Source of the DNA: Nocardioidaceae bacterium
GTDB taxonomy: Bacteria > Actinomycetota > Actinomycetes > Propionibacteriales > Nocardioidaceae
Length of the DNA: 64,000 bases
Assembly: GCA_018672315.1 (NCBI GenBank)
Contig: CP076053.1
Span: 1-64,000, forward strand
Reading direction: 5' to 3'
Under the pieces are notes generated by a model. That model was not told the origin of the DNA and did not search any database. It saw nothing but the letters and a program-made list of their open reading frames with translations. This document shows positions 1-64,000 of the stretch, piece by piece. The position numbers were made by a program, and so were the translations under genes. How positions within the stretch are numbered: the first letter of the stretch is position 1; every line of letters starts with the position of its first letter.

Positions 1-1264
1 CCGCGTCCTTGAAGGTCATCCAGCCGTTGCCGGTCTGCGCCAGCGTCTTCATCATCTTCGCGTAGAGCGTGCGGGCGGGAAGCGTACGCACCACGCGTCC
101 CTCCGCCTCGACGCGACGGTAGGCCCGGTCGAAGGCCTCACCCCACAGGTCGACCAGCTCGGGGGCCTCGTCGGGATCGATGAGCGACCAGGGCTCGTCG
201 GCCTCCACCCGGCGCATGAACTCGTCCGGCACCCAGTTGGCGAGGTTGAGGTTGTGCGTACGCCGGGCGTCCTCGCCGGTGTTGTCGCGCAGCTCGAGAA
301 ACTCCTCCACGTCCGGGTGCCACGGCTCGAGGTAGACGCACGCGGCGCCCTTGCGCCGCCCGCCTTGGTTGACCGCGGCGACCGAGGAGTCGAGCGTGCG
401 CAGGAACGGCACGATGCCGTTCGACTGCCCGTTGGTGCCCCGGATCAACGCGCCGCGGGAGCGGACGCGGCTGAACCCGATGCCGATACCGCCGGCGAAC
501 TTCGACAGCTTCGCGACCTGGGCGTACCGGCTGTAGATCGAGTCGAGGTCGTCGCGCGGTGAGTCGATCAGGTAGCAGGACGACATCTGGGTGTGGCGGG
601 TGCCGGAGTTGAACAGCGTCGGGGAGCTCGGCAGGTACGCCAGGCTGGCCATCAGCCGGTAGAACTCGATGGCCTCAGCCGGAGTGCGCGCCAGACCGCA
701 GGCGACCCGCAGCAGGAAGTACTGCGGCGTCTCCACGACCTGGCGGTTGACCGGGTGGCGCAGCAGATAGCGGTCGTAGACGGTGCGCAGACCGAAGTAC
801 TCGAAGCGGTGGTCGGCGCCCGCCGCGACCTCGGCGTCGACGGCGAAGTCGAGCTTGCGGGCGTTGTCCTTGACGAACCTGAACGTCTCGTCGCCGATGA
901 GCCCCTCGGCGTGGCCCAGCCCGATGGACTGGCTGAAGGACGCGATGCCCTGGTTGCGCACCTCCTTCTCGACGTACCCGGCGAGCAACCGGCCGGCCAG
1001 CCGTGAGTAGGCCGGCTCCTCGCCGATCATCTCCGCCGCGGTCTGGATCGAGAGCCGATCGAGCTCAGCGGTGGTGGCGCCGTCGTACAGGCCGGAGATC
1101 GTCCGTGTCGCGACGCGCATCGGGTCGACGTCGTCCAGGTCGCCGGCGACGCGGTCGACCGCGCGGACGATCTTCATCAGGTCGACCGGTTCGAGGTCGC
1201 CGTTGCGTTTGCGCACGCTCATCGAGGTGCGGGTGCTGCCGGGGGTGGGGCTGGTGACCGTCAT
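1..1264 (-). CDS. nrdA: Ribonucleoside-diphosphate reductase, large (alpha) subunit, class I; 3' end beyond the window
   Basis: This is the catalytic subunit that reduces ribonucleotides to deoxyribonucleotides. About 421 N-terminal residues are visible and the rest runs off the left edge. An ATP-cone begins near residue 16 (VRKRNGDLEPVDLMKIV). The barrel domain follows, with the segments YFGLRTVYDRYLLRHP, PTLFNSGT...SSCYLID (redox cysteine), AGGIGIGFSRVR and NQGGRRKGAACVYLEPWH. The ATP-cone and the YDRYLLRHP stretch fit class Ia NrdA rather than the B12-dependent class II NrdJ, though the C-terminus that would settle this is missing. The ATG at 1264 follows GAGGAG with about 5 nt spacing. 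The roughly 370-nt leader carries a cobalamin riboswitch and NrdR boxes, matching the arrangement known for Streptomyces nrdABS. Confidence 0.93.
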   Translation of the reverse strand, partial: MTVTSPTPGSTRTSMSVRKRNGDLEPVDLMKIVRAVDRVAGDLDDVDPMRVATRTISGLYDGATTAELDRLSIQTAAEMIGEEPAYSRLAGRLLAGYVEKEVRNQGIASFSQSIGLGHAEGLIGDETFRFVKDNARKLDFAVDAEVAAGADHRFEYFGLRTVYDRYLLRHPVNRQVVETPQYFLLRVACGLARTPAEAIEFYRLMASLAYLPSSPTLFNSGTRHTQMSSCYLIDSPRDDLDSIYSRYAQVAKLSKFAGGIGIGFSRVRSRGALIRGTNGQSNGIVPFLRTLDSSVAAVNQGGRRKGAACVYLEPWHPDVEEFLELRDNTGEDARRTHNLNLANWVPDEFMRRVEADEPWSLIDPDEAPELVDLWGEAFDRAYRRVEAEGRVVRTLPARTLYAKMMKTLAQTGNGWMTFKDA

Positions 1265-1417
1265 GTCTCTCCTCGCGAGATCGGTCCCGGAGGTCCGGGT
1301 CGCGCAGGGAGGCAGCGGTCGCCGACGCGTACGCCGTTCGCCGCCGGCTCGGCAGGAGCAGGCGGGGGCGCACGGGGGTCGTCAGGTCGCCGTCGGCCGT
1401 CCCACGAGGCCTCGGAC

Positions 1418-1440
1418 CACCGCACCCGGCGGGTGCGGTG
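1418..1440 (-). terminator. Perfect 10-bp hairpin abutting the B12 box (possible expression platform)
   Basis: Arms caccgcaccc and gggtgcggtg pair perfectly around a 3-nt loop, directly downstream (minus-strand sense) of the B12 box. There is no U-tract, so this is not a textbook intrinsic terminator. Its position right after the riboswitch and about 150 nt before the nrdA start suggests it is the regulatory hairpin. That role is inferred. Confidence 0.5.
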
Positions 1441-1630
1441 CGCTGGCAGGTCTTCGGACTCGCGGGCACGACAGGCGTGGCCTGTCCCCTACTGACCGTC
1501 GCTTCCCAGGCCGGTGGCCCAGTGCATGTGACGGCGGTCGTTCCCACTCACCGCTGCGGGGCAGTCCCGGTCTCTCACCGGGTTCCCTCTTGCCTCCCAC
1601 CCGCCCGGGTCGACGGGGAGGAACCAGCTG
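1441..1630 (-). promoter_or_regulatory. Cobalamin (adenosylcobalamin) riboswitch upstream of nrdA
   Basis: Read on the minus strand, the leader contains the conserved core GAACCCGGTGAGAGACCGGG followed by ACTGCCCCGCAGCGGTGA. Further along are a CACTGG...CTGGGAAG segment and finally a clear B12 box, GAGTCCGAAGACCTGCCAGC (1443-1462 region). Order and spacing match the cobalamin riboswitch family. B12-riboswitch control of a class Ia ribonucleotide reductase is established in Streptomyces, where coenzyme B12 shuts the class Ia operon off and the cell relies on class II NrdJ. The same logic is inferred here. Confidence 0.92.
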
Positions 1631-1636
1631 CGTGCA

Positions 1637-1683
1637 CCACCATACATAGCGAATGACAGTGATGTAACCCCAAGATGTTGTGT
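1637..1683 (-). promoter_or_regulatory. Tandem NrdR boxes (1668-1683 and 1637-1652)
   Basis: On the minus strand ACACAACATCTTGGGG (1668-1683) and TCGCTATGTATGGTGG (1637-1652) start exactly 31 bp apart, three helical turns. Both resemble the NrdR consensus acaCwAtATaTwGtgt, with roughly 12/16 and 11/16 matches. NrdR is the (d)ATP-sensing repressor of ribonucleotide reductase operons. The boxes lie just upstream of the riboswitch, where the nrdA promoter should be. Confidence 0.75.
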
Positions 1684-1773
1684 GTCGTCGTGAGACGCCA
1701 GCAGCGTCTTTCCTTGACATATCCCGCCCCTGGAACTCGCGGGACTCCGCTCACCGGGACCTATGCTCACGCC

Positions 1774-2313
1774 ATGACGCCGCCGGGTCGCGCCCACCTG
1801 ACCTGGGACGAACCCAGGGACCCGATCGACGGCGGCGACGGGTGGGCCGAGCTCATCACGAACGATCTGGACGATCTCGACGAGATCCGCCGGCTCCGGG
1901 CGGAGGGCTGGGAGGGCGAGCCGCTCCAGGCACCTGCCTGGGAATGGCTCTGGATCCTCTGGCCTCGGTCCCACCGTGCCTTCGTCCTGGACCGGCGCGT
2001 GCGTTTCGCCGTGGAGTACCGCGGGCGTGGGACCGAAGGGCGGCGCGCGCTGTGGCCGGCCAAGGAGTACGCCGAGGTCGAGTGGAGCGCGAACAGCTCA
2101 CTGGCCGAGCTCGGACTCCCTGCCAGACCCGCGGGGCACATCTGGCTGCTGAGACCACCCGCCGCGTACGCCGATCTCGACGCCGCCCTGAGCGCGATCA
2201 ACCGCATGGCCGACGAGGGCGACGTACGCCTCATCCCGTGGCCCGGTCTGCTCGAGCCGATGCAACGGATGATCGCCGACCTCTTCGCAGGTGACCCCGG
2301 CGTCCGGTGGTGA
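1774..2313 (+). CDS. Uncharacterised protein, about 179 aa, probably leaderless
   Basis: I do not recognise this family. The product is soluble-looking, rich in Trp, Glu and Pro, with no signal peptide or membrane segment. It starts MTPPGRAHLTWDEPRD and has an acidic stretch ITNDLDDLDEIRRLRAEGW near residue 28. The ATG at 1774 was chosen because TATGCT (1762-1767) stands 6 nt before it, the usual geometry of a leaderless actinobacterial transcript. The reading frame is open further upstream to 1675, but that part reads like non-coding sequence overlapping the nrdA control region. The gene points away from nrdA and is followed by about 125 bp without features. Confidence 0.7.
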   Translation: MTPPGRAHLTWDEPRDPIDGGDGWAELITNDLDDLDEIRRLRAEGWEGEPLQAPAWEWLWILWPRSHRAFVLDRRVRFAVEYRGRGTEGRRALWPAKEYAEVEWSANSSLAELGLPARPAGHIWLLRPPAAYADLDAALSAINRMADEGDVRLIPWPGLLEPMQRMIADLFAGDPGVRW

Positions 2314-2439
2314 GGTGACCCGCTCTCCCCCGTCACAGCACTGCGCCTCCGCCGACTGACCAAGGGCCGGTGCGCCCAGGTGCTGCACGTGGGGCCCTCC
2401 GACGACGAGGGTCGCGCAGCCGTTCAGCCCGGCACGTGC

Positions 2440-3693
2440 CTAGCGGGTCCTCTCGAGCTCGTGGGGCAGGTCCCGCATCCGCACCAGCGGTGACAGCAGC
2501 ACCGGCAGTGCCCCGAGCACGTTCAGCGCTGCGCCGATCCACAGCGCCGCGAGGACGCCGACCTGCGAGCCGAGCACTCCCCCGAGCAGTGCACCGACCG
2601 GCATCGGTCCCCACACCAGGAATCGGATCGACGCGTTCATCCGGCCCAGCAGCGCCGGCGGGCACACGCGCTGTCGGAAGCTGACCTGCACCACGTTGTA
2701 GACGACGATCGCGTACGAGGTCAGGAAACCGCCCGTCATCAGCAACGGCACCGGCGAGACGTACGCCGCCAGGGGCACGTGCAGCCCGAGCAGCGCGAAG
2801 CCGACGGCGGCGAGCGGGATGGCGCGGCCCTCGCCGACGAGGCGCGCGAAGCGGTCGGAGGTCACCGCGCCGAGCAGTCCCCCCGCAGCCGAGACGGACA
2901 GGACGAGGCCCAGGGTGGTCTCGGCGAGCCCGAGCGTCCGCACCGCGTAGAGGACGAAGAGTCCTGCGGTCAGGGCTCCGGCGAAGTTCGACAGCCCCGT
3001 GCACGCGGTGATGCGCACCAGCAGCGGGTGGCGGACGACGAACCGCAGTCCCTCTGCGACCTCGGTGCGAAGTCGCGAGCCCTCCGTACGCGTCGGCCGG
3101 TGGTCCTCCGTCGCGATGCGCGAGACGAAGAGCGCCGAGGCCGCCATGCACACCGACGTCGCCGCGATCGTCACGGGCGAGCCGAGCAACCGGACGAGGA
3201 CCGCCGCGACCGACGGACCGCCCACCTGGGCGACCTGCTGGGTGGCCTGCAGCTTCGCGTTGCCCTCACCGATCGCGTCGGCGGGGACGAGCTCGGGCAG
3301 GTAGGACTGGTTGGCCACGTCGAAGAACACCGTCACGCAGCCGACGAGGAAGACCACGACGTACACCTGCGGCAGGGTCAGCACCCCGGCCCACCAGGCG
3401 AGCGGGATGCTCAGCAGCATCGCGCCCCGGGTGAGGTCTCCCAGGATCAGCACGCGGCGCTTGACCCAGCGGTCCACGAGCGCGCCGGCGGGCAGACCGA
3501 TCAGCAGGAACGCGAGGTTCTCCAGCGCCGTGAGCAGACCCATCTCGAAGGCATCGGCGTCCAACAGCCGCAGCGCCAGCAGCGGGATCGCGAGGCTGAC
3601 GAGGGAGAAGCCGAAGACGCTGACGACGTCGCCGGCCCAGAGCAGGCGGAAGTCGCGGTGGCGCCACAGCGATCGGCGTTCCCTCGAGGCCAT
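2440..3693 (-). CDS. MFS transporter (drug-efflux type)
   Basis: This 417-residue protein has about 12 hydrophobic segments and the MFS N-terminal signature WRHRDFRLLWAGDVVSVFGF, followed by PLLALRLL and the loop GALVDRWVKRR, the MFS motif-A position between TM2 and TM3. The type resembles MFS_3/enterobactin-exporter-like permeases common in actinobacteria; the substrate cannot be told. The start at 3693 (MASRERRSLWRHRDF) fits the family's short cytoplasmic N-terminus. The frame stays open to 4257, but that extension overlaps the divergent kinase gene and is arginine/proline-rich shadow. The upstream gap holds a long inverted repeat at 3714-3771. Confidence 0.88.
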   Translation of the reverse strand: MASRERRSLWRHRDFRLLWAGDVVSVFGFSLVSLAIPLLALRLLDADAFEMGLLTALENLAFLLIGLPAGALVDRWVKRRVLILGDLTRGAMLLSIPLAWWAGVLTLPQVYVVVFLVGCVTVFFDVANQSYLPELVPADAIGEGNAKLQATQQVAQVGGPSVAAVLVRLLGSPVTIAATSVCMAASALFVSRIATEDHRPTRTEGSRLRTEVAEGLRFVVRHPLLVRITACTGLSNFAGALTAGLFVLYAVRTLGLAETTLGLVLSVSAAGGLLGAVTSDRFARLVGEGRAIPLAAVGFALLGLHVPLAAYVSPVPLLMTGGFLTSYAIVVYNVVQVSFRQRVCPPALLGRMNASIRFLVWGPMPVGALLGGVLGSQVGVLAALWIGAALNVLGALPVLLSPLVRMRDLPHELERTR

Positions 3694-3713
3694 CGGGTGA
3701 CCGTAGTGGTGCG

Positions 3714-3771
3714 GCGGGCCCGGAGCACACGCGGACACGGACGCGGACGCGGGCACAGGCACCGGGCCCGC
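3714..3771. repeat. Inverted repeat with hexamer-like repeats in its loop
   Basis: gcgggcccgg (3714-3723) and ccgggcccgc (3762-3771) are perfect complements enclosing 38 nt rich in gacgcg/gacacg units. It sits between the divergent MFS and lipid-kinase genes. Its role is unknown. Confidence 0.5.
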
Positions 3772-3830
3772 ACAGCGAACACTCAGCGCGAGCACACCGA
3801 CACCACATGCCGGCCCGGCAGGATCGGTGC

Positions 3831-4853
3831 GTGCATGAGAAGACGATCCTCGAGAGCATCCGGGCCGCCGGTCCCGCGCCACGGGCAGCACTGGTGCTGA
3901 ACGCTGCGTCTCGACGCGCGCGTACGTACCGGGGGGCGGTCGAGCGGACACTCGCGGGGTCCGGGCTGTCACCGTCGGTCCACACGGCCGAGGTGGGAGA
4001 CGACCTGCCCGCGGCGCTGCGCGCGGCGACGGCGTCACGCCCCCGCGTCCTCGTCGTGGGCGGTGGGGACGGCACCCTCGCAGCCGCGGCCCACGAGGTC
4101 GCCGGCACCGACACGGTCCTCGTCGCGTTGCCACTGGGCACCGCGAACGACTTCGCGCGGACGCTCGGCCTCCCCCGGGAGCCGGTCGCAGCCCTGACCG
4201 CGGCGCTGCACGGGAAGGTCGTCGACGTCGACCTGGGACGTGCCGACGGCCGGCCATTCCTCAACGTCGCCTCGCTGGGACTGTCGGTCGCCGTGGCCCA
4301 GACGCTGACGCCCGGGCTCAAGCGACTGCTCGGCAAGCTCGCCTACCCCGTCGCCACGGCACGCGCCTACCGCGCGCACCGCCCCTTCGACGCGTTGCTG
4401 GAGTTCCCCGACGGCGACCGCGAGCCCGTGGAGCTGACCGACCTGCTGCAGCTGTCGATCGGCAACGGCCGCCACTTCGGGGGCGGCAACACCGTCGCTG
4501 CCACCGCGTCCATCGACGACCACCTGCTCGACGTGCACGCCATCGGCGGGAGCCGGCTGCGTGACCACGTCTCGATCGCCAGGCTCCTGAAGGACGGCTC
4601 GCTGGTCGACCACGACGGCGTGCACCACGTGACGACGCGCCGCGTCCGGGTCACCACCGACCGACCGATGCCGGTCAACCTCGACGGTGAGGTCGGGGAC
4701 GTGACACCGACCCTCTTCGAGGTCCGGCGCAACGCGGTGCACGTGGCCGTGCCGGCGGACAGCGAGGCGGCGCGGCTGGACGGGCCCGGCACGACGACCG
4801 GCACGACGACCGGCACGACGACCGGCGCGGCGACCGGCACGACGACCGGCTGA
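3831..4853 (+). CDS. Diacylglycerol/lipid kinase family protein (DagK/YegS type)
   Basis: This ATP-dependent kinase probably phosphorylates a membrane lipid such as diacylglycerol or a sphingoid-like alcohol. The catalytic domain begins near residue 20 (AALVLNAASRRA) and has the nucleotide-binding motif VVGGGDGTLAAAAHEV and the PLGTANDFAR motif. Later come GNGRHFGGG and NLDGE, all family hallmarks. A GTG at 3831 is preferred because AGGA lies about 8 nt before it; an in-frame ATG at 3807 is possible but has no ribosome site. The last 21 residues are a GTTT repeat tail coded by a 12-bp tandem repeat, unusual for the family. It is divergent from the MFS gene and convergent with rpe. Confidence 0.88.
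   Translation: MHEKTILESIRAAGPAPRAALVLNAASRRARTYRGAVERTLAGSGLSPSVHTAEVGDDLPAALRAATASRPRVLVVGGGDGTLAAAAHEVAGTDTVLVALPLGTANDFARTLGLPREPVAALTAALHGKVVDVDLGRADGRPFLNVASLGLSVAVAQTLTPGLKRLLGKLAYPVATARAYRAHRPFDALLEFPDGDREPVELTDLLQLSIGNGRHFGGGNTVAATASIDDHLLDVHAIGGSRLRDHVSIARLLKDGSLVDHDGVHHVTTRRVRVTTDRPMPVNLDGEVGDVTPTLFEVRRNAVHVAVPADSEAARLDGPGTTTGTTTGTTTGAATGTTTG
4787..4846 (+). repeat. 12-bp tandem repeat, five copies, inside the kinase C-terminus
   Basis: Five units of cggcacgacgac (one variant cggcgcggcgac) in frame encode Gly-Thr-Thr-Thr repeats just before the stop codon. A repeat of this kind can vary in copy number between strains. Confidence 0.85.
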
Positions 4854-4862
4854 GCACTCGCC

Positions 4863-5534
4863 TCAGGCGTCGCGACGACCGGCGGTCTCCCCGCGCTCCC
4901 GCAGCGCCTTCACCATCGCGTCCGGGTCATCGGCCCCGAACACCGCCGATCCGGCGACGAAGACGTCGGCACCGGCCTCGATGCACCGGTCGATGGTCTC
5001 CTCGGAGATGCCGCCGTCGACCTGCACCCAGGTCTCCAGGCCGTGCTTGTCGAGCAGCGCACGGGCCCGGCGGATCTTCGGCACCACCAGCTCGAGGAAC
5101 TTCTGGCCGCCGAAGCCGGGCTCCACGGTCATGATCAGCAGGGTGTCGAGCTCGCCGAGCATGTCCTCGTACGGCTCGACCGGTGTCGCAGGACGCAGCG
5201 CCATCGCCGCCCGGCCGCCGGCGGACCGGATCTCCCGGGCCAGGCGTACGGGGGCGCTCGCCGCCTCGACGTGGAACGTCACCGACGACGCACCCGCCTC
5301 GACGTACGCCGGGGCCCACCGGTCGGGGTCCTCGATCATCAGGTGCGCGTCGAGCGGCACGTCGGTCGCCTTCGACAACGCCTCGACCATGTCGGGCCCG
5401 AACGTCAGGTTCGGCACGAAGTGGTTGTCCATGCAGTCGACGTGGATCCAGTCGGCACTCGGGATGCGCCCCACCTCACCGGCCAGGTCGGCGGGATTCG
5501 CGGCGAGGATGCTCGGGGTGATCTGGATGCCCAT
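4863..5534 (-). CDS. rpe: Ribulose-phosphate 3-epimerase
   Basis: The enzyme interconverts D-ribulose 5-phosphate and D-xylulose 5-phosphate in the pentose phosphate pathway. At 223 residues it is the normal length. It starts [13 protein letters not shown]. The metal ligands expected for the family are visible: HVD at 31-33, H64 in DAHLMIEDP, and the aspartate of VQVDGGI near 174. EPGFGGQKF and the phosphate-binding GGI and GSAVFG loops are also present. It is the last gene of the long minus-strand run before the sulfotransferase side and converges with the kinase gene, 9 bp away. Confidence 0.97.
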
Positions 5535-5586
5535 GACGTCACCCTAGGAGCCGTACGGATCGGTCCCGGCAGGGGTGCGCACCCCC

Positions 5587-6216
5587 TCAGTCGAGGCCGC
5601 CGCGTTCCCTGAACTCCTCGACCGTGTTGACGTGCGGGAACGGCTCGTCCGGCACGGGGACCTCGAGCGCTTCGCACAGCGGTCCCCAGCCCTCGCCGGC
5701 ATGCCATACCAGGAGACGGTGCGAGGGGGCCGTCGCCCGCACGCCGTCGTTCCAGGCCGCGAAGCCGGCGAGTGCCTGGGCTTCGTCGAGGATGTCGTCC
5801 GCGACGCAACGCCAGGCAGCGCGGGTCATCTCATGCCATGCGGTCGGCAACCGGAACCGGTCGGGGTCGCGTGACGCCTCCAGCACCGTTGCGCCGGCCG
5901 AGGCGTACCACTCCTCGGCGGGACGTTCGGTGTGCACGATGAGCGCCTCGGGATAGGCCTCGGCGAGCTGCTGCCAGCACGCCGATGCCGGGAAGTCGAC
6001 GGCAGCACAGAAGTCGCCCAGCACCTCATCGAAGTCGACGCGCCCTTCGGCGAGCGCACGGTTCCACAACGCGCAGTCGTCCATGCGGAGGAACACCTCC
6101 GTCATGTGGTAGCAGCTGCCCCCGAGGAGGGTCTGCAGCGCCAGCTTGAGCGAGTTGGTGCCGGCGCGCGACAACCCGCTGCCGATCACCCTGATGCCGC
6201 TCGAGATCTCGGTCAT
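5587..6216 (-). CDS. Sulfotransferase family protein
   Basis: This 209-residue protein begins with the P-loop-like 5'-phosphosulfate binding motif GSGLSRAGTNSL (about 12-23), typical of the Sulfotransfer_4-like proteins that carry sulfo groups from PAPS to small molecules. Further along are IVHTERPAEEWYAS, the usual 3'-phosphate-binding region, and a C-terminal segment, VPDEPFPHVNTVEEF, also characteristic of this group. The acceptor is unknown. It stands alone between rpe and rsmB, 27 bp downstream of rsmB, and could be read from the rsmB transcript. Confidence 0.85.
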   Translation of the reverse strand: MTEISSGIRVIGSGLSRAGTNSLKLALQTLLGGSCYHMTEVFLRMDDCALWNRALAEGRVDFDEVLGDFCAAVDFPASACWQQLAEAYPEALIVHTERPAEEWYASAGATVLEASRDPDRFRLPTAWHEMTRAAWRCVADDILDEAQALAGFAAWNDGVRATAPSHRLLVWHAGEGWGPLCEALEVPVPDEPFPHVNTVEEFRERGGLD

Positions 6217-6243
6217 CCGGCCTCCTGCTCGGGTCGCCCGACG

Positions 6244-7635
6244 CTAGCGCGTGCGCCGCAGCAACGCCACGAACATCGCATCGGTGCCGTGACGGTGGGG
6301 CCACAGCTGCGCCGTCCCGGCGAGCGGACCGGCGGCGTCGGGCACGCCCGGCAGCGGGTCGGGCACGAGCTCGACCTCTTTGCGTGCGTCGAGGGCCGCG
6401 GTGACGATCTCGGCGGTCTCCGCGACCACCGGGGAGCACGTTGCGTACGCCACCACTCCCCCGACCCGCACCGAGTCCAGCGCCCGGTCGAGCAACGTGC
6501 GTTGCAGGCCGACGAGGTCGGCGACATCCGCAGGCGTGCGCCGCCACCGCGACTCCGGTCGACGTCGCAGCGCACCGAGGCCTGAGCACGGGGCGTCGAG
6601 CAGCACGCGATCGAAGGTGCCCGGCGCCCACGGCGGGCGGGTGCCGTCACCGGTCACGAGCCGTCGGGCTGCGGGAGTGCCGCGCACCGCGCGCCTCACG
6701 AGGAGGGAGCGGTGGTGCTGCGCCTCGTTGCTCACCAGCACGGCCCCGCGCTCGGCGGCGATCGCGGCGAGCAACGCGGCCTTGCCGCCGGGCCCTGCGC
6801 AGAGGTCGAGCCAGCGTTCGGCCCGGCCCGGCACCTGCTGGACGGCCACCTGTGCGAGCGCGTGCGCGACGAGCTGCGACCCCTCGTCCTGGACGCCCGC
6901 GCGTCCTTCGCGCACCGCCGCGAGCTCTCCGGGGTCACCCCCGTCGGAGACCACGCCGTACGGCGACAGCACCGTCGGTTCACCGGGCAGCTCCTGGCGC
7001 GTCGACCGTCCGGGGCGGGCCACGAGGGTGACGCGCGGAGCGGTGTTGTCCGCCCCGAGCAGCGCAGGCAGCTCACGGCCGGCGTCGGCTGCGGTCAGTG
7101 CCCGACGCAGCTCGCCGACGACCCAGGTGGGGTGGGAGTGGCGTACGCCGAGCGCCCGGTCGCTGCGGTCGGCGACCGGGGCGACCTGATCGAGCCACTC
7201 CTCCATGGTTCGCGCCGCGACCCGGCGCAGCACGGCGTTCGCGAAGCCCGCCGAGCCGGGGTTGGCGCGGGCGCGCACCAGGTCGACGGTCGTGGAGATC
7301 GCGGCGTGGTCGGGCACCCGCATCGCGAGCACCTGGTGGACGCCGAGCCTCAGCGCGTCGAGCACCTTCGCGGGCGTCCTCGCGATCGGCTTGTCGGTGC
7401 AGGCGTCGAGGATCGCGTCGTAGGTGCCGCGACCCCGTAGCGTGCCGGCCGCGAGCTCGGTCGCGAGCGCGGCGTCGCGGCCGGACAGATCGTGCGCGGC
7501 GAGGGCCTCGGGGAGCACGAGGTTGGCGTACGCGTCGTCGACCCGGACCGCCTTGAGCACGGCGTACGCGGCGTCACGGGCCGGATCGACCCGCGGGCCG
7601 GCACCCGCCCGAGCCGCCCGGCGACGCTCAGCCAC
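6244..7635 (-). CDS. rsmB: 16S rRNA (cytosine-967-C5)-methyltransferase family, RsmB/Fmu
   Basis: The protein is 463 residues. An N-terminal NusB-like RNA-binding domain (about 15-150; ARDAAYAVLKAVRVDDAYANL, TELAAGTLR, LRLGVHQVL) is followed by a SAM-dependent methyltransferase domain. The SAM loop is LDLCAGPGGKAALLA, and the two catalytic cysteines are in LLDAPCSGLGALRRRPE and YATCSPVVAETAEIV. The GTG at 7635 overlaps the end of the MmcQ-like gene by 8 nt (GGTGGCTGA), implying translational coupling. The frame is open upstream to 8046, but that is shadow of the neighbouring gene. Confidence 0.93.
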   Translation of the reverse strand: MAERRRAARAGAGPRVDPARDAAYAVLKAVRVDDAYANLVLPEALAAHDLSGRDAALATELAAGTLRGRGTYDAILDACTDKPIARTPAKVLDALRLGVHQVLAMRVPDHAAISTTVDLVRARANPGSAGFANAVLRRVAARTMEEWLDQVAPVADRSDRALGVRHSHPTWVVGELRRALTAADAGRELPALLGADNTAPRVTLVARPGRSTRQELPGEPTVLSPYGVVSDGGDPGELAAVREGRAGVQDEGSQLVAHALAQVAVQQVPGRAERWLDLCAGPGGKAALLAAIAAERGAVLVSNEAQHHRSLLVRRAVRGTPAARRLVTGDGTRPPWAPGTFDRVLLDAPCSGLGALRRRPESRWRRTPADVADLVGLQRTLLDRALDSVRVGGVVAYATCSPVVAETAEIVTAALDARKEVELVPDPLPGVPDAAGPLAGTAQLWPHRHGTDAMFVALLRRTR

Positions 7636-8068
7636 CGCGGGCCTCGCGGAGCTCCCGCACGAGCCTCTTGGGGGCGCGCGCCGCCCATGCCTCGACGAGG
7701 ACCTCCTCGAGCTCGCCGCGTGTGATCTCCCCCAGCCGTGAGCGGCGTACGAGCACCGCGTTGCTGCGGTCGAAGTGCGGGATCGTGAAGAACGGGCCGT
7801 CGGCCTGCACCAGCTCGGCCTTGGCCTCGGCGTCGGGGGTCGTGATGACGAGGAGGTCGTCCCACTCCTCCCCGGTGTCGGGGTCGCTGGCGGTGTGGTG
7901 GGGCATCCGGTAGAGGCAGAACCCGCGGCCCTTCTCACCCTTCGGCACCACGTACGTCGGCCGGTCGCCCCAGGTGACCCCGAGCTCGACCTCGGGCAGC
8001 GCAAGACAGATGTCGGCGACGTCGTCGTCGCGGGCCGGCCGCTCACCGGCGCGACGTGTGTCGCTCAC
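7628..8068 (-). CDS. MmcQ/YjbR family protein
   Basis: This 146-residue protein has the MmcQ/YjbR fold, a small CyaY-like DNA-binding domain of unclear cellular role. Visible family features are the N-terminal [23 protein letters not shown], then GFCLYRM, a central [36 protein letters not shown], and the helix [22 protein letters not shown] at the end. The GTG at 8068 overlaps the fmt stop codon by 4 nt (GTGA), so it is co-translated with fmt; the rsmB start in turn overlaps its 3' end. Confidence 0.88.
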
Positions 8069-9024
8069 GCGTGCTCCAGGCGGGCGCCCGGCTGCTCGGC
8101 GATGCGGGCTCCCCGCGCCCAGTCAGCGGCCGGCATGAGCTTCTTGCCCGGGGGCTTGACCTCGGTCAGCCGGATCGGGCCGGTGCCGGAGCCGACGTGC
8201 ACCGTCTTCTTGGTGACGTGCAGCTCGCCGGGCCCCAGCCGCAGCTGCTCGCCGGACGCACCGCGCACCGCGTCGTCCGGGACGACCGGGCCCAGGCCGA
8301 GCCGCTCGCCCTGCCACATCGTCCAGGCGCCGGGCGCGGGAGTGAAGGCACGGACTGCCCGGTCGATGCCGACGGCCGGGGCCGTCCAGTTCACCTGCGC
8401 GTCGGCGGTCTCGATCTTGGGGGCGTACGACAGACCGTCGGCGGGCTGCGGACGCGCCTCGATCTCGCCGGACTCCAGTCCGTCCAGCGTGGCGACCAGC
8501 AGCCCCGCGCCGCCCTCGGCGAGACGGGCGAGCAGGTCGGCGCTGGTGTCCCGGGGACGGATGCGCTCGGTCATGACACCGAAGACGGGGCCGGCGTCGA
8601 GCTGCTTGACGATGCGGAAGGTCGTCGCACCGGTCACCTCGTCGCCCGCCCAGATCGCGTGCTGCACCGGTGCCGCGCCCCGCCATGCCGGCAGGGCCGA
8701 GAAGTGGAGGTTGACCCAGCCGTGCGTCGGGATGTCCAGGGCCGACTGCGGGAGCAGGGCGCCGTACGCGATCGTCGGGCAGCAGTCCGGCTGCAGCGCC
8801 CGCAGCTCGGCCTGGAAGTCCGCATCACGCGGGTGCGCCGGCTTCAGCGCCGGGATGCCGAGCTCCTCGGCGCGCTGTGCGACCGGGCTGGCCACCATCG
8901 TCCGACCGCGGCCCGCGCGGGCATCGGGGCGGGTGACGACGGCGACGACATCGTGGTCGGAGGCCACGAGGGCCTCCAGGGACGGCAGCGCGACCTCGGG
9001 GGTGCCGGCGACGACGAGTCTCAC
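8065..9024 (-). CDS. fmt: Methionyl-tRNA formyltransferase
   Basis: The enzyme transfers the formyl group of 10-formyl-tetrahydrofolate to the initiator Met-tRNA. The 319-residue length is normal. The N-terminal domain starts [19 protein letters not shown]. The catalytic region reads [29 protein letters not shown] (Asn and His of the NxH motif) and is followed by [11 protein letters not shown], which holds the conserved aspartate. The C-terminal tRNA-binding domain begins near 205 ([24 protein letters not shown]). It lies 20 bp after def, the usual partner that later removes the formyl group. Confidence 0.96.
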
Positions 9025-9043
9025 GAGCGTCTCCTGCGGGCGC

Positions 9044-9589
9044 TCAGAAGCCGAGGCCGTTGGTGGCGTGCGGGCTGATCTTGATCTGCGGTGTCGGCTC
9101 CCCGAACCACTCCGACTCTCGGATCAGCCGCATCGCCTCGCGCCGCGCCTCGCGGTCGAGACGGTCGATGAAGAGGATGCCGTCGAGGTGGTCGACCTCG
9201 TGCTGGATGGCGCGGGCAAGGAACTCCGACCCCTCGATCTCCACGGGCTCACCGTGCATCGACCACCCCTTCGCGACCACGCTCAGCGACCGCTTGCAGT
9301 CGAAGCGGAAGTCAGGGATCGACAGGCAGCCCTCGGGCCCGTCCTGCTCCTCCTCGGAGAGGTCCAGGGTCGGGTTCACCAGGTGACCCAGCTCGCCGTC
9401 GACGTGCCAGGTGAACACGCGCAGGCTGACCCCGAGCTGCGGCGCCGCGAGGCCGGAACCCGGCGCGTCGAGCATCGTGTCGGTCAGGTCGGCGACGAGG
9501 GTGCGCAGCTCCTTGTCGAAGTCGACGACCTCGGCTGCCTTCGTCTTCAGCACGGGGTCCCCGAGCAGGCGGATCGGCTGGACGGGCAC
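9044..9589 (-). CDS. def: Peptide deformylase
   Basis: This metalloenzyme removes N-formyl groups from nascent proteins. The product is 181 residues from the GTG at 9589, which has GAGGAG about 8 nt upstream; an in-frame start at 9694 would add a Pro/Arg-rich tail unlike the family and overlap priA. All three deformylase motifs are present: [17 protein letters not shown] (metal cysteine) and QHEVDHLDG (two metal histidines and the catalytic glutamate). Gene order priA-def-fmt is the conserved one. Confidence 0.95.
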
Positions 9590-9690
9590 GGGGCGGCTCC
9601 TCGGGTGTGGCACGGGGTCTGGCACGGGGTCTGTGGCACGGGTCGTGGCGCGGACGTTCTGACCGGGTCCGAGTCTACGGACGGCCGCGG

Positions 9691-11754
9691 TCACAGCAGC
9701 AGCGGAGGATCGACCTGGACGCGCACGACGGGCAGCTTGCGGGCCGAGCGTCGGGCCTGGGCCTCGCGCAGCACGTGGGAGAGCGCCGCGCCGTGCGTAC
9801 GCGGCACGCGTACGAGGGCGCGGACGGGAGCTTCCTCACCGCTGTGACCGGGAGGCCCGGCGACGTCGACCGGCACCGGGCCGAGGACCTCGGCGGCAGG
9901 CGGCAGACCGAGCGCCTCGACGGTCTCCGCGACGGCCTCGGCGCTTCCGGTGAGGCTGGCGGTGCGCGAGGCGGGGGGCAGGTGCGCGGAGCGTCGCTCG
10001 GCGACCTCGCGGGCCGCGAGACCCACGGGGTCCCAGCGCACCAGTGCCTGGAGGACGGGCTCGGCCGGGTCGCCGACCGCCAGCACCCGACCACCTGCGG
10101 AGGCGGGGCGGACGAGCGCGGCGGCGTTGACCCAGCGGCGGAAGGCCTCTTCGGCGACCCGCAGGTCGGCGCGCGCGAGGGCCAGGGACGTGTCGAGCAG
10201 CACCACGGCGGCGTACCCGCCGTCGGCGACGGGCTCCGCCCCCGGCGTGCACACCACGAGCGCCGGCGCCGCCGTGACCTCGCTCAGCACGTGGTCGCCT
10301 CCGCTGGTGCGGACCGACGTGCCGGGGAAGGACCGCCCCAGCTCCTCCACGGTGCGCTCCCGTCCCCTGACCGGTGCACGCAACCGCGCACTGCCGCACT
10401 CGGGGCACCGCCACCCGACGTCCTCGTGCCCGCACCACCGGCACACGGGTGCCGCGTCGGGGCCCGGGAGGCGTACGGGGCCGGTGCACCGGCTGCACCG
10501 GGCCGGCGTCCGACACTCGGCGCAGGCCAGGGCCGAGACGTAGCCACCGCGCGGCACCTGCACCAGCACCGGTCCGTCGGCGAGCGCGCGCTTGATGCCC
10601 TGGTGCACGGCGCCGGGGATGCGCGCGACCGGCGCGTGCACGTCGCGCACCGTCGCGGTCGCCGACGGGTCGCCGCCCACGACCTCGACCTGCACCCGGT
10701 CCCGCAGCACTGCACGGTCGGCCGTGAGGTGGCGCGCCCAGCCCGACTCCACCAGTAGGTGGGCCTCGGCGCTCTGGGCGTACGCCCCGACGACGGCCGC
10801 CGCGCCGGAGGCGGACGCGCGCAGCAGCAGCACCTCACGGGTGTGAGGGTAGGGCGCGCGGGGCTCGTGGTGGAGGTCGTCGCCGTCGTCCCAGATCGCG
10901 ACGAGGCCGAGGTCGTGCACCGGTGCGTACGCCGCGGAGCGGGTGCCGATCGCGATCCGCGCCTCGCCGCGGCTGCAGGACAGGAACGCGCCGTAGCGCT
11001 TCGCGGGGCCGCCGTCGGCGGTGAGCACGGCGTGCACGCCCTTGCCGAGCAGTGCGGTCAGGGCGGCGTCGAGACGCTCGAGGTCCTTGGTGTCGGGCAC
11101 ACAGGCGATGGCCCCGCGCCCCGACGCGGCAGTCGCGGCGAGCAGCTCCGCGAGCCGGTCGGGCCAGGACTCCCCCGGCGGGCACGTCCACACCGCTCGC
11201 GGACTCGCACCGTCCGCCAGCGCCGTCAGCAACCCGGCGGCCCGGGAGCCGTGGCCATCGGCCCACCGCTCGGACGCGCGCGCGACCAGCTCGGAGGTCG
11301 GTGACGCGGGCGGCTCCCGGCGTACGCGCCTCTCGGTGGTCGCGTGCCGCGGCGGCACGGCCAGCCGCAGCACGTCGGCGCGGGACCCGGCGAAGCGCTC
11401 GGCCACCAGCCCGAGCAGGTCGGCGACGTCGGGGCGCAGCACGGCCTCGGAGCCGGCCACGCGACGCAGCGGGGTCAGGGTGCCGACGTGGTCGGTGGTC
11501 TCGGCGCGCTCGAGGACGAAGCCCTCGACCTCCTGGCCCGCGAAACGTACGCGCACTCGGGCGCCGGGCACGGCCGCCTCGTGCTGGTCGGCGGTGACGA
11601 GGTAGTCGAAGGTGCGGTCGAGGTGCAGCAGACCGACGGCGGCGAGCACCCGCGCCACGGGTCGCTCGGGAGCCGCGACGACGTCCGCGGGCGCGATGAC
11701 CGCAGCCCGCGGCGGGGCGGCCATGCCCGGCAGCGCGGGCTCGTCGTCAATCAC
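9691..11754 (-). CDS. priA: Primosomal protein N' (PriA-like), helicase motifs degenerate
   Basis: In most bacteria PriA restarts stalled replication forks and is a 3'-5' DNA helicase. This 687-residue protein keeps the N-terminal DNA-binding domain (HLDRTFDYLVTADQHEAAVPGARVRVRF) and the zinc-binding cysteine clusters (CAECRTPARCSRC, CRWCG, CPECGS). The Walker A loop GxTGSGKT is missing; CPPGESWPDRLAELL stands at that place, and the DEEH Walker B is replaced by IWDDGDD. Loss of helicase motifs is a known trait of actinobacterial 'probable primosomal protein N''. The start (MIDDEPALPGMAAP) is the first in frame, with a repeat-rich gap upstream. Confidence 0.92.
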   Translation of the reverse strand: MIDDEPALPGMAAPPRAAVIAPADVVAAPERPVARVLAAVGLLHLDRTFDYLVTADQHEAAVPGARVRVRFAGQEVEGFVLERAETTDHVGTLTPLRRVAGSEAVLRPDVADLLGLVAERFAGSRADVLRLAVPPRHATTERRVRREPPASPTSELVARASERWADGHGSRAAGLLTALADGASPRAVWTCPPGESWPDRLAELLAATAASGRGAIACVPDTKDLERLDAALTALLGKGVHAVLTADGGPAKRYGAFLSCSRGEARIAIGTRSAAYAPVHDLGLVAIWDDGDDLHHEPRAPYPHTREVLLLRASASGAAAVVGAYAQSAEAHLLVESGWARHLTADRAVLRDRVQVEVVGGDPSATATVRDVHAPVARIPGAVHQGIKRALADGPVLVQVPRGGYVSALACAECRTPARCSRCTGPVRLPGPDAAPVCRWCGHEDVGWRCPECGSARLRAPVRGRERTVEELGRSFPGTSVRTSGGDHVLSEVTAAPALVVCTPGAEPVADGGYAAVVLLDTSLALARADLRVAEEAFRRWVNAAALVRPASAGGRVLAVGDPAEPVLQALVRWDPVGLAAREVAERRSAHLPPASRTASLTGSAEAVAETVEALGLPPAAEVLGPVPVDVAGPPGHSGEEAPVRALVRVPRTHGAALSHVLREAQARRSARKLPVVRVQVDPPLLL

Positions 11755-11820
11755 GGCACGAGCCTGTCACCGAGCCCCGACAGTCACGGCCCCGGCCGAC
11801 GCTGCTGTGGACGGTCAGCG

Positions 11821-11859
11821 GGTCTCGCGGCTCGCCTATCGGCTCACTCCTCGACCACC
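11821..11859. repeat. Member of the dispersed GGTYTCG...CCTCRACCACC repeat family
   Basis: The 39-bp stretch starts ggtctcgcgg and ends ctcctcgaccacc. It matches, at both ends and in the ggctc core, the repeat found at 59649-59685 (ggtttcgaga...ctcctcaaccacc). Three loci in this window carry this family. Here its inner part has been amplified in tandem. Confidence 0.6.
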
Positions 11860-11932
11860 GACGGCTCGCCTATCGGCTCACTCCTCGACCACCGACGGCT
11901 CGCCTATCGGCTCACTCCTCGACCACCGAGGA
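11831..11932. repeat. 34-bp tandem repeat, three contiguous copies
   Basis: Copies start at 11831, 11865 and 11899, each beginning ctcgcctatcggctcactcc and ending gaccaccga(cgg). They are back to back without spacers, so this is not a CRISPR array. They lie in the 351-bp gap between metK and priA. Confidence 0.9.
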
Positions 11933-11946
11933 TCGTCCGCGGGGTC

Positions 11947-12028
11947 CCTTCTCGCAAGGAGAGAGCACGCACGCTCTATGCGAGGCGAAGCCGAGCGAGA
12001 GCGTGCGCGCGCAGCGACGGCGAGAAGG
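11947..12028. repeat. Nested long stem-loop in the metK-priA gap
   Basis: Outer arms ccttctcgc (11947-11955) and gcgagaagg (12020-12028) pair perfectly. Inside them gcacgctct and agagcgtgc form a second 9-bp stem, with a small GGC-GAA-GCC core. The whole 82-nt unit could fold as one rod-like RNA or DNA cruciform. No coding potential was seen. Confidence 0.65.
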
Positions 12029-12030
12029 TG

Positions 12031-12107
12031 ACAGGCCCCGCGGACACGCGGCCGGAGGGCGCCATCGTCACAGCCCCGCGGACACGCGGCCGGAGGCCGC
12101 CATCGTC
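12031..12107 (-). terminator. Tandemly duplicated hairpin unit at the metK 3' end
   Basis: Two 38-39 bp copies (12031-12069 and 12070-12107) are nearly identical. On the minus strand each reads GGGCTGTGACGATGGCG and then CCTCCGGCCGCG, the nearest copy folding as GCGGCC-tcc-GGCCGC. The first copy includes the metK stop codon, so the duplication copied the gene end together with a terminator-like hairpin. There is no U-tract. Confidence 0.6.
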
Positions 12108-13320
12108 ACAGCCCGGCGGCCACCCTCAGCGCCTCGGCCCGGTCGGTCTTCTCCCAGGTGAAGTCGGGCAGCTCGCGGCCGAAGTGCCCGTACGCGGAGG
12201 TCTGCGCGTAGATCGGCCGCAGCAGGTCCAGGTCGCGGATGATCGCGGCGGGGCGTAGGTCGAAGACCTCGAGCACCGCGGTGCGAATCGTCTCGACGTC
12301 GACCTTCTCGGTGCCGAAGGTGTCGATGTAGAAGCCGACCGGCGAGGCCTTGCCGATGGCGTACGCGACCTGCACCTCGCAGCGGTCGGCGAGGCCGGCG
12401 GCGACGACGTTCTTGGCGACCCAGCGCATGGCGTACGCCGCGGACCGGTCGACCTTCGAGGGGTCCTTGCCGGAGAAGGCGCCGCCGCCGTGGCGGGCCA
12501 TGCCGCCGTAGGTGTCGACGATGATCTTGCGGCCGGTGAGGCCGGCGTCGCCCATGGGGCCGCCGACGACGAACTTGCCGGTCGGGTTGACCAGCAGGCG
12601 GTAGTCGTCGTGCGGGATGTCGAAGGAGTCGAGCACAGGGTCGATGACGTGCTTCTTGATGTCGGGCTGCAGCGTCTTCTCGAGGTCGATGCCGTCGGCG
12701 TGCTGGGTGGAGAGCACGACGGTGTCGACACGGATCGGCTTGTGGTCGTCGTACTCGATGGTGACCTGGGTCTTGCCGTCGGGCCGCAGGTAGGACAGCG
12801 AGCCGTCCTTGCGCACCGCGGTGAGTCGCTCGGAGAGCCGCTGTGCCATCGCGATCGGCAGCGGCATCAGCTCGGGGGTGTCGGAGCAGGCGTAGCCGAA
12901 CATCAGTCCCTGGTCGCCGGCGCCCTGCTTGTCGAGCTCGTCGACCGAGGAGCCGACGCGGGCCTCGTGACCGTCGTCGACGCCCTGGGCGATGTCGGCG
13001 GACTGTCCGCCGATCGCGACCTGCACGCCGCAGGAGGCGCCGTCGAAGCCCTTCTCCGAGGAGTCGTAGCCGATCTCGAGGATGCGGTCGCGCACGAGCT
13101 GGGCGACCGGCGCGTACGCGGTCGTACGCACCTCGCCGGCCACGACGACGAGACCGGTGGTCAGCAGCGTCTCGACGGCGACGCGGAGGTCGGCCTTGTT
13201 GGGGTCGTTGGCCATCAGGTGGTCGAGCACGGCGTCGCTGATGGAATCGGCGATCTTGTCGGGGTGGCCCTCGGTCACCGACTCGGAGGTGAAGAGCCGG
13301 CCGTCGAACTGAGCAGTCAT
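12106..13320 (-). CDS. metK: S-adenosylmethionine synthetase
   Basis: The enzyme makes S-adenosylmethionine from methionine and ATP. It is 404 residues from the ATG at 13320 ([20 protein letters not shown]). Visible motifs are the methionine/ATP-binding [16 protein letters not shown], the hexapeptide GAGDQG, and the P-loop-like [22 protein letters not shown] lies 7 nt before the ATG, the geometry of a leaderless promoter; a GTG nine bases further up is less likely. No SAM riboswitch was found in the 75-bp gap to coaBC. Downstream the stop codon lies inside a tandem hairpin duplication. Confidence 0.97.
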
Positions 13321-13395
13321 GCGCGCCACCCTAGCCAGGCCGTCTCACGCCTCGACTGGTGAGTCCGGCCCGTGGGACGCCTGAGGGGTGCTCCC

Positions 13396-14637
13396 TCAGC
13401 GCAGGCGGGAGGCCACGAGGTCCCAGACGACGTGGGAGAGGGCCGCCTTGGAGCCCTCGGGCACCTTGACGGTGGCGCCCTCGGCGGCGAGCACGGTCGC
13501 GGTGGTGTGCTCGGCGCCGAACACCGCTCCCCCGCCGACGTCGTTGACGACGAGCAGGTCGCAGCCCTTGCGTGCCAGCTTGGATCGGGCGTGGGTCAGC
13601 ACGTCCGCGGACTCGTCCCCGGTCTCCGCGGCGAAGCCCACGAGCACCTGCCCGTCGCGGCCGGGGTCCTCGGCGCGGTCGCGGACGAGTCCGGCGAGCA
13701 CGTCGGGATTCTCCTCCAGCTCGACCGGGGCCACGGAGCCGTCAGGGTTCTTCTTGATCTTGTGCTCGGCCGTTGCGAGCGGCCGGAAGTCGGCCGGCGC
13801 GGCGGCCATGACCACGGCGTCGGCCGTCGCCGCGTGGGCCCTCACGACCGCGTCGAGCTCGGCGGTCGTGCCGACCGTGACGACGTCGGCGCCCGCGGGG
13901 TCGGGCAGCTCCACGTGGGCCGCCACCAGGGTGACCCGCGCGCCGCGCGCGACGGCGGCACGAGCGAGCGCGTACCCCTGTCGGCCCGAGGACCGGTTGC
14001 CCAGGAAACGCACCGGGTCCAACGGCTCGCGGGTGCCGCCTGCGGAGACGACGACGTGGCGTCCCTCCAGGTCATGTCCGCGGCCCTCCATCGACCCGCG
14101 GGCCAACGCCTCGCGCGCGGCCTCGAAGATCTCGACGGGGTCGGGCAGCCGTCCCTTGCCGGTGTCGGTGCCGGTGAGTCGTCCGGAGGCGGGCTCCAGC
14201 ACGAGCACGCCGCGCGCACGCAGCGTCGCGACGTTCGCGACCGTGGCGGGGTGCTCCCACATCTCGGTGTGCATCGCGGGGGCGAGCACGACGGGGCACC
14301 GCGCGGTCAGCAGCGTGTTCGTCAGCAGGTCGTCGGCCAGCCCGTGGGCCGCCTTCGCAAGCAGATCCGTGGTGCACGGGGCGACGACGACGAGGTCGGC
14401 CTGCTTGCCGAGGCGTACGTGCGGCACCTCGTGCACCCGCTCCCACACCGAGGAGGTCACCGGGTTGCCCGAGAGCGCCGCCCAGGTCGGCTCGCCGACG
14501 AACTCGAGCGCGGCGGCCGTCGGCACCACGTCGACGTGGTGGCCGGACTCGGTGAGCTGACGCAGCAGCTCACAGGCCTTGTACGCAGCGATGCCGCCTC
14601 CCACGCCGAGGACGACGCGGGGGCGGCTGCTGGTCAT
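13396..14637 (-). CDS. coaBC: Bifunctional phosphopantothenoylcysteine decarboxylase / phosphopantothenate-cysteine ligase
   Basis: It catalyses two successive steps of coenzyme A synthesis. The 413-residue protein has an N-terminal flavin-dependent decarboxylase domain (VVLGVGGGIAAYKACELLRQL; the His of VHEVPHVRLG; the APAMHTEMW motif) and a C-terminal CTP-dependent ligase domain starting near 195 (GRHVVVSAGGTREPLDPVRFLGNRSSGRQG). It ends with AHKI-like EHKIKKN and the KGCDLLVVNDV segment. Fourteen base pairs separate it from rpoZ, so the two are likely co-transcribed. Confidence 0.96.
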   Translation of the reverse strand: MTSSRPRVVLGVGGGIAAYKACELLRQLTESGHHVDVVPTAAALEFVGEPTWAALSGNPVTSSVWERVHEVPHVRLGKQADLVVVAPCTTDLLAKAAHGLADDLLTNTLLTARCPVVLAPAMHTEMWEHPATVANVATLRARGVLVLEPASGRLTGTDTGKGRLPDPVEIFEAAREALARGSMEGRGHDLEGRHVVVSAGGTREPLDPVRFLGNRSSGRQGYALARAAVARGARVTLVAAHVELPDPAGADVVTVGTTAELDAVVRAHAATADAVVMAAAPADFRPLATAEHKIKKNPDGSVAPVELEENPDVLAGLVRDRAEDPGRDGQVLVGFAAETGDESADVLTHARSKLARKGCDLLVVNDVGGGAVFGAEHTTATVLAAEGATVKVPEGSKAALSHVVWDLVASRLR

Positions 14638-14651
14638 GGCGGGTGCGGCGC

Positions 14652-14987
14652 TCAGTACTCGGACGCGGCGTCGACGAACGACGCGGCGGCCTGGGCACGA
14701 GCGGCGGCCTCGGCGGCCTCGACCTCGGGGTCGACCGGCTCGCAGGTGAGGAGGTCCTCGTTGATCTCGCGCAGGGCGATCGAGAGCGGCTTCTCCTGCA
14801 CGTGGGTGTCGACCAGGGGGCCGACGTGCTCGAGGAGGCCCTCGCCGATCTGGGAGTAGTACGCGTTGATCTGGCGCGCACGCTTGGAGCTGTAGAGCAC
14901 CAGCTGGTACTTGCTGTCGGTCTTGGTCAGCAGGTCGTCGATGGGCGGGTTGGTGATGCCTTCGGGCCTCGGCAGGGTGCCAGTCAC
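14652..14987 (-). CDS. rpoZ: DNA-directed RNA polymerase omega subunit
   Basis: This small subunit helps assemble RNA polymerase and carries part of the ppGpp response in many bacteria. From the GTG at 14987 it is 111 residues, starting (M)[19 protein letters not shown], with GAGGCG about 6 nt upstream; a GTG at 15002 is in frame but less well placed. The actinobacterial omega signature [35 protein letters not shown] is followed by [11 protein letters not shown]. The C-terminal 25 residues are Ala/Glu-rich. Its place between gmk and coaBC is conserved. Confidence 0.95.
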
Positions 14988-15063
14988 GCGGATGCGCCTC
15001 ACTTGCGTGTCGGGGGCGTGGGGGCCTGCGAGGGGCTGGTGCCGTGATCGATCACGGTGGAGC

Positions 15064-15666
15064 TCAGCTCGCGGCGCCTGAACGGAGCAAGGCTACCAAC
15101 TCCTCGCTCGCAGCGTGAATCTCCTCGTTGACGACCGTCACGTCGAACTCCGACTCCGCCGCCAGCTCTGTGCGCGCCGTACGCAGCCGCCGCTCGCGTT
15201 CCTCGGCGTCCTCGGTGCCGCGTCCGACCAGACGGTCCACGAGCTCCTCCCACGAGGGTGGCGAGAGGAATACGAACAGCGCCTCGGGCATCGCCTCACG
15301 CACCTGCCGTGCGCCCTGCAGGTCGATCTCCAGCAGCGCGAGCCGCCCCTCCGCGAGGGCCTGGTCGACCGGTCCGCGCGGGGTGCCGTACCGGTGACGG
15401 CCGTGCACCACCGCCCACTCCAGCATCTGCCCGGTCTCCACGAGCTCGTCGAAGCGCTGCTCGGAGACGAAGTGGTAGTGCACCCCGTCGGTCTCCCCTG
15501 GACGCGGCGCCCGGGTCGTCGCCGACACCGACACCCACACCTCGGGGTGCGTACGCCGCACCTCGGCACAGACGCTGCCCTTGCCGACAGCCGTCGGACC
15601 GGCCAGCACGGTCAGCCTGCTGCGGGCGGGCCGATCCGCGGGGGCCGGGCTCGCCGTGTCAGCCAC
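15064..15666 (-). CDS. gmk: Guanylate kinase
   Basis: It phosphorylates GMP to GDP. The product is 200 residues from the GTG at 15666, which overlaps the mihF stop by 8 nt (GGTGGCTGA), the same junction as at rsmB. After a short Ala/Pro-rich lead comes the P-loop [12 protein letters not shown], then the GMP-binding [21 protein letters not shown] and the [13 protein letters not shown] region. In the P-loop, PTAVGKGS carries Ala in place of the more usual Ser-Gly, a common actinobacterial variant. Confidence 0.95.
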
Positions 15667-15979
15667 CGTGGGCGAACTCGGCCTCCAGCGCGGCCACCTG
15701 CTTGGCACCCAGACCCCGCACCCGGCGGTTCTCGGAGATGCCGAGGCGCTCCATGGTCTGTGCCGCGCGCACCTTGCCGAGTCCCGGCATCGACTGCAGC
15801 AGCTCGCTGACGCGCATCTTGCCGATCACCTCGTTGGTCGTGCCCTCGCGCAGCACCTCCGAGATCGTGGCGTCGGAGTGCTTGAGCCTGTTCTTCACCT
15901 CGGCGCGCTCCTTGCGCGACGCGGCCGCCTTCTCCAGCGCCGCCTGGCGCTGCTCGGGGGTGAGCGGGGGCAGGGCCAC
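15659..15979 (-). CDS. mihF: Integration host factor, actinobacterial type
   Basis: This is a small nucleoid protein (106 aa) specific to actinobacteria, related to mycobacterial mIHF and Streptomyces sIHF. It binds DNA through a helix-two turns-helix fold and is unrelated in sequence to E. coli IHF. It starts [33 protein letters not shown]. The DNA-binding part is visible as [35 protein letters not shown]. It precedes gmk with overlapping stop and start, a conserved pairing. Confidence 0.95.
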
Positions 15980-16086
15980 GGGTCGACTCCTCGGTGCTCG
16001 AGACCTCGGCCTGCGATGGTCAGACCGGGTGAAGGGCTCAACTTAGCGATGCCTCACCTGTGCACGCAACGGCGGTGCCACGGCCT

Positions 16087-16599
16087 TCACGCTCCCAGAG
16101 AGACCCCGCAGACCTGGGTGCCGTAGTCCTCGATGCCCGCCGAGGCCTCGATGACCTGAGGTGCCGCCAGCCTGGCGGCGGCCTGCTGCACGGCGTCGCG
16201 CTCCTCCGGCGGCAGCGCCTCGATGGCCTCGGCGGCGCCCGGTCCGGTCTCGACGTCGGCGGCGCGCACGGAGTCCCGGAAGGTGCGCAGCGCGTTCAGC
16301 ACGACAGTCCACTCGTCGACGAGCTCCGGCGGGGCCTCGGCCGATACCTCCTCGAGCACGGGCAGGGAGGCCAGTGCCGAGGCGGCCGGCGAGGACCCGG
16401 CCTGCCGTCCGAGCGACTCGATGCGGGGCGCGGCCTCGCCGAGCGCGTCGCAGTAGCGCTCCTCCTCGCTCGCGCACGAGGCCAGCAGCATCGGCGCCAG
16501 GAGCGCCCCCGCGAGCAGCGCGCGACGCCGGTGCTCCCGGCGGTGTGCCCGGCGGTGCTCCCGGCGGTGTGCCCGGCGGTGTGCACGGGGCACCGTCAC
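16087..16599 (-). CDS. Putative lipoprotein with repetitive basic N-terminus
   Basis: I do not recognise a function. The 170-residue product starts with a highly basic repeat (RAHRREHRR, twice), then a hydrophobic stretch ALLAGALLAPMLLASC that ends in a lipobox cysteine, then a Glu/Ala-rich soluble domain with two cysteines (YCDALG near 49 and QVCGVS at the end). It is probably exported and lipid-anchored. The GTG at 16599 overlaps the pyrF stop (GTGA); another GTG two codons later has the better-spaced GGGGGAG. The basic repeat is coded by an imperfect 12-bp tandem repeat. Confidence 0.75.
   Translation of the reverse strand: MTVPRAHRRAHRREHRRAHRREHRRRALLAGALLAPMLLASCASEEERYCDALGEAAPRIESLGRQAGSSPAASALASLPVLEEVSAEAPPELVDEWTVVLNALRTFRDSVRAADVETGPGAAEAIEALPPEERDAVQQAAARLAAPQVIEASAGIEDYGTQVCGVSLGA
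16527..16587. repeat. Imperfect 12-bp tandem repeat coding the basic N-terminus
   Basis: Units of the form cggcggtgctcc / cggcggtgtgcc follow one another about five times, encoding the Arg-Ala/Glu-His-Arg repeat before the lipoprotein signal. Confidence 0.7.
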
Positions 16600-17441
16600 T
16601 CCCCCAGTCCGCGGACGGAGGCCGCCACCTGCTGGAACCGCTCGGTCAGCGACACCACGCTCGGACCTGCGGTGAGGATCTCGCGCGAGCTCGTCGGCAC
16701 CACCCGTCCGGTCACGCCGGCGAAGATGCGGCGCAGGTCCTCCACGGTGCCGCCCTGGGCGCCGAACCCCGGCGCCAGCAGCGGACCGCCGATGTCGAGG
16801 TCCTCGTCGGTCTTCCCGACGGTCGCTCCGACGACGGCGCCGACCGACCCGAGGGCGGCGTCGGCGTAGCGGTCGGCGTTCTCCGCCGCCACCCCCGCCA
16901 GCACCCCGCCGGCCACGGTCAGGCCATCACTCGTGCGGGCGTGCTGCACCGAGGGTGCCTCCGGATTGCTCGTCAGGGCCAGCACGAAGACGCCGCGTCC
17001 GTGGGCGTGCGCGACGTCGAGGAACGGCCGCACCGACCCGAAGCCGAGGTAGGGGCTCACCGTCACCGCGTCGACAGGCGCCGCGGCGTCGGGGTGCAGG
17101 AACGCCTCCGCGTACGCCTGCGCCGTCGAGCCGATGTCTCCGCGCTTGACGTCGAGCAGCACCAGCGCGCCGGCCTGCTGGCTGTCGCGGATCGTGCGCT
17201 CCAGCACCGCGACCCCGGCGGCGCCGAAGCGCTCGAAGAACGCCGACTGCGGCTTGATCACCGCCGCGTGCGGGGCAAGAGCCTCCACGCACGTCGAGGC
17301 AAAGGTCTCCAGCCCGCCGACGTCGTCGTGCAGCCCCCACGCGTCCAGCAGGGCGGCGTGCGGGTCGATGCCCACGCACAGCGGTCCGCGCGCGTCCATC
17401 GCCTCGCGCAGCCGGACACCGAAGGTGGAGCGGCGGGTCAC
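16596..17441 (-). CDS. pyrF: Orotidine 5'-phosphate decarboxylase
   Basis: It catalyses the last step of UMP synthesis. The 281-residue protein belongs to the longer pyrF subfamily usual in actinobacteria. Visible features are LCVGIDPHAALLDAWG, the IKPQSAFFERFG motif, the catalytic LLDVKRGDIGSTAQAYAEAFL (Lys and Asp network), and the phosphate loop LLAPGFGAQGG. The GTG at 17441 overlaps the pyrD stop by 4 nt (GTGA). It is the last enzyme of the pyr chain; the overlapping lipoprotein gene follows. Confidence 0.96.
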   Translation of the reverse strand: MTRRSTFGVRLREAMDARGPLCVGIDPHAALLDAWGLHDDVGGLETFASTCVEALAPHAAVIKPQSAFFERFGAAGVAVLERTIRDSQQAGALVLLDVKRGDIGSTAQAYAEAFLHPDAAAPVDAVTVSPYLGFGSVRPFLDVAHAHGRGVFVLALTSNPEAPSVQHARTSDGLTVAGGVLAGVAAENADRYADAALGSVGAVVGATVGKTDEDLDIGGPLLAPGFGAQGGTVEDLRRIFAGVTGRVVPTSSREILTAGPSVVSLTERFQQVAASVRGLGE

Positions 17442-18510
17442 CGGCGTACCCCCGTCTTCGCGACCAGGCCCGCGTTGACCGACCGCGGCCAGGTCGGGCC
17501 CCGGTAGATGAAGGCGGTGTAGGCCTGCAGCAGCGTGGCACCCGCCTCGAGCCGCGAGCGCGCGCTCTCGACCGAGTCGATGCCGCCGACGCCGACGATC
17601 GTCATCTCGGGTCCCACCTGGTCGCGCAGGACGCGGACGACCTCCTCGGCCCGTCCCCGCAGCGGCCGCCCCGAGAGGCCGCCCGCCCCGGCGGCCTCGA
17701 CCTCGGCGTGCGGCGTCGTCAGGCCCGTGCGCCCGATCGTCGTGTTCGTCGCCACGACCCCGTCGAGCCCGAGCGCGACCGCGAGGTCGCCCACCGCGCG
17801 CACGTCGTCGTCGGCGAGGTCGGGCGCGATCTTGACGCACAGCGGCACGCGCCGCTCCTGGTGCTCGGTGGCCTCGTCCGCGCGGCGGCGCACGGCCGAG
17901 AGCAGCGGCTCGAGCTTCTCCACCGCCTGCAGGTCCCGCAGCCCGGGGGTGTTGGGCGAGGACACGTTGACCACCAGGTAGTCCGCGTACGGCGCCAGCA
18001 GCCCGGTCGACTTCTCGTAGTCGGCGACCGCGGCCTCCTCCGGCACGACCTTCGTCTTGCCGATGTTGACGCCCAGCGGCACCGGGAAGCTGCGCCCGCC
18101 CTGCGCGTTCGCAGCGTTCCCGGCGCCCACGCGCCGTGCCAGCCGCCGCGCGACGGCCTCGGCACCCGCGTTGTTGAACCCCATGCGGTTCACGACCGCC
18201 TCGTCGCGCACGAGCCGCGCGAGGCGCGGGGTGGCGTTGCCCGCCTGGGGCTCGCCGGTGACCGTGCCGACCTCCACGAAGCCGAAGCCGAGGGCCGCGA
18301 GCCCGTCGATCGCAGCGGCGTCCTTGTCGAAGCCGGCGGCCACCCCCAGCACCTCGGGGAAGTCGATGCCCATCGCGCGGACCGCCGTGCGCCGCGGTGC
18401 CACCACGGGTGCGACCGCGCCCGCGGCCTTGATCCCCGCGAACCCCAGGTGGTGGGCGCGCTCGGGGTCCAGGCGCGAGAGCACGCCGGAGAACAGCAGG
18501 TCGTACGCCC

Positions 18511-18514
<4 letters not shown>
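17438..18514 (-). CDS. pyrD: Dihydroorotate dehydrogenase (quinone), class 2
   Basis: This FMN enzyme oxidises dihydroorotate to orotate, passing electrons to membrane quinone. It is 358 residues from the GTG at 18514 ([24 protein letters not shown]), whose N-terminal helices mark the membrane-associated class 2. FMN and substrate motifs include [45 protein letters not shown] with the catalytic serine, and GVGGI near the end. The start overlaps the carB stop by 4 nt (GTGA). Confidence 0.96.
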
Positions 18515-21906
<3,392 letters not shown>

Positions 21907-21907
21907 G

Positions 21908-23104
21908 TCAGGCCTCCTCGGACCGGTCGGCCGACGTCGCGGACCCGGCCATGAGCTCGTTGAAGCGGTCGAACAGGTACGCCGCGTCGTGCGGGCCGGC
22001 CGCTGCCTCGGGGTGGTACTGCACGCTGAAGCCCTTCAGGCGACCCTCGGCGTCCCGCAGCTCGAGCCCCTCGACCACGTCGTCGTTGAGGCAGACGTGG
22101 CTGACGGTCGCCTCGCCGTACGGGGTGCTCGTCGCCCCCTCCAGGGGCGCGTCGACGGCGAACCCGTGATTGTGGGCGGTGACCTCGACCTTGCCGGTGG
22201 TGCGGTCCATGACCGGCTGATTGATGCCCCGGTGGCCGTAGACCAGCTTGTAGGTGCCAAACCCGAGCGCCCGGCCGAAGAGCTGGTTGCCGAAGCAGAT
22301 GCCGAAGTACGGCAGCCCGCGCCCCAGGGCCGCCTGCAGCAGCTCGACCTGCGCCGTCGTCGCGGCGGGGTCGCCGGGCCCGTTGGAGAAGAACAGGCCG
22401 TCGGGGCCGGCGTCGCCGACCGCGAGCACGTCCTCGATCGAGGCGGTCGCGGGGAGCACGTGCACCTCGCAGCCACGGTCGGCCATCATCTGTGGCGTCA
22501 TCGCCTTCAGCCCGAGGTCGACCACGGCGACCGTGAAGCGCTTCCGACCCACGGCGGTCACGACGTACGCCCCGGAGACGGTGACCTCGCCGGCCAGCTC
22601 GGTGCCCGTCATCTCGCCGGACTCCAGCACCTTGGCCAGCAGGGCCTCGGGCTCGGTCGTGACGGTGGAGATGCCGCAGCGCATCGCGCCGCGCTCACGG
22701 AGGTGTCGCGTCAGCGCCCGGGTGTCGACGCCGGAGATCCCGACGACCTCCTCATCACGGAGCCGCTCGTCCAGGCTCCGCGTCGCCCGCCAGGAGGACA
22801 CGCGCCGGGCGGGGTCGCGCACGACGTAGCCGGAGACCCAGAAGCGGCGGGACTCGTCGTCCTCGTCGTTCACCCCGGTGTTGCCGATGTGCGGCGCGGT
22901 CTGCACGACGACCTGGCGGTGGTAGCTGGGGTCGGTCAGCGTCTCCTGGTAGCCGGTCATGCCGGTGGAGAAGACGGCCTCGCCGAAGGTCTCGCCCTGG
23001 GCGCCGTAGGAGAGCCCGTGGAAGGCACGCCCGTCCTCGAGCACGAGCAGGGCGGGGGTGGCGGGCGAGGGCACCGGCGGCTCGGCGGCGGGTGCGGCGG
23101 TCAT
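21908..23104 (-). CDS. carA: Carbamoyl-phosphate synthase, small (glutamine-hydrolysing) chain
   Basis: It hydrolyses glutamine to supply ammonia to CarB. The protein is 398 residues from the ATG at 23104, which has AAGGAG 5 nt upstream and overlaps the stop of the PH-like gene (ATGA). The N-terminal domain starts [16 protein letters not shown] and includes [14 protein letters not shown]. The class I glutaminase domain has GPGDPAA, the nucleophile elbow [15 protein letters not shown] (Cys) and the His-Glu pair in [15 protein letters not shown]. The frame is open upstream to 23503, which is shadow of the neighbour. Confidence 0.97.
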
Positions 23105-23556
23105 GCGTTCTCCTTGGCGATCTTCGACAGCGCACGGACCCAGGGCTGGGCGCCCCGGTCGGCGGTCTTTTTCGTCGAGCCCGCAGCGGGCTTGACCGGG
23201 CTGAGCTCGAAGCGGGTGGTCAGGTGGTGCTCGCCGTGCTGCCAGCGCACGGCGAAGCGGTGGGCCTGCGGGCTGTCGGACCGGTGCCCGACCGCGCCGC
23301 GCACGGACGCGGCGGGGATGCGGAAGGCGCCCGCGAGGCGTACGACGTCCAGCGCCTCGGCCGACAGGTTGAGCCGGCACGAGCCCGCCCCGCCCAGTCC
23401 GTGGTCGGCCACCCGGGCGGTGGCGTCGGAGGCGAGCTCGGTGCCGAGGTAGCGAGCCCCGGCCGACAGCTTCGGCTCGGGCAGGTCGGCCACCTTCGGG
23501 CATTCCGCGAGCGGCGGCAGACCGTGGCGGTCGCGGCGCCAGGGCAGGGGCGTCAT
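23101..23556 (-). CDS. PH-like domain protein of the pyrimidine operon
   Basis: This 151-residue protein belongs to the PH-like family that actinobacteria keep between pyrC and carA (Rv1382 occupies this place in M. tuberculosis). Family landmarks are [43 protein letters not shown] and [16 protein letters not shown]. Most relatives begin with a membrane helix, but here the N-terminus ([18 protein letters not shown]) is polar and short, so the anchor appears missing. It overlaps pyrC and carA by 4 nt on each side, giving strict co-translation. Its role in pyrimidine synthesis is unknown. Confidence 0.75.
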
Positions 23557-24893
23557 GCCGGACCGTCCTGGGTGACCAGCTCGCCGTCGAGCACCGTCGC
23601 GGTGCCGCGCAGGAAGGTCGCGACGACGCGGCCGGGCAGCTCGCGTCCGGCGTACGGGGTGTTGCTCGACATCGAGGTCATCGTGGCGCCGTCGACGACG
23701 CGGGAGTACTCCGGGTCGTACAGCACGACGTTGGCCGGCTCGCCGGCCTCGATCGGGCGTCCGTGGCCGGCCAGACGGCCGATGCGCGCGGGGGTCGCCG
23801 ACATGCGCTCGGCCACGCCGGCCCAGTCGAGCAGGCCGGTGTCGACCATCGTGGCCTGCACGACGCTCAGGGCGGTCTCGAGCCCGATCATGCCGAAGGC
23901 CGCGGCCTGCCACTCGCAGTCCTTGTCCTCGCGCGGGTGGGGTGCGTGGTCGGTGGCGACGACGTCGATGGTGCCGTCGGCGAGTCCGGCGCGCAGCGCC
24001 TCGACGTCGCGCTGCGTACGCAGGGGCGGGTTGACCTTGTAGATCGGGTCGTAGGTCTCGGCGAGCTCGTCGGTGAGCAGCAGGTGGTGGGGGCAGGCCT
24101 CGGCGGTGACGTCCCAACCCTGCTCCTTGGCCCACCGGATGATCTGCACCGACCCGGCGGTGGAGACGTGGCAGACGTGCAGGCGCGACCCGACGTGGGC
24201 GGCGAGCAGGCAGTCACGCGCGATGATCGCCTCCTCGGCGACGGCCGGCCAGCCGCGCAGGCCGAGCCTGCCGGACACGACGCCCTCGTTCATCTGGGCG
24301 TCCTCGGTCAGCCGCGGCTCCTGGGCGTGCTGGGCGACGACGCCGTCGAAGGCCTTGACGTACTCCAGCGCCCGACGCATCAGCACGGGGTCGTGGACGC
24401 ACTTGCCGTCGTCGGAGAAGACGCGTACGCGCGCCGCGGAGTCGGCCATCGCGCCGAGCTCGGCGAGTCGCTCTCCCCCGAGACCGACGGTGACCGCCCC
24501 TACCGGCTGCACGTCGACCAGCCCGGCCTCGCGGCCCAGGCGGTGCACCTGCTCCACGACGCCGGCGGTGTCCGCGACGGGCTCGGTGTTGGCCATGGCG
24601 TGCACGGCGGTGAAGCCGCCCATCGCGGCCGCGGCCGATCCGGTGGCGACGGTCTCGGCGTCCTCGCGGCCCGGCTCGCGCAGGTGGGTGTGCAGGTCGA
24701 CGAGGCCCGGCAGGGCGATGAGACCCGAGGCGTCGATCTCGACCACCTCGTCGTGGACGCCCTCCTCAGGTCGCACGTTCCGTCCCCAGATCCGGCCGTC
24801 CGCCAGCACCAGGTCGGTCGGTTCGCCGCCGAGGGGGCGTACGCCGCGGATCCAGTAGGCGGTGCCCCTGCTCGTGCCGTTCACGCTGCTCAT
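23553..24893 (-). CDS. pyrC: Dihydroorotase
   Basis: It cyclises carbamoyl aspartate to dihydroorotate. The 446-residue protein is a class I (amidohydrolase-type) enzyme. Metal ligands are visible in [15 protein letters not shown] (HxH and the Arg), and later in the histidines of VAQHAQEP and [11 protein letters not shown], and the aspartate in [14 protein letters not shown]. The ATG at 24893 overlaps the pyrB stop (ATGA). A longer open frame upstream to 25235 is not coding. Confidence 0.96.
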
Positions 24894-25852
24894 TCGGGGC
24901 CTCCTACGGCGGACTCGCTGCCACCGAGCAGCAGGTACAGGACGGACATGCGCACGGCCACCCCGTTGGTGACCTGCTCGACGATGACCGAGCGGGGAGC
25001 GTCGGCGACCTCGGCGGTGATCTCCATGCCGCGCACCATCGGGCCGGGGTGCATCACGATCGCGTGGTCCGGGAGCATCGCCATGCGACGGGCGTCGAGC
25101 CCGTATCGGCGGCTGTACTCCCTCACGGTCGGGAAGAACGCGGCATTCATGCGCTCGCGCTGGACCCGCAGCATCATCACCGCGTCGGCGTCCGGCAGCA
25201 CGGCGTCGAGGTCGTAGGACACGTCGACGCCCCACGTCTCCACGCCGTAGGGAAGCAGCGTCGGCGGTGCGACGAAGGTGACGTGCGCGCCGAGGGTCTG
25301 CAGCAGCAGGGCGTTGGAGCGGGCGACGCGGGAGTGCAGCACGTCACCGCAGAGCACCACGCGCTTGCCGACCATCGCGTCGTCGTCGCCTGGGTCGGCC
25401 GCGAGGTGCCGCCACATCGTGAAGGCGTCGAGCAGGCCCTGGGTCGGGTGCTCGTGGGTGCCGTCTCCGGCGTTGACCACCGAGCCCCGGATCCAGCCGG
25501 CGTGGGCGAGCAGGTGCGGGGCACCCGATCCCGGGTGGCGTACGACGACCGCGTCGGCCCCCATCGCCTCGAGCGTCATCGCGGTGTCCTTCAGCGACTC
25601 CCCCTTGCTGAGGCTGGAGCCCTTGGCGGAGAAGTTGATGACGTCGGCGCTCAGTCGCTTGGCGGCCGCCTCGAAGGAGGTGCGGGTGCGGGTGGAGTCC
25701 TCGAAGAAGAGGTTGACCACGGTGCGGCCGCGCAGCGCCGGCAGCTTCTTGATGGGCCGATCGGCGAGGCTGCGCAGCTCCTCGGCGGTGCGCAGCACAC
25801 GCATGGCGTCGGCCCGGGTGAGGTCGGCGGCACTCAGCAGGTGCGACCTCAC
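24890..25852 (-). CDS. pyrB: Aspartate carbamoyltransferase, catalytic chain
   Basis: It condenses carbamoyl phosphate with aspartate, the committed step of pyrimidine synthesis. The 320-residue protein has the carbamoyl-phosphate motif [19 protein letters not shown] near 50, the [16 protein letters not shown] loop with the Ser and Lys that reach the neighbouring active site, [13 protein letters not shown], and the aspartate-binding [11 protein letters not shown]. No regulatory pyrI gene lies nearby, as usual in Gram-positives. Its start overlaps the pyrR stop by 4 nt. Confidence 0.97.
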
Positions 25853-26421
25853 GACGTCGCCCCTGTCGCCGACCCGATCGCCACCGAGTCGGTGTCGACG
25901 TCGTCGGCGTGCGCGAGACGTACGGCGACCTTCTCACTGGTCGAGGTCGGCAGGTTCTTGCCCACGTAGTCCGCCCGGATCGGCAGCTCCCGGTGACCCC
26001 GGTCGACCAGCACCGCGAGCTGCACCGCCTGCGGCCTGCCGATGTCGTTGAGGGCGTCGAGCGCGCTGCGGATCGTTCGCCCGCTCATCAGGACGTCGTC
26101 GACCAGCACGACCACCTTGCCCTCGACGCCGTCTCCGGGGATGTCGGTCGGCATCAGCGCGCGCGCCGGCTTCAGGCGCAGGTCGTCGCGGTACATCGTC
26201 ACGTCCAGGGAGCCGACGGGCACCTCGGTGCCCTCGACCTCGCCGATGCGGTCGGCGATGCGCCGCGCGAGGTGCACCCCGCGGGTCGGGATGCCGAGGA
26301 GCACGAGCTGCGCGGCGCCGCGGTTGCGCTCGAGGATCTCGTGCGCCACGCGGGTCAGGGCGCGGGCGATGTCGCGCTCGTCGAGGACGGTGCGGCCGGA
26401 CGGCCGGGCTGCTTCGCTCAA
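25849..26421 (-). CDS. pyrR: Bifunctional pyr operon regulator / uracil phosphoribosyltransferase
   Basis: PyrR binds UMP/UTP and a specific RNA loop to lower pyr expression; it also has some uracil phosphoribosyltransferase activity. The 190-residue protein starts at a TTG (26421) with AAGGAGG about 10 nt upstream. Family features are [28 protein letters not shown], and the PRPP loop [21 protein letters not shown], then [23 protein letters not shown]. It is the first gene of the pyr operon, and its own leader has the recognisable PyrR-binding element. Confidence 0.97.
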
Positions 26422-26440
26422 CGCTGCGAGACCTCCTTCT

Positions 26441-26468
26441 CCGCCTCACGGGACGGCTCGTTAAAGGA
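26441..26468 (-). promoter_or_regulatory. PyrR-binding RNA element in the pyr operon leader
   Basis: The minus strand reads ATCCTTTAACGAGCCGTCCC followed by GTGAGGCGG and the pyrR ribosome site AAGGAGG. The loop GUCCCGUGAGGC matches the PyrR-binding consensus, and the whole layout matches the mycobacterial leader in which PyrR represses translation. Repression by covering the pyrR ribosome site is the likely mode here. Confidence 0.8.
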
Positions 26469-26538
26469 TGTCGTGGTGCTCTGGTGGTGCTCTGGTGCTG
26501 CTGCGTGCTGGACAGGGACGCTATCAGCGGCCGCCGCT

Positions 26539-26588
26539 GCGACACACCGGCGTGGTGTGTCCCCTGCACCACACGCCCGGTGTGTCGC
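26539..26588. repeat. Imperfect 50-bp palindrome between pyrR and a divergent MFS gene
   Basis: gcgacacaccgg (26539-26550) is the perfect complement of ccggtgtgtcgc (26577-26588). The symmetry continues inward with cgtg and ggtg blocks offset by single bases. It sits where the pyrR promoter should be: a candidate -10, TAGCGT, is at 26518-26523 on the minus strand. It could be an operator for either gene. Confidence 0.6.
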
Positions 26589-26616
26589 CGACACCGGCGG
26601 GTGCGAGAGTGCTCCG

Positions 26617-27768
26617 GTGAGCAGACGCGCGGCGACAGCATCGGTGCTCGCCCTGCTGATGGCGACCGGGTGGGCGGCCAACCACGTCTCGGCGCTGTTC
26701 CCGCTCTACGTCGAGACCCGGGGGCTCTCGACGATGGCGATCGACTCCGCCTTCGGTGTGTACGCGCTCGGTCTCCTGCCCGGGCTGCTCGCGGGCGGCA
26801 GCGTCTCGGACCGGATCGGCCGACCGCGCATCGTCCTGCCAGGAGCCTGTCTGGCCGTCCTCGGAACGGTCGTGCTCGCCCTCGACGCCGGCGCGCTCAG
26901 CCTCGTGGCGGGACGCTTCGTGGTGGGGCTGGGTGCGGGCCTGACCTTCGCGGCCGGCACGGCCTGGGCGACCGATCTCGCCGCACGCACCGGCGCCGTG
27001 CTGGCCGGCGTCTTCCTCTCCGCGGGCTTCGCGGTCGGCCCCCTCGTCTCCGGGGCGCTCGGCCGGTGGGCTCCCGGTCCGCTCCTCGTGCCCTTCGTGC
27101 TCTCCGTCGTGCTGTCCGTTGCGGCGATCCTCGCGGCGACGCGTTGGGCGATCCCGTCGAGCGAGCGACCCGACCGGACGGGCGCCCCGCCGCTTACGGG
27201 TCCGCACCAGTCCGTGGGGCTCGCCGCCTCCTGGGCGCTGCCCGTCGGAGCCCTGGTCTTCGCCTCGGTCTCGGTGCCGCTCATCACCGTGCCCACCCGG
27301 TTGGAGGGAGACGTCGGCGGGCCGCTCCTGGTCGGGGTCGGGTCGATCCTGTCGCTCGGCTTCGGGTCGGCGATCCAGCAGGTCGCCCGCGTCCGGGGAT
27401 GGGGACCGCGGACGGGCGTCGTCGGCGCCGCCGCGAGCCTCCTGGGCTTCCTGCTGCTCGCGGCCGCCGGGGAGGGCGTGGGCCTGCCGATCTTCGTGCT
27501 CACCTGCCTGCTGCTCGGGACCGCGTACGGTCTCTGCCTGCGTGAGGGCCTCCTCGACGTGCAGGCCCTGTGCCCACCCGGACGGCGCGGTGCCCTGACC
27601 GGCGTCTTCTACGTGACGACCTACCTCGGGTTCGCGCTGCCGTTGCTGCTCACGGTCCTCGAGCCGGCCCTGGGCGTACGCGTGCCCCTGCTGGTCGTCG
27701 CGGCCGCTGCGGCCACGGTCGGACTCAGTCGGGCGTCGCGCCTGAGCCGGGGCCACCCGGCCCGGTAG
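26617..27768 (+). CDS. MFS transporter
   Basis: This 383-residue protein has about 12 hydrophobic segments. The MFS motif A is visible as GGSVSDRIGRPRIVLPG between TM2 and TM3, and motif C-like FLSAGFAVGPLVSGALG in TM5, which points to efflux. The substrate is unknown. The GTG at 26617 gives an N-terminus (VSRRAATASVLALLMATGWAANHVSALF) that leads straight into TM1; the frame stays open far upstream but over the pyr leader. It is transcribed divergently from pyrR, and its 3' end overlaps the next gene tail to tail by 44 nt. Confidence 0.88.
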   Translation: MSRRAATASVLALLMATGWAANHVSALFPLYVETRGLSTMAIDSAFGVYALGLLPGLLAGGSVSDRIGRPRIVLPGACLAVLGTVVLALDAGALSLVAGRFVVGLGAGLTFAAGTAWATDLAARTGAVLAGVFLSAGFAVGPLVSGALGRWAPGPLLVPFVLSVVLSVAAILAATRWAIPSSERPDRTGAPPLTGPHQSVGLAASWALPVGALVFASVSVPLITVPTRLEGDVGGPLLVGVGSILSLGFGSAIQQVARVRGWGPRTGVVGAAASLLGFLLLAAAGEGVGLPIFVLTCLLLGTAYGLCLREGLLDVQALCPPGRRGALTGVFYVTTYLGFALPLLLTVLEPALGVRVPLLVVAAAAATVGLSRASRLSRGHPAR

Positions 27769-28276
27769 CCGCGGTGCTCACCCGGGCCGTGATCTCCTCG
27801 TGCAGCGAGATGGGGCCGACGGCGCAGGCGGCCACCGGGATGTTCACCGGCGCACCGATCGCGCGCTCGTTCCACCGCACGACGGCGCGGGACCACCACG
27901 GTCGACGCCGCAGCACGGCGTCGCGGTCTGCGACCTGCAGCTGCACGATGTCGCTGCCGGGCAGCCGACGGACGCCGACCCCGGTGACCTCGTCCCACGG
28001 CAGCTCGCCGACGCCGGCGACGGAGGCGTGGTCGTGCAGGGCCTCGCTCGTCAGGACGAGCGCCGGCTCGCCCCGTCGGGCGGCGCTACTGAGGCGTCCC
28101 ACCGCGGCGCCGGTGCCGGTCAGCGCCAGGACGGCCGCCACCTGTCCGGGCCGGCCGCCGACGCGGCCCCACAGCAGGTGACCGGCGGCGGCTGCCCCGA
28201 CGCCCCCGAGGAGCCCGGCGAGCGCCCGTTCGCGCAGGGGTGACCGCGCCACCACCAGCGGACCGTCGTCGCCCAT
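27725..28276 (-). CDS. PH-like membrane protein (STM3941-like)
   Basis: This 183-residue protein has two weak hydrophobic segments near the N-terminus (ALAGLLGGVGAAAAGHLLWG; QVAAVLALTGTGAAVG), followed by a PH-like soluble domain. The pattern LVLTSEALHDHASVAGVGELPWDEVTGVGVRR, then IVQLQVADRDAVL and a final APVNIPVAACAVGPISLHEEI, resembles the STM3941 family of uncharacterised bacterial proteins. The ATG at 28276 has GGAGGGGGAG upstream. It overlaps the MFS gene tail to tail by 44 nt. Confidence 0.68.
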   Translation of the reverse strand: MGDDGPLVVARSPLRERALAGLLGGVGAAAAGHLLWGRVGGRPGQVAAVLALTGTGAAVGRLSSAARRGEPALVLTSEALHDHASVAGVGELPWDEVTGVGVRRLPGSDIVQLQVADRDAVLRRRPWWSRAVVRWNERAIGAPVNIPVAACAVGPISLHEEITARVSTAATGPGGPGSGATPD

Positions 28277-28299
28277 GCTGCTCCCCCTCCGTACGCCTG

Positions 28300-28339
28300 C
28301 TGCGACCACCTGCGACCACCTGCGACAACCTGCGATCAG
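28300..28339. repeat. 10-bp tandem repeat, four copies
   Basis: ctgcgaccac occurs twice, followed by the variants ctgcgacaac and ctgcgatcag, just upstream of the STM3941-like gene and past the end of the oxidoreductase gene. Its role is unknown. Confidence 0.75.
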
Positions 28340-28345
28340 GCGCTG

Positions 28346-29722
28346 TCAGGCGCGCAGGTCCTTGACCGCGTTCTCCACGGCGCGGTGCAGGGCGGGGAAG
28401 GCGTACATCATGCTCAGCAGCCTCTCCACCGGCACCTCCGCGTGCACCGCGACGGTCAGCATCGCCACGATCTCACCCGCGGCGGGGCCGACGACGGTGC
28501 CGCCGACGAGCACACCGCGGTCGGCGTCCTCGACCAGCTTCACCAGGCCACTGGCCCCCGCGATCCAGCCGCGGGTGGAGGCACCGAGGTCGTAGGAGCC
28601 GACGTTGACGGTCAGCCCGGCGTCGCGCGCGGCCTGCTCGGTCATGCCGACGCCTGCGACCTCGGGGTCGGTGTAGGTCACGTGCGGCACGGCGCGGTAG
28701 TCGCCGGTGGGCCCGTCCTCGCCCTGCAGGTCGGGCACGACGATGGCGGACTGGTACATCGACACGTGCGTGTACGCGCCCTTGCCCGTGACGTCGCCCA
28801 CCGCCCACAGGCCCTCGGCGCCGACCACGCGGCACCGCTCGTCGACGTCCAGCCGGTGCGCCTCGGGGTCGACGCCGACGGTCTCCAGGCCGAGTCCCTG
28901 CAGCTGGGTGATGCGGCCGGCGGCCACGAGCAGCTTGTCAGCGGTGAGCTCCTGGGTCTGGCCCCCGGAGGTCGTCGTGACGGTGAAGGAGCCGTCGGCG
29001 TGGTCGACGCGCTCGATCTGCACGCCGTCGAGCACCTGGACGCCCTGCTCGGCGAGCACGCCGGCGAGCGCCTGCGACGCCTCGGGCTCGTCGGGTCCGA
29101 GGATGCGGTCGCCGCCCTCGAGCAGCGTGACGCGACAGCCGAAGCCGGCGAACGCCTGGGCCATCTCGACCCCGATCGGGCCCCCGCCGACCACGATCAG
29201 GCTCGCGGGCACCTCGGTGACCTTGACGACCTCCTGATTGGTCCAGAAGGGCGTGTCGGCCAGGCCCGGGATCGACGGCGTCGCCGGCTGCGTGCCGACG
29301 TTGAGCACGACACCGACCCGCGCGGCGTACGTGGTGCCGTCGACCTCGACCTGCTTCGGTCCGGTGAGCCGGGCCTCGCCGCGCACGAAGGTGATGCCGG
29401 CGCCGGTCAGCCGCTCGACCGCGGAGGCGTCGTCCCAGTCCGTGGTGGCCTCGTCGCGGATGCGGGTGGCCACCGGCGTGAAGTCGGGGTGCACGTCGGC
29501 ACTGCCGGCGACCCCCTGGATGCTGCCGGCCGTCTGCAGCCGGTGCGCCGCCTCGAGCATCATCTTGCTGGGGATGCAGCCGTAGTAGGGACACTCGCCC
29601 CCGACCAGGCGCCGGTCGATGCCGACCACCTCGAGGCCGGCCTCGGCCGCCCCGCTCGCCACTGCCTCACCGCCGGGCCCCAGGCCCACGACGACGACGT
29701 CCACCTCGTGTGTCTCGCTCAT
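28346..29722 (-). CDS. Pyridine nucleotide-disulfide oxidoreductase family flavoprotein
   Basis: This FAD enzyme of 458 residues is related to dihydrolipoamide dehydrogenase and mycothione/mercuric reductases. The FAD loop VVVGLGPGGEAVASGAAE is followed by the redox-active disulfide in GGECPYYGCIPSK. The NAD(P)-binding motif is VVGGGPIGVEMAQAF, and the second FAD motif is GLWAVGDVTG. The C-terminal dimer domain lacks the usual HAHPT ending; it closes with MMYAFPALHRAVENAVKDL, so the true substrate is open. The start at 29722 is the first ATG at the FAD fold. A LexA-type box lies 125 bp upstream. Confidence 0.88.
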   Translation of the reverse strand: MSETHEVDVVVVGLGPGGEAVASGAAEAGLEVVGIDRRLVGGECPYYGCIPSKMMLEAAHRLQTAGSIQGVAGSADVHPDFTPVATRIRDEATTDWDDASAVERLTGAGITFVRGEARLTGPKQVEVDGTTYAARVGVVLNVGTQPATPSIPGLADTPFWTNQEVVKVTEVPASLIVVGGGPIGVEMAQAFAGFGCRVTLLEGGDRILGPDEPEASQALAGVLAEQGVQVLDGVQIERVDHADGSFTVTTTSGGQTQELTADKLLVAAGRITQLQGLGLETVGVDPEAHRLDVDERCRVVGAEGLWAVGDVTGKGAYTHVSMYQSAIVVPDLQGEDGPTGDYRAVPHVTYTDPEVAGVGMTEQAARDAGLTVNVGSYDLGASTRGWIAGASGLVKLVEDADRGVLVGGTVVGPAAGEIVAMLTVAVHAEVPVERLLSMMYAFPALHRAVENAVKDLRA

Positions 29723-29846
29723 GGGTCGTTCCTGCCCCGTGAGGGTGTCTCGATCACCCGATGGCGCCTCCGGATCGATGCGTGTCGCGACACGCGCGGC
29801 GCGTCGCGCGATCGATGCCGCGACCGGCGGCCGGCACGTTGTATCG

Positions 29847-29862
29847 TCGAACACGCGTTCGA
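29847..29862. promoter_or_regulatory. LexA (SOS) box
   Basis: TCGAACACGCGTTCGA is a perfect match to the actinobacterial SOS box TCGAAC-N4-GTTCGA, extended by one more symmetric base pair on each side. The only gene it can serve is the flavoprotein gene on the minus strand, 125 bp away; the gene on the other side ends toward it. Recognition by LexA is inferred from sequence. Confidence 0.75.
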
Positions 29863-29956
29863 CGGCGTGCGCCTCCTCCCCAGGACATGCTTCCGGCCAC
29901 CCCCTCCCCGGCCGGGCCGCACCCGCGAGCGCGACTCCCTCCCAGGAGTGCACAGA

Positions 29957-29998
29957 CCGAGGCCGCCCGGCACCCCCCTCCCCGCCGGGCGGCCTCGG
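29957..29998. terminator. Strong bidirectional hairpin
   Basis: ccgaggccgcccggc and gccgggcggcctcgg form a perfect 15-bp stem with a 12-nt C-rich loop, 21 bp after the stop of the 30019-30621 gene. It very likely ends the efp-nusB transcript. There is no U-tract, as is common in actinobacterial terminators. Confidence 0.8.
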
Positions 29999-30018
29999 CG
30001 CGTCAGGGCACTCCCGGC

Positions 30019-30621
30019 TCAGTCGGGACGGACGACCGTGGTCACCAGCGAGGTCACGCTGGGCGCCTCCGGGGTCGACCCGAAGCCGAAGCCGGGCTCC
30101 GGGGAGACCGGCGCCAGCTCGCCCACGGAGTCGCCCTGCCAGGTGCCGACCAGCGACAGGACGCCGCGGAGGTCGTAGGCACCATAGGTCTCGGTGCGGC
30201 CGTTGCCGGCACTCCCTCGGGTGCGTACGCCCTGCAGCACCCGACGCGCGATCGGGTCGGTGAGCCGCGCCCACGCCGGCGAGGTCGCGAGCGCCCGCGG
30301 CACGCCCTGCAGCAGCCAGCCGAGCGGTGCGCGGGCGCCGGTGCGTACGCGCAGCTCCAGCCCGGGCGCCTGGACCACCCAGGCGTCCTCGCCCTGGACC
30401 GTCACCGGTCCGGTGCGGACCTCGTCGAAGGAGTAGGTCTGCGACACGTAGTCGGCCACCCGGTCGTCCGGCGCCAGCAGGATCCGTCGCCCGGACGGCT
30501 CGGCGACCATCACGTCGGCGAACGGGCCCCACGGGGAGTCGTCCCAGCGACCGACCACGAGGCGTACGCCGCGGCTCGTGCCCGCGCCGAGGATCCGCCC
30601 GGTGAAGCGGTCGACGATCAC
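30019..30621 (-). CDS. Uncharacterised conserved protein, 200 aa
   Basis: I do not recognise a function. The protein starts VIVDRFTGRILGAGTSRGVRLVVGRWDDSPWGPFADVMV and has a central segment DYVSQTYSFDEVRTGPVTVQ that looks like a beta-sheet domain. No signal peptide or membrane helix is seen. The GTG start at 30621 lies 12 bp after the nusB stop, so it is probably the last gene of an efp-nusB operon, ended by the strong hairpin at 29957-29998. Confidence 0.75.
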   Translation of the reverse strand: MIVDRFTGRILGAGTSRGVRLVVGRWDDSPWGPFADVMVAEPSGRRILLAPDDRVADYVSQTYSFDEVRTGPVTVQGEDAWVVQAPGLELRVRTGARAPLGWLLQGVPRALATSPAWARLTDPIARRVLQGVRTRGSAGNGRTETYGAYDLRGVLSLVGTWQGDSVGELAPVSPEPGFGFGSTPEAPSVTSLVTTVVRPD

Positions 30622-30633
30622 GGTGGGGCCGGC

Positions 30634-31047
30634 TCAGACCGCGAGGATGGCCGACTTGTCGCGCGAGATCGCGCTGAGCACCCCGTTGAGGAAGGCCGGG
30701 GACTCGTCGGTCGACAGCTCGGTCGCGGCGTCGACCGCCTCGGAGATCGCGACCCCGTCGGGCACGTCGTCGACGTAGAGCACCTCGTACGCACCGAGCC
30801 GCAGCAGGTTGCGGTCGACGGCGGGCATGCGGGAGAGCTGCCACGCCTGGCTGTAGTCGGCGAGCACGGCGTCGATGCGCGCCGCGTGCTCGGTGACCCC
30901 GCGCACCAGGGTGGTCGTGTAGGCGTTGTTGACGACGTAGCCGTCGACGATGCGCTGGTCGAGCAGCTGACCGGGCGTAATCGCCTTGGCCTCGCCCTCG
31001 TAGAGCATCTCGAACGCGCGTCGTCGCGCCTTGGAACGTGCCGGCAC
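30634..31047 (-). CDS. nusB: Transcription antitermination factor NusB
   Basis: NusB with NusE binds boxA RNA and helps polymerase read through rRNA operons. The product is 137 residues from the GTG at 31047 (VPARSKARRRAFEMLYEGEAK), the normal length. Family motifs are RRRAFEMLYE, YVVNNAYTTTLVRGV, LSRMPAVDRNLLRLGAYEVLYVDDVPDGVAISEAV and ESPAFLNGVLS. It lies 13 bp downstream of efp, a conserved pair. Confidence 0.96.
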   Translation of the reverse strand: MPARSKARRRAFEMLYEGEAKAITPGQLLDQRIVDGYVVNNAYTTTLVRGVTEHAARIDAVLADYSQAWQLSRMPAVDRNLLRLGAYEVLYVDDVPDGVAISEAVDAATELSTDESPAFLNGVLSAISRDKSAILAV

Positions 31048-31060
31048 CCGTGCGTCCCGC

Positions 31061-31624
31061 TCAGCTCTTGACGCGGCCGAGGTAGGAGGAGTCGCGGGTG
31101 TCCACCTTGATGCGCTCGCCCTGGGTGATGAAGAGCGGCACGTTGATCGTGTGGCCGGTCTCCAGCGTGGCCGGCTTGGTTCCGCCGGTGGAACGATCAC
31201 CCTGCAGACCCGGCTCGGTGAAGGTCACCTCGAGCTCGACCGAGGCCGGCAGCTCGATGTAGAGCACGCGACCGTCGTTGGTGGCGACGATGGCCTCACC
31301 GTTCTCCAGCAGGAAGTTCGACGCCTCCCCCACCAGGTCGGGGTCGACCTCGATCTGGTCGAAGGTGCCGGTGTCCATGAACACGTAGCTGGTGCCGTCG
31401 TTGTAGAGGTACTGCATCGTGCGCTTGTCGACGTTGGCGATGTCGACCTTGACGTCGGCGTTGAAGGTCTTGTCGACGATCTTGCCCGACTCGACGTTCT
31501 TCAGCTTGGTGCGCACGACGGCTCCGCCCTTGCCGGGCTTGTGGTGCTGGAACCACTGCACGGCCCAGAGCTGGCCGTCCAGGTTGAGCACCATGCCGTT
31601 CTTCAGGTCGTTGGTCGTGGCCAT
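31061..31624 (-). CDS. efp: Elongation factor P
   Basis: EF-P helps ribosomes make peptide bonds at proline stretches. The 187-residue protein has the usual three beta-barrel domains, starting [22 protein letters not shown]. The tip loop around residue 32 is HHKPGKGGA, with the lysine that is modified in some bacteria. Domain III holds the [17 protein letters not shown] region. A 138-bp gap upstream separates it from the RAMA-domain gene, so it probably has its own promoter. Confidence 0.97.
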
Positions 31625-31762
31625 GCGCAGTCGTACCTCAGAGGTGTCGGGGGCGTTCTGGGCGTCGGCCCCGGCGCCGGCAGAGCCGACGGGACCGGGC
31701 CGCGGAGCGGGGCGCCGGGAGAGGCGCGACGGTGCAGTCTATCCGCGTCCTGGCGAGGGCCG

Positions 31763-32590
31763 TCAGGGCGTACGCAGCCCGGCAAGCGGGGTGTCGTCGA
31801 GGCGGGGCACCACCCAGCACTCCCAGCCGTTGTAGGAGCCCGAGCCGAGCCGGTTGCACGCCGCCGACGGACCGGCGAAGACCCGCCCGTCGGCCAGGCG
31901 CAGCTCCCCGCGAGCCGTCACGGTGGCCGCGTGCTGCTGCGCAAGCTGCGGGCGGCGCCACACCACCGGCTCGTCGACCTGCAGGGTTCCGGCCTCGAGA
32001 AGGTCGAGCAGCGTCGGGCGACCTGGCTGGGTCGCGGTGCCGCCGGCGGCCCCGACGTCGAGGATCCGGTCCCCGCCGGGCGTCTCGTGGAGGCGTACGG
32101 GCACCACGGTGAGGGGGAACCCATGGGTCTCCAGGAGCTCGACGGCGGCTCCGGCGCGGGAGTCGGTCGCGAAGGCCACGAGCAGCAGCCGTGCCGGGGC
32201 GACCACCGGGAGCGGGGCCGGGGTGGCGGTGAACGCCTGCCAGTCCTCGCCGAACCTGGCGGCGCCCTGGGGGTACAGGTCGCCGACCGCCGTCGCGTCG
32301 GTGCGTTGCGCCCAGCCGAGGAGATCCAGGCAGGCCGCGAGCCGGCCGGCGTCGACCAGCCGGGTCACCTCGACCAGCACCACGTGGCCCTCCGCGTCGA
32401 GCGCCACGATGTCGGGGGCGCCGCCGCCGGGCAGCTCGGGGCGCCGCGCGAGGGGGAACAGCGGCTCGCCGGCGAAGGTCTCGAGGTCCTCCCAGAAGAG
32501 CTCGGCGACCTGCCGTTCGTGGGTCTCCGCGACCGTGTGCAGCCGCTGGAGGCGACGGGGCGCGCCGCCGCTGAGCTCGAAGAGAGGCAC
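31763..32590 (-). CDS. Nuclease-like protein with a C-terminal RAMA domain
   Basis: The 275-residue protein has an N-terminal domain that looks like a PD-(D/E)xK nuclease fold: PD at 59-60 (GGGAPDIVALDAEGHVVLVEVTR) and E74, but the usual lysine is Thr/Arg. The C-terminal 45 residues (LADGRVFAGPSAACNRLGSGSYNGWECWV) match the RAMA domain often joined to restriction enzymes and adenine methylases. A role in binding or cutting modified DNA is possible but inferred. It is flanked by aroQ (15 bp) and efp. No methylase gene is adjacent. Confidence 0.65.
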   Translation of the reverse strand: MPLFELSGGAPRRLQRLHTVAETHERQVAELFWEDLETFAGEPLFPLARRPELPGGGAPDIVALDAEGHVVLVEVTRLVDAGRLAACLDLLGWAQRTDATAVGDLYPQGAARFGEDWQAFTATPAPLPVVAPARLLLVAFATDSRAGAAVELLETHGFPLTVVPVRLHETPGGDRILDVGAAGGTATQPGRPTLLDLLEAGTLQVDEPVVWRRPQLAQQHAATVTARGELRLADGRVFAGPSAACNRLGSGSYNGWECWVVPRLDDTPLAGLRTP

Positions 32591-32605
32591 GGGGCGCAGC
32601 GTACC

Positions 32606-33070
32606 TCAGGTGGTCTGGTCCACCTGCGGGTCCGAGCGGTCGAGCCGGTCGGCGAGCCAGGCCAGGGCCTGGCGGTAGCCGTCGATGCCCTGGCCGGAGA
32701 TGGTGGCCGCGGCGTGCGGCTCGACGTGCGAGGTGTGCCGGAACTCCTCGGGGCGCTGCTTGGGCTCGGAGATGTGCACCTCCACCATCGGCGCCTCGAG
32801 CATCGCGCACGCGTCGTGCAGCGCGAGGGAGTAGTGCGTCCACGCCGCGGCGTTGAGCACCACCGGCGTCCGGTCGTCGGCCGCGGCCCCGAGCCAGTCG
32901 AGCATCTCGCCCTCGTGGTTGGTCTGGCGCACCTCCACGCTCATCCCGAGCTCGGCGCCCCAGTCGCGGCACAGCCGGGCGAGCTCGTCGTGGGTGGTGG
33001 AGCCGTAGATCTCCGGCTGCCGTCGGCCCAGCCGGCCGAGGTTGGGTCCGTTGAGCACCAGCACGCGCAT
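32606..33070 (-). CDS. aroQ: 3-dehydroquinate dehydratase, type II
   Basis: It is the third step of the shikimate pathway. The product is 154 residues from the ATG at 33070 (MRVLVLNGPNLGRLGRRQPEIYG). The catalytic tyrosine loop is RRQPEIYGSTTHDEL, the asparagine is in VVLNAAAWTHYSLALHDA, and the histidine is in MVEVHISEPKQRPEEFRHTS. In many homologues these last two read NPAAYTHTS and EVHLSN, so this copy is slightly divergent but all catalytic residues are kept. It lies between the XRE regulator and the RAMA gene, apart from aroB-K-C. Confidence 0.93.
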   Translation of the reverse strand: MRVLVLNGPNLGRLGRRQPEIYGSTTHDELARLCRDWGAELGMSVEVRQTNHEGEMLDWLGAAADDRTPVVLNAAAWTHYSLALHDACAMLEAPMVEVHISEPKQRPEEFRHTSHVEPHAAATISGQGIDGYRQALAWLADRLDRSDPQVDQTT

Positions 33071-33080
33071 GGGCGTGAAT

Positions 33081-33629
33081 CTACGACGTGGTCGGGACAG
33101 CATCGTCGGAGCGGGGCGTGACGATGACGTCGACCGCCACCAGCTCCACCGGGGAGGTGCAGCGGTAGGCGTGCGGGCGGTCGGCCCGCCAGGCGTGGTG
33201 CGTGCCCGGGGAGAGCGCGGTGTCGTCCTCGCCCTCCACGCGCAGCATCCCGGAGCCCGCCAGCACGACCAGCTGCTCGCGGGCCCCGCCCGCGTGCGCG
33301 GGCGACCGGCGTTCGGCGCCGGGGCGTACGCGGATCAGGTAGACCTCGGTGACGGCGTCGACCCCGTCGACGACGTGGAGCCGGTGCGCGTCCAGCGCGT
33401 CGTCGCCCACGTCCACCGCGGACACCAGGGCCGCCAGCGGCAGCCCGAGCGGGCCGGCGAGGGCGTAGAGCGTGTCCAGGGTGGGGTTGCGGCGTCCCGC
33501 CTCGAGCTCGGAGAGCGACCCCTTGCCGATGCCGGCGGCCGCCGCGAGCGCGGAGAGCGTGAGGCCGCGGGCCTCGCGCTCGGCGCGTACGCGTGCCCCG
33601 GTGCTGCGACCTGCGTGCCCCTCGCGCAC
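33081..33629 (-). CDS. XRE-family regulator with cupin domain
   Basis: The 182-residue protein has an N-terminal helix-turn-helix (RVRAEREARGLTLSALAAAAGIGKGSLSELEAGRRNPTLDTLYALA, residues about 14-58) and a C-terminal cupin (about 85-175; LVVLAGSGMLRVEGEDDTALSPGTHHAWRADRPHAYR). This is the layout of E. coli YdcN/SutR, which sits next to the BenE-like ydcO. The GTG at 33629 has GGGAGGG upstream. It diverges from the BenE gene, and a perfect palindrome lies between them, so it most likely controls both genes. Confidence 0.9.
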   Translation of the reverse strand: MREGHAGRSTGARVRAEREARGLTLSALAAAAGIGKGSLSELEAGRRNPTLDTLYALAGPLGLPLAALVSAVDVGDDALDAHRLHVVDGVDAVTEVYLIRVRPGAERRSPAHAGGAREQLVVLAGSGMLRVEGEDDTALSPGTHHAWRADRPHAYRCTSPVELVAVDVIVTPRSDDAVPTTS

Positions 33630-33650
33630 GGGCGACCCTCCCTGACCTAT

Positions 33651-33668
33651 CGTTCTGTTTACAGAACG
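33651..33668. promoter_or_regulatory. Perfect palindromic operator between XRE-cupin and BenE genes
   Basis: CGTTCTGTTTACAGAACG has 8-bp perfect arms (CGTTCTGT / ACAGAACG) around TT. It is centred in the 62-bp gap between two divergent starts and would overlap the core promoters. It is the natural binding site of the adjacent regulator; this is inferred. Confidence 0.75.
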
Positions 33669-33691
33669 TCTCGCGTCAGGACCAGACTGCC

Positions 33692-34882
33692 ATGCACCGT
33701 CCCGCCGGACCAGCCGTCACCGCCGGCGTGGTCGCGTCCGTCGTCGGCTTCAGCAGCTCGTTCGTCGTCGTGCTCGCCGGGCTGCGCAACGTCGGCGCCA
33801 CGGCTGAGCAGGCGACCTCGGGACTCGTCGCCCTGTGTCTCGCGCAGGCGGCGGGCATGGTGTGGCTGGCCCTCCGCCACCGCCAGCCGCTGGCGCTGGC
33901 CTGGTCGACCCCGGGCGCGGCGCTGCTGCTGTCCGGCAACGCCGCCGAGGGCGGCTGGCCCGCGGCGGTCGGGGCCTTCGTCGTCACCGGCGTACTCGTG
34001 GTCGGCACCGGTCTCGTGCCCGTGCTCGGCGACCTCGTCGGCCGCATCCCCGTAGCCCTGGCGCAGGCCATGCTCGCCGGGGTGCTGCTGCCGATCTGCG
34101 TCGAGCCGGCCCTGGCGCTCGCCGACCAACCGGCCCTGGTGGCGCCGGTCGTGCTGACCTGGCTGGTGCTGTGGCGTCCCGCCCCCCGCTGGGCCGTGCC
34201 CGCCTCGCTCGCCGTGGCGCTGGCAGTCATCGCCCTGACCGCGGACACGACGGTCGATCTGCTGCCGAGCCTGACGTGGACGACGCCGCAGTGGTCGTGG
34301 CAGGCGGTGGTGGGACTCGCGCTGCCGCTGTACGTCGTGACGATGGCCAGCCAGAACGTGCCCGGCGTCGCGGTCATGCGGGGCCTGGGGTACCGGGTGC
34401 CCTGGCGGGAGTCCCTGACCGTCACCGGGCTCGGGACGGTGGCGGCGGCACCCCTGGGAGGGCACGTCGTGAACCTCGCCGCCATCACCGCGGCCTTGAT
34501 CGCCGGCCCAGAGGCCGGCCCGGACCGCGAGCGGCGCTGGCCGGCGTCGCTCGGGTCGGCCGGGGCGTACGTCGTGCTCGCCGCCGGCGCCGGCGTCGTC
34601 ACCGCCCTGGTGACCGCAGCACCTCCCGGCGTCGTGGAGTCCGCCGCCGGCCTCGCGCTGCTCGGCACGCTCGCGGCCTCGCTGCGTGGGGCCCTGGACG
34701 CCGAGGGCGACCGTGCGCCCGCGACGATCTGCCTGGTCGTGGCCGCCTCGGGGGTGACGTTCCTCGGCATCGGCGCGGCCTTCTGGGCACTGGTGGCCGG
34801 TCTGGTCGCCCGCCCGCTGCTGCGGGTTCAGCCGGTGCCCGAGAGGCCCGGGAAGCCCGAGAGGCCCGAGAGCGCCTCGTAG
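33692..34882 (+). CDS. BenE-family transporter
   Basis: This inner-membrane transporter of the benzoate/H+ symporter (BenE, YdcO) family has 396 residues and about 11-12 hydrophobic segments. Family signatures are VGFSSSFVVVLAGLRNVGAT, LALAWSTPGAALLLSG in the substrate region and MASQNVPGVAVMRGLGYRVPWRESLTVTG. The true substrate need not be benzoate. The ATG at 33692 is preceded by AGGA. The extreme C-terminus (ERPGKPERPES) lies in a 9-bp repeat shared, in antisense, with the end of aroB; the genes overlap tail to tail by 55 nt. Confidence 0.9.
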   Translation: MHRPAGPAVTAGVVASVVGFSSSFVVVLAGLRNVGATAEQATSGLVALCLAQAAGMVWLALRHRQPLALAWSTPGAALLLSGNAAEGGWPAAVGAFVVTGVLVVGTGLVPVLGDLVGRIPVALAQAMLAGVLLPICVEPALALADQPALVAPVVLTWLVLWRPAPRWAVPASLAVALAVIALTADTTVDLLPSLTWTTPQWSWQAVVGLALPLYVVTMASQNVPGVAVMRGLGYRVPWRESLTVTGLGTVAAAPLGGHVVNLAAITAALIAGPEAGPDRERRWPASLGSAGAYVVLAAGAGVVTALVTAAPPGVVESAAGLALLGTLAASLRGALDAEGDRAPATICLVVAASGVTFLGIGAAFWALVAGLVARPLLRVQPVPERPGKPERPESAS

Positions 34883-36063
34883 GCGCCGCGCAGGTCGTCC
34901 TCGCCCGGTCCCGTCAGCACCACCGGACGACCGATCCCCTCGAGCACCACGAACCGCAGCGTCGCGCCCCGCGCCTTCTTGTCGACCCGCATCCCGGCGA
35001 GGAGGGTCTCGTAGTCGTGGTCGGCGTACGTCGTGGGCAGCCCCACCGCCTCCAGCACCGTCCGGTGCCGCGCGACCGTCTCCTCGTCGAGGCGTCCGGC
35101 GCGTCGAGCGAGCTCGGCGACGAACACCATCCCGATCGCCACGGCCTCGCCGTGACGCACGGCGTACCCGCTGGCCCGCTCGATGGCGTGGGCCAGTGTG
35201 TGGCCGTAGTTCAACGCCTCGCGCCCCGGGTGGCCGTCCGCTCCCCCGGTCTCGCGCAGGTCGCCCGCGACCACGTCGGCCTTGACCTGCACGGCGCGGC
35301 GTACGAGCTCGGCCACCACCGGGCTCAGCGGGTCCATCGCCGCCCCGGCGCCGCCCTCGACGAGCTCGAGGATGCGCGGGTCGGCGATGAAGCCGCACTT
35401 GAGGACCTCGGCCATGCCGGCGACCAGCTCGGCGCGCGGCAGCGTCACGAGCGCGTCGAGGTCGCAGACGACGCCCGCGGGCTCGTGGAAGGCGCCCACG
35501 AGGTTCTTGCCCGCACCGGTGTTCATGCCGGTCTTGCCGCCGACGGCCGCGTCGACCATCGCCAGCAGCGTGGTCGGCACGTGCACCACCGGCACCCCGC
35601 GCAGCCAGGTCGCGGCGATGAAGCCGCCCATGTCGGTCACGGCGCCGCCGCCGACGGTGACGACGGCGTCGGAGCGGGTGAACCCGGCCTCGCCCAACGC
35701 CTCCCAGGCGCGGGCGGCGACGTCGGCGGTCTTGCCGGCCTCACCGTCGGGCACGGTCACGTCGAGCACCTGCAGACCGCGGTCGGCGAGGGCTGAGCGG
35801 ACGCGCGAGACGTACGCCCCCACGGCGCTGTTGTCGGGGCTGACCACGGCGACCCGGGTCACCCGGTGACCGAGCACCTCACCGCCCAGCAGGTCCCCGA
35901 GCACGTCGGCGATGCGGTCGCCGAGGTGGCCGATGACCACGTCGTAGGGCGCGGGACCTGCCACGCGCACCCGCACCGGGGCGTCGGCCGAGGTGTGCGC
36001 CACGGCGGCCGAGGGCTCCATGCTCATGGGGTCGCCGCCCGCGACGTCGACGGGATCGCTCAT
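34828..36063 (-). CDS. aroB: 3-dehydroquinate synthase
   Basis: It is the second step of the shikimate pathway, an NAD- and metal-dependent enzyme. The 411-residue protein is longer than the usual 360 because of a 30-residue N-terminal lead and a Gly-Leu-Ser tail. Motifs are VPDGEAGKT, VVTVGGGAVTDMGGFIAATWLRG (NAD), VPTTLLAMVDAAVGGKTGMN, the metal-binding GMAEVLKCGFI (Glu), NYGHTLAHAIE and RHGEAVAIGM (two His). Its start overlaps the aroK stop by 4 nt. A start at MSMEPSAAV, 12 codons in, is also possible. Confidence 0.95.
   Translation of the reverse strand: MSDPVDVAGGDPMSMEPSAAVAHTSADAPVRVRVAGPAPYDVVIGHLGDRIADVLGDLLGGEVLGHRVTRVAVVSPDNSAVGAYVSRVRSALADRGLQVLDVTVPDGEAGKTADVAARAWEALGEAGFTRSDAVVTVGGGAVTDMGGFIAATWLRGVPVVHVPTTLLAMVDAAVGGKTGMNTGAGKNLVGAFHEPAGVVCDLDALVTLPRAELVAGMAEVLKCGFIADPRILELVEGGAGAAMDPLSPVVAELVRRAVQVKADVVAGDLRETGGADGHPGREALNYGHTLAHAIERASGYAVRHGEAVAIGMVFVAELARRAGRLDEETVARHRTVLEAVGLPTTYADHDYETLLAGMRVDKKARGATLRFVVLEGIGRPVVLTGPGEDDLRGAYEALSGLSGFPGLSGTG
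34838..34873. repeat. 9-bp tandem repeat coding the tails of both BenE and AroB
   Basis: Four units of cccgagagg and variants (cccgggaag, cccgagagc) encode Pro-Glu-Arg/Lys repeats on the plus strand and Gly-Leu-Ser repeats on the minus strand. Both frames stay open through the repeat. Confidence 0.8.
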
Positions 36064-36623
36064 CGGTGGGCCCAGAGCTCCTTCTCGATGCGGTCGACGA
36101 CCTCGGCGGCAGCGAGTCCGTCGGTGTCGATCGTCGCCGTCGCGACGGCGGCGTAGATCGGGGCGCGCTCGTCGAGCAGCTTCTTCACCGTGCCGCGCAC
36201 GTTGCCGAGCAGCAGCGGTCGGGAGGTGCCGAGCCCGACGCGCTTGACGGCCTCGGACAGGCCCACCGAGAGGAACACGACCGTGTGCTCGCGCAGCTGC
36301 TCCTGGGTGCGCTCGTCGAGCACGGCGCCGCCGCCCAGCGCGAGCACGCCCGGGTGCGTCTTGAGCCCGGCGACGACCGCGAGCCGCTCCTTGTCACGGA
36401 AGTACGGCTCGCCGTCGTCGACGAAGATCTCCGAGATCGGCCGACCCTCGAGCCTCTCGACGTCGGCGTCGGTGTCGCGGAAGTCGACCCCCCACCGCTG
36501 TGCCAGCAGGCGGCCCACGGTGCTCTTACCCGCCCCCATGGGGCCGACCAGCACCACGCGCGGCTGCACGGGAGGCGGCTCCGACGGCACCGGGTGGGCG
36601 GTCGGCTGCTCGGTCGTCATCAC
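36060..36623 (-). CDS. aroK: Shikimate kinase
   Basis: It phosphorylates shikimate with ATP. The 187-residue protein has a short Pro/Thr-rich lead, then the P-loop [19 protein letters not shown]. The shikimate-binding DTDADVE motif follows ([14 protein letters not shown]), then [12 protein letters not shown] and the GGGAV loop ([14 protein letters not shown]). The lid region is TSRPLLLGN. It overlaps aroC upstream and aroB downstream by 4 nt each, so aroC-aroK-aroB form a tight operon. Confidence 0.96.
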
Positions 36624-37798
36624 CGGTACCGCAGCGAGGACAGGTAGGTCTCCACGTTGCGCCGCGTCTCGCCCACCGAGTCCCCGCCGAACTTCTCCAG
36701 GACGGCGTCGGCTACCACCAGGGCCACCATCGCCTCGGCGACGATGCCGGCGGCGGGGACGGCGCAGACGTCGGAGCGCTGGTGGTGCGCCTTGGTGGCC
36801 TCGCCGGTCGCGACGTCGATCGTGCTGAGTGCGCGGGGCACGGTCGCGATGGGCTTCATGGCGGCGCGTACGCGGAGCGGCTCGCCGGTGCTCATGCCCC
36901 CCTCGGTGCCTCCGGCGCGGCCGGTGGCGCGGCGGATGCCCTCGCCGGAGTCCACGATCTCGTCGTGCGCCTGGGACCCCGGGGTCGCGGCGAGGGCGAA
37001 CCCGTCGCCGACCTCGACGCCCTTGATGGCCTGGATGCCCATCAGGGCGCCGGCGAGCCGGGAGTCCAGGCGGCGGTCCCAGTGCACGTGGGACCCGAGG
37101 CCCGGCGGGAGGCCGTGCACCACGACCTCGACGACGCCGCCGAGCGTGTCGCCGTCCTTGTGCGCCTGGTCGATCGCCGCGACCATCGCGTCGGTGCCCT
37201 CGGGGCTCAGGCAGCGCACGGGGTTCTCGTCGAGCGCGGGCACGTCGGCAGCCACCGGGACCGAGCCGGGGGGTGCCTCGGCGGACCCGATGCGGACGAC
37301 GTGGGACACCACGTCGGCGTCGCAGACCTGCGTCAGGAACGCCGTGGCCACCGCGCCGAGCGCGACCCGGGCGGCGGTCTCACGGGCCGAGGCACGCTCG
37401 AGGATCGGCCGTGCCTCGTCGAAGTCGTACTTCTGCATGCCGACCAGGTCGGCGTGACCCGGCCGGGGCCGGGTGAGCTTGGCGTTGCGGGCCAGGGAGT
37501 CGAGCTCGGCCTGGTCGACCGGGTCGGCGGCCATGACCTTCTCCCACTTGGGCCACTCGGTGTTGCCGACCTCGATGGCCACCGGGCCACCCTGGGTGCG
37601 GCCGTGGCGTACGCCGCCGATCATCGTGACCTCGTCGGCCTCGAACTTCATGCGGGCGCCGCGGCCGTAGCCGAGCCGGCGGCGGGCCAGCGCGTCGACG
37701 ACGTCGGCGCTCGTGATCTCGACGTGGGCCGGCAGGCCCTCGAGGATCGCGACGAGCGAGGGTCCATGGGATTCACCCGCGGTCAGCCAGCGCAACAT
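36620..37798 (-). CDS. aroC: Chorismate synthase
   Basis: It makes chorismate, the branch point for aromatic amino acids, folate and quinones, using reduced FMN. The product is 392 residues from the ATG at 37798 ([24 protein letters not shown]). The three family signatures are [16 protein letters not shown], the [30 protein letters not shown] region and [18 protein letters not shown] near the C-terminus. The gap to the prepilin peptidase is 92 bp. It is first in aroC-aroK-aroB. Confidence 0.97.
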
Positions 37799-37890
37799 GT
37801 GGCCGATCTTCCCACGGGGCCCCCGGCCGGGGCGGGGCGGTGCGGGCCGGTGCTGGGCGGGAGATGGCCGCGCGGACGCAGGCGTACGGC

Positions 37891-38667
37891 TCAGCCCGCG
37901 CTGGGCCCCCCGAGCAGCGCGCGCAGCAGGGGCTCGCCCACCACGAGCCCGACCAGGGCCCCGAGCAGCATGTACGGCCCGAAGGGATAGCCGCGGACCC
38001 GTGGCAGCCCGCGGACCCGGCGCCACACGACAGGCACCAGCCCGCCGACGGCGCCGAGCAGGAACGCGGCCTCCAGGCCGACGAGCAGCGGGGCCAGGCC
38101 CGCGTACCCCAGCACCATGCCGAGGAGGCCGGCGAGCCGCACGTCGCCGTAGCCCATGCCCGCGGGGTAGACGAGGTTCAGCACCAAGTAGAGCCCGCCG
38201 AGCACCAGCCAGCCGAGGGCAGCGCCGCGGAGCACGGTCCAGGAGCCGTCGACGACCGCGCCCAGCAGGAGCAGGGCGACCAGGGCGGGGTACGCGGGCT
38301 TGATGAGCGCGGAGGGCAGCAGCCGGGTGCGTGCGTCGATGTAGGCGAGTGCCACGCCGAGCGGCACCATCATCAGCAGCGCCGGCAGCAGCCCCGGGCG
38401 CCCGAGCTCCTCGACGGCGAAGCCGCAGGCCGCTCCGGCCGCGGCGCCGGCGAGCACGCACCAGGCCCGCAGCCCGCGGGCGCGGGCGAGCACGGCGTAC
38501 GGGATCTTCGGCGTCGGCGGCGCGAGCGGGTCGCCGACGCCCTCGCGCTCCTCGACCTCGGGCTCCGGAGCGGGCTCGGGCAGGCGCGCCACCACCGTAG
38601 GCACCATCGCGCTCAGCCCCGCTGCGACGAGAGCCGCGACGAGCACGAGCAGGACGTCGGAGGACAC
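37891..38667 (-). CDS. A24-family prepilin peptidase
   Basis: This membrane aspartyl protease cleaves leaders of type IV or Flp/Tad pilins. The 258-residue protein has about 7 hydrophobic segments. Its two catalytic aspartates are in [20 protein letters not shown] and [14 protein letters not shown]. The N-terminal region lacks the CxxC pairs of the bifunctional methylase form. No pilin or Tad genes lie in this window; a stand-alone peptidase next to aroE is conserved in actinobacteria (Rv2551c in M. tuberculosis). It begins with GTG, 10 bp after aroE. Confidence 0.9.
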
Positions 38668-38677
38668 CCGGGCGAGG

Positions 38678-39517
38678 TTAGTGGTCCACCCGTGCGGCCA
38701 GGGCCCGCTCCCCCGCCTGTCTCATCGCTGCCACGGGTGCGGTAGGGACGCCCGTCATCAGCTCGAGCTGGCGGGCGGCCTGGTGCACCAGGAGGTCGAG
38801 GCCGCTCACCAGCGTCTGCCCGGCCTCGGTGGCCGCCGAGGCCAGCGGGGTGGGCCACGGGTCGTAGAGCACCTCGAACACGACGGCGGCCGGCGCGCAG
38901 CGGCGTACGAGCGCGGGCGTCTGGGCGGCGGCGGGGATCGTGGAGACGACGACGTCGACCGCGAGGGGCTGCTCGTCGGTGAGCAGCGCGGTCGTGAGCC
39001 GTGGCGCCGCCTCGTGGCGGGCCACGGCGTCGAGCGTCTTTCGAGCCCGTGCGGGGTCGCGGACGAGCACGACCGCCTCGTCGCAGCCCAGGTCGGCGAG
39101 GGCGAGCAGCGTCGAGGTCGCGGTCGCGCCGCCGCCGAGCACCGCAGCGGTGCGTACGGGACCCTCGTGCCGCTCGCGGATGGCCGCGACGGCGCCGGGC
39201 ACGTCGGTGTTGTCGCCGCTCAACCGACCATCAGGTGCGACCAGGACGGTGTTCGCGGCGCCCGCCAGGGCTGCCGTCGGTGCGACCTCGTCGAGGAGCG
39301 GCATGACGGTGCGCTTGAGCGGCATGGTGAGGGACAGACCCCGCCACTCCGTGCCCTGGCCGTGCAGCCCGGTCAGGAAGCCGGCGAGAGCCCGCTCGTC
39401 GACACGGTGGGCGCCGTAGGCCCAGTCGGTCAGGCCGAGCTCGTCGTACGCGGCGGCGTGCAGCACCGGGGAGAGGGAGTGCTCGATCGGGTCGCCGAGC
39501 ACGGCGCAACGGGGCAT
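38678..39517 (-). CDS. aroE: Shikimate dehydrogenase
   Basis: It reduces 3-dehydroshikimate to shikimate with NADPH. The 279-residue protein starts CAVLGDPIEHSLSPVLHAAAY, the shikimate-binding site. Catalytic lysine and asparagine are in LTMPLKRTVMPLLDE and AANTV, and the aspartate is in GDNTDVPG. The NADP loop is AVLGGGATATSTLLAL. Gene order mltG-aroE-prepilin peptidase is the usual actinobacterial one, and the 12-bp spacing to mltG suggests co-transcription. Confidence 0.96.
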   Translation of the reverse strand: MPRCAVLGDPIEHSLSPVLHAAAYDELGLTDWAYGAHRVDERALAGFLTGLHGQGTEWRGLSLTMPLKRTVMPLLDEVAPTAALAGAANTVLVAPDGRLSGDNTDVPGAVAAIRERHEGPVRTAAVLGGGATATSTLLALADLGCDEAVVLVRDPARARKTLDAVARHEAAPRLTTALLTDEQPLAVDVVVSTIPAAAQTPALVRRCAPAAVVFEVLYDPWPTPLASAATEAGQTLVSGLDLLVHQAARQLELMTGVPTAPVAAMRQAGERALAARVDH

Positions 39518-39529
39518 CCGGGGCCGTGG

Positions 39530-40642
39530 TCAGCAGGCGTCGGACTGCGTCGCGCAGTACTCGTCGAGCTCGCGACGGAAACCGAGGAACGTGTCGTAGT
39601 CCTCGGCGAACTTCGTCTCGCCGGTGCGCAGGTTCACCGTCACGTAGTAGAACCACGGACCGTCCGCCGGGTTGGCCGCCGCCTCGATCGCGGCGTCACC
39701 GGGCGACTCGATGGGCGAGGGCGGCAGTCCGGGGTTCTGGTAGGTGTTGTACTCGGACTCCTGCTGCAGGTCCTCGAAGGTGGCGCGGGCCCCGATGTCG
39801 GAGTTGATGTAGTTCAGGGTCGAGTCGATCTGCAGCAGTCCGTCGGTCTCGTCACCCTCGAGCCGGTTGTAGATGACACGGGCGACCTTGGGTCGGTCCT
39901 GGTCGCGGCTGGCCTCGGCCTCCACGAGGCTCGCGATGATCATCAGCTCGTCGGCGGTGTAGCCGAGCTCCTCGGCCCGCGCATCGAGGTTCGCCTCGTC
40001 CGCGGCCTGGCGCCACCGGTCGACCATCGTGGTCAGCATCGACTCCGGTGTCGCATTCGGCGGGAAGGCGTACGTGGCGGGGAAGAGGTAGCCCTCGGGG
40101 TTGCCGTCGGCGTACTCGGGCAGACCGATGTCGCCGCGGAGCGCCCGGCGGAAGGCACGCTGACCGAAGTCGGTGCCCCGGGCGAGCTGCGCGACGGTGT
40201 CGTCGACCGTGAGTCCCTCGGGGATGGTCACCGAGGTCTGCAGGATGTTGTCGGGGTCGACCAGCACCTCGAGCGCGCCCTGGGCCGACATCTGCTGGCG
40301 CAGCTCGTAGAAGCCGGCCTGGATCCCGCTGGAGCGCTCATCGGCGCGGGCGGCCTCGATGAAGGCTTCCGCGCTCTGCACGACGTCCTGCTGCTCCAGT
40401 GCCGTGGCGATCTCGTTCTCGGGCGTGTCACCGGGCTGCACCTCGTACACGACCTCACCGGTGCCGGGTCCCGGGTAGTCGGCGACCGGCTCGGTGTCGA
40501 AGCGGCCGTCGAGCGCCTCGAGCCCACGCTGCACGCCGAAGTAGCCGGCGCCGACGATCACCGCCAGCACCACCAGGGCGACCACGCAGCCCAGGCCACG
40601 GCGGCGACGTGGTCCGTCGTCGGAGAAGTCGAGCTGGCTCAC
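39530..40642 (-). CDS. mltG: Endolytic murein transglycosylase MltG
   Basis: It cuts nascent glycan strands at the membrane and so helps set their length. The 370-residue protein has a basic N-terminus, a single membrane helix (about 17-38, GLGCVVALVVLAVIVGAGYF), a LysM-like segment and the YceG catalytic domain. Landmarks are NPEGYLFPATYAF, the catalytic glutamate in LMIIASLVEAEASRDQDRP, IDSTLNY and NPGLPPSPIESPGDAAIEAAANP. It ends with Cys-rich TQSDAC. It lies between ruvX and aroE. Confidence 0.95.
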   Translation of the reverse strand: MSQLDFSDDGPRRRRGLGCVVALVVLAVIVGAGYFGVQRGLEALDGRFDTEPVADYPGPGTGEVVYEVQPGDTPENEIATALEQQDVVQSAEAFIEAARADERSSGIQAGFYELRQQMSAQGALEVLVDPDNILQTSVTIPEGLTVDDTVAQLARGTDFGQRAFRRALRGDIGLPEYADGNPEGYLFPATYAFPPNATPESMLTTMVDRWRQAADEANLDARAEELGYTADELMIIASLVEAEASRDQDRPKVARVIYNRLEGDETDGLLQIDSTLNYINSDIGARATFEDLQQESEYNTYQNPGLPPSPIESPGDAAIEAAANPADGPWFYYVTVNLRTGETKFAEDYDTFLGFRRELDEYCATQSDAC

Positions 40643-40718
40643 GTCGGGCTCCTGGGTGGCTGGTCCGCCGGGGGTCTGGCGTGCTGGTCGGTCGGGTCGG
40701 TCCGAGAGGTGGGTCCGG

Positions 40719-41195
40719 CTAGGGGTTCGAGGGTACGTCCACGACCTGGCCGGGTGCCCTGCCGCTGCCCCGCTCGGTGTCGAGTGCGTGCTGCAGGATC
40801 ACCTGGGCGGCGACCTGGTCGACCACCGCACGGCGCTTCTTTCCCTTGCGTCCCTGCTCGCGCAGCACCGACTCCGCGGAGACGGTGGACAGACGCTCGT
40901 CGCAGAGTCTCACGGGCACGGGCGAGATTCTGGCAGCGACGTCGACGGCGAAGGTCCGTGCCTTGGCCGCCGCGGGGCCCTCCGAGCCCGACAGCGACCG
41001 CGGCAGGCCGACCACCACCTCGACCGCCTCGTGCTCGACGACGAGGTCGGCGACCTCGGTGAGCACGTCGACCGGCTTGCGGCCGGTGACCGCCACCGTG
41101 CCGACGGGGGTCGCGATCATGCCCGAAGGATCGCAGCGGGCGACCCCGATGCGCGCGTCACCGGGATCGAGCCCGAGGCGTACGCCACGTCTCAC
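40719..41195 (-). CDS. ruvX: Putative pre-16S rRNA nuclease / Holliday-junction resolvase RuvX (YqgF)
   Basis: This small RNase H-fold nuclease (158 aa) is implicated in 16S rRNA 5' processing; older names call it a Holliday-junction resolvase. The fold begins GVRLGLDPGDARIGVARCDP with the first catalytic aspartate. The second acidic region is VVVGLPRSLSG, and LCDERLSTVSAE and AVVDQVAAQVILQHALD hold the remaining acidic residues. It follows alaS by 12 bp and belongs to the alaS-ruvX-mltG-aroE run. Confidence 0.94.
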   Translation of the reverse strand: MRRGVRLGLDPGDARIGVARCDPSGMIATPVGTVAVTGRKPVDVLTEVADLVVEHEAVEVVVGLPRSLSGSEGPAAAKARTFAVDVAARISPVPVRLCDERLSTVSAESVLREQGRKGKKRRAVVDQVAAQVILQHALDTERGSGRAPGQVVDVPSNP

Positions 41196-41207
41196 GGCCG
41201 CAGCCTC

Positions 41208-43943
41208 TCAGCGGCCCTGCACCGAGGCCGCGACCTCGCGGCGCACCGCCTCGAGGGCGGCCTCGACCTGCGTGGCGTCACCGCCGCCGCCCTGCGCGAC
41301 GTCCGGCTTGCCGCCACCGCGGCCACCGAGCGTGGTGGCGACGGTGCGCACCAGGTCGCCGGCGGACAGACCACCGGCGCGCGCGGCGTCGTTGACCGCG
41401 ACGACCACAGCGGGCTTGTCGTCGGTGACCCCGACGATCGCGACGACGGCGGGACGGGAGGCGGGGATGCGGCCGCGGACGTCGAGGGCGAGGGTGCGTA
41501 CGTCGCCGGGTGCGGCGCCGTCGGCACGGTGCGCGACGACCGCGACGCCGGCGACGTCGGTCGCCTGCGCCGCCATGTCGCCCGCGGAGCTGAGCAGCTG
41601 GCCGATGCGGACCTTCTCGATCTCCTTCTCGGCGGCGCGCAGTCGCTCCACGAGGTCCTCGACCCGCTCGGGAAGCTGCTCGGGACGTACCTTCAGCGCC
41701 TCCGACAGCTGCGCCACCAGCACGTGCTCGCGGGCCAGGAAGCGGTAGGCGTCACCGCCGACGAGCGCCTCCACACGGCGTACGCCCGACCCGATGGAGG
41801 ACTCCCCCAGGAGCTTGACGACGCCGAGCTGGCCCGACCGCTCGGTGTGGGTGCCGCCGCACAGCTCGCGGGCCCAGTCGCCGACGGAGACCACGCGCAC
41901 CTCGTCGCCGTACTTCTCGCCGAACAGCGCCATCGCGCCCGAGCGCACGGCCTCGGTCTGCGTCATGATCTCGGCCTCGACCGCGAGGTCGGCCAGCACG
42001 AGGTCGTTGACACGGGCCTCGACGTCGGCCATCGCCGAGGCAGGCACGGAACCGCTGGCGGAGAAGTCGAAGCGGAACCGGCCGGGGGCGTTCTCAGAGC
42101 CGGCCTGGGTGGCCGTCTCGCCGAGAGCCTCCCGGAACGCCTTGTGCACCATGTGCGTCGCGGTGTGGGCGCGGCTGATCGAGCGCCGGCGCTCGAGGTC
42201 GACCAGGGAGGAGGCCTGGGCCCCGACCGTCACCTCGCCCTCGAGCACCCGCGCGGCGTGCACGATGACGCCGGAGACCGGCGACTGCACGTCGAGCACC
42301 TCGATGCGGGCGCCGTTGTCGAGCTCGATGACGCCCTGGTCGGCGAGCTGCCCACCGCCCTCGGCGTAGAACGGGGTGCGGTCGAGCACCACCTCGACCG
42401 TGTCGCCCACGCCTGCCGCGTGCACCGTGCGCCCGGCCGAGACCAGGCCGCGTACGGTGCCCTCGGTGCTGGTCAGACGGCTGCTGTCGTAGCCGGTGAA
42501 CTCGACGTCGACACCCATCGAGTCCGCGATCTCGCGGTAGGCCGAGGCGTCGGCGTGCTGGCCCTTCTTCGCGCGGGCGTCGGCCTTGGCGCGCTCGCGC
42601 TGCTCGCCCATCAGCCGCCGGAACTCGGGCTCGTCGACAGCGAGACCCTTCTCGGCCGCCATCTCCAGGGTCAGGTCGATCGGGAAGCCGTAGGTGTCGT
42701 GCAGCGCGAACGCCTGCGCGCCGGAGAACGTGACCGCGCCCTTGCCCTTCGCCTCCGCCGCGGCCGAGTCGAAGATGCGGGTGCCGCTCGCGAGGGTGGA
42801 GCGGAAGGCGTCCTCCTCGGCGTACGCCACCGTGCTGATGCGCTCCCAGTCGCGCACGAGGTCGCCGTAGGTCTCGCCCATCTTGTCGCGGCTGACCGGC
42901 ATCAGCTCAGGCAGTGTGCGGTCCTCGACGCCGAGCAGACGCATCGAGCGCACCGCGCGGCGCAGCAGCCGTCGCAGCACGTAGCCGCGGCCCTCGTTGC
43001 CGGGCGTCACACCGTCGCTGATCAGCATCATCGAGGACCGGATGTGGTCACCGACCACACGCAGCCGCACGTCGTCCTCACGGGAGCGGCCGTACGTCTT
43101 CCCGGCGAGCTCGGCAGCCTTGGCGATGACCGGCCACACGACGTCGATCTCGTACATGTTCTCGACGTCCTGCATCAGCAGCGCGACGCGCTCGAGGCCC
43201 ATGCCGGTGTCGATGTTCGCGGCCGGCAGCGGCCCGGCGATGTCGAAGTCGACCTTGGAGCGCACCGCGGAGAGCTCCTCCTGCATGAAGACCAGGTTCC
43301 AGATCTCCAGCAGCCGGTCCTCCAGCGCAGGCTCCATGTCGGGGCCGATCGCGGCGGGGTCGAAGTCGGGTCCGTACGCCGGACCGCGGTCGTACAGGAT
43401 CTCCGAGCACGGACCACCCGGGCCGGGCACGCCCATCGACCAGTAGTTCTCGCGACGACCCAGCTTGAGGATGCGGTGCTCGGGCAGGCCCGTGACCTTC
43501 ATCCACAGGGCGAGCGCCTCGGCGTCCTCGGCGTACACGCTCGGGTAGAGGCGCGACTCCTCCAGCCCCCACCCCCCGTCGGCGCGCGGCTTGGTCACCA
43601 GGTCCCAGGCGAGCTCGATGGCCCGCTCCTTGAAGTAGTCGCCGAAGCTGAAGTTGCCGCACATCTCGAAGAACGTGCCGTGGCGGGTGGTCTTGCCGAC
43701 GTCCTCGATGTCAGGGGTGCGGATGCACTTCTGGATGCTGGTCGCCGTGGCGTACGGAGGCGTCTGCTGGCCGAGGAAGAACGGCTTGAACGGCACCATG
43801 CCGGCGTTGACGAACAACAGGTTCGGGTCCTCGAGCAGCAGCGAGGCCGAGGGCACGGGGGTGTGGCCGGCGGCCTCGAAGTGCGCGATGAAGCGACGCC
43901 GGATCTCCGCGGTGTCCAAGGGGGTGTCCAAGGGGGTCTCCAT
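41208..43943 (-). CDS. alaS: Alanyl-tRNA synthetase
   Basis: The product is 911 residues from the ATG at 43943, which has GGAGG 9 nt upstream. The class II catalytic core starts [25 protein letters not shown], with [13 protein letters not shown], the [23 protein letters not shown] region and [14 protein letters not shown]. The editing domain shows the metal-binding [11 protein letters not shown] and [14 protein letters not shown]-Ala domain with a glycine-rich stretch ([18 protein letters not shown]) ends the protein. The first nine residues (METPLDTPL) come from a small duplication absent from most homologues. Confidence 0.98.
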
Positions 43944-44013
43944 CGGGGTGTGCCTCCGGGGTCGATGCGTGCCCCGTCCGGTGATCGACCGGCGGGCGTG
44001 GGAAGAGCCTGCC

Positions 44014-44364
44014 TCAGGAAGCGCGGGCGGCGGCGGTCGGGTGCGCCGCGCCTGCGGCGGGCTCGAGCGAACGGTCTCGCGTCGCCAGCTCGCGGGCCGG
44101 GCCGCTCTCGAGAGTCTTGCGAGCCTCGCTGTTCTCGCTGCTCTCAATGCTCTCGAGGGCGAGGCCGAGCTCGGCGCGGATCTCGGCCTCGCGGGTCGCG
44201 GTCGCGGCCCGGACGTCGTCGGCGAGAAGGCGAGCACCCAGGGCGAGGGCCCCCACCCGGTCGGCGAGTCCCTCGGGCGTGACGGCCTCGGCGAGACGGC
44301 GGGCGCGCACCATGGCGTACACCCCGGTGCCTGCACCGGCCACGAACCACAAGCCTCGACCCAT
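44014..44364 (-). CDS. Small membrane-associated protein (DUF6167-like)
   Basis: The product is 116 residues from the ATG at 44364 ([33 protein letters not shown]). One N-terminal hydrophobic segment with a glycine-rich core is followed by a basic patch and a helical stretch [34 protein letters not shown]. This pattern matches the DUF6167 proteins found upstream of alaS in Streptomyces and relatives. Function is unknown. An open frame reaches 44505 but includes the hairpin region. It probably shares the alaS transcript. Confidence 0.72.
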
Positions 44365-44460
44365 GCGGGGCACCTTACCGCCGCCCGCTGGACCGCCCGC
44401 CCCCACGATGTCCGAATGGTCCCGCTCGTGGTCCTGCTCTGCCCCTCCGGCCGCCCCCGG

Positions 44461-44544
44461 AACGCCCGCGTATGCGGGCAATCCCGAACATGTGCGGCGT
44501 TGCAACCCCGCGCACGTACCCCAACGTCCGCGTACGCGGGCGTT
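44461..44544. repeat. Twin 22-nt palindromic hairpins in direct repeat
   Basis: aacgcccgcgtatgcgggca (44461 on) and aacgtccgcgtacgcgggcg (44523 on) agree at about 18 of 22 positions, and each folds on itself. Between them gtgcgg...ccgcgcac can form a third stem. They fill the 204-bp gap between two small membrane-protein genes and may end transcription of the upstream one. Confidence 0.55.
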
Positions 44545-44568
44545 CAGGGAGCCGGGGCGTACGGGGGC

Positions 44569-45087
44569 TCAGTCGGAGTCGGTGAGGCCCGCGCGCTGCT
44601 GGTCACGCACCAGGCGCCGGGCCGTACGCAGCTCCTCGCGGCGCTGCTTGCGCGCCCGACGCACCTCCTGCTTCATGGCGAAGCCGATGCGGTTGCGGTT
44701 CGCGGGACGCAGCGCCGTCCGCAATCCGTGCGCGACGGCCATGCCGCGCACGACTCCCTCCCCCAGCGGGCCCGACACCACGATGCGCGTGGGCGCGTGG
44801 CTGACCTCCGGCTCGACCTTGCGGATGCCGGCGTCGGTGATGAGGTACCCGGTCTCCGCCGCCGCCTCGCGCTGGCGCCGGGTGTCCTCCACCTCTCCGG
44901 CCAGCCGGTCCAGGCGCGCGGTCAGCACGGCGACGTCCTCGCGGGCCTGGTCCGCGGCAGCCCGGTCGGCGGCGGCGCGACGTCGCGTGGAGCGCACGGA
45001 CACGAGAAGGACACCGACCAGCACCAGCAGCACGACGAGGACGGCGAGCGCGACCAGGGCGGTCACGAGCCACGCGTCGGAGGACAT
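44569..45087 (-). CDS. Membrane protein with coiled-coil, upstream of alaS
   Basis: The product is 172 residues from the ATG at 45087. A single membrane helix (about 6-30, WLVTALVALAVLVVLLVLVGVLLVSV) is followed by a probable coiled coil (AAADRAAADQAREDVAVLTARLDRLAGEVEDTRRQREAA), then a conserved-looking block GYLITDAGIRKVEPEVSHAPTRIVVSG and a very basic tail. In Streptomyces a DUF948 protein occupies a similar place, but I cannot show homology from sequence alone. It is 10 bp downstream of rarA, so probably co-transcribed. Confidence 0.72.
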   Translation of the reverse strand: MSSDAWLVTALVALAVLVVLLVLVGVLLVSVRSTRRRAAADRAAADQAREDVAVLTARLDRLAGEVEDTRRQREAAAETGYLITDAGIRKVEPEVSHAPTRIVVSGPLGEGVVRGMAVAHGLRTALRPANRNRIGFAMKQEVRRARKQRREELRTARRLVRDQQRAGLTDSD

Positions 45088-45097
45088 GACGGGCACG

Positions 45098-46501
45098 CTA
45101 CGTGCCGCCGCCGGGTCCTCGCGAGCCGCGCACGATGCGGCGTACGCGCTCCCACCGCTCCTTGACGCCGGCCTCGGCCCCGATCGGCTTCGGCTCGTAG
45201 TAGGCGGCACCGTCGACGACGTCGGGGGCGTACTGCTGCGCGGCGATCCCGTACGGCTCGTCGTGCGCGTAGACGTATGCGGACCCGTGGCCGAGCTTCT
45301 TGGCGCCGGCGTAGTGGGCGTCGCGCAGGTGCGGCGGCACCGGCCCGATCAGACCCTTCGCCACGTCGGCGCGCGCCCGGGAGATGGCGGTGGTGACCGC
45401 GTTGGACTTCGGTGCGACGGCCAGCGCGACCGTCGCGTGGGCAAGCGTCAGCTGCGCCTCGGGGAACCCGATCAGCGCCACGGCCTGCGCCGCCGCGACC
45501 GCGGTCGGCAGCGCCGTCGGGTCGGCCAGCCCGATGTCCTCGCTGGCCAGGATCATCAGGCGGCGTGCGATGAAGCGCGGGTCCTCCCCCGCCTCGATCA
45601 TGCGCGCCAGGTAGTGCAGCGCCGCGTCGGCATCGGACCCGCGGACGGACTTGATGAAGGCGCTGGTGACGTCGTAGTGCTGGTCGCCGTCCTTGTCGTA
45701 GCGCACCGCCGCCTTGTCCACCGCCAGCTCCGCGGTCGCGAGGTCGACGACGTCGCGGCCCCGCGACCGCGCCGCCCCGGCCGCTGCCTCGAGGTAGGTG
45801 AGGCCACGGCGGGCGTCGCCGCCGGCGAGGCGTACGAGGTGGTCCAGGGCCTCGTCGTTTACCGCGACCTCCCCGGCGAGACCACGCTCGTCGGCGACGG
45901 CGCGTGCCATGACCTCGCGGATGTCGTCGTCGGTCAGCGACTCCAGCGTCAACAGCAGCGACCGGCTCAGCAGCGGCGAGATCACCGAGAAGTACGGGTT
46001 CTCGGTCGTCGCCGCCACCAGGGAGACCCACCGGTTCTCCACCCCTGGCAGCAGGGCGTCCTGCTGGGCCTTGGAGAAGCGGTGCACCTCGTCGACGAAG
46101 AGCACGGTCTCCTGTCCCGACCGCACCAGCTCGGCGCGCGCGGCCTCGATCGCTGCGCGCACCTCCTTGACGCCCGCCGAGACCGCGGAGACCTCCACGA
46201 AGGCCCGGTCGGTCTGTCCGGAGAGGATCGAGGCGATCGTCGTCTTGCCCACCCCGGGCGGCCCCCACAGCAACAGCGACATCGGCTGGTCGCCCTCGAC
46301 GAGCCGACGAAGGGGCGATCCCTCGACCCGCAGGTGCGCCTGGCCGGCCAGCTCGTCGAGCGTGCGCGGCCGCATCCTGACGGCGAGCGGCGCCGAGGCG
46401 TGCGCGTTGCCCGCGAGGCTGCCGGCGCCACGGGGCGTACGCGCGGCGCCCCCGGCGCCCGGGGTCTCGAAGAGCGCGTCCGGCTCGTCCGAGGTCGTCA
46501 G
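45098..46501 (-). CDS. rarA: Replication-associated recombination protein A (RarA/MgsA)
   Basis: This AAA+ ATPase acts at stalled replication forks. About 467 residues. After a variable lead comes [20 protein letters not shown], Walker [16 protein letters not shown], Walker [21 protein letters not shown], sensor 1 [18 protein letters not shown] and the C-terminal domain ([23 protein letters not shown]-type motif, GYPE-like IGFPEAQL). No ATG, GTG or TTG is well placed; the CTG at 46501 overlaps the upstream stop as CTGA and fits the family's N-terminus (DALFETP). Otherwise the first ATG is at 46374, which would cut into the conserved lead. Confidence 0.9.
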
Positions 46502-48312
46502 GAGACGCCCGCCTGCTCGATCATCCGGTCGCGCTGCTCGCGGCGCTGTCGCTGCACGTCCGGGTCCGGCACCGGGACGGCGGCGACCAGGCGCTGGGTG
46601 TACTCGTGCCGCGGCTCCAGCACGACCTGGTCGCGGCTGCCCATCTCGACCAGCTCGCCGTGCCGCATCACCGCGATGCGCGAGCACACCATCTCGATCA
46701 CGCCCAGGTCGTGGCTGATGAACAGGCTCGCGAAGCCGTGCTCGCGCTGCAGCTCACCGAACAGCTCGAGCACCGTCGCCTGCACCGAGACGTCCAGTGC
46801 GGAGGTCGGTTCGTCGGCCACGAGCAGCGTCGGCTCGAGGGACAGCGCCCGGGCGATGCCGACGCGCTGCTTCTGGCCGCCGGAGAGCTCGTGGGGGTAG
46901 CGGTTGCGATAGGACCGCGGCAGCTGCACGTCGTCGAGCAGCTTCTCGACCGCCTGTGCCAGGCCCTTGCTGCGCAGCTTCTTGTGCAGGTACATCGGCT
47001 CGCCGATCGAGTCACCGATCGGCATCCGCGGGTTCAGCGAGCTCGACGGGTCCTGGAAGACGATGCCGACCTTGTCGCGCAGCGGCTTCAGGTCGCGCGC
47101 CCTCGCGCCCTTCATCTGGACGCCCGCGACCTCCAGTGAGCCGGAGTGCACCGGGAGCAACCCCACCACGGCCCGTCCGATGGTGGACTTGCCCGAGCCC
47201 GACTCGCCCACGAGGCCGACGACCTCGCCGGGCATCAGCGAGAAGCTGACGCCGTCGACGGCGCGGAAGGCGGGCTGTCGCCCCTGCTTGGGGTACTCCA
47301 GCACCAGGTCCTCGGCCTTCAGCACCGGCGTACGCCCCGTGCCGTGCTCCCGCACGTCCACGTGCTCGCCGGGCTCGCTGCTGCCGGACTCCTTCACCGT
47401 CGTCGGCATCGCAGGGGTGCCCTGTCCGGCGGACGCCCGCTCCGACGTCTGGCCCGACGTCTGGGCCGACGTCGTGCCGGCGAGCGAGCCGAAGTGCGGC
47501 ACCGCGGCGAGGAGCTCCTTGGTGTACGCGTGCTGCGGGTCGCCGAAGATCTTCGCCGCCGTGCCGCTCTCGACGACCTCACCCTGGCGCATCACGATGA
47601 TGCGGTCGGCCATGTCGGCGACCACGCCCATGTCGTGGGTGATGAGCACGATGCCGGCGTCGATGCGCGAGCGCAGGTCCCGCATCAGCTTGAGGATCTC
47701 GGCCTGGACGGTCACGTCGAGGGCGGTCGTCGGCTCGTCGGCGACAAGCAGGCCCGGGTCGCAGGCGAGAGCCATGGCGATCATGGCGCGCTGCCGCTGG
47801 CCGCCGGAGAGCTGGTGCGGGAAGTTGCCGAAGCGTCGCTCCGGCTCGGGGATCTCCACCAGCCGCAGCAGCTCCAGCGCCCGCTCCTTCGCCTCCGCCG
47901 GGCCCATGTCGAGGTGCGTACGGATCATCTCCACGAGCTGGAACCCGACCGTGTAGACCGGGTTCATGGCCGTCATCGGCTCCTGGAAGATCACCGCCAT
48001 GTCCTTGCCGCGCACGTCGCGCAGCGCCGATCCCTTCATGCCGATGAGCTCGCGACCGTTGAGCCGGGCACTGCCGGAGGCGCGGCCGTTGCCCGGCAGC
48101 AGCCCGAGCAGCGACATCGACGACTGCGTCTTGCCCGAGCCGGACTCGCCGACGATGGCGAGCACCTCGCCGCGGGCGACGGTGTAGCTGAGCGACCTGA
48201 CGGCGGGGAACCACTCCCCCTCGACGTAGAAGGCGACCGAGAGGTCCTCGACCTCGAGGATGTTCTGCCCGGCGCTCTCGCGCTCCGCGCTGGCGTTCCC
48301 CGTGCTGCTCAT
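46498..48312 (-). CDS. Oligopeptide ABC transporter, fused double ATPase (DppD-DppF type)
   Basis: Two complete ATPase domains in 604 residues power an oligopeptide/dipeptide importer. Domain 1 (about 18-270) has Walker [12 protein letters not shown], signature [15 protein letters not shown] and Walker [13 protein letters not shown]. Domain 2 (about 330-590) has [28 protein letters not shown] and [12 protein letters not shown]. Each ends with the peptide-importer tail ([24 protein letters not shown]). A low-complexity linker rich in Ser/Thr/Gln joins them. It is the last gene of the binding protein-DppB-DppC operon and overlaps the rarA start. Confidence 0.95.
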
Positions 48313-48353
48313 GGCCTGCCTCCTGCTCGGGTCGGGTGTGCGACCGTGGGCGG

Positions 48354-48914
48354 ATGGGTGTTCCGGACGACGAGACCGTGGCCTACCGGCCCGGCACCTC
48401 GAGACCGATCGCCGTCGCGACGGTGCTCATGTGCGCGGTGCTGGCCGGCGGCCAGCTGCTCGGCAGCCCGTTGGACGCCGCGTCGACGTACGCCGTGCTC
48501 GCCGGTCTGCTGTTCGTCGCGACGCTGGCGTGGGTGGCCCTGTGGCAGCCGGTCGTGCGCGTGCTGCCGCACGGCGTGGAGCTGGAGAACCCCGTGCGCC
48601 GCGTGCTCGTCACGTGGCCCGCCCTGCACGAGGTCGACGGCCGCTTCGGGCTGCGGCTGCGGACGGCGGAGAGCCACTGGTCGGCCTGGGCGGCGGGTCC
48701 TCCGTCCGGCCGTGCCCGCACGCGCGGCCAGGCCAGCGAGGCAGCGGCGCTGGTGCGGACGCACTGGGACCGCGTACGCGACGCCGGCCACCTCGACAGC
48801 GGCGCCGTCGAGGGGCCGACCGCGCAGGTCACGTGGCGTACGCCCCAGCTGGTCGCGCTCGCCGTGCCCGCCGTGCTGCTGCTCGGAGCGCTGCTGGCGG
48901 TCGCTCTCGGCTGA
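48354..48914 (+). CDS. PH-domain membrane protein (Cfp-6/bPH_6 type)
   Basis: This 186-residue protein has two N-terminal membrane helices (IAVATVLMCAVLAGGQLL; TYAVLAGLLFVATLAWVAL), then a small PH-like domain (VVRVLPHGVELENPVRRVLVTWPALHEVDGRFGLRLRT), and a C-terminal helix (QLVALAVPAVLLLGALLAV). The layout matches actinobacterial Cfp-6-like proteins of unknown function. The ATG at 48354 is chosen; a GTG six codons earlier is possible. It is the only plus-strand gene in the ABC operon region, placed between the ATPase and the DppC permease, so it splits that operon. Confidence 0.8.
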   Translation: MGVPDDETVAYRPGTSRPIAVATVLMCAVLAGGQLLGSPLDAASTYAVLAGLLFVATLAWVALWQPVVRVLPHGVELENPVRRVLVTWPALHEVDGRFGLRLRTAESHWSAWAAGPPSGRARTRGQASEAAALVRTHWDRVRDAGHLDSGAVEGPTAQVTWRTPQLVALAVPAVLLLGALLAVALG

Positions 48915-48928
48915 CCCGATCGCGTCGC

Positions 48929-50056
48929 TCACGACGGCTTCCGGGCCTGTTCTGCCTCCTCGGCGTCCTTCATCGACGGACGTCCGGCACCGGCGCCGAC
49001 GCGCGAGGTCGAGGTCGACTCCTGGGCGGCCAGCGCCTTGTCCATCTCGCGCGCCGAGGGGATCTTCTTCTGGCGGGGGTCGAACGCGTCGCGCAGACCG
49101 TCGCCGATGAAGTTGATGCTCAGCACGATGATGATGATGAACAGTCCGGGCCACCAGAAGAGCCACGGCCGGGTCGTGAACGCCGACTGGTACTCGCTGA
49201 TCAGCTGACCGAGCGAGACCTCGGGCTGGGTGATGCCGAAGCCCAGGAAGCTGAGCGCCGTCTCCAGCAGCACGGCGATGCTCATGAGGAGCGTGGTGTT
49301 GACGATGATCACGCCCGCGGCGTTGGGCAGCATGTGCTTGAACATGATGCGCGTGTTCGACGCTCCTGCGACCCGGGCCGCGTCGACGAACTCGCGCTCG
49401 CGCAGCGTCAGGAACTCCGCTCGCACGAGTCGTGCGAGGGAGGTCCAGGTGATCGCTCCCAGCGCCAACGCGAGGTAGAGCCAGTTGCCGCCGCCGGCGA
49501 GCTTGCCGAGCACCGCGCCGACGACGATCACCGGGAAGGTGATGATGAGGTCGGTGAAGCGCATCAGCGCGCCGTCGGTGAAGCCGCGGAAGAAGCCGGA
49601 GACCGCCCCGAAGACGATGCCGATCGCACCGGCGACGAGGCCGATGATGATGGTGACGTTGAACGAGACCTGCACGCCCCGCATCACCATCGCGAAGTTG
49701 TCCTTGCCGATGGTGTCCTGGCCGAAGGGGTGCTCCCCCCACGCCAGCCCCGACCCGCCCAGCCACGTCGGCAGCCCGAGCGTCGGTTGGCCGCGGTTCA
49801 GCACGTCGTTGGTGGTGGTGTAGTCGAACTTCCACCAGCCGGGGATCGGGCCGACGCCCACGGAGCTGTACGCGAGCACCAGCACCGCGCCGAGCACGAC
49901 GAGCGAGACCATCGCGCCGGTGTGGCGGAAGAACCGCTCCCGGACGATCTGGCCCTGCGACTTGCCCTCGACGGCCTTGAGCTCGATGGCGTTCTCCCCG
50001 GCTCCGACGGACCCGGAGGTCGAGGAGGCGGGCGGCGTGTTGTCGGTGGAGGTCAT
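48929..50056 (-). CDS. Oligopeptide ABC transporter permease (DppC type)
   Basis: This 375-residue inner-membrane permease has about 6 membrane segments. The cytoplasmic lead contains the OppC_N motif (IVRERFFRHTGAMVSLVVLGAVLVLAYSS). The EAA loop that docks with the ATPase is REREFVDAARVAGASNTRIMFKHMLPN. Two further family landmarks are LLETALSFLGFGITQPEVSLGQLI and FIIIIVLSINFIGDGLRDAFDPR. Its start lies 7 bp after the DppB stop. The C-terminal tail after DPR is unusually long and charged. Confidence 0.93.
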   Translation of the reverse strand: MTSTDNTPPASSTSGSVGAGENAIELKAVEGKSQGQIVRERFFRHTGAMVSLVVLGAVLVLAYSSVGVGPIPGWWKFDYTTTNDVLNRGQPTLGLPTWLGGSGLAWGEHPFGQDTIGKDNFAMVMRGVQVSFNVTIIIGLVAGAIGIVFGAVSGFFRGFTDGALMRFTDLIITFPVIVVGAVLGKLAGGGNWLYLALALGAITWTSLARLVRAEFLTLREREFVDAARVAGASNTRIMFKHMLPNAAGVIIVNTTLLMSIAVLLETALSFLGFGITQPEVSLGQLISEYQSAFTTRPWLFWWPGLFIIIIVLSINFIGDGLRDAFDPRQKKIPSAREMDKALAAQESTSTSRVGAGAGRPSMKDAEEAEQARKPS

Positions 50057-50063
50057 GGTCGCC

Positions 50064-51596
50064 TCAGCTCACTCGGATGCGGGGGTCGAGCACGGCGTAC
50101 GCGAGGTCGGCGACGAAGTTCGCCACGACCGCGAGGATGCCGACGACGAGGATGAAGGCCATCACCGGGTCGATGATGTTCTCGTTGAGCGAGTCGACGA
50201 ACAGCTTGCCCATGCCGAACCAGCTGAAGATCGACTCGGTGATGACGGCGCCGCCTGCGAGCGTGATGATGTCGACCGGCACGACCGAGGCGAGCGGCAG
50301 CAGCGCGTTGCGGAACGCGTGCCGCATCACCACCGTGCGCTCATTGAGGCCCTTCGCCCGCGCGGTGCGGATGTAGTCGGCGTTCATCGTCTCGAGCATC
50401 GAGGCCCGGCTGTAGCGCGTGTAGCCGGCGAAGCTGATCAGCAACAGCGTGATCGAGGGCAGCAGCAGGTGGGTGAAGGTGTCGATGGAGGTGATCCAGA
50501 AGTCGCCGTCGAGGTTCGGCGTCGATCGTGAGGTCGTCGCGATCGGACGCCCGCGCAGCTCGTCGACGTAGTCGGGCCACGAACGCAGCACCCGGTCGAG
50601 GAACAGGAGGGTGGCCACCGGGAGCGCCGTGATCGCCGCGGTGCGGGCCGAGGCTCCCTTGTCGGGGCCGCCCCAGGCGAACCCGACGGCGATGCCGACG
50701 AGCACGGCGACGACGCCGAGACCCAGCACCCGCCAGATCGTCTCCTCGAGCGCGGCCCAGACGAAGAACATCGGGTACCACAGCGCGATGCCGATGCCCG
50801 CGACGGTGAGGGCGGCGTACAGCGCCCGCCGGTTGCGCAACCCGGTGCTCAGCGCCGTGATACCGACGGCGGCGCCGAGCGATCCGAGCGCGACCCCGGG
50901 CAGCCCGAGCGACGGCGTGACGAGGAAGTCCGCGACGTCGATGTAGACGAGCAGCGCGGCGATGATCGCGGCCGAGGCGCCGAAGGTGATGAGCCGGCGC
51001 CGGCGGTCTCCCCCGACGCCGGCCGAGACGGCCAGCCCGACGAGTGCCGAGGCGATGACGATGAACAGCACGCCGATGGTCGGGTCGGCCAGGAAGTCGT
51101 TGAACTGGATGGCCAGGAACTCTTTGGCCAGCACCGCGACCCAGAAGACGGGCAGCGAGTAGAAGAGGAACGACACGAAGGTCGAGGAGTAGTCGAAGCC
51201 CGAGTACTGCCGCAGCGCGGAGACGATGCCGACGGCGACACCGAGGAAGATCGCGAGGATCGCCGAGGCCGTGACCAGCAGCATCGTGGTGCCGATCGCG
51301 CCGGCGATGAGCGAGGTCACCTCCTGGTTGGTCCTGAAGTTGATGCCGAGGTCGCACTGGCCGACGAGGCAGCCGCCGGCGCCCTGCGCCCAGTCGAGGT
51401 AGCGCACGACGACGGGGTCGTCGAGGTTCAGTCGTGCGATGCGGTTGGCGATCAGCTGGTCCCGGTTGGGTGCGGTGGAGATCCGCAGGTCCTCGAGAGG
51501 ATCGATGGCCAGGTCGACCAGCACGTACATCAAGAAGGTGGAGACGGCGACGACGAGCGCCGAGGAGAGCAGGCGTCGTGTCAGGTAGGTGACCAT
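50064..51596 (-). CDS. Oligopeptide ABC transporter permease (DppB type), enlarged
   Basis: At 510 residues this is much longer than the usual 310-340 of DppB. It starts MVTYLTRRLLSSALVVAVSTFLMYVLVDL and has the expected periplasmic loop (DDPVVVRYLDWAQGAGG..CDLGINFRTNQEV). The C-terminal half carries the EAA loop MLETMNADYIRTARAKGLNERTVVMRHAFRNALLPL. Between them, about 170-330, lies an inserted block of extra hydrophobic segments (LFIVIASALVGLAVSAG; LITFGASAAIIAALLVYIDV; ALYAALTVAGIGIALWYPMFFV; VLGLGVVAVLVGIAVGFAWGG). A hairpin at 51640-51685 separates it from the binding-protein gene. Confidence 0.93.
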   Translation of the reverse strand: MVTYLTRRLLSSALVVAVSTFLMYVLVDLAIDPLEDLRISTAPNRDQLIANRIARLNLDDPVVVRYLDWAQGAGGCLVGQCDLGINFRTNQEVTSLIAGAIGTTMLLVTASAILAIFLGVAVGIVSALRQYSGFDYSSTFVSFLFYSLPVFWVAVLAKEFLAIQFNDFLADPTIGVLFIVIASALVGLAVSAGVGGDRRRRLITFGASAAIIAALLVYIDVADFLVTPSLGLPGVALGSLGAAVGITALSTGLRNRRALYAALTVAGIGIALWYPMFFVWAALEETIWRVLGLGVVAVLVGIAVGFAWGGPDKGASARTAAITALPVATLLFLDRVLRSWPDYVDELRGRPIATTSRSTPNLDGDFWITSIDTFTHLLLPSITLLLISFAGYTRYSRASMLETMNADYIRTARAKGLNERTVVMRHAFRNALLPLASVVPVDIITLAGGAVITESIFSWFGMGKLFVDSLNENIIDPVMAFILVVGILAVVANFVADLAYAVLDPRIRVS

Positions 51597-51639
51597 CGCG
51601 GGTCGGACCTCCAGGGAGCAGGGACGGGACACCACCGGG

Positions 51640-51685
51640 AGGGGGGTGCCACCACCGTACGCGCGTACGGCGGCAGCACCCCCCT
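51640..51685. terminator. Long intercistronic hairpin between binding protein and permease
   Basis: aggggggtgc (51640-51649) pairs with gcacccccct (51676-51685), and ccgtacgc pairs with gcgtacgg inside it. Such hairpins after binding-protein genes usually raise their level by stabilising mRNA or partly ending transcription. The effect here is inferred. Confidence 0.75.
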
Positions 51686-51724
51686 GCCTACCCCCCGGTC
51701 AGGAGAGGTGGTGCGACGACGAGA

Positions 51725-53542
51725 TCAGTTCGAGGGGATCGACCAGTCCCAGAACCCGTAGAACATCGTCGGGCTGATGGCGATCGTCTCGATGCCGTCG
51801 ATGCGGTCGGTGTTGACGAACGTGGCGCTGGGGAACTGGAACAGCGTCAGGCCGTACGCGTCGTCGACCAGCTCGGACTCGATGGTCGTCAGCAGCTCGT
51901 CCTGCTCGGCCTCGTCCTGGCTGACCGCCAGCTGCTGGTAGGCCTCGTCGACGGTCTCGTTGGAGTAGCCGTTGAGGTTGTTGAGACCCCCGGTGCGGTA
52001 GGTCTCGCTCGACTCAGTGACCGCGGTCGAGGTCGAGGCCCAGGCGAAGAACACCGAGTCGTAGGTGCCGTCGCCGAGCTTGGAGCCCCAGTCGATGTTC
52101 TTGCGGTCGATGAGGTTGAAGCCGACCTCGGCCATGCGCGGCTGCACGATCTGGAACAGCTGGCTGCGGCGCTCGTTGTCGGCGGCGTACATCATGCGCA
52201 CGTCGATCGGGGTGTCCACCCCGGCCTGCTCGAGCAGCTGCTGGGCGCGCTCGGGGTCGGCCTGGGCGTAGGCGTCGGTGCCGTTGTTGGCGGCCACCTC
52301 GTCGTAGCCCGGGGCACCCGGGATCTTGGTGAAGGAGTCGCGCACGACGGCCTCGGGGTCGACTGGCTGGATCAGCTTCTCGACGATCTCCTGGCGCGGG
52401 AAGGCCGCCATGAAGGCCTCGCGCACCAGCTGCGCGGTCTCCTCGTCGCCGCCGTACGCGGCCGGGTCGAACGGGCCGCCGTTGTCGTAGACGAGGTCGA
52501 AGTGCTCGTACGCGGCCTCCTCGGCCGTGGTGACCTCGATGTTGCCGCTGCCCTCGGCCGCCTGGATCAGGTCGGAGGTGACCTGCGGCTGCATCGCGTC
52601 GATCTCGCCGTTCTGCAGCTGCTGCAGCTGGGAGTTCGGGTCCTCGTTCCAGATCACCGTGATCTGGTCAAGGTTGCCCTCGAGCTCGCCCGTGTACTCC
52701 GGGTTCTTCTCCAGGGTCGCGAACTGGTTCTCCTGCATGTCGGTCAGCACGTACGGACCGTTGGAGAGGTAGAGCGACTCGTCGTCGGGGAGCTGCTTGA
52801 AGTCGTAGCCGTCGTTCCAGAAGTTCGCGATCTGGGCGAGCTGGTTGTTGTTGCCCTCCTGGATCGCCGAGATCAGCGTGTCCTTGGCCTCCTGCGGGTC
52901 GGCGATGTCGAGGGCCTGCTGCACGGTGGCGTGCGCCGGCACGGTCATCGAGCCCAGACCGAAGTCGAGCTCCCAGTCGGCGAAGGGCTCGTCGTAGGTG
53001 ACGGTGATGGACTTGCCGTCGTCACCGATCTCGGGGATCTCGGTGATGAACGGGAGACCGGCCGAGGAGGTGTCGAAGTAGACACCGTTGTCGCCCTCGA
53101 CGGAGTCCTTGGTGTTGACGTTGCCGGAGCCGGCGGCCCACCAGAGCATCATGTCGGCGGCGTCGACGGGGGTGCCGTCGGACCAGTTGACGTCGTCGTT
53201 GATCGTCCACTTGACGGTCAGCGGGTCCTCGGAGACCTGCTCGTAGGTGCCGAAGCTCTCGTCCTTCACGAGCTCGAGGTCTTCGTTGTAGTAGTTGAAG
53301 CCACGCACGACCATGGTCTTGATGACCGCGTTGGCCGAGGCGTTGCCGTCGGAGGTCGCCTCGTTGTAGGAGTAGAACGGCTGGTTCCAGCCGACGTTGA
53401 CGCTGCCGCCGGTGGATGCGCCGCCTCCGTCGCTGTTGTCGCCCGAGCTGGGGTTGTCGCTCGTCTCGGGTGCGGAGCACGCGGCCAGCGACAGGGCGAG
53501 GGTGGCCACGGCGCTTGCGGCGAGGAACTTCTTCTGGATCAC
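51725..53542 (-). CDS. Oligopeptide ABC transporter substrate-binding lipoprotein (SBP_bac_5)
   Basis: This exported binding protein of 605 residues delivers peptides to the DppB/C permease. The GTG at 53542 follows GAAGGAGAACC. A signal peptide VIQKKFLAASAVATLALSLAACS ends in the lipobox LAAC. A Ser/Gly/Asp-rich linker precedes the SBP_bac_5 domain, with features such as VKWTINDDVNWSDGTPVDAADMM and YLSNGPYVLTDM. The acidic composition is typical of a secreted protein. A 235-bp gap relatively rich in A and T lies upstream and probably holds the operon promoter (GTAAC occurs twice on the minus strand). Confidence 0.94.
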   Translation of the reverse strand: MIQKKFLAASAVATLALSLAACSAPETSDNPSSGDNSDGGGASTGGSVNVGWNQPFYSYNEATSDGNASANAVIKTMVVRGFNYYNEDLELVKDESFGTYEQVSEDPLTVKWTINDDVNWSDGTPVDAADMMLWWAAGSGNVNTKDSVEGDNGVYFDTSSAGLPFITEIPEIGDDGKSITVTYDEPFADWELDFGLGSMTVPAHATVQQALDIADPQEAKDTLISAIQEGNNNQLAQIANFWNDGYDFKQLPDDESLYLSNGPYVLTDMQENQFATLEKNPEYTGELEGNLDQITVIWNEDPNSQLQQLQNGEIDAMQPQVTSDLIQAAEGSGNIEVTTAEEAAYEHFDLVYDNGGPFDPAAYGGDEETAQLVREAFMAAFPRQEIVEKLIQPVDPEAVVRDSFTKIPGAPGYDEVAANNGTDAYAQADPERAQQLLEQAGVDTPIDVRMMYAADNERRSQLFQIVQPRMAEVGFNLIDRKNIDWGSKLGDGTYDSVFFAWASTSTAVTESSETYRTGGLNNLNGYSNETVDEAYQQLAVSQDEAEQDELLTTIESELVDDAYGLTLFQFPSATFVNTDRIDGIETIAISPTMFYGFWDWSIPSN

Positions 53543-53777
53543 GGTTCTCCTTCTACGGCCGTCGTGCGTCACGACCACCTCGTACGAGGCCCGGCTCAGG
53601 TATGCCGGACACGGGACGGAGAGAACCTAGGTCGCCGACGTTTCATGGGGAATTCACCGAGGGCGATGGTTGACGATCGTTACCAATCTGCGATCAAAGT
53701 TACGGCGTGAAAGAGTCTTTGGTCGGAGACCGGACAAATCCTGCCGAACCTGTACAGACCGGTTGCACGTGAGCTCC

Positions 53778-55589
53778 TCAGGACACGGGGGGAGCGGCCG
53801 CGGGCGCGGTCTCGCTCGGCTCTCCCGTCGGCGTGGCCGGCTTCGCGTCCACGCCCGCCTCCTTGCGCTGCGCGGCCGTGATCGGCGCGGGCGCTGCGGT
53901 GAGCGGGTCGTAGCCCCCACCGGTCTTGGGGAAGGCGATGACCTCGCGGATCGAGTCCGTGCCGCTCAGCAGGGCACAGATCCGGTCCCACCCGAACGCG
54001 ATCCCGCCGTGCGGCGGGGCGCCGTACTTGAAGGCCTCGAGCAGGAACCCGAACTTCTCGGCCGCCTCCGCCTCGTCGAGACCCATCACGCCGAAGACGC
54101 GCTCCTGCACGTCCTGGCGGTGGATACGGATCGACCCGCCACCGATCTCGTTCCCGTTGCAGACCACGTCGTAGGCGTACGCCAGCGCCGAGCCGGGGTC
54201 GGTGTCGAAGGTGTCCGTGAACTCCTCCTTCGGCGAGGTGAAGGCGTGGTGCACGGCCGTCCAGGCGCCGTCGCCGACCGCCACGTCACCCGCGGCGACC
54301 GCGTCACCTGCAGGCTCGAACATCGGCGCGTCCACCACCCACAGGAAGCTCCAGGCGTCCTCGTCGACGAGACCGACCCGGCGACCGATCTCCATGCGCG
54401 CGGCACCCAGGAGCGCCCGGGAGGACTTCGTGGCACCCGCCCCGAAGAACACGCAGTCGCCCGGCTGCGCGCCGACGTGGGCTGCGAGGCCCTCGCGCTC
54501 GGCGTCCGAGAGGTTCTTGGCGACCGGGCCACCGAGCGTGCCGTCCTCGCCGACGAGCACGTACGCCAGGCCGCGGGCGCCGCGCTGCTTGGCCCACTCC
54601 TGCCAGGCGTCCAGCTGGCGGCGGGGCTGGTCGGCTCCCCCGGGCATGACGACGGCGCCGACGTACTCGGCCTGGAACACCCGGAACGGGGTGTCGGCGA
54701 AGTAGTCGGTGCACTCCACGAGCTCGATCGGGCACCGCAGGTCGGGCTTGTCCGAGCCGTAGCGGCGCATCGCCTCGGCGTACGTCATGCGAGGCAGCGG
54801 GGTCGGCACCTCGACGTCGATGAGCGCCCAGACCTCGCGGAGCAGCCGCTCGGCCAGCTCGATGACGTCGTCCTGCTCCACGAAGCTCATCTCGATGTCG
54901 AGCTGGGTGAACTCGGGTTGCCGGTCGGCGCGGAAGTCCTCGTCGCGGTAGCAGCGCGCGATCTGGTAGTACCGCTCGAGCCCACCGACCATCAGCAGCT
55001 GCTTGAACAGCTGGGGGCTCTGCGGCAGGGCGTACCAGCTGCCGGGGCGCAGCCGCGCGGGCACCAGGAAGTCGCGGGCGCCCTCGGGCGTCGAGCGCGT
55101 CAGGGTGGGGGTCTCGACCTCGACGAAGTCGGCGTCGCCGAGCACGCGGCGCGCGGCGGCGTTGACCCGCGAACGCAGCCGGATCGCCGCAGCCGGAGCG
55201 GGGCGTCGCAGGTCCAGGTAGCGGTGCGCCAGGCGCGTCTCCTCGCCGACCTCGACGTGCTCGTCGATGGGGAAGGGCAGCGGCGCGGCGGTCGAGAGCA
55301 CCTCCACCTCGGTGGCGATCACCTCGATCTCCCCTGTCGGGATGGCGTCGTTGGCGTTGCCCTCGGGGCGTGCGGAGACCTCACCGACGACCTTGAGGCA
55401 GAACTCGTTGCGGAGCCGGTTGGCCACCTCCTCGTCGCGCACCACGACCTGCACCACGCCGGAGGCCTCGCGCAGGTCGATGAAGGCCACGCCGCCGTGG
55501 TCGCGGCGGCGCGCGACCCATCCGGCGAGGGTGACGGTCTGGCCGACGTGGTCGGCGCGCAGGGCGCCGGCGTCGTGGGTGCGGATCAC
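53778..55589 (-). CDS. aspS: Aspartyl-tRNA synthetase
   Basis: The 603-residue protein is the bacterial-type class II enzyme. An N-terminal OB-fold anticodon domain ([23 protein letters not shown]) is followed by the catalytic core: motif 1 around [24 protein letters not shown], the flipping loop [47 protein letters not shown] (motif 2), a GAD insertion domain, and motif 3 [11 protein letters not shown]. The C-terminus has a 40-residue Ala/Pro tail. The start overlaps the hisS stop by 4 nt (GTGA). Confidence 0.97.
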
Positions 55590-56872
55590 GGGTTCTCCTC
55601 GATCAGGGTGGTCAGGGTGGTGACGATGTCGGTGAGCGGCACCGCGACCTGCTCGCCGGTGCCGAGCGTCTTGAGCTGCGCGAGACCCTGGTCGAGGTCG
55701 CGCTCGCCGAGCACGACGGCGTACGCGGCGCCCGAGCGGTCGGCTGCCTTCATGGCGCCCTTCAGGCCGCGGCCGCCGAAGCTCATGTCGGTGCGTACGC
55801 CCGCGCGCCGCAGGCGTGACGCGAGCCCCGCGGCGGGGCGCGAGATCACGGCGGTGTCCCCGATGGGCACGACGTAGACGTCGAGGGGGCGGCCGGGCCC
55901 CGGGGTCAGGCCCTCGGCCTCGCAGGCCAGCAGGGTGCGGTCGACGCCGAGGCCGAAGCCGATGCCTGACAGCGACTGGCCGCCGAGACTCTCCATCAGC
56001 CCGTCGTACCGGCCGCCGCCGCCGATGCCGGACTGGGCGCCGAGGCCGTCGTGCACGAACTCGAAGGTGGTGCGCGTGTAGTAGTCGAGGCCTCGCACCA
56101 TGCGGGCGTTGACCTCGTAGGCCACCTCGAGGTCGGCGAGGTGCTCACGCACCCGGGCGAAGTGCGCCGCGCAGTCCTCGCAGAGGTGGTCGAGCATCAG
56201 CGGCGCGTCGTCGAGCTGCGCACGCACCTCGGGACGCTTGTCGTCGAGCACCCGCAGCGGGTTCAGCCGTGCCCGCTCCTGGGTCGCCTCGTCGAGGTCG
56301 AGCCCGGCGAGGAACTCGATCAGCCGCTCCCGGTAGCCCGGCCGGCAGGAGCCGCAGCCCAGCGAGGTCAGCTCGAGGCGGTAGCCGGTCAGCCCGAGCG
56401 CCCGGAAGCCGTCGTCGGCCAGCGCCACGACCTCGGCGTCCAGCGCCGGGTCGTCGGAACCGATCGCCTCGACACCGAACTGCTGGAGCTGGCGGTACCG
56501 GCCGTGCTGGGGCCTCTCGGCCCGGAAGAACGGGCCCGCGTACGACAGCTTCACCGGCAGCTGCCCACGGTCGAGGCCGTGCTCGATGACCGACCGCATC
56601 ACCCCGGCCGTGCCTTCGGGCCGCAGGGTCAGGGACCGGTCGCCGCGGTCGGTGAAGGTGTACATCTCCTTCGACACCACGTCGGTGGACTCCCCCACCC
56701 CGCGCACGTAGAGAGCGGTGTCCTCGAAGACGGGCAGCTCGACGTGGCCGTAGCCCGCGAGACGGGCCGGCCGTGAGAGGGCCTCGTGGACGGCGGTGAA
56801 GCGCGCGGAGTCCGGCGGCAGGTACTCCGGCACGCCCTTGGGCGCCGCGATCGGCCTGGGCTTGGTGGTCAT
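55586..56872 (-). CDS. hisS: Histidyl-tRNA synthetase
   Basis: This class II synthetase has 428 residues. It starts [23 protein letters not shown]. Motif 2 is in [28 protein letters not shown], the histidine-A motif is [17 protein letters not shown], and motif 3 is [17 protein letters not shown]-terminal anticodon-binding domain follows ([31 protein letters not shown]). GSCRPGYRE and LCEDC add cysteines seen in several actinobacterial HisRS. It is co-translated with aspS downstream and lies 9 bp after the MBL hydrolase. Confidence 0.96.
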
Positions 56873-56881
56873 GGGTGCTCC

Positions 56882-57607
56882 TCAGAGGCCGCGGCGGACC
56901 TGCCGGGGCTCGCCCGCGTCGTCGATCAGCTGGCGCAGGTAGGGGTTCGTCGCGCGTTCGCGACCGATGCTGGTCTGGTTGCCGTGGCCGGGCAGCACGA
57001 CGATGTCGTCGGGCAGGGTCAGCACCTTCTCCCGCAGCGACTGCAGCATCGTGGGGTGGTCACCCCCGGGGAGGTCGGTGCGGCCGATGGAGCCCTCGAA
57101 GAGCAGGTCGCCGGAGAACATCACCTGGGAGACGTCCTGCTCGGCGTACGGGACCCGGAAGGCCACCGAGCCGCGCGTGTGGCCCGGCGCGTGGTCGATG
57201 GTGAACTCGATGCCCGCGAGCTCGACGGCGAGACCGTCGGTCAGCTCGCGCACCTCGTCGGGCTCCTTCCACTCCGCCTTCTCGTCACCCAAGAGGTTCG
57301 GGAGCATCCGGTTCATGTCCGCGCTCATGCCCGTCTCGGGGTTCGTCAGCAGGTGACGGTCCTCGGGGTGCACCCAGGCGGTGGCGTCGTACGCCCCGGA
57401 GACCGGTGCGACGGTCCACATGTGGTCGAGGTGACCGTGGGTGAGGAGCACGTGCACGGGCTTGAGGTTGTGCTCGCGGACGACCTGGGCGACACCGTCG
57501 GTGGCCTGGTAGCCGGGGTCGATGACGACGCACTCGGCGCCCGGACCGGTCGCAGCGACGTAGCAGTTGGTGCCCCACGGGCCGGCGGGGAATCCTGCGA
57601 GGAGCAC
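56882..57607 (-). CDS. MBL-fold metallohydrolase (glyoxalase II-like)
   Basis: This 241-residue hydrolase has the metal-binding motif HVLLTHGHLDHMWTVAP, a second histidine in DHAPGHTRGSVAF, the bridging aspartate in MFSGDLLFEGSIGRTDLPGG and a final VVLPGHGNQT. The pattern matches hydroxyacylglutathione-hydrolase-like proteins. Actinobacteria lack glutathione, so the natural thioester is probably something else. The equivalent gene in M. tuberculosis (Rv2581c) also lies next to hisS. The start codon is a GTG. Confidence 0.92.
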   Translation of the reverse strand: MLLAGFPAGPWGTNCYVAATGPGAECVVIDPGYQATDGVAQVVREHNLKPVHVLLTHGHLDHMWTVAPVSGAYDATAWVHPEDRHLLTNPETGMSADMNRMLPNLLGDEKAEWKEPDEVRELTDGLAVELAGIEFTIDHAPGHTRGSVAFRVPYAEQDVSQVMFSGDLLFEGSIGRTDLPGGDHPTMLQSLREKVLTLPDDIVVLPGHGNQTSIGRERATNPYLRQLIDDAGEPRQVRRGL

Positions 57608-57728
57608 GGCAGCCTCCGAAGCGGCGGGTCGAGGATGAGCGAGGCGTCGACCGCGAGGCCGCGACGGCGTGCAGCCGGCATGCGAGGGATCCGACGCCGC
57701 GAGTCACCCTAGCCCCTGACCTCGCAGT

Positions 57729-57734
57729 TAGAGT
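57729..57734 (+). promoter_or_regulatory. Leaderless -10 element of the DUF349 gene
   Basis: TAGAGT ends 8 nt before the GTG at 57743, so transcription would begin at or next to the start codon. This is the common TANNNT leaderless arrangement of actinobacteria. Confidence 0.5.
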
Positions 57735-57742
57735 GAGCGACC

Positions 57743-59200
57743 GTGAGCACGGACATCCCGCAGGAGCAGCCCGACGCCCCCGCCGACGAGACCGCCGAGA
57801 CCGCCGAGCAGGCGCCGACACCGCCTCCTGCTGCGCCTCGGCCGCGCCCCACCCCGACGCCGGGCCCGGGTGCGGTCGCGCGAGCCGTACGCGCCCCGTC
57901 GGCGCCGCCGCGTCCCGCGCCGCCCTCAGCGGCCCCGGAGGGCACCACCGCCGAGGACGTCGCCGCCGGGCGCTCGGAGGCCGCGACGTTCGGCCGGGTG
58001 ACCGAGGACGGCACCGTCTTCGTCCGTGACGGCGACGGGGAGAGGGAGGTGGGCCAGTACGCCGCGGACTCCCCGGACGCCGCCCTCGCCTTCTACGTAC
58101 GCCGGTTCGAGGCCCTCGAGGGCCAGGTCGAGCTGCTCGAGCAGCGGCTGCGCACCGGTGCGGTGAAGCCCGACGAGGCCTCCAAGACCGCGGCCCGACT
58201 GCGCGAGGACGTCGACGGCGCCGCCGCCGTGGGTGACCTCGACGGGCTGCTCACACGCATCGCCGCGATGGACGAGCTCGTCGCGGCGGCCCGCGAGGAG
58301 CGCAGGGCCGAGCGCGAGAAGGCGCGCGCCGTCGCCCTGAAGAACAAGGAGAAGATCGTCGCCGCGGCCGAGAAGGTCGCCGAGGGCTCGGACTGGCGCA
58401 ACGGCATGAACCGGCTGCGCGACCTCCTGGCCCAGTGGAAGGCCGAGGCGCGGCTCGACAAGCCGACCGACGACGCGCTGTGGCAGCGGTTCTCCGGCGC
58501 CCGGTCCGCGTTCGGCAAGAAGCGCAAGGCCCACTACGCCGAGATGGACGCCAAGCGCGGCGAGGCGGCCGTGGTGAAGAAGCGCCTGCTCGCCGAGGCC
58601 GAGAAGCTGAAGGACTCCACCGACTGGGGCCCCACCTCGGGTCGCTTCCGCGACCTCATGCGCGACTGGAAGGCCGCCGGTCCGGCGCCCCGCGACGTCG
58701 AGGACACGCTCTGGAACGACTTCCGCGTCGCCCAGGACCACTTCTTCGCCGCGCGCGACGCGATGAACGCCGAGCTCGACAAGGAGTTCGCCGGCAACGC
58801 CGAGGTCAAGGAGCAGCTGCTGGTCGAGGCAGAGGCGCTGCTGCCGGTGAAGGACCTCGCCGCCGCGAAGGCGTCCCTGCGCGACATCGGTGAGCGGTGG
58901 GACGCCGCCGGCAAGGTGCCCCGGGCGCGCATCAAGGAGCTCGAGGGCCGCATGAGCGCGGTGGAGAAGGCCGTGCGCGACGCGGACGACGCGCGCTGGA
59001 AGCGGACCAACCCCGAGGCCGCGGCCCGCGCTCAGGCGACCGTCACGCAGCTGGAGTCCCTCATCGCCGACCTGGAGAGCAAGAAGGCGAAGGCAGACGC
59101 GGCCGGCAACGCCAAGGCCGCGGCCGAGGCGGCCGAGGCGATCCAGGCGCGGCAGCTGTGGTTGGCGGAGGCACAGAAGGCATTGAACGACTACAGCTGA
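57743..59200 (+). CDS. DUF349 domain-containing protein
   Basis: The 485-residue protein starts with a Pro/Ala-rich disordered lead (about 1-70), then a small domain and three DUF349 helical repeats (about 210-270, 285-345 and 360-410; segments SDWRNGMNRLRDLLAQWKAE, STDWGPTSGRFRDLMRDWKAAG and KDLAAAKASLRDIGERWDAAG). It ends in a coiled-coil stretch. Function is unknown in general; a gene of this type near relA is also seen in Streptomyces. The GTG start is leaderless. The repeat unit carrying the GIY-YIG gene begins 4 bp after its stop. Confidence 0.9.
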   Translation: MSTDIPQEQPDAPADETAETAEQAPTPPPAAPRPRPTPTPGPGAVARAVRAPSAPPRPAPPSAAPEGTTAEDVAAGRSEAATFGRVTEDGTVFVRDGDGEREVGQYAADSPDAALAFYVRRFEALEGQVELLEQRLRTGAVKPDEASKTAARLREDVDGAAAVGDLDGLLTRIAAMDELVAAAREERRAEREKARAVALKNKEKIVAAAEKVAEGSDWRNGMNRLRDLLAQWKAEARLDKPTDDALWQRFSGARSAFGKKRKAHYAEMDAKRGEAAVVKKRLLAEAEKLKDSTDWGPTSGRFRDLMRDWKAAGPAPRDVEDTLWNDFRVAQDHFFAARDAMNAELDKEFAGNAEVKEQLLVEAEALLPVKDLAAAKASLRDIGERWDAAGKVPRARIKELEGRMSAVEKAVRDADDARWKRTNPEAAARAQATVTQLESLIADLESKKAKADAAGNAKAAAEAAEAIQARQLWLAEAQKALNDYS

Positions 59201-59204
59201 CGCC

Positions 59205-59246
59205 CGGTGGTTGAGGAGCCGAGGAACGAAGGCGTCTCGAAACCAT
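59205..59246 (+). repeat. Left inverted repeat of the GIY-YIG unit
   Basis: This 42-bp sequence starts cggtggttgaggagccgagg and ends gtctcgaaaccat. Its reverse complement occurs at 59646-59686 with one substitution and one single-base gap. It lies between the DUF349 stop codon and the GIY-YIG gene. Confidence 0.92.
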
Positions 59247-59302
59247 TCAAGCCTGTGGACAGCCATTCGACACCGCAGCAGTTCTGGGATCGACTACCGC
59301 CC

Positions 59303-59641
59303 ATGGCATGGACCTACATCCTCGAGTGTGCTGACGGCTCCTCCTACGTCGGCAGCACCCGTCATCTCGAGCGGCGCCTCAGCGAACATCAGCAGGGGCT
59401 CGGCGCCGAGTACACGCGGCGCCGTCGACCTCTGCGCCTGGCCTGGTCGTGCGAGTTCTCGCGGATCGACGAGGCATACGCCTTCGAGAAGCAGGTGCAA
59501 GGCTGGTCGCGCAAGAAGCGCGAAGCGCTCATGTCCGGCGACTTCGCCGGCCTGCCCGGGCTCGCGATGCGGCGTACGCACAGTCGCGATCGGGGGCAGG
59601 TGTCCGGAGTTCAGGCGGACGGCCCGATCGGACCTCGGTAG
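59303..59641 (+). CDS. GIY-YIG endonuclease-like protein (small, YhbQ/UPF0213 type)
   Basis: The product is 112 residues from the ATG at 59303 (MAWTYILECADGSSYVGSTRHLERRLSEH). GIY-YIG landmarks are the YIL (5-7) and YVG (15-17) strands, the helix arginine in RHLERRL, and the metal-binding glutamate E62 in AYAFEKQVQGWSRKKREAL. A tail GDFAGLPGLAMRR follows. Members of this class are single-domain and of unclear role. The frame is open back to 59207 through the left repeat, but the ATG is where homology to the fold begins. The gene is boxed in by near-perfect 41-42 bp inverted repeats. Confidence 0.85.
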   Translation: MAWTYILECADGSSYVGSTRHLERRLSEHQQGLGAEYTRRRRPLRLAWSCEFSRIDEAYAFEKQVQGWSRKKREALMSGDFAGLPGLAMRRTHSRDRGQVSGVQADGPIGPR

Positions 59642-59645
59642 GCCG

Positions 59646-59686
59646 ATGGTTTCGAGACGCCTCGTACCTCGGCTCCTCAACCACCG
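59646..59686 (-). repeat. Right inverted repeat of the GIY-YIG unit
   Basis: Begins atggtttcgagacgcctcgt and ends ctcctcaaccaccg. It is the reverse complement of 59205-59246 with one substitution and one gap. It lies 31 bp from the relA stop codon. Confidence 0.92.
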
Positions 59687-59688
59687 AG

Positions 59689-59710
59689 GCTCGGCTCCTC
59701 AACCAGCGGC
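59689..59710 (-). repeat. Extra half copy of the repeat
   Basis: ggctcggctcctcaaccagc repeats the end of the right inverted repeat (ctcggctcctcaaccacc) in the same orientation, immediately after it and just before the relA stop. Confidence 0.75.
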
Positions 59711-59716
59711 AACATC

Positions 59717-62092
59717 TCACCCGGTGATGCGGTAGGCGTCGAAGACGCCTGGCACACCCCTGACCTGCTTGAGCACCGTGTCCAGGTGCTTCGGGTCGGC
59801 CATCTCGAAGCTGAAGCGCGACTTCGCGACGCGGTCCTTCGCCGTGGTGAGCGTGGCGCTGAGGATGTTCACGTGGCTGTCCGCCAACGCCATGGTGATG
59901 TCGGACAGCAGCCGGGACCGGTCCAGCGCCTCCACGCAGATGTTCACCAGGAACACCGAGGAGCTCGTGGGCGCCCAGTCGACGTCGAGGAGCCGCTCGG
60001 GCTGGCCGCGCAGGTCCGCGGCGTTGGTGCAGTCGGCCCGGTGCACCGACACTCCCCCGCCCTTGGTGACGAAGCCGAGGATGTCGTCGCCGGGCACCGG
60101 GGCGCAGCACTTGGCGAGCTTCACCCACACGTCGGAGACCCCGCGCACGATGACGCCGGCGTCTCCGCCCTGACCGACGCGCCCGCTGACCGAGCCGGTG
60201 CCCGGGGTGATCGTCACGGCCTCGGAGAGGTCCTCGGTCGTGCCGGCCTCGCCACCGAACATCTCCACCACGCGGCGTACGACGGTCTGGGCACCCAGCT
60301 GCTTCTCGCCGACCGCGGCGTACAGGGACTCCACGTCGGGCTGACGCAGGTCGGCGGCCACGGCGGTCAGCGACTCGTGGGTGAGCAGCCGCTTGAGGGG
60401 GCGGCCCTCCTTGCGCATCAGCTTCGCGATCGCGTCCTTGCCGGCCTCGATCGCCTCGTCGCGGCGTTCGCGCGAGTGCCACTGCCGGATCTTGTTGCGG
60501 GCGCGCGGTGACTTGACGAAGTTCAGCCAGTCGCGGCTGGGCCCGGCCGAGTCCGACTTCGTCGTGAAGATCTCGACGGTGTCGCCGTTGTCGAGCGTGG
60601 ACTCCAGCGACACGAGGCGTCCGTTGACCCGGGCGCCGACGGTGTGGTGCCCGACCTCGGTGTGGATGGCGTACGCGAAGTCGACCGGGGTGGAACCCGT
60701 GGGCAGGGCCACGACGTCGCCGTTCGGGGTGAAGACGTACACCTCGGCACGGTTGACCTCGAAGCGCAACGACTCGAGGAACTCGCTGGGGTCGACGATG
60801 TCGGCCTGCCAGTCGAGCAGGTGACGCATCCAGGAGAGGTCCTCGGTCTTCGTGCCGCCCTCGAGCCGCTTGGAGGTGTCGACGCCGTTGCGGGCGTTCT
60901 CCTTGTACTTCCAGTGGGCGGCGACGCCGTACTCCGCACGGCGGTGCATGTCGTAGGTGCGGATCTGCAGCTCGACGGCCTTGCCGGACGGCCCGATGAC
61001 CGTGGTGTGCAGCGACTGGTACATGTTGAACTTCGGCATCGCGACGTAGTCCTTGAACCGTCCCGGCACCGGGTTCCACCGGTTGTGCAGCACGCCGAGC
61101 GCGGCATAGCAGTCGCGGTCGTCCTCGACCAGGATGCGGATGCCGACGAGGTCGTAGATGTCGGAGAACTCCATGCCCCGCACGATCATCTTCTGGTAGA
61201 TCGAGTAGTAGTGCTTGGGGCGGCCGGTCACGGTCGCGGTGATCTTGGAGGTCTTGAGGTCGGCCTCGACCTTCGCGATGACCTCGGAGAGGAACTGGTC
61301 GCGCGCCGGCGCGCGCTCGGCGACCAGCCGCACGATCTCGTCGTAGATCTTCGGGTGCAGGGTGCCGAAGGACAGGTCCTCCAGCTCCCACTTGATGGTG
61401 TTCATGCCCAGGCGGTGGGCCAGCGGGGCGAAGATCTCGAGCGTCTCGCGCGCCTTGCGCTCCTGGGTGGACTGCTTGACGTACCGGATCGTGCGCATGT
61501 TGTGCAGCCGGTCGGCGAGCTTGATGACGAGCACCCGGATGTCCCGGGCCATCGCCACGATCATCTTGCGGATCGTCTCGGCCTGGGCGGAGTCGCCGTA
61601 CTTGACCTTGTCGAGCTTCGTCACGCCGTCGACGAGCAGCGCGACCTCGGGCCCGAAGTCCTCGCGCAGCTGGTCGAGCGTGTAGTCGGTGTCCTCGACC
61701 GTGTCGTGCAGCAGCGCGGCACACAGGGTCGACTCGGTCATCCCGATCTCGGCGAGGATCGTCGTCACCGCGAGCGGGTGGGTGATGTACGGCTCGCCGC
61801 TGCGGCGGCGCTGGCCGTCGTGCAGCCTCTCGGCGACCTCGTACGCCCGTTCCAGCAGGGCCAGGTCGGCCTTGGGGTGGTGCGCGCGGACGATGCGGAA
61901 CACCGGGTCGAGCACCGGGTTGCCGCCCGGGGCCGACCGGGTGGCGATGCGCGCGAGGCGAGCCCTCATGCGGCGCGCGGACGGAGCGGCGGCGGTGCCC
62001 GCGGGTGCCATGCGTCCTGACGCCTCGGTCTCGATCGCAGCGGCGCGCTGTGGCGCGCGCGAGGACGGCGGTGCGGTGCGCTCCTCGGTCAT
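59717..62092 (-). CDS. relA: Bifunctional (p)ppGpp synthetase/hydrolase RelA/SpoT family (Rel)
   Basis: The 791-residue long RSH protein both makes and degrades the alarmone ppGpp. The N-terminal HD hydrolase domain has [23 protein letters not shown] (HDxxED) and [12 protein letters not shown]. The synthetase domain has [22 protein letters not shown] and [21 protein letters not shown]; the RFKD form marks bifunctional enzymes. A TGS domain ([22 protein letters not shown]), a zinc-finger region ([13 protein letters not shown]) and a C-terminal ACT domain follow. It lies 44 bp downstream of apt. Confidence 0.97.
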
Positions 62093-62136
62093 CCGGCCTC
62101 CTCGTCGTTGTCGAGTCTAGTCAGTTGAACCCGTGA

Positions 62137-62694
62137 CTACACACGCCTCAGCGTGGTCAGCCCGACATCGCCCAGCGCGGCCCTGCCGTCGAGGAAGCCG
62201 AGCTCCAGCAGCACCACCGTGCCGGCGACCTCGGCGCCGCAGCGGGCGACCAGATCGACCGAGGCGGCGAGCGTGCCGCCAGTGGCCAGCACGTCGTCGA
62301 CGACCAGCACCCGGTCACCGGCGGTGAGGGCATCGGTCTGGACCTCCAGCACCTCCTCGCCGTACTCCAGGGCGTAGGAGACCCGGTGCACCTCGCCCGG
62401 GAGCTTGCCGGGCTTGCGGACCGGCACGAAGGCCACGTCGAGCGCCTGCGCCACCGGCACACCGAAGAGGAAGCCTCGTGACTCGACGCCGACGACGTGT
62501 GTCACCGCCGTCAGTCCCTGCTCGTCGCGGCCGGCGGCGGCCAGGCCGCGTACGACCGCCGCCAGGGCGGCGGGGTGGGCGAGCAGCGGGGCGATGTCCT
62601 TGAAGACGATGCCGGGCTCGGGGAAGTCCGGGACGTCACGGATGAGGTCGAGAGCGGCCTCGATCGTGTACGCCCCGGGCTCCTCAGCCGTCAC
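62137..62694 (-). CDS. apt: Adenine phosphoribosyltransferase
   Basis: It salvages adenine to AMP with PRPP. The product is 185 residues from the GTG at 62694 (VTAEEPGAYTIEAALDLIRDVPDFPEPGIVFKDI). Motifs are FPEPGIVFKDIAPLL, VGVESRGFLFGVPVAQAL, RKPGKLPGEV and the PRPP loop VLVVDDVLATGGTLAASV. The start overlaps the secF stop by 11 nt, so apt is translated with secF. The frame is open upstream to 62856, but that is shadow of secF. relA follows, a conserved order. Confidence 0.96.
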   Translation of the reverse strand: MTAEEPGAYTIEAALDLIRDVPDFPEPGIVFKDIAPLLAHPAALAAVVRGLAAAGRDEQGLTAVTHVVGVESRGFLFGVPVAQALDVAFVPVRKPGKLPGEVHRVSYALEYGEEVLEVQTDALTAGDRVLVVDDVLATGGTLAASVDLVARCGAEVAGTVVLLELGFLDGRAALGDVGLTTLRRV

Positions 62695-63979
62695 GCTTGC
62701 GGCTCTCGCGGGTGCTGCGCCGGGGCTGGTTGCGCCCCGCGGCCCCGGAGTCCTGCACCGGACGCTGCCGCTCGGGCTGGACCCGTCCCCGTCCCATCGG
62801 CTCCTCGTGCGTCTGACCGCGCGGCATGACACCGCCGGCAGGGCGACGGCCGCCACCCGGAGTGCCTGCGTTGGGGTCGGCGAACTCGTTGAGCTGGTCG
62901 CCGTCGAAGTCCTCGTCGAGCTCCCGGACGTCGCGCTCCTCGGGCACCGGCATGTTGTCGGCGTACGTCGGCACCGCGGCGTAGCGGTCGGCCCGCTGCA
63001 GCTTGGAGAGCTGGCGGCGGTCGGCGTCGACCACCTCGGGCTCCCGCATCTTCAGCTGCACCAGCAGCGGCGTGGCGATGAAGACCGAGGAGTACGTGCC
63101 GGCTGCCATGCCGACGAACAGCGACAGAGCGAGGTCCTTCAGCGAGCCGGAGCCCAGCACGTACACGCCGATGCCGAGGATCGCGCCGATGGGCAGGAGC
63201 GCGACCACCGAGGTGTTGACCGAGCGTACGAGGGTCTGGTTGACGGCGAGGTTCGCGGCGTAGCGGTAGGACCAGCCGCGTTTGCGGCCGATCTTGATGT
63301 TCTCGTTGACCTTGTCGAAGACGACGACGGTGTCGTACAGCGAGAAGCCGAGGATCGTCAGCACACCGGTGACCGTGGCGGGGGTGACCTCGAAGCCGCT
63401 GAGCGCGTAGACGCCGACGGTGATGAGCACGTCGTGGCCCAGGGCCACCAGGGCGGCCACCGACATCTTCCACTCGCGGAAGTAGAACCAGATGAACACG
63501 CTGACCGCGATCAGGAACACGATCATGCCGGTCAGGGCCCGGTTGAGCACCTGCGAGCCCCACGTGGCGCCGATCTGGTCCTGGCTGATGGCCTGCGCCT
63601 GGACGCCCGTCTGCTCCTGGATCGCCGCGACGACCTGGTCGGACTCGTCAGGTGTCAGGGGCTGCACCTGCACCCGGAGGGTGTCGGTGCCCGAGGTGTT
63701 CACCTGCGGGTCCGACGCGTTCTCGATACCGGTGTCGATGATCGCGTCGCGCAGCTCCGTCGCGCCGTCGTCGGTGACCTGGTTCGCGGGCGCGGCGATG
63801 CGGTACTCCACGCCGCCCTCGAACTCGATGCCGAGGTTGAGGGGCTTGAAGATGAGCGCGCCGATGGCGACCACGAAGATGACGGCAGAGATGGCGTACC
63901 ACTGCTTCGCGCGACCGACGAAGTCGATCGAGACCGTGCCCTCGTAGAGGCTGTTTCCCAGCCGGGAGAACTTGCCCAT
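62684..63979 (-). CDS. secF: Protein translocase subunit SecF
   Basis: SecF, with SecD, uses the proton gradient to help proteins through SecYEG. The 431-residue protein has six membrane segments and the SecF signatures GIEFEGGVEYRI, ALVALGHDVLITVGVYALSG and LTILGFSLYDTVVVFDKVNENI. The large periplasmic domain lies between TM1 and TM2 (about 60-135). The C-terminus after residue 315 is a long, charged, Arg/Gln/Gly-rich extension of about 110 residues. The ATG shares its A with the secD stop (TGATG). Confidence 0.97.
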   Translation of the reverse strand: MGKFSRLGNSLYEGTVSIDFVGRAKQWYAISAVIFVVAIGALIFKPLNLGIEFEGGVEYRIAAPANQVTDDGATELRDAIIDTGIENASDPQVNTSGTDTLRVQVQPLTPDESDQVVAAIQEQTGVQAQAISQDQIGATWGSQVLNRALTGMIVFLIAVSVFIWFYFREWKMSVAALVALGHDVLITVGVYALSGFEVTPATVTGVLTILGFSLYDTVVVFDKVNENIKIGRKRGWSYRYAANLAVNQTLVRSVNTSVVALLPIGAILGIGVYVLGSGSLKDLALSLFVGMAAGTYSSVFIATPLLVQLKMREPEVVDADRRQLSKLQRADRYAAVPTYADNMPVPEERDVRELDEDFDGDQLNEFADPNAGTPGGGRRPAGGVMPRGQTHEEPMGRGRVQPERQRPVQDSGAAGRNQPRRSTRESRKRDG

Positions 63980-64000
63980 CAGGAACGACCTCCAGCACCA
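63979..64000 (-). CDS. secD: Protein translocase subunit SecD, last codons only
   Basis: Only seven codons are visible (GAGGRS and the TGA), sharing one base with the secF start. The identification rests on the universal secD-secF order and the junction, not on the sequence itself. Confidence 0.5.

Follow-up and report, generated by a model that had tools for sequence, protein, structure and literature searches.

The leader of the class Ia nrdAB operon in the 64-kb stretch of DNA analysed here (the window, 64,000 nucleotides) quite probably carries two stacked off-switches, one operated by NrdR and one by a B12 riboswitch, and the sequence features of this leader support control of nrdAB by both nucleotide level and B12. 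Upstream of nrdA on the minus strand (ATG at 1264) lie a pair of NrdR boxes, a complete cobalamin aptamer and a perfect 10-bp hairpin. A preliminary description had set these elements out one after another, and while all of them are present the second NrdR box and the aptamer are not separate; the two overlap, as the aptamer match begins within box 2.

The two NrdR boxes, which had been placed 31 bp apart, are found at 1683-1668 (box 1, ACACAACATCTTGGGG) and 1652-1637 (box 2, TCGCTATGTATGGTGG) of the minus strand with exactly this distance between their centres. Scored with a matrix of the box region that was made from relatives and excluded the window, this place reaches 29.4 bits and is the top-scoring one in the 64 kb, the next best on either strand scoring -2.3. 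Against an NrdR consensus the pair scores 18.9, compared with 14.4 at the 99% level and 15.6 at the maximum of 1,880 shuffles of 94 leaders in which base composition alone was kept. The pair is present in 94/94 aptamer-bearing leaders examined (75 from relatives, that of the window and 18 from a draw across the class), in every case above the 99% shuffle level and with a spacing of 30-33 bp, which is 31 or 32 bp in 91 of them. This recurrence beside the aptamer, together with the uniqueness of the pair in the window, makes it highly improbable that the boxes belong to the divergent plus-strand ORF or reflect a chance resemblance in AT-rich promoter sequence, even though an ORF on that strand could start from about 1675 or later. 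That ORF, to which no function was assigned (1675-2313), begins near NrdR box 1 and may share the promoter region.

Box 2 overlaps the hexamer TATGGT (1644-1639), which we presume to be the -10 element of the nrdA promoter. A simple sigma-70 scan returned no promoter at the nrdA leader; in S. lividans the reported -10 has the form TAnnnT (PMC8079986). In S. coelicolor NrdR is described as binding the promoter boxes of nrdAB and nrdRJ with dATP plus ATP (PMC9110341), and binding is reported to be best with whole helical turns between the boxes (PMC12051234).

A full cobalamin riboswitch had also been proposed with the Rfam cobalamin model as the check, and this model (RF00174) matches 1643-1428 of the minus strand over its entire length (model positions 1-189 of 189) with 89.7 bits against a gathering score of 31.5 and an E value of 7.5e-21, the only Rfam match at gathering level within the 64-kb window. 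The match contains the B12-box region (1528-1502) and the L5 region CTGCCCCGCA (1564-1555), the presumed half of a kissing loop, whose pattern was matched in 69 of 75 leaders. In the window L5 is complementary (CCC/GGG) to the downstream L13 loop TCGTGGGAC and the two are on these grounds presumed able to kiss.

Cobalamin riboswitches were seen at a number of other places. A second one, borderline at 31.5 bits and thus equal to the gathering score, lies at G000:C1:333701-333817 (L008 3702-3818, minus strand), where a 583-aa ORF begins that looks secreted and has no Pfam match; the ORF that follows has a sub-threshold PT-repeat match, and by eye both recall B12-capture proteins. Among the relatives, more riboswitches lie within a few kb of nrdA (L017 410-625, L030 7070-7272, L043 737-943, L048 6913-7120 and 1297-1475, L052 6976-7189, L059 2760-2931, L065 7010-7222, L069 2703-2874 and L070 6989-7203) along with partial matches at L042 1825-1899 and L074 7550-7603, which suggests that neighbouring genes are B12-regulated.

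The genome contig is a single piece of 3.60 Mb that begins within nrdA, so that the gene is split between both ends; its 5' part (2-1264, minus strand, 421 aa) carries PF02867, PF00317 and the ATP-cone PF03477, and the nearest named nrdA relatives among the matches listed are from Nocardioides, at 87-88% identity, which makes a member of the Nocardioidaceae likely. It is followed by nrdB (PF00268). In the Streptomyces-type nrdABS operon nrdS comes after nrdAB, whereas here no third gene follows nrdB on the same strand, the long ORF abutting nrdB being on the plus strand. The preliminary description implied that a B12-dependent class II enzyme exists elsewhere in the genome and regarded an nrdR gene as equally necessary, and both were found: nrdR (PF22811, 78.3 bits) at 3206202 and, about 150 bp further on, nrdJ (TIGR02504, 612.8 bits, cut-off 399.95) with the class II N-terminal domain PF08471 and TSCPD. 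CobS is also present, and no class III RNR gene was detected in the genome. A pair of NrdR boxes, again with a spacing of 31 bp, precedes nrdRJ, and when the box regions of nrdA and nrdRJ are aligned without gaps 41 of 75 positions are identical, compared with 29 of 75 in the next best register. A riboswitch on nrdRJ and the nrdJ RNA motif RF03034, which is listed for S. lividans (PMC8079986), were both considered and rejected, there being no match to RF00174 at nrdRJ and none to RF03034 in L006 1200-2200; a search of the latter interval against Rfam with E up to 1 returned only a microRNA family (25.9 bits, cut-off 93) that we take as chance.

That the logic of dual control was already known is borne out by its publication for Propionibacterium acnes nrdAB (PMC3848588), and the interest had therefore been placed in its spread and in the compact stacking of both controls. 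The spread is indeed wide, and the stacking does not set this genome apart: every genome of the class draw in which a class Ia-type NrdA was detected has it. Among the relatives (the best 80 of 586) RF00174 lies just upstream of nrdA in 75 of 80, the exceptions being L019 (a Streptosporangiaceae MAG), L084 and L085 (MAGs labelled bacterium), L087 (a Chloroflexota MAG) and L088 (a Planctomycetota MAG). NrdJ was above its cut-off in 46 of 50 genomes drawn from these 80, comprising 42 of the 45 aptamer-bearing genomes asked and 4 of the 5 aptamer-less ones (it is absent from L087); the aptamer genomes without NrdJ over the cut-off are L012 and L016 (partial second match) and L044 (none), all of them MAGs. 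The class draw was an independent set of 69 genomes in which the window's own genome, with nrdA split over the contig ends, is counted. Class Ia-type NrdA, as assigned by 366-406 bits on the NrdJ model (with G104 just above the NrdJ cut-off), occurs in 19 of the 69, and in 19/19 RF00174 is found on the same strand 481-656 bases upstream of the NrdA match. NrdJ is over the cut-off in 18 of these 19 genomes, and in the remaining one (G076) there is a fragment at a contig end. In another six genomes the NrdJ model scored lower, at 207-230 bits, on what we take to be class Ib NrdE, and no RF00174 lies near these among the matches listed, which are complete for three of the six genomes.

One of the relatives without an aptamer, the actinomycete MAG L019, has nrdA and nrdJ together with an NrdR pair, which lies at most about 75 bases before the start of the NrdA match, and gave no match to RF00174. 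This suggests that NrdR control can persist where the aptamer is missing, and L019 may be a natural case of riboswitch loss. High-scoring NrdR pairs without an aptamer are also present in L087 and L088. The aptamer in our strain might by extension be a relic, or answer to another corrinoid, leaving NrdR control as all that matters. L019 indicates that it may be dispensable in one lineage, and corrinoid riboswitches are described as able to answer to several corrinoids (PMC10653944); however the aptamer is full-length and high-scoring and co-occurs with nrdJ in the class draw, and we consider such a reading improbable beside that of a working B12 switch.

From the aptamer to the start codon the same elements follow one another in the leaders: hairpin H1, hairpin H2 (P13/L13), a pyrimidine-rich strand and a Shine-Dalgarno region, often CTCGCGAGGAGAGAGC. 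Counts for this platform are given for 92 of the 94 leaders, L028 and L092 having no loop pattern and being left out, and at some loci without an assigned reading frame the initiation site rests on the conserved motif. H1 is the perfect hairpin for which the preliminary description offered no explanation, with its 10 perfect pairs at 1440-1418 of the minus strand (CACCGCACCC-GCC-GGGTGCGGTG) between P1 and P13. Across the 92 leaders its median stem is 10 bp compared with 5 in shuffles, 70 of 92 reach at least the 99% shuffle value, and there are 65 distinct 5' arms, a pattern of covariation that is shared with P13. Here the four base pairs of the stem (GGCC-TCGTGGGAC-GGCC at 1411-1395 in the window) are paired in 75, 80, 85 and 86 of 86 distinct rows and both sides have changed in 1, 5, 8 and 1 rows, respectively, that is at least once for each pair. 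The loop reads xCGxGGG in 88 of 92 leaders and xCGxGGA in the remaining four. The equation of H2 with P13/L13 and the role given to L13 follow the riboswitches described in PMC10653944 and PMC11260477. By eye, two further strands, GCCGACG (1397-1391) and CGTCGGC (1327-1321), are complementary and could form a hairpin H3.

Alignment of the platform with MAFFT followed by RNAalifold (74 leaders; L086 and L046 left out) recovered only H1 and P13. Variable insertions pushed the long-range pairs out of register and for this reason we used duplex energies with swapped partners, comparing the pairing of the initiation region of each leader with its own P13-to-Shine-Dalgarno segment and with those of other leaders. 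In the window the initiation region with its Shine-Dalgarno (TCTCGCGAGGAGAGA, 1280-1266), whose CTCGCGAGGAGAGAGC motif recurs, with slight variations, from leader to leader, pairs with the candidate anti-Shine-Dalgarno strand CCTCCCTGCGCGA (1312-1300) at -16.2 kcal/mol, and in the ligand-free ensemble the Shine-Dalgarno core is with the segment holding 1312-1300 at a probability of 0.91, the stability of the leader as a whole being unexceptional (z -1.24). The mean duplex energy over 83 leaders was -19.30 with their own partners compared with -18.06 +/- 0.26 when swapped, and 0 of 5000 swaps were as good. Thinning by similarity, which removes relatedness only in part, gave z values of -4.84 (n=83), -3.62 (n=31) and -2.58 (n=21). 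As controls the initiation region was paired with the coding start, the aptamer stretch and H1, none of which brought a gain comparable to that of the segment; with its own coding start it paired worse than after swapping (z +3.77, +2.43 and +2.22), and H1 gave a slight improvement at n=31 (z -1.40). The swap test thus supports a partner-specific Shine-Dalgarno/anti-Shine-Dalgarno pairing as the predicted OFF state. Folding without ligand gives a mixed picture that speaks less clearly for this pairing: 34 of the 92 leaders have the Shine-Dalgarno core mainly with the expected segment, 32 with sequence farther upstream and 12 mostly unpaired or otherwise engaged.

For the competing pairing the swap test of L13 against the anti-Shine-Dalgarno segment brought no clear gain, with z values of -1.90, -1.12 and -0.89 and with little power as the loop is nearly invariant, and those of L13 against the aptamer stretch (-0.16, -0.91 and -0.67) are not far from them. 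In the window the best partners of L13 lie elsewhere than on the anti-Shine-Dalgarno strand and folding places it with the aptamer (0.93), so that in the modelled ON state L13 could instead pair with the aptamer.

An intrinsic terminator, meaning a G+C-rich hairpin followed by a U-run, was searched for in 1200-1800 and none was found. The perfect hairpin was accordingly rejected as such a terminator; from its sequence it does not look like one and rather resembles a conserved linker hairpin before the P13, anti-Shine-Dalgarno and Shine-Dalgarno elements. The riboswitch could nonetheless work on transcription, with H1 or another structure halting RNA polymerase when B12 is present, either intrinsically without a U-tract or through Rho, and H1 is certainly strong and conserved. 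Borovok and co-workers reportedly described the Streptomyces nrdABS B12 riboswitch in 2006 under a title that speaks of transcription. Much of the P. acnes nrdAB transcription likewise seems to stop short of the gene (PMC3848588). Transcription may therefore be the main level of control, and a B12-enhanced transcript end is reported for M. tuberculosis metE (PMC11260477). Against this stand the lack of any terminator-like site in 1200-1800, the position of H1 before P13 and the partner specificity of the Shine-Dalgarno pairing, which purely transcriptional control would not need, and on balance we find a transcriptional switch rather unlikely, if well worth keeping in mind. The order of the platform elements suggests instead a translational OFF switch like that of M. 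tuberculosis metE.

The two switches would then operate as follows. When deoxynucleotides are plentiful, NrdR loaded with dATP plus ATP would occupy its two boxes three helical turns apart and, with box 2 covering the presumed -10 element, block initiation. The transcript would start almost at the first base of the cobalamin aptamer. With adenosylcobalamin bound, L5 would kiss L13 of the P13 hairpin (1411-1395) and leave the anti-Shine-Dalgarno strand (1312-1300) free for the Shine-Dalgarno of nrdA (1280-1266), so that nrdAB would not be translated and the message would probably also be ended early or degraded. In the absence of B12, L13 is expected to find its partner in the anti-Shine-Dalgarno strand or else in the 3' portion of the aptamer, and NrdAB production would go ahead. 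The cell would in this way use the B12-dependent NrdJ when B12 is present and the oxygen-dependent NrdAB when it is absent, with NrdR limiting both.

What the analysis adds is the spread of the combined arrangement over the sampled actinomycetes, for whose class Ia nrdA control by NrdR (nucleotide level) and by a riboswitch (B12 supply) appears to be the rule, together with a platform that is concrete and testable in that it names the strand expected to hide the ribosome site. Whether translation or transcription is the level of control can be tested directly from the coordinates given. A broader proposal, which we put forward tentatively and on which we would not yet rely, is that the actinomycete nrdA leader forms one conserved unit rather than two controls brought side by side by chance: an NrdR operator merging through its second box into the beginning of the aptamer, then H1, a P13 with a Shine-Dalgarno-mimicking loop, the anti-Shine-Dalgarno strand and finally the Shine-Dalgarno CTCGCGAGGAGAGAGC. 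In this unit L13 would have two alternative partners, the aptamer in a kissing contact and the anti-Shine-Dalgarno strand by capture, and its platform would be a describable subtype of cobalamin riboswitch for nearly all class Ia nrdA of the class. A literature search found no prior description of the nrdA platform; the key Streptomyces papers were outside its reach and we make no claim to priority.

Control of the Streptomyces RNR genes by NrdR was reportedly described by Grinberg and co-workers in 2006. Streptomyces resembles the present case in its class Ia operon, its B12 riboswitch and its NrdR boxes on both nrdAB and nrdRJ about three turns apart (PMC9110341 for the boxes). Four leaders of the class draw taken to be Streptomyces (L095, L096, L099 and L100) keep the NrdR pair, P13 and the Shine-Dalgarno element and differ in a shortened L13 (TCGxGGA) and shorter aptamer matches. 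In P. acnes (Cutibacterium) an nrd-box lies at the nrdAB promoter and a cobalamin riboswitch is annotated in the nrdAB 5' UTR, and nrdRJ, the B12-dependent alternative, has as here a pair of nrd-boxes and, in the available text of the source, no annotated riboswitch (PMC3848588). The same source describes just one nrd-box at nrdAB of P. acnes, and an nrdDG that bears a riboswitch, in contrast to the box pair and the lack of a detected class III gene in our genome.

For the platform the closest parallels are class I B12 riboswitches of other genes. In M. tuberculosis metE the scheme is alike, with an L5-L13 kissing loop, anti- and anti-anti-initiation strands and translational OFF logic, and mutants and reporters support both strands, L13 forming part of the latter (PMC11260477). 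The metE riboswitch differs in controlling methionine synthase, and H1 and the NrdR boxes are features of the nrdA leaders that go unmentioned for metE in the available portion of that paper. In E. coli btuB, which differs in its gene and its platform sequence, kissing of L5 with L13 is described as making P13 more stable and favouring the hairpin that contains the ribosome site (PMC10653944). In both the order of their elements and their predicted OFF pairing, the nrdA leaders fit this metE/btuB scheme.
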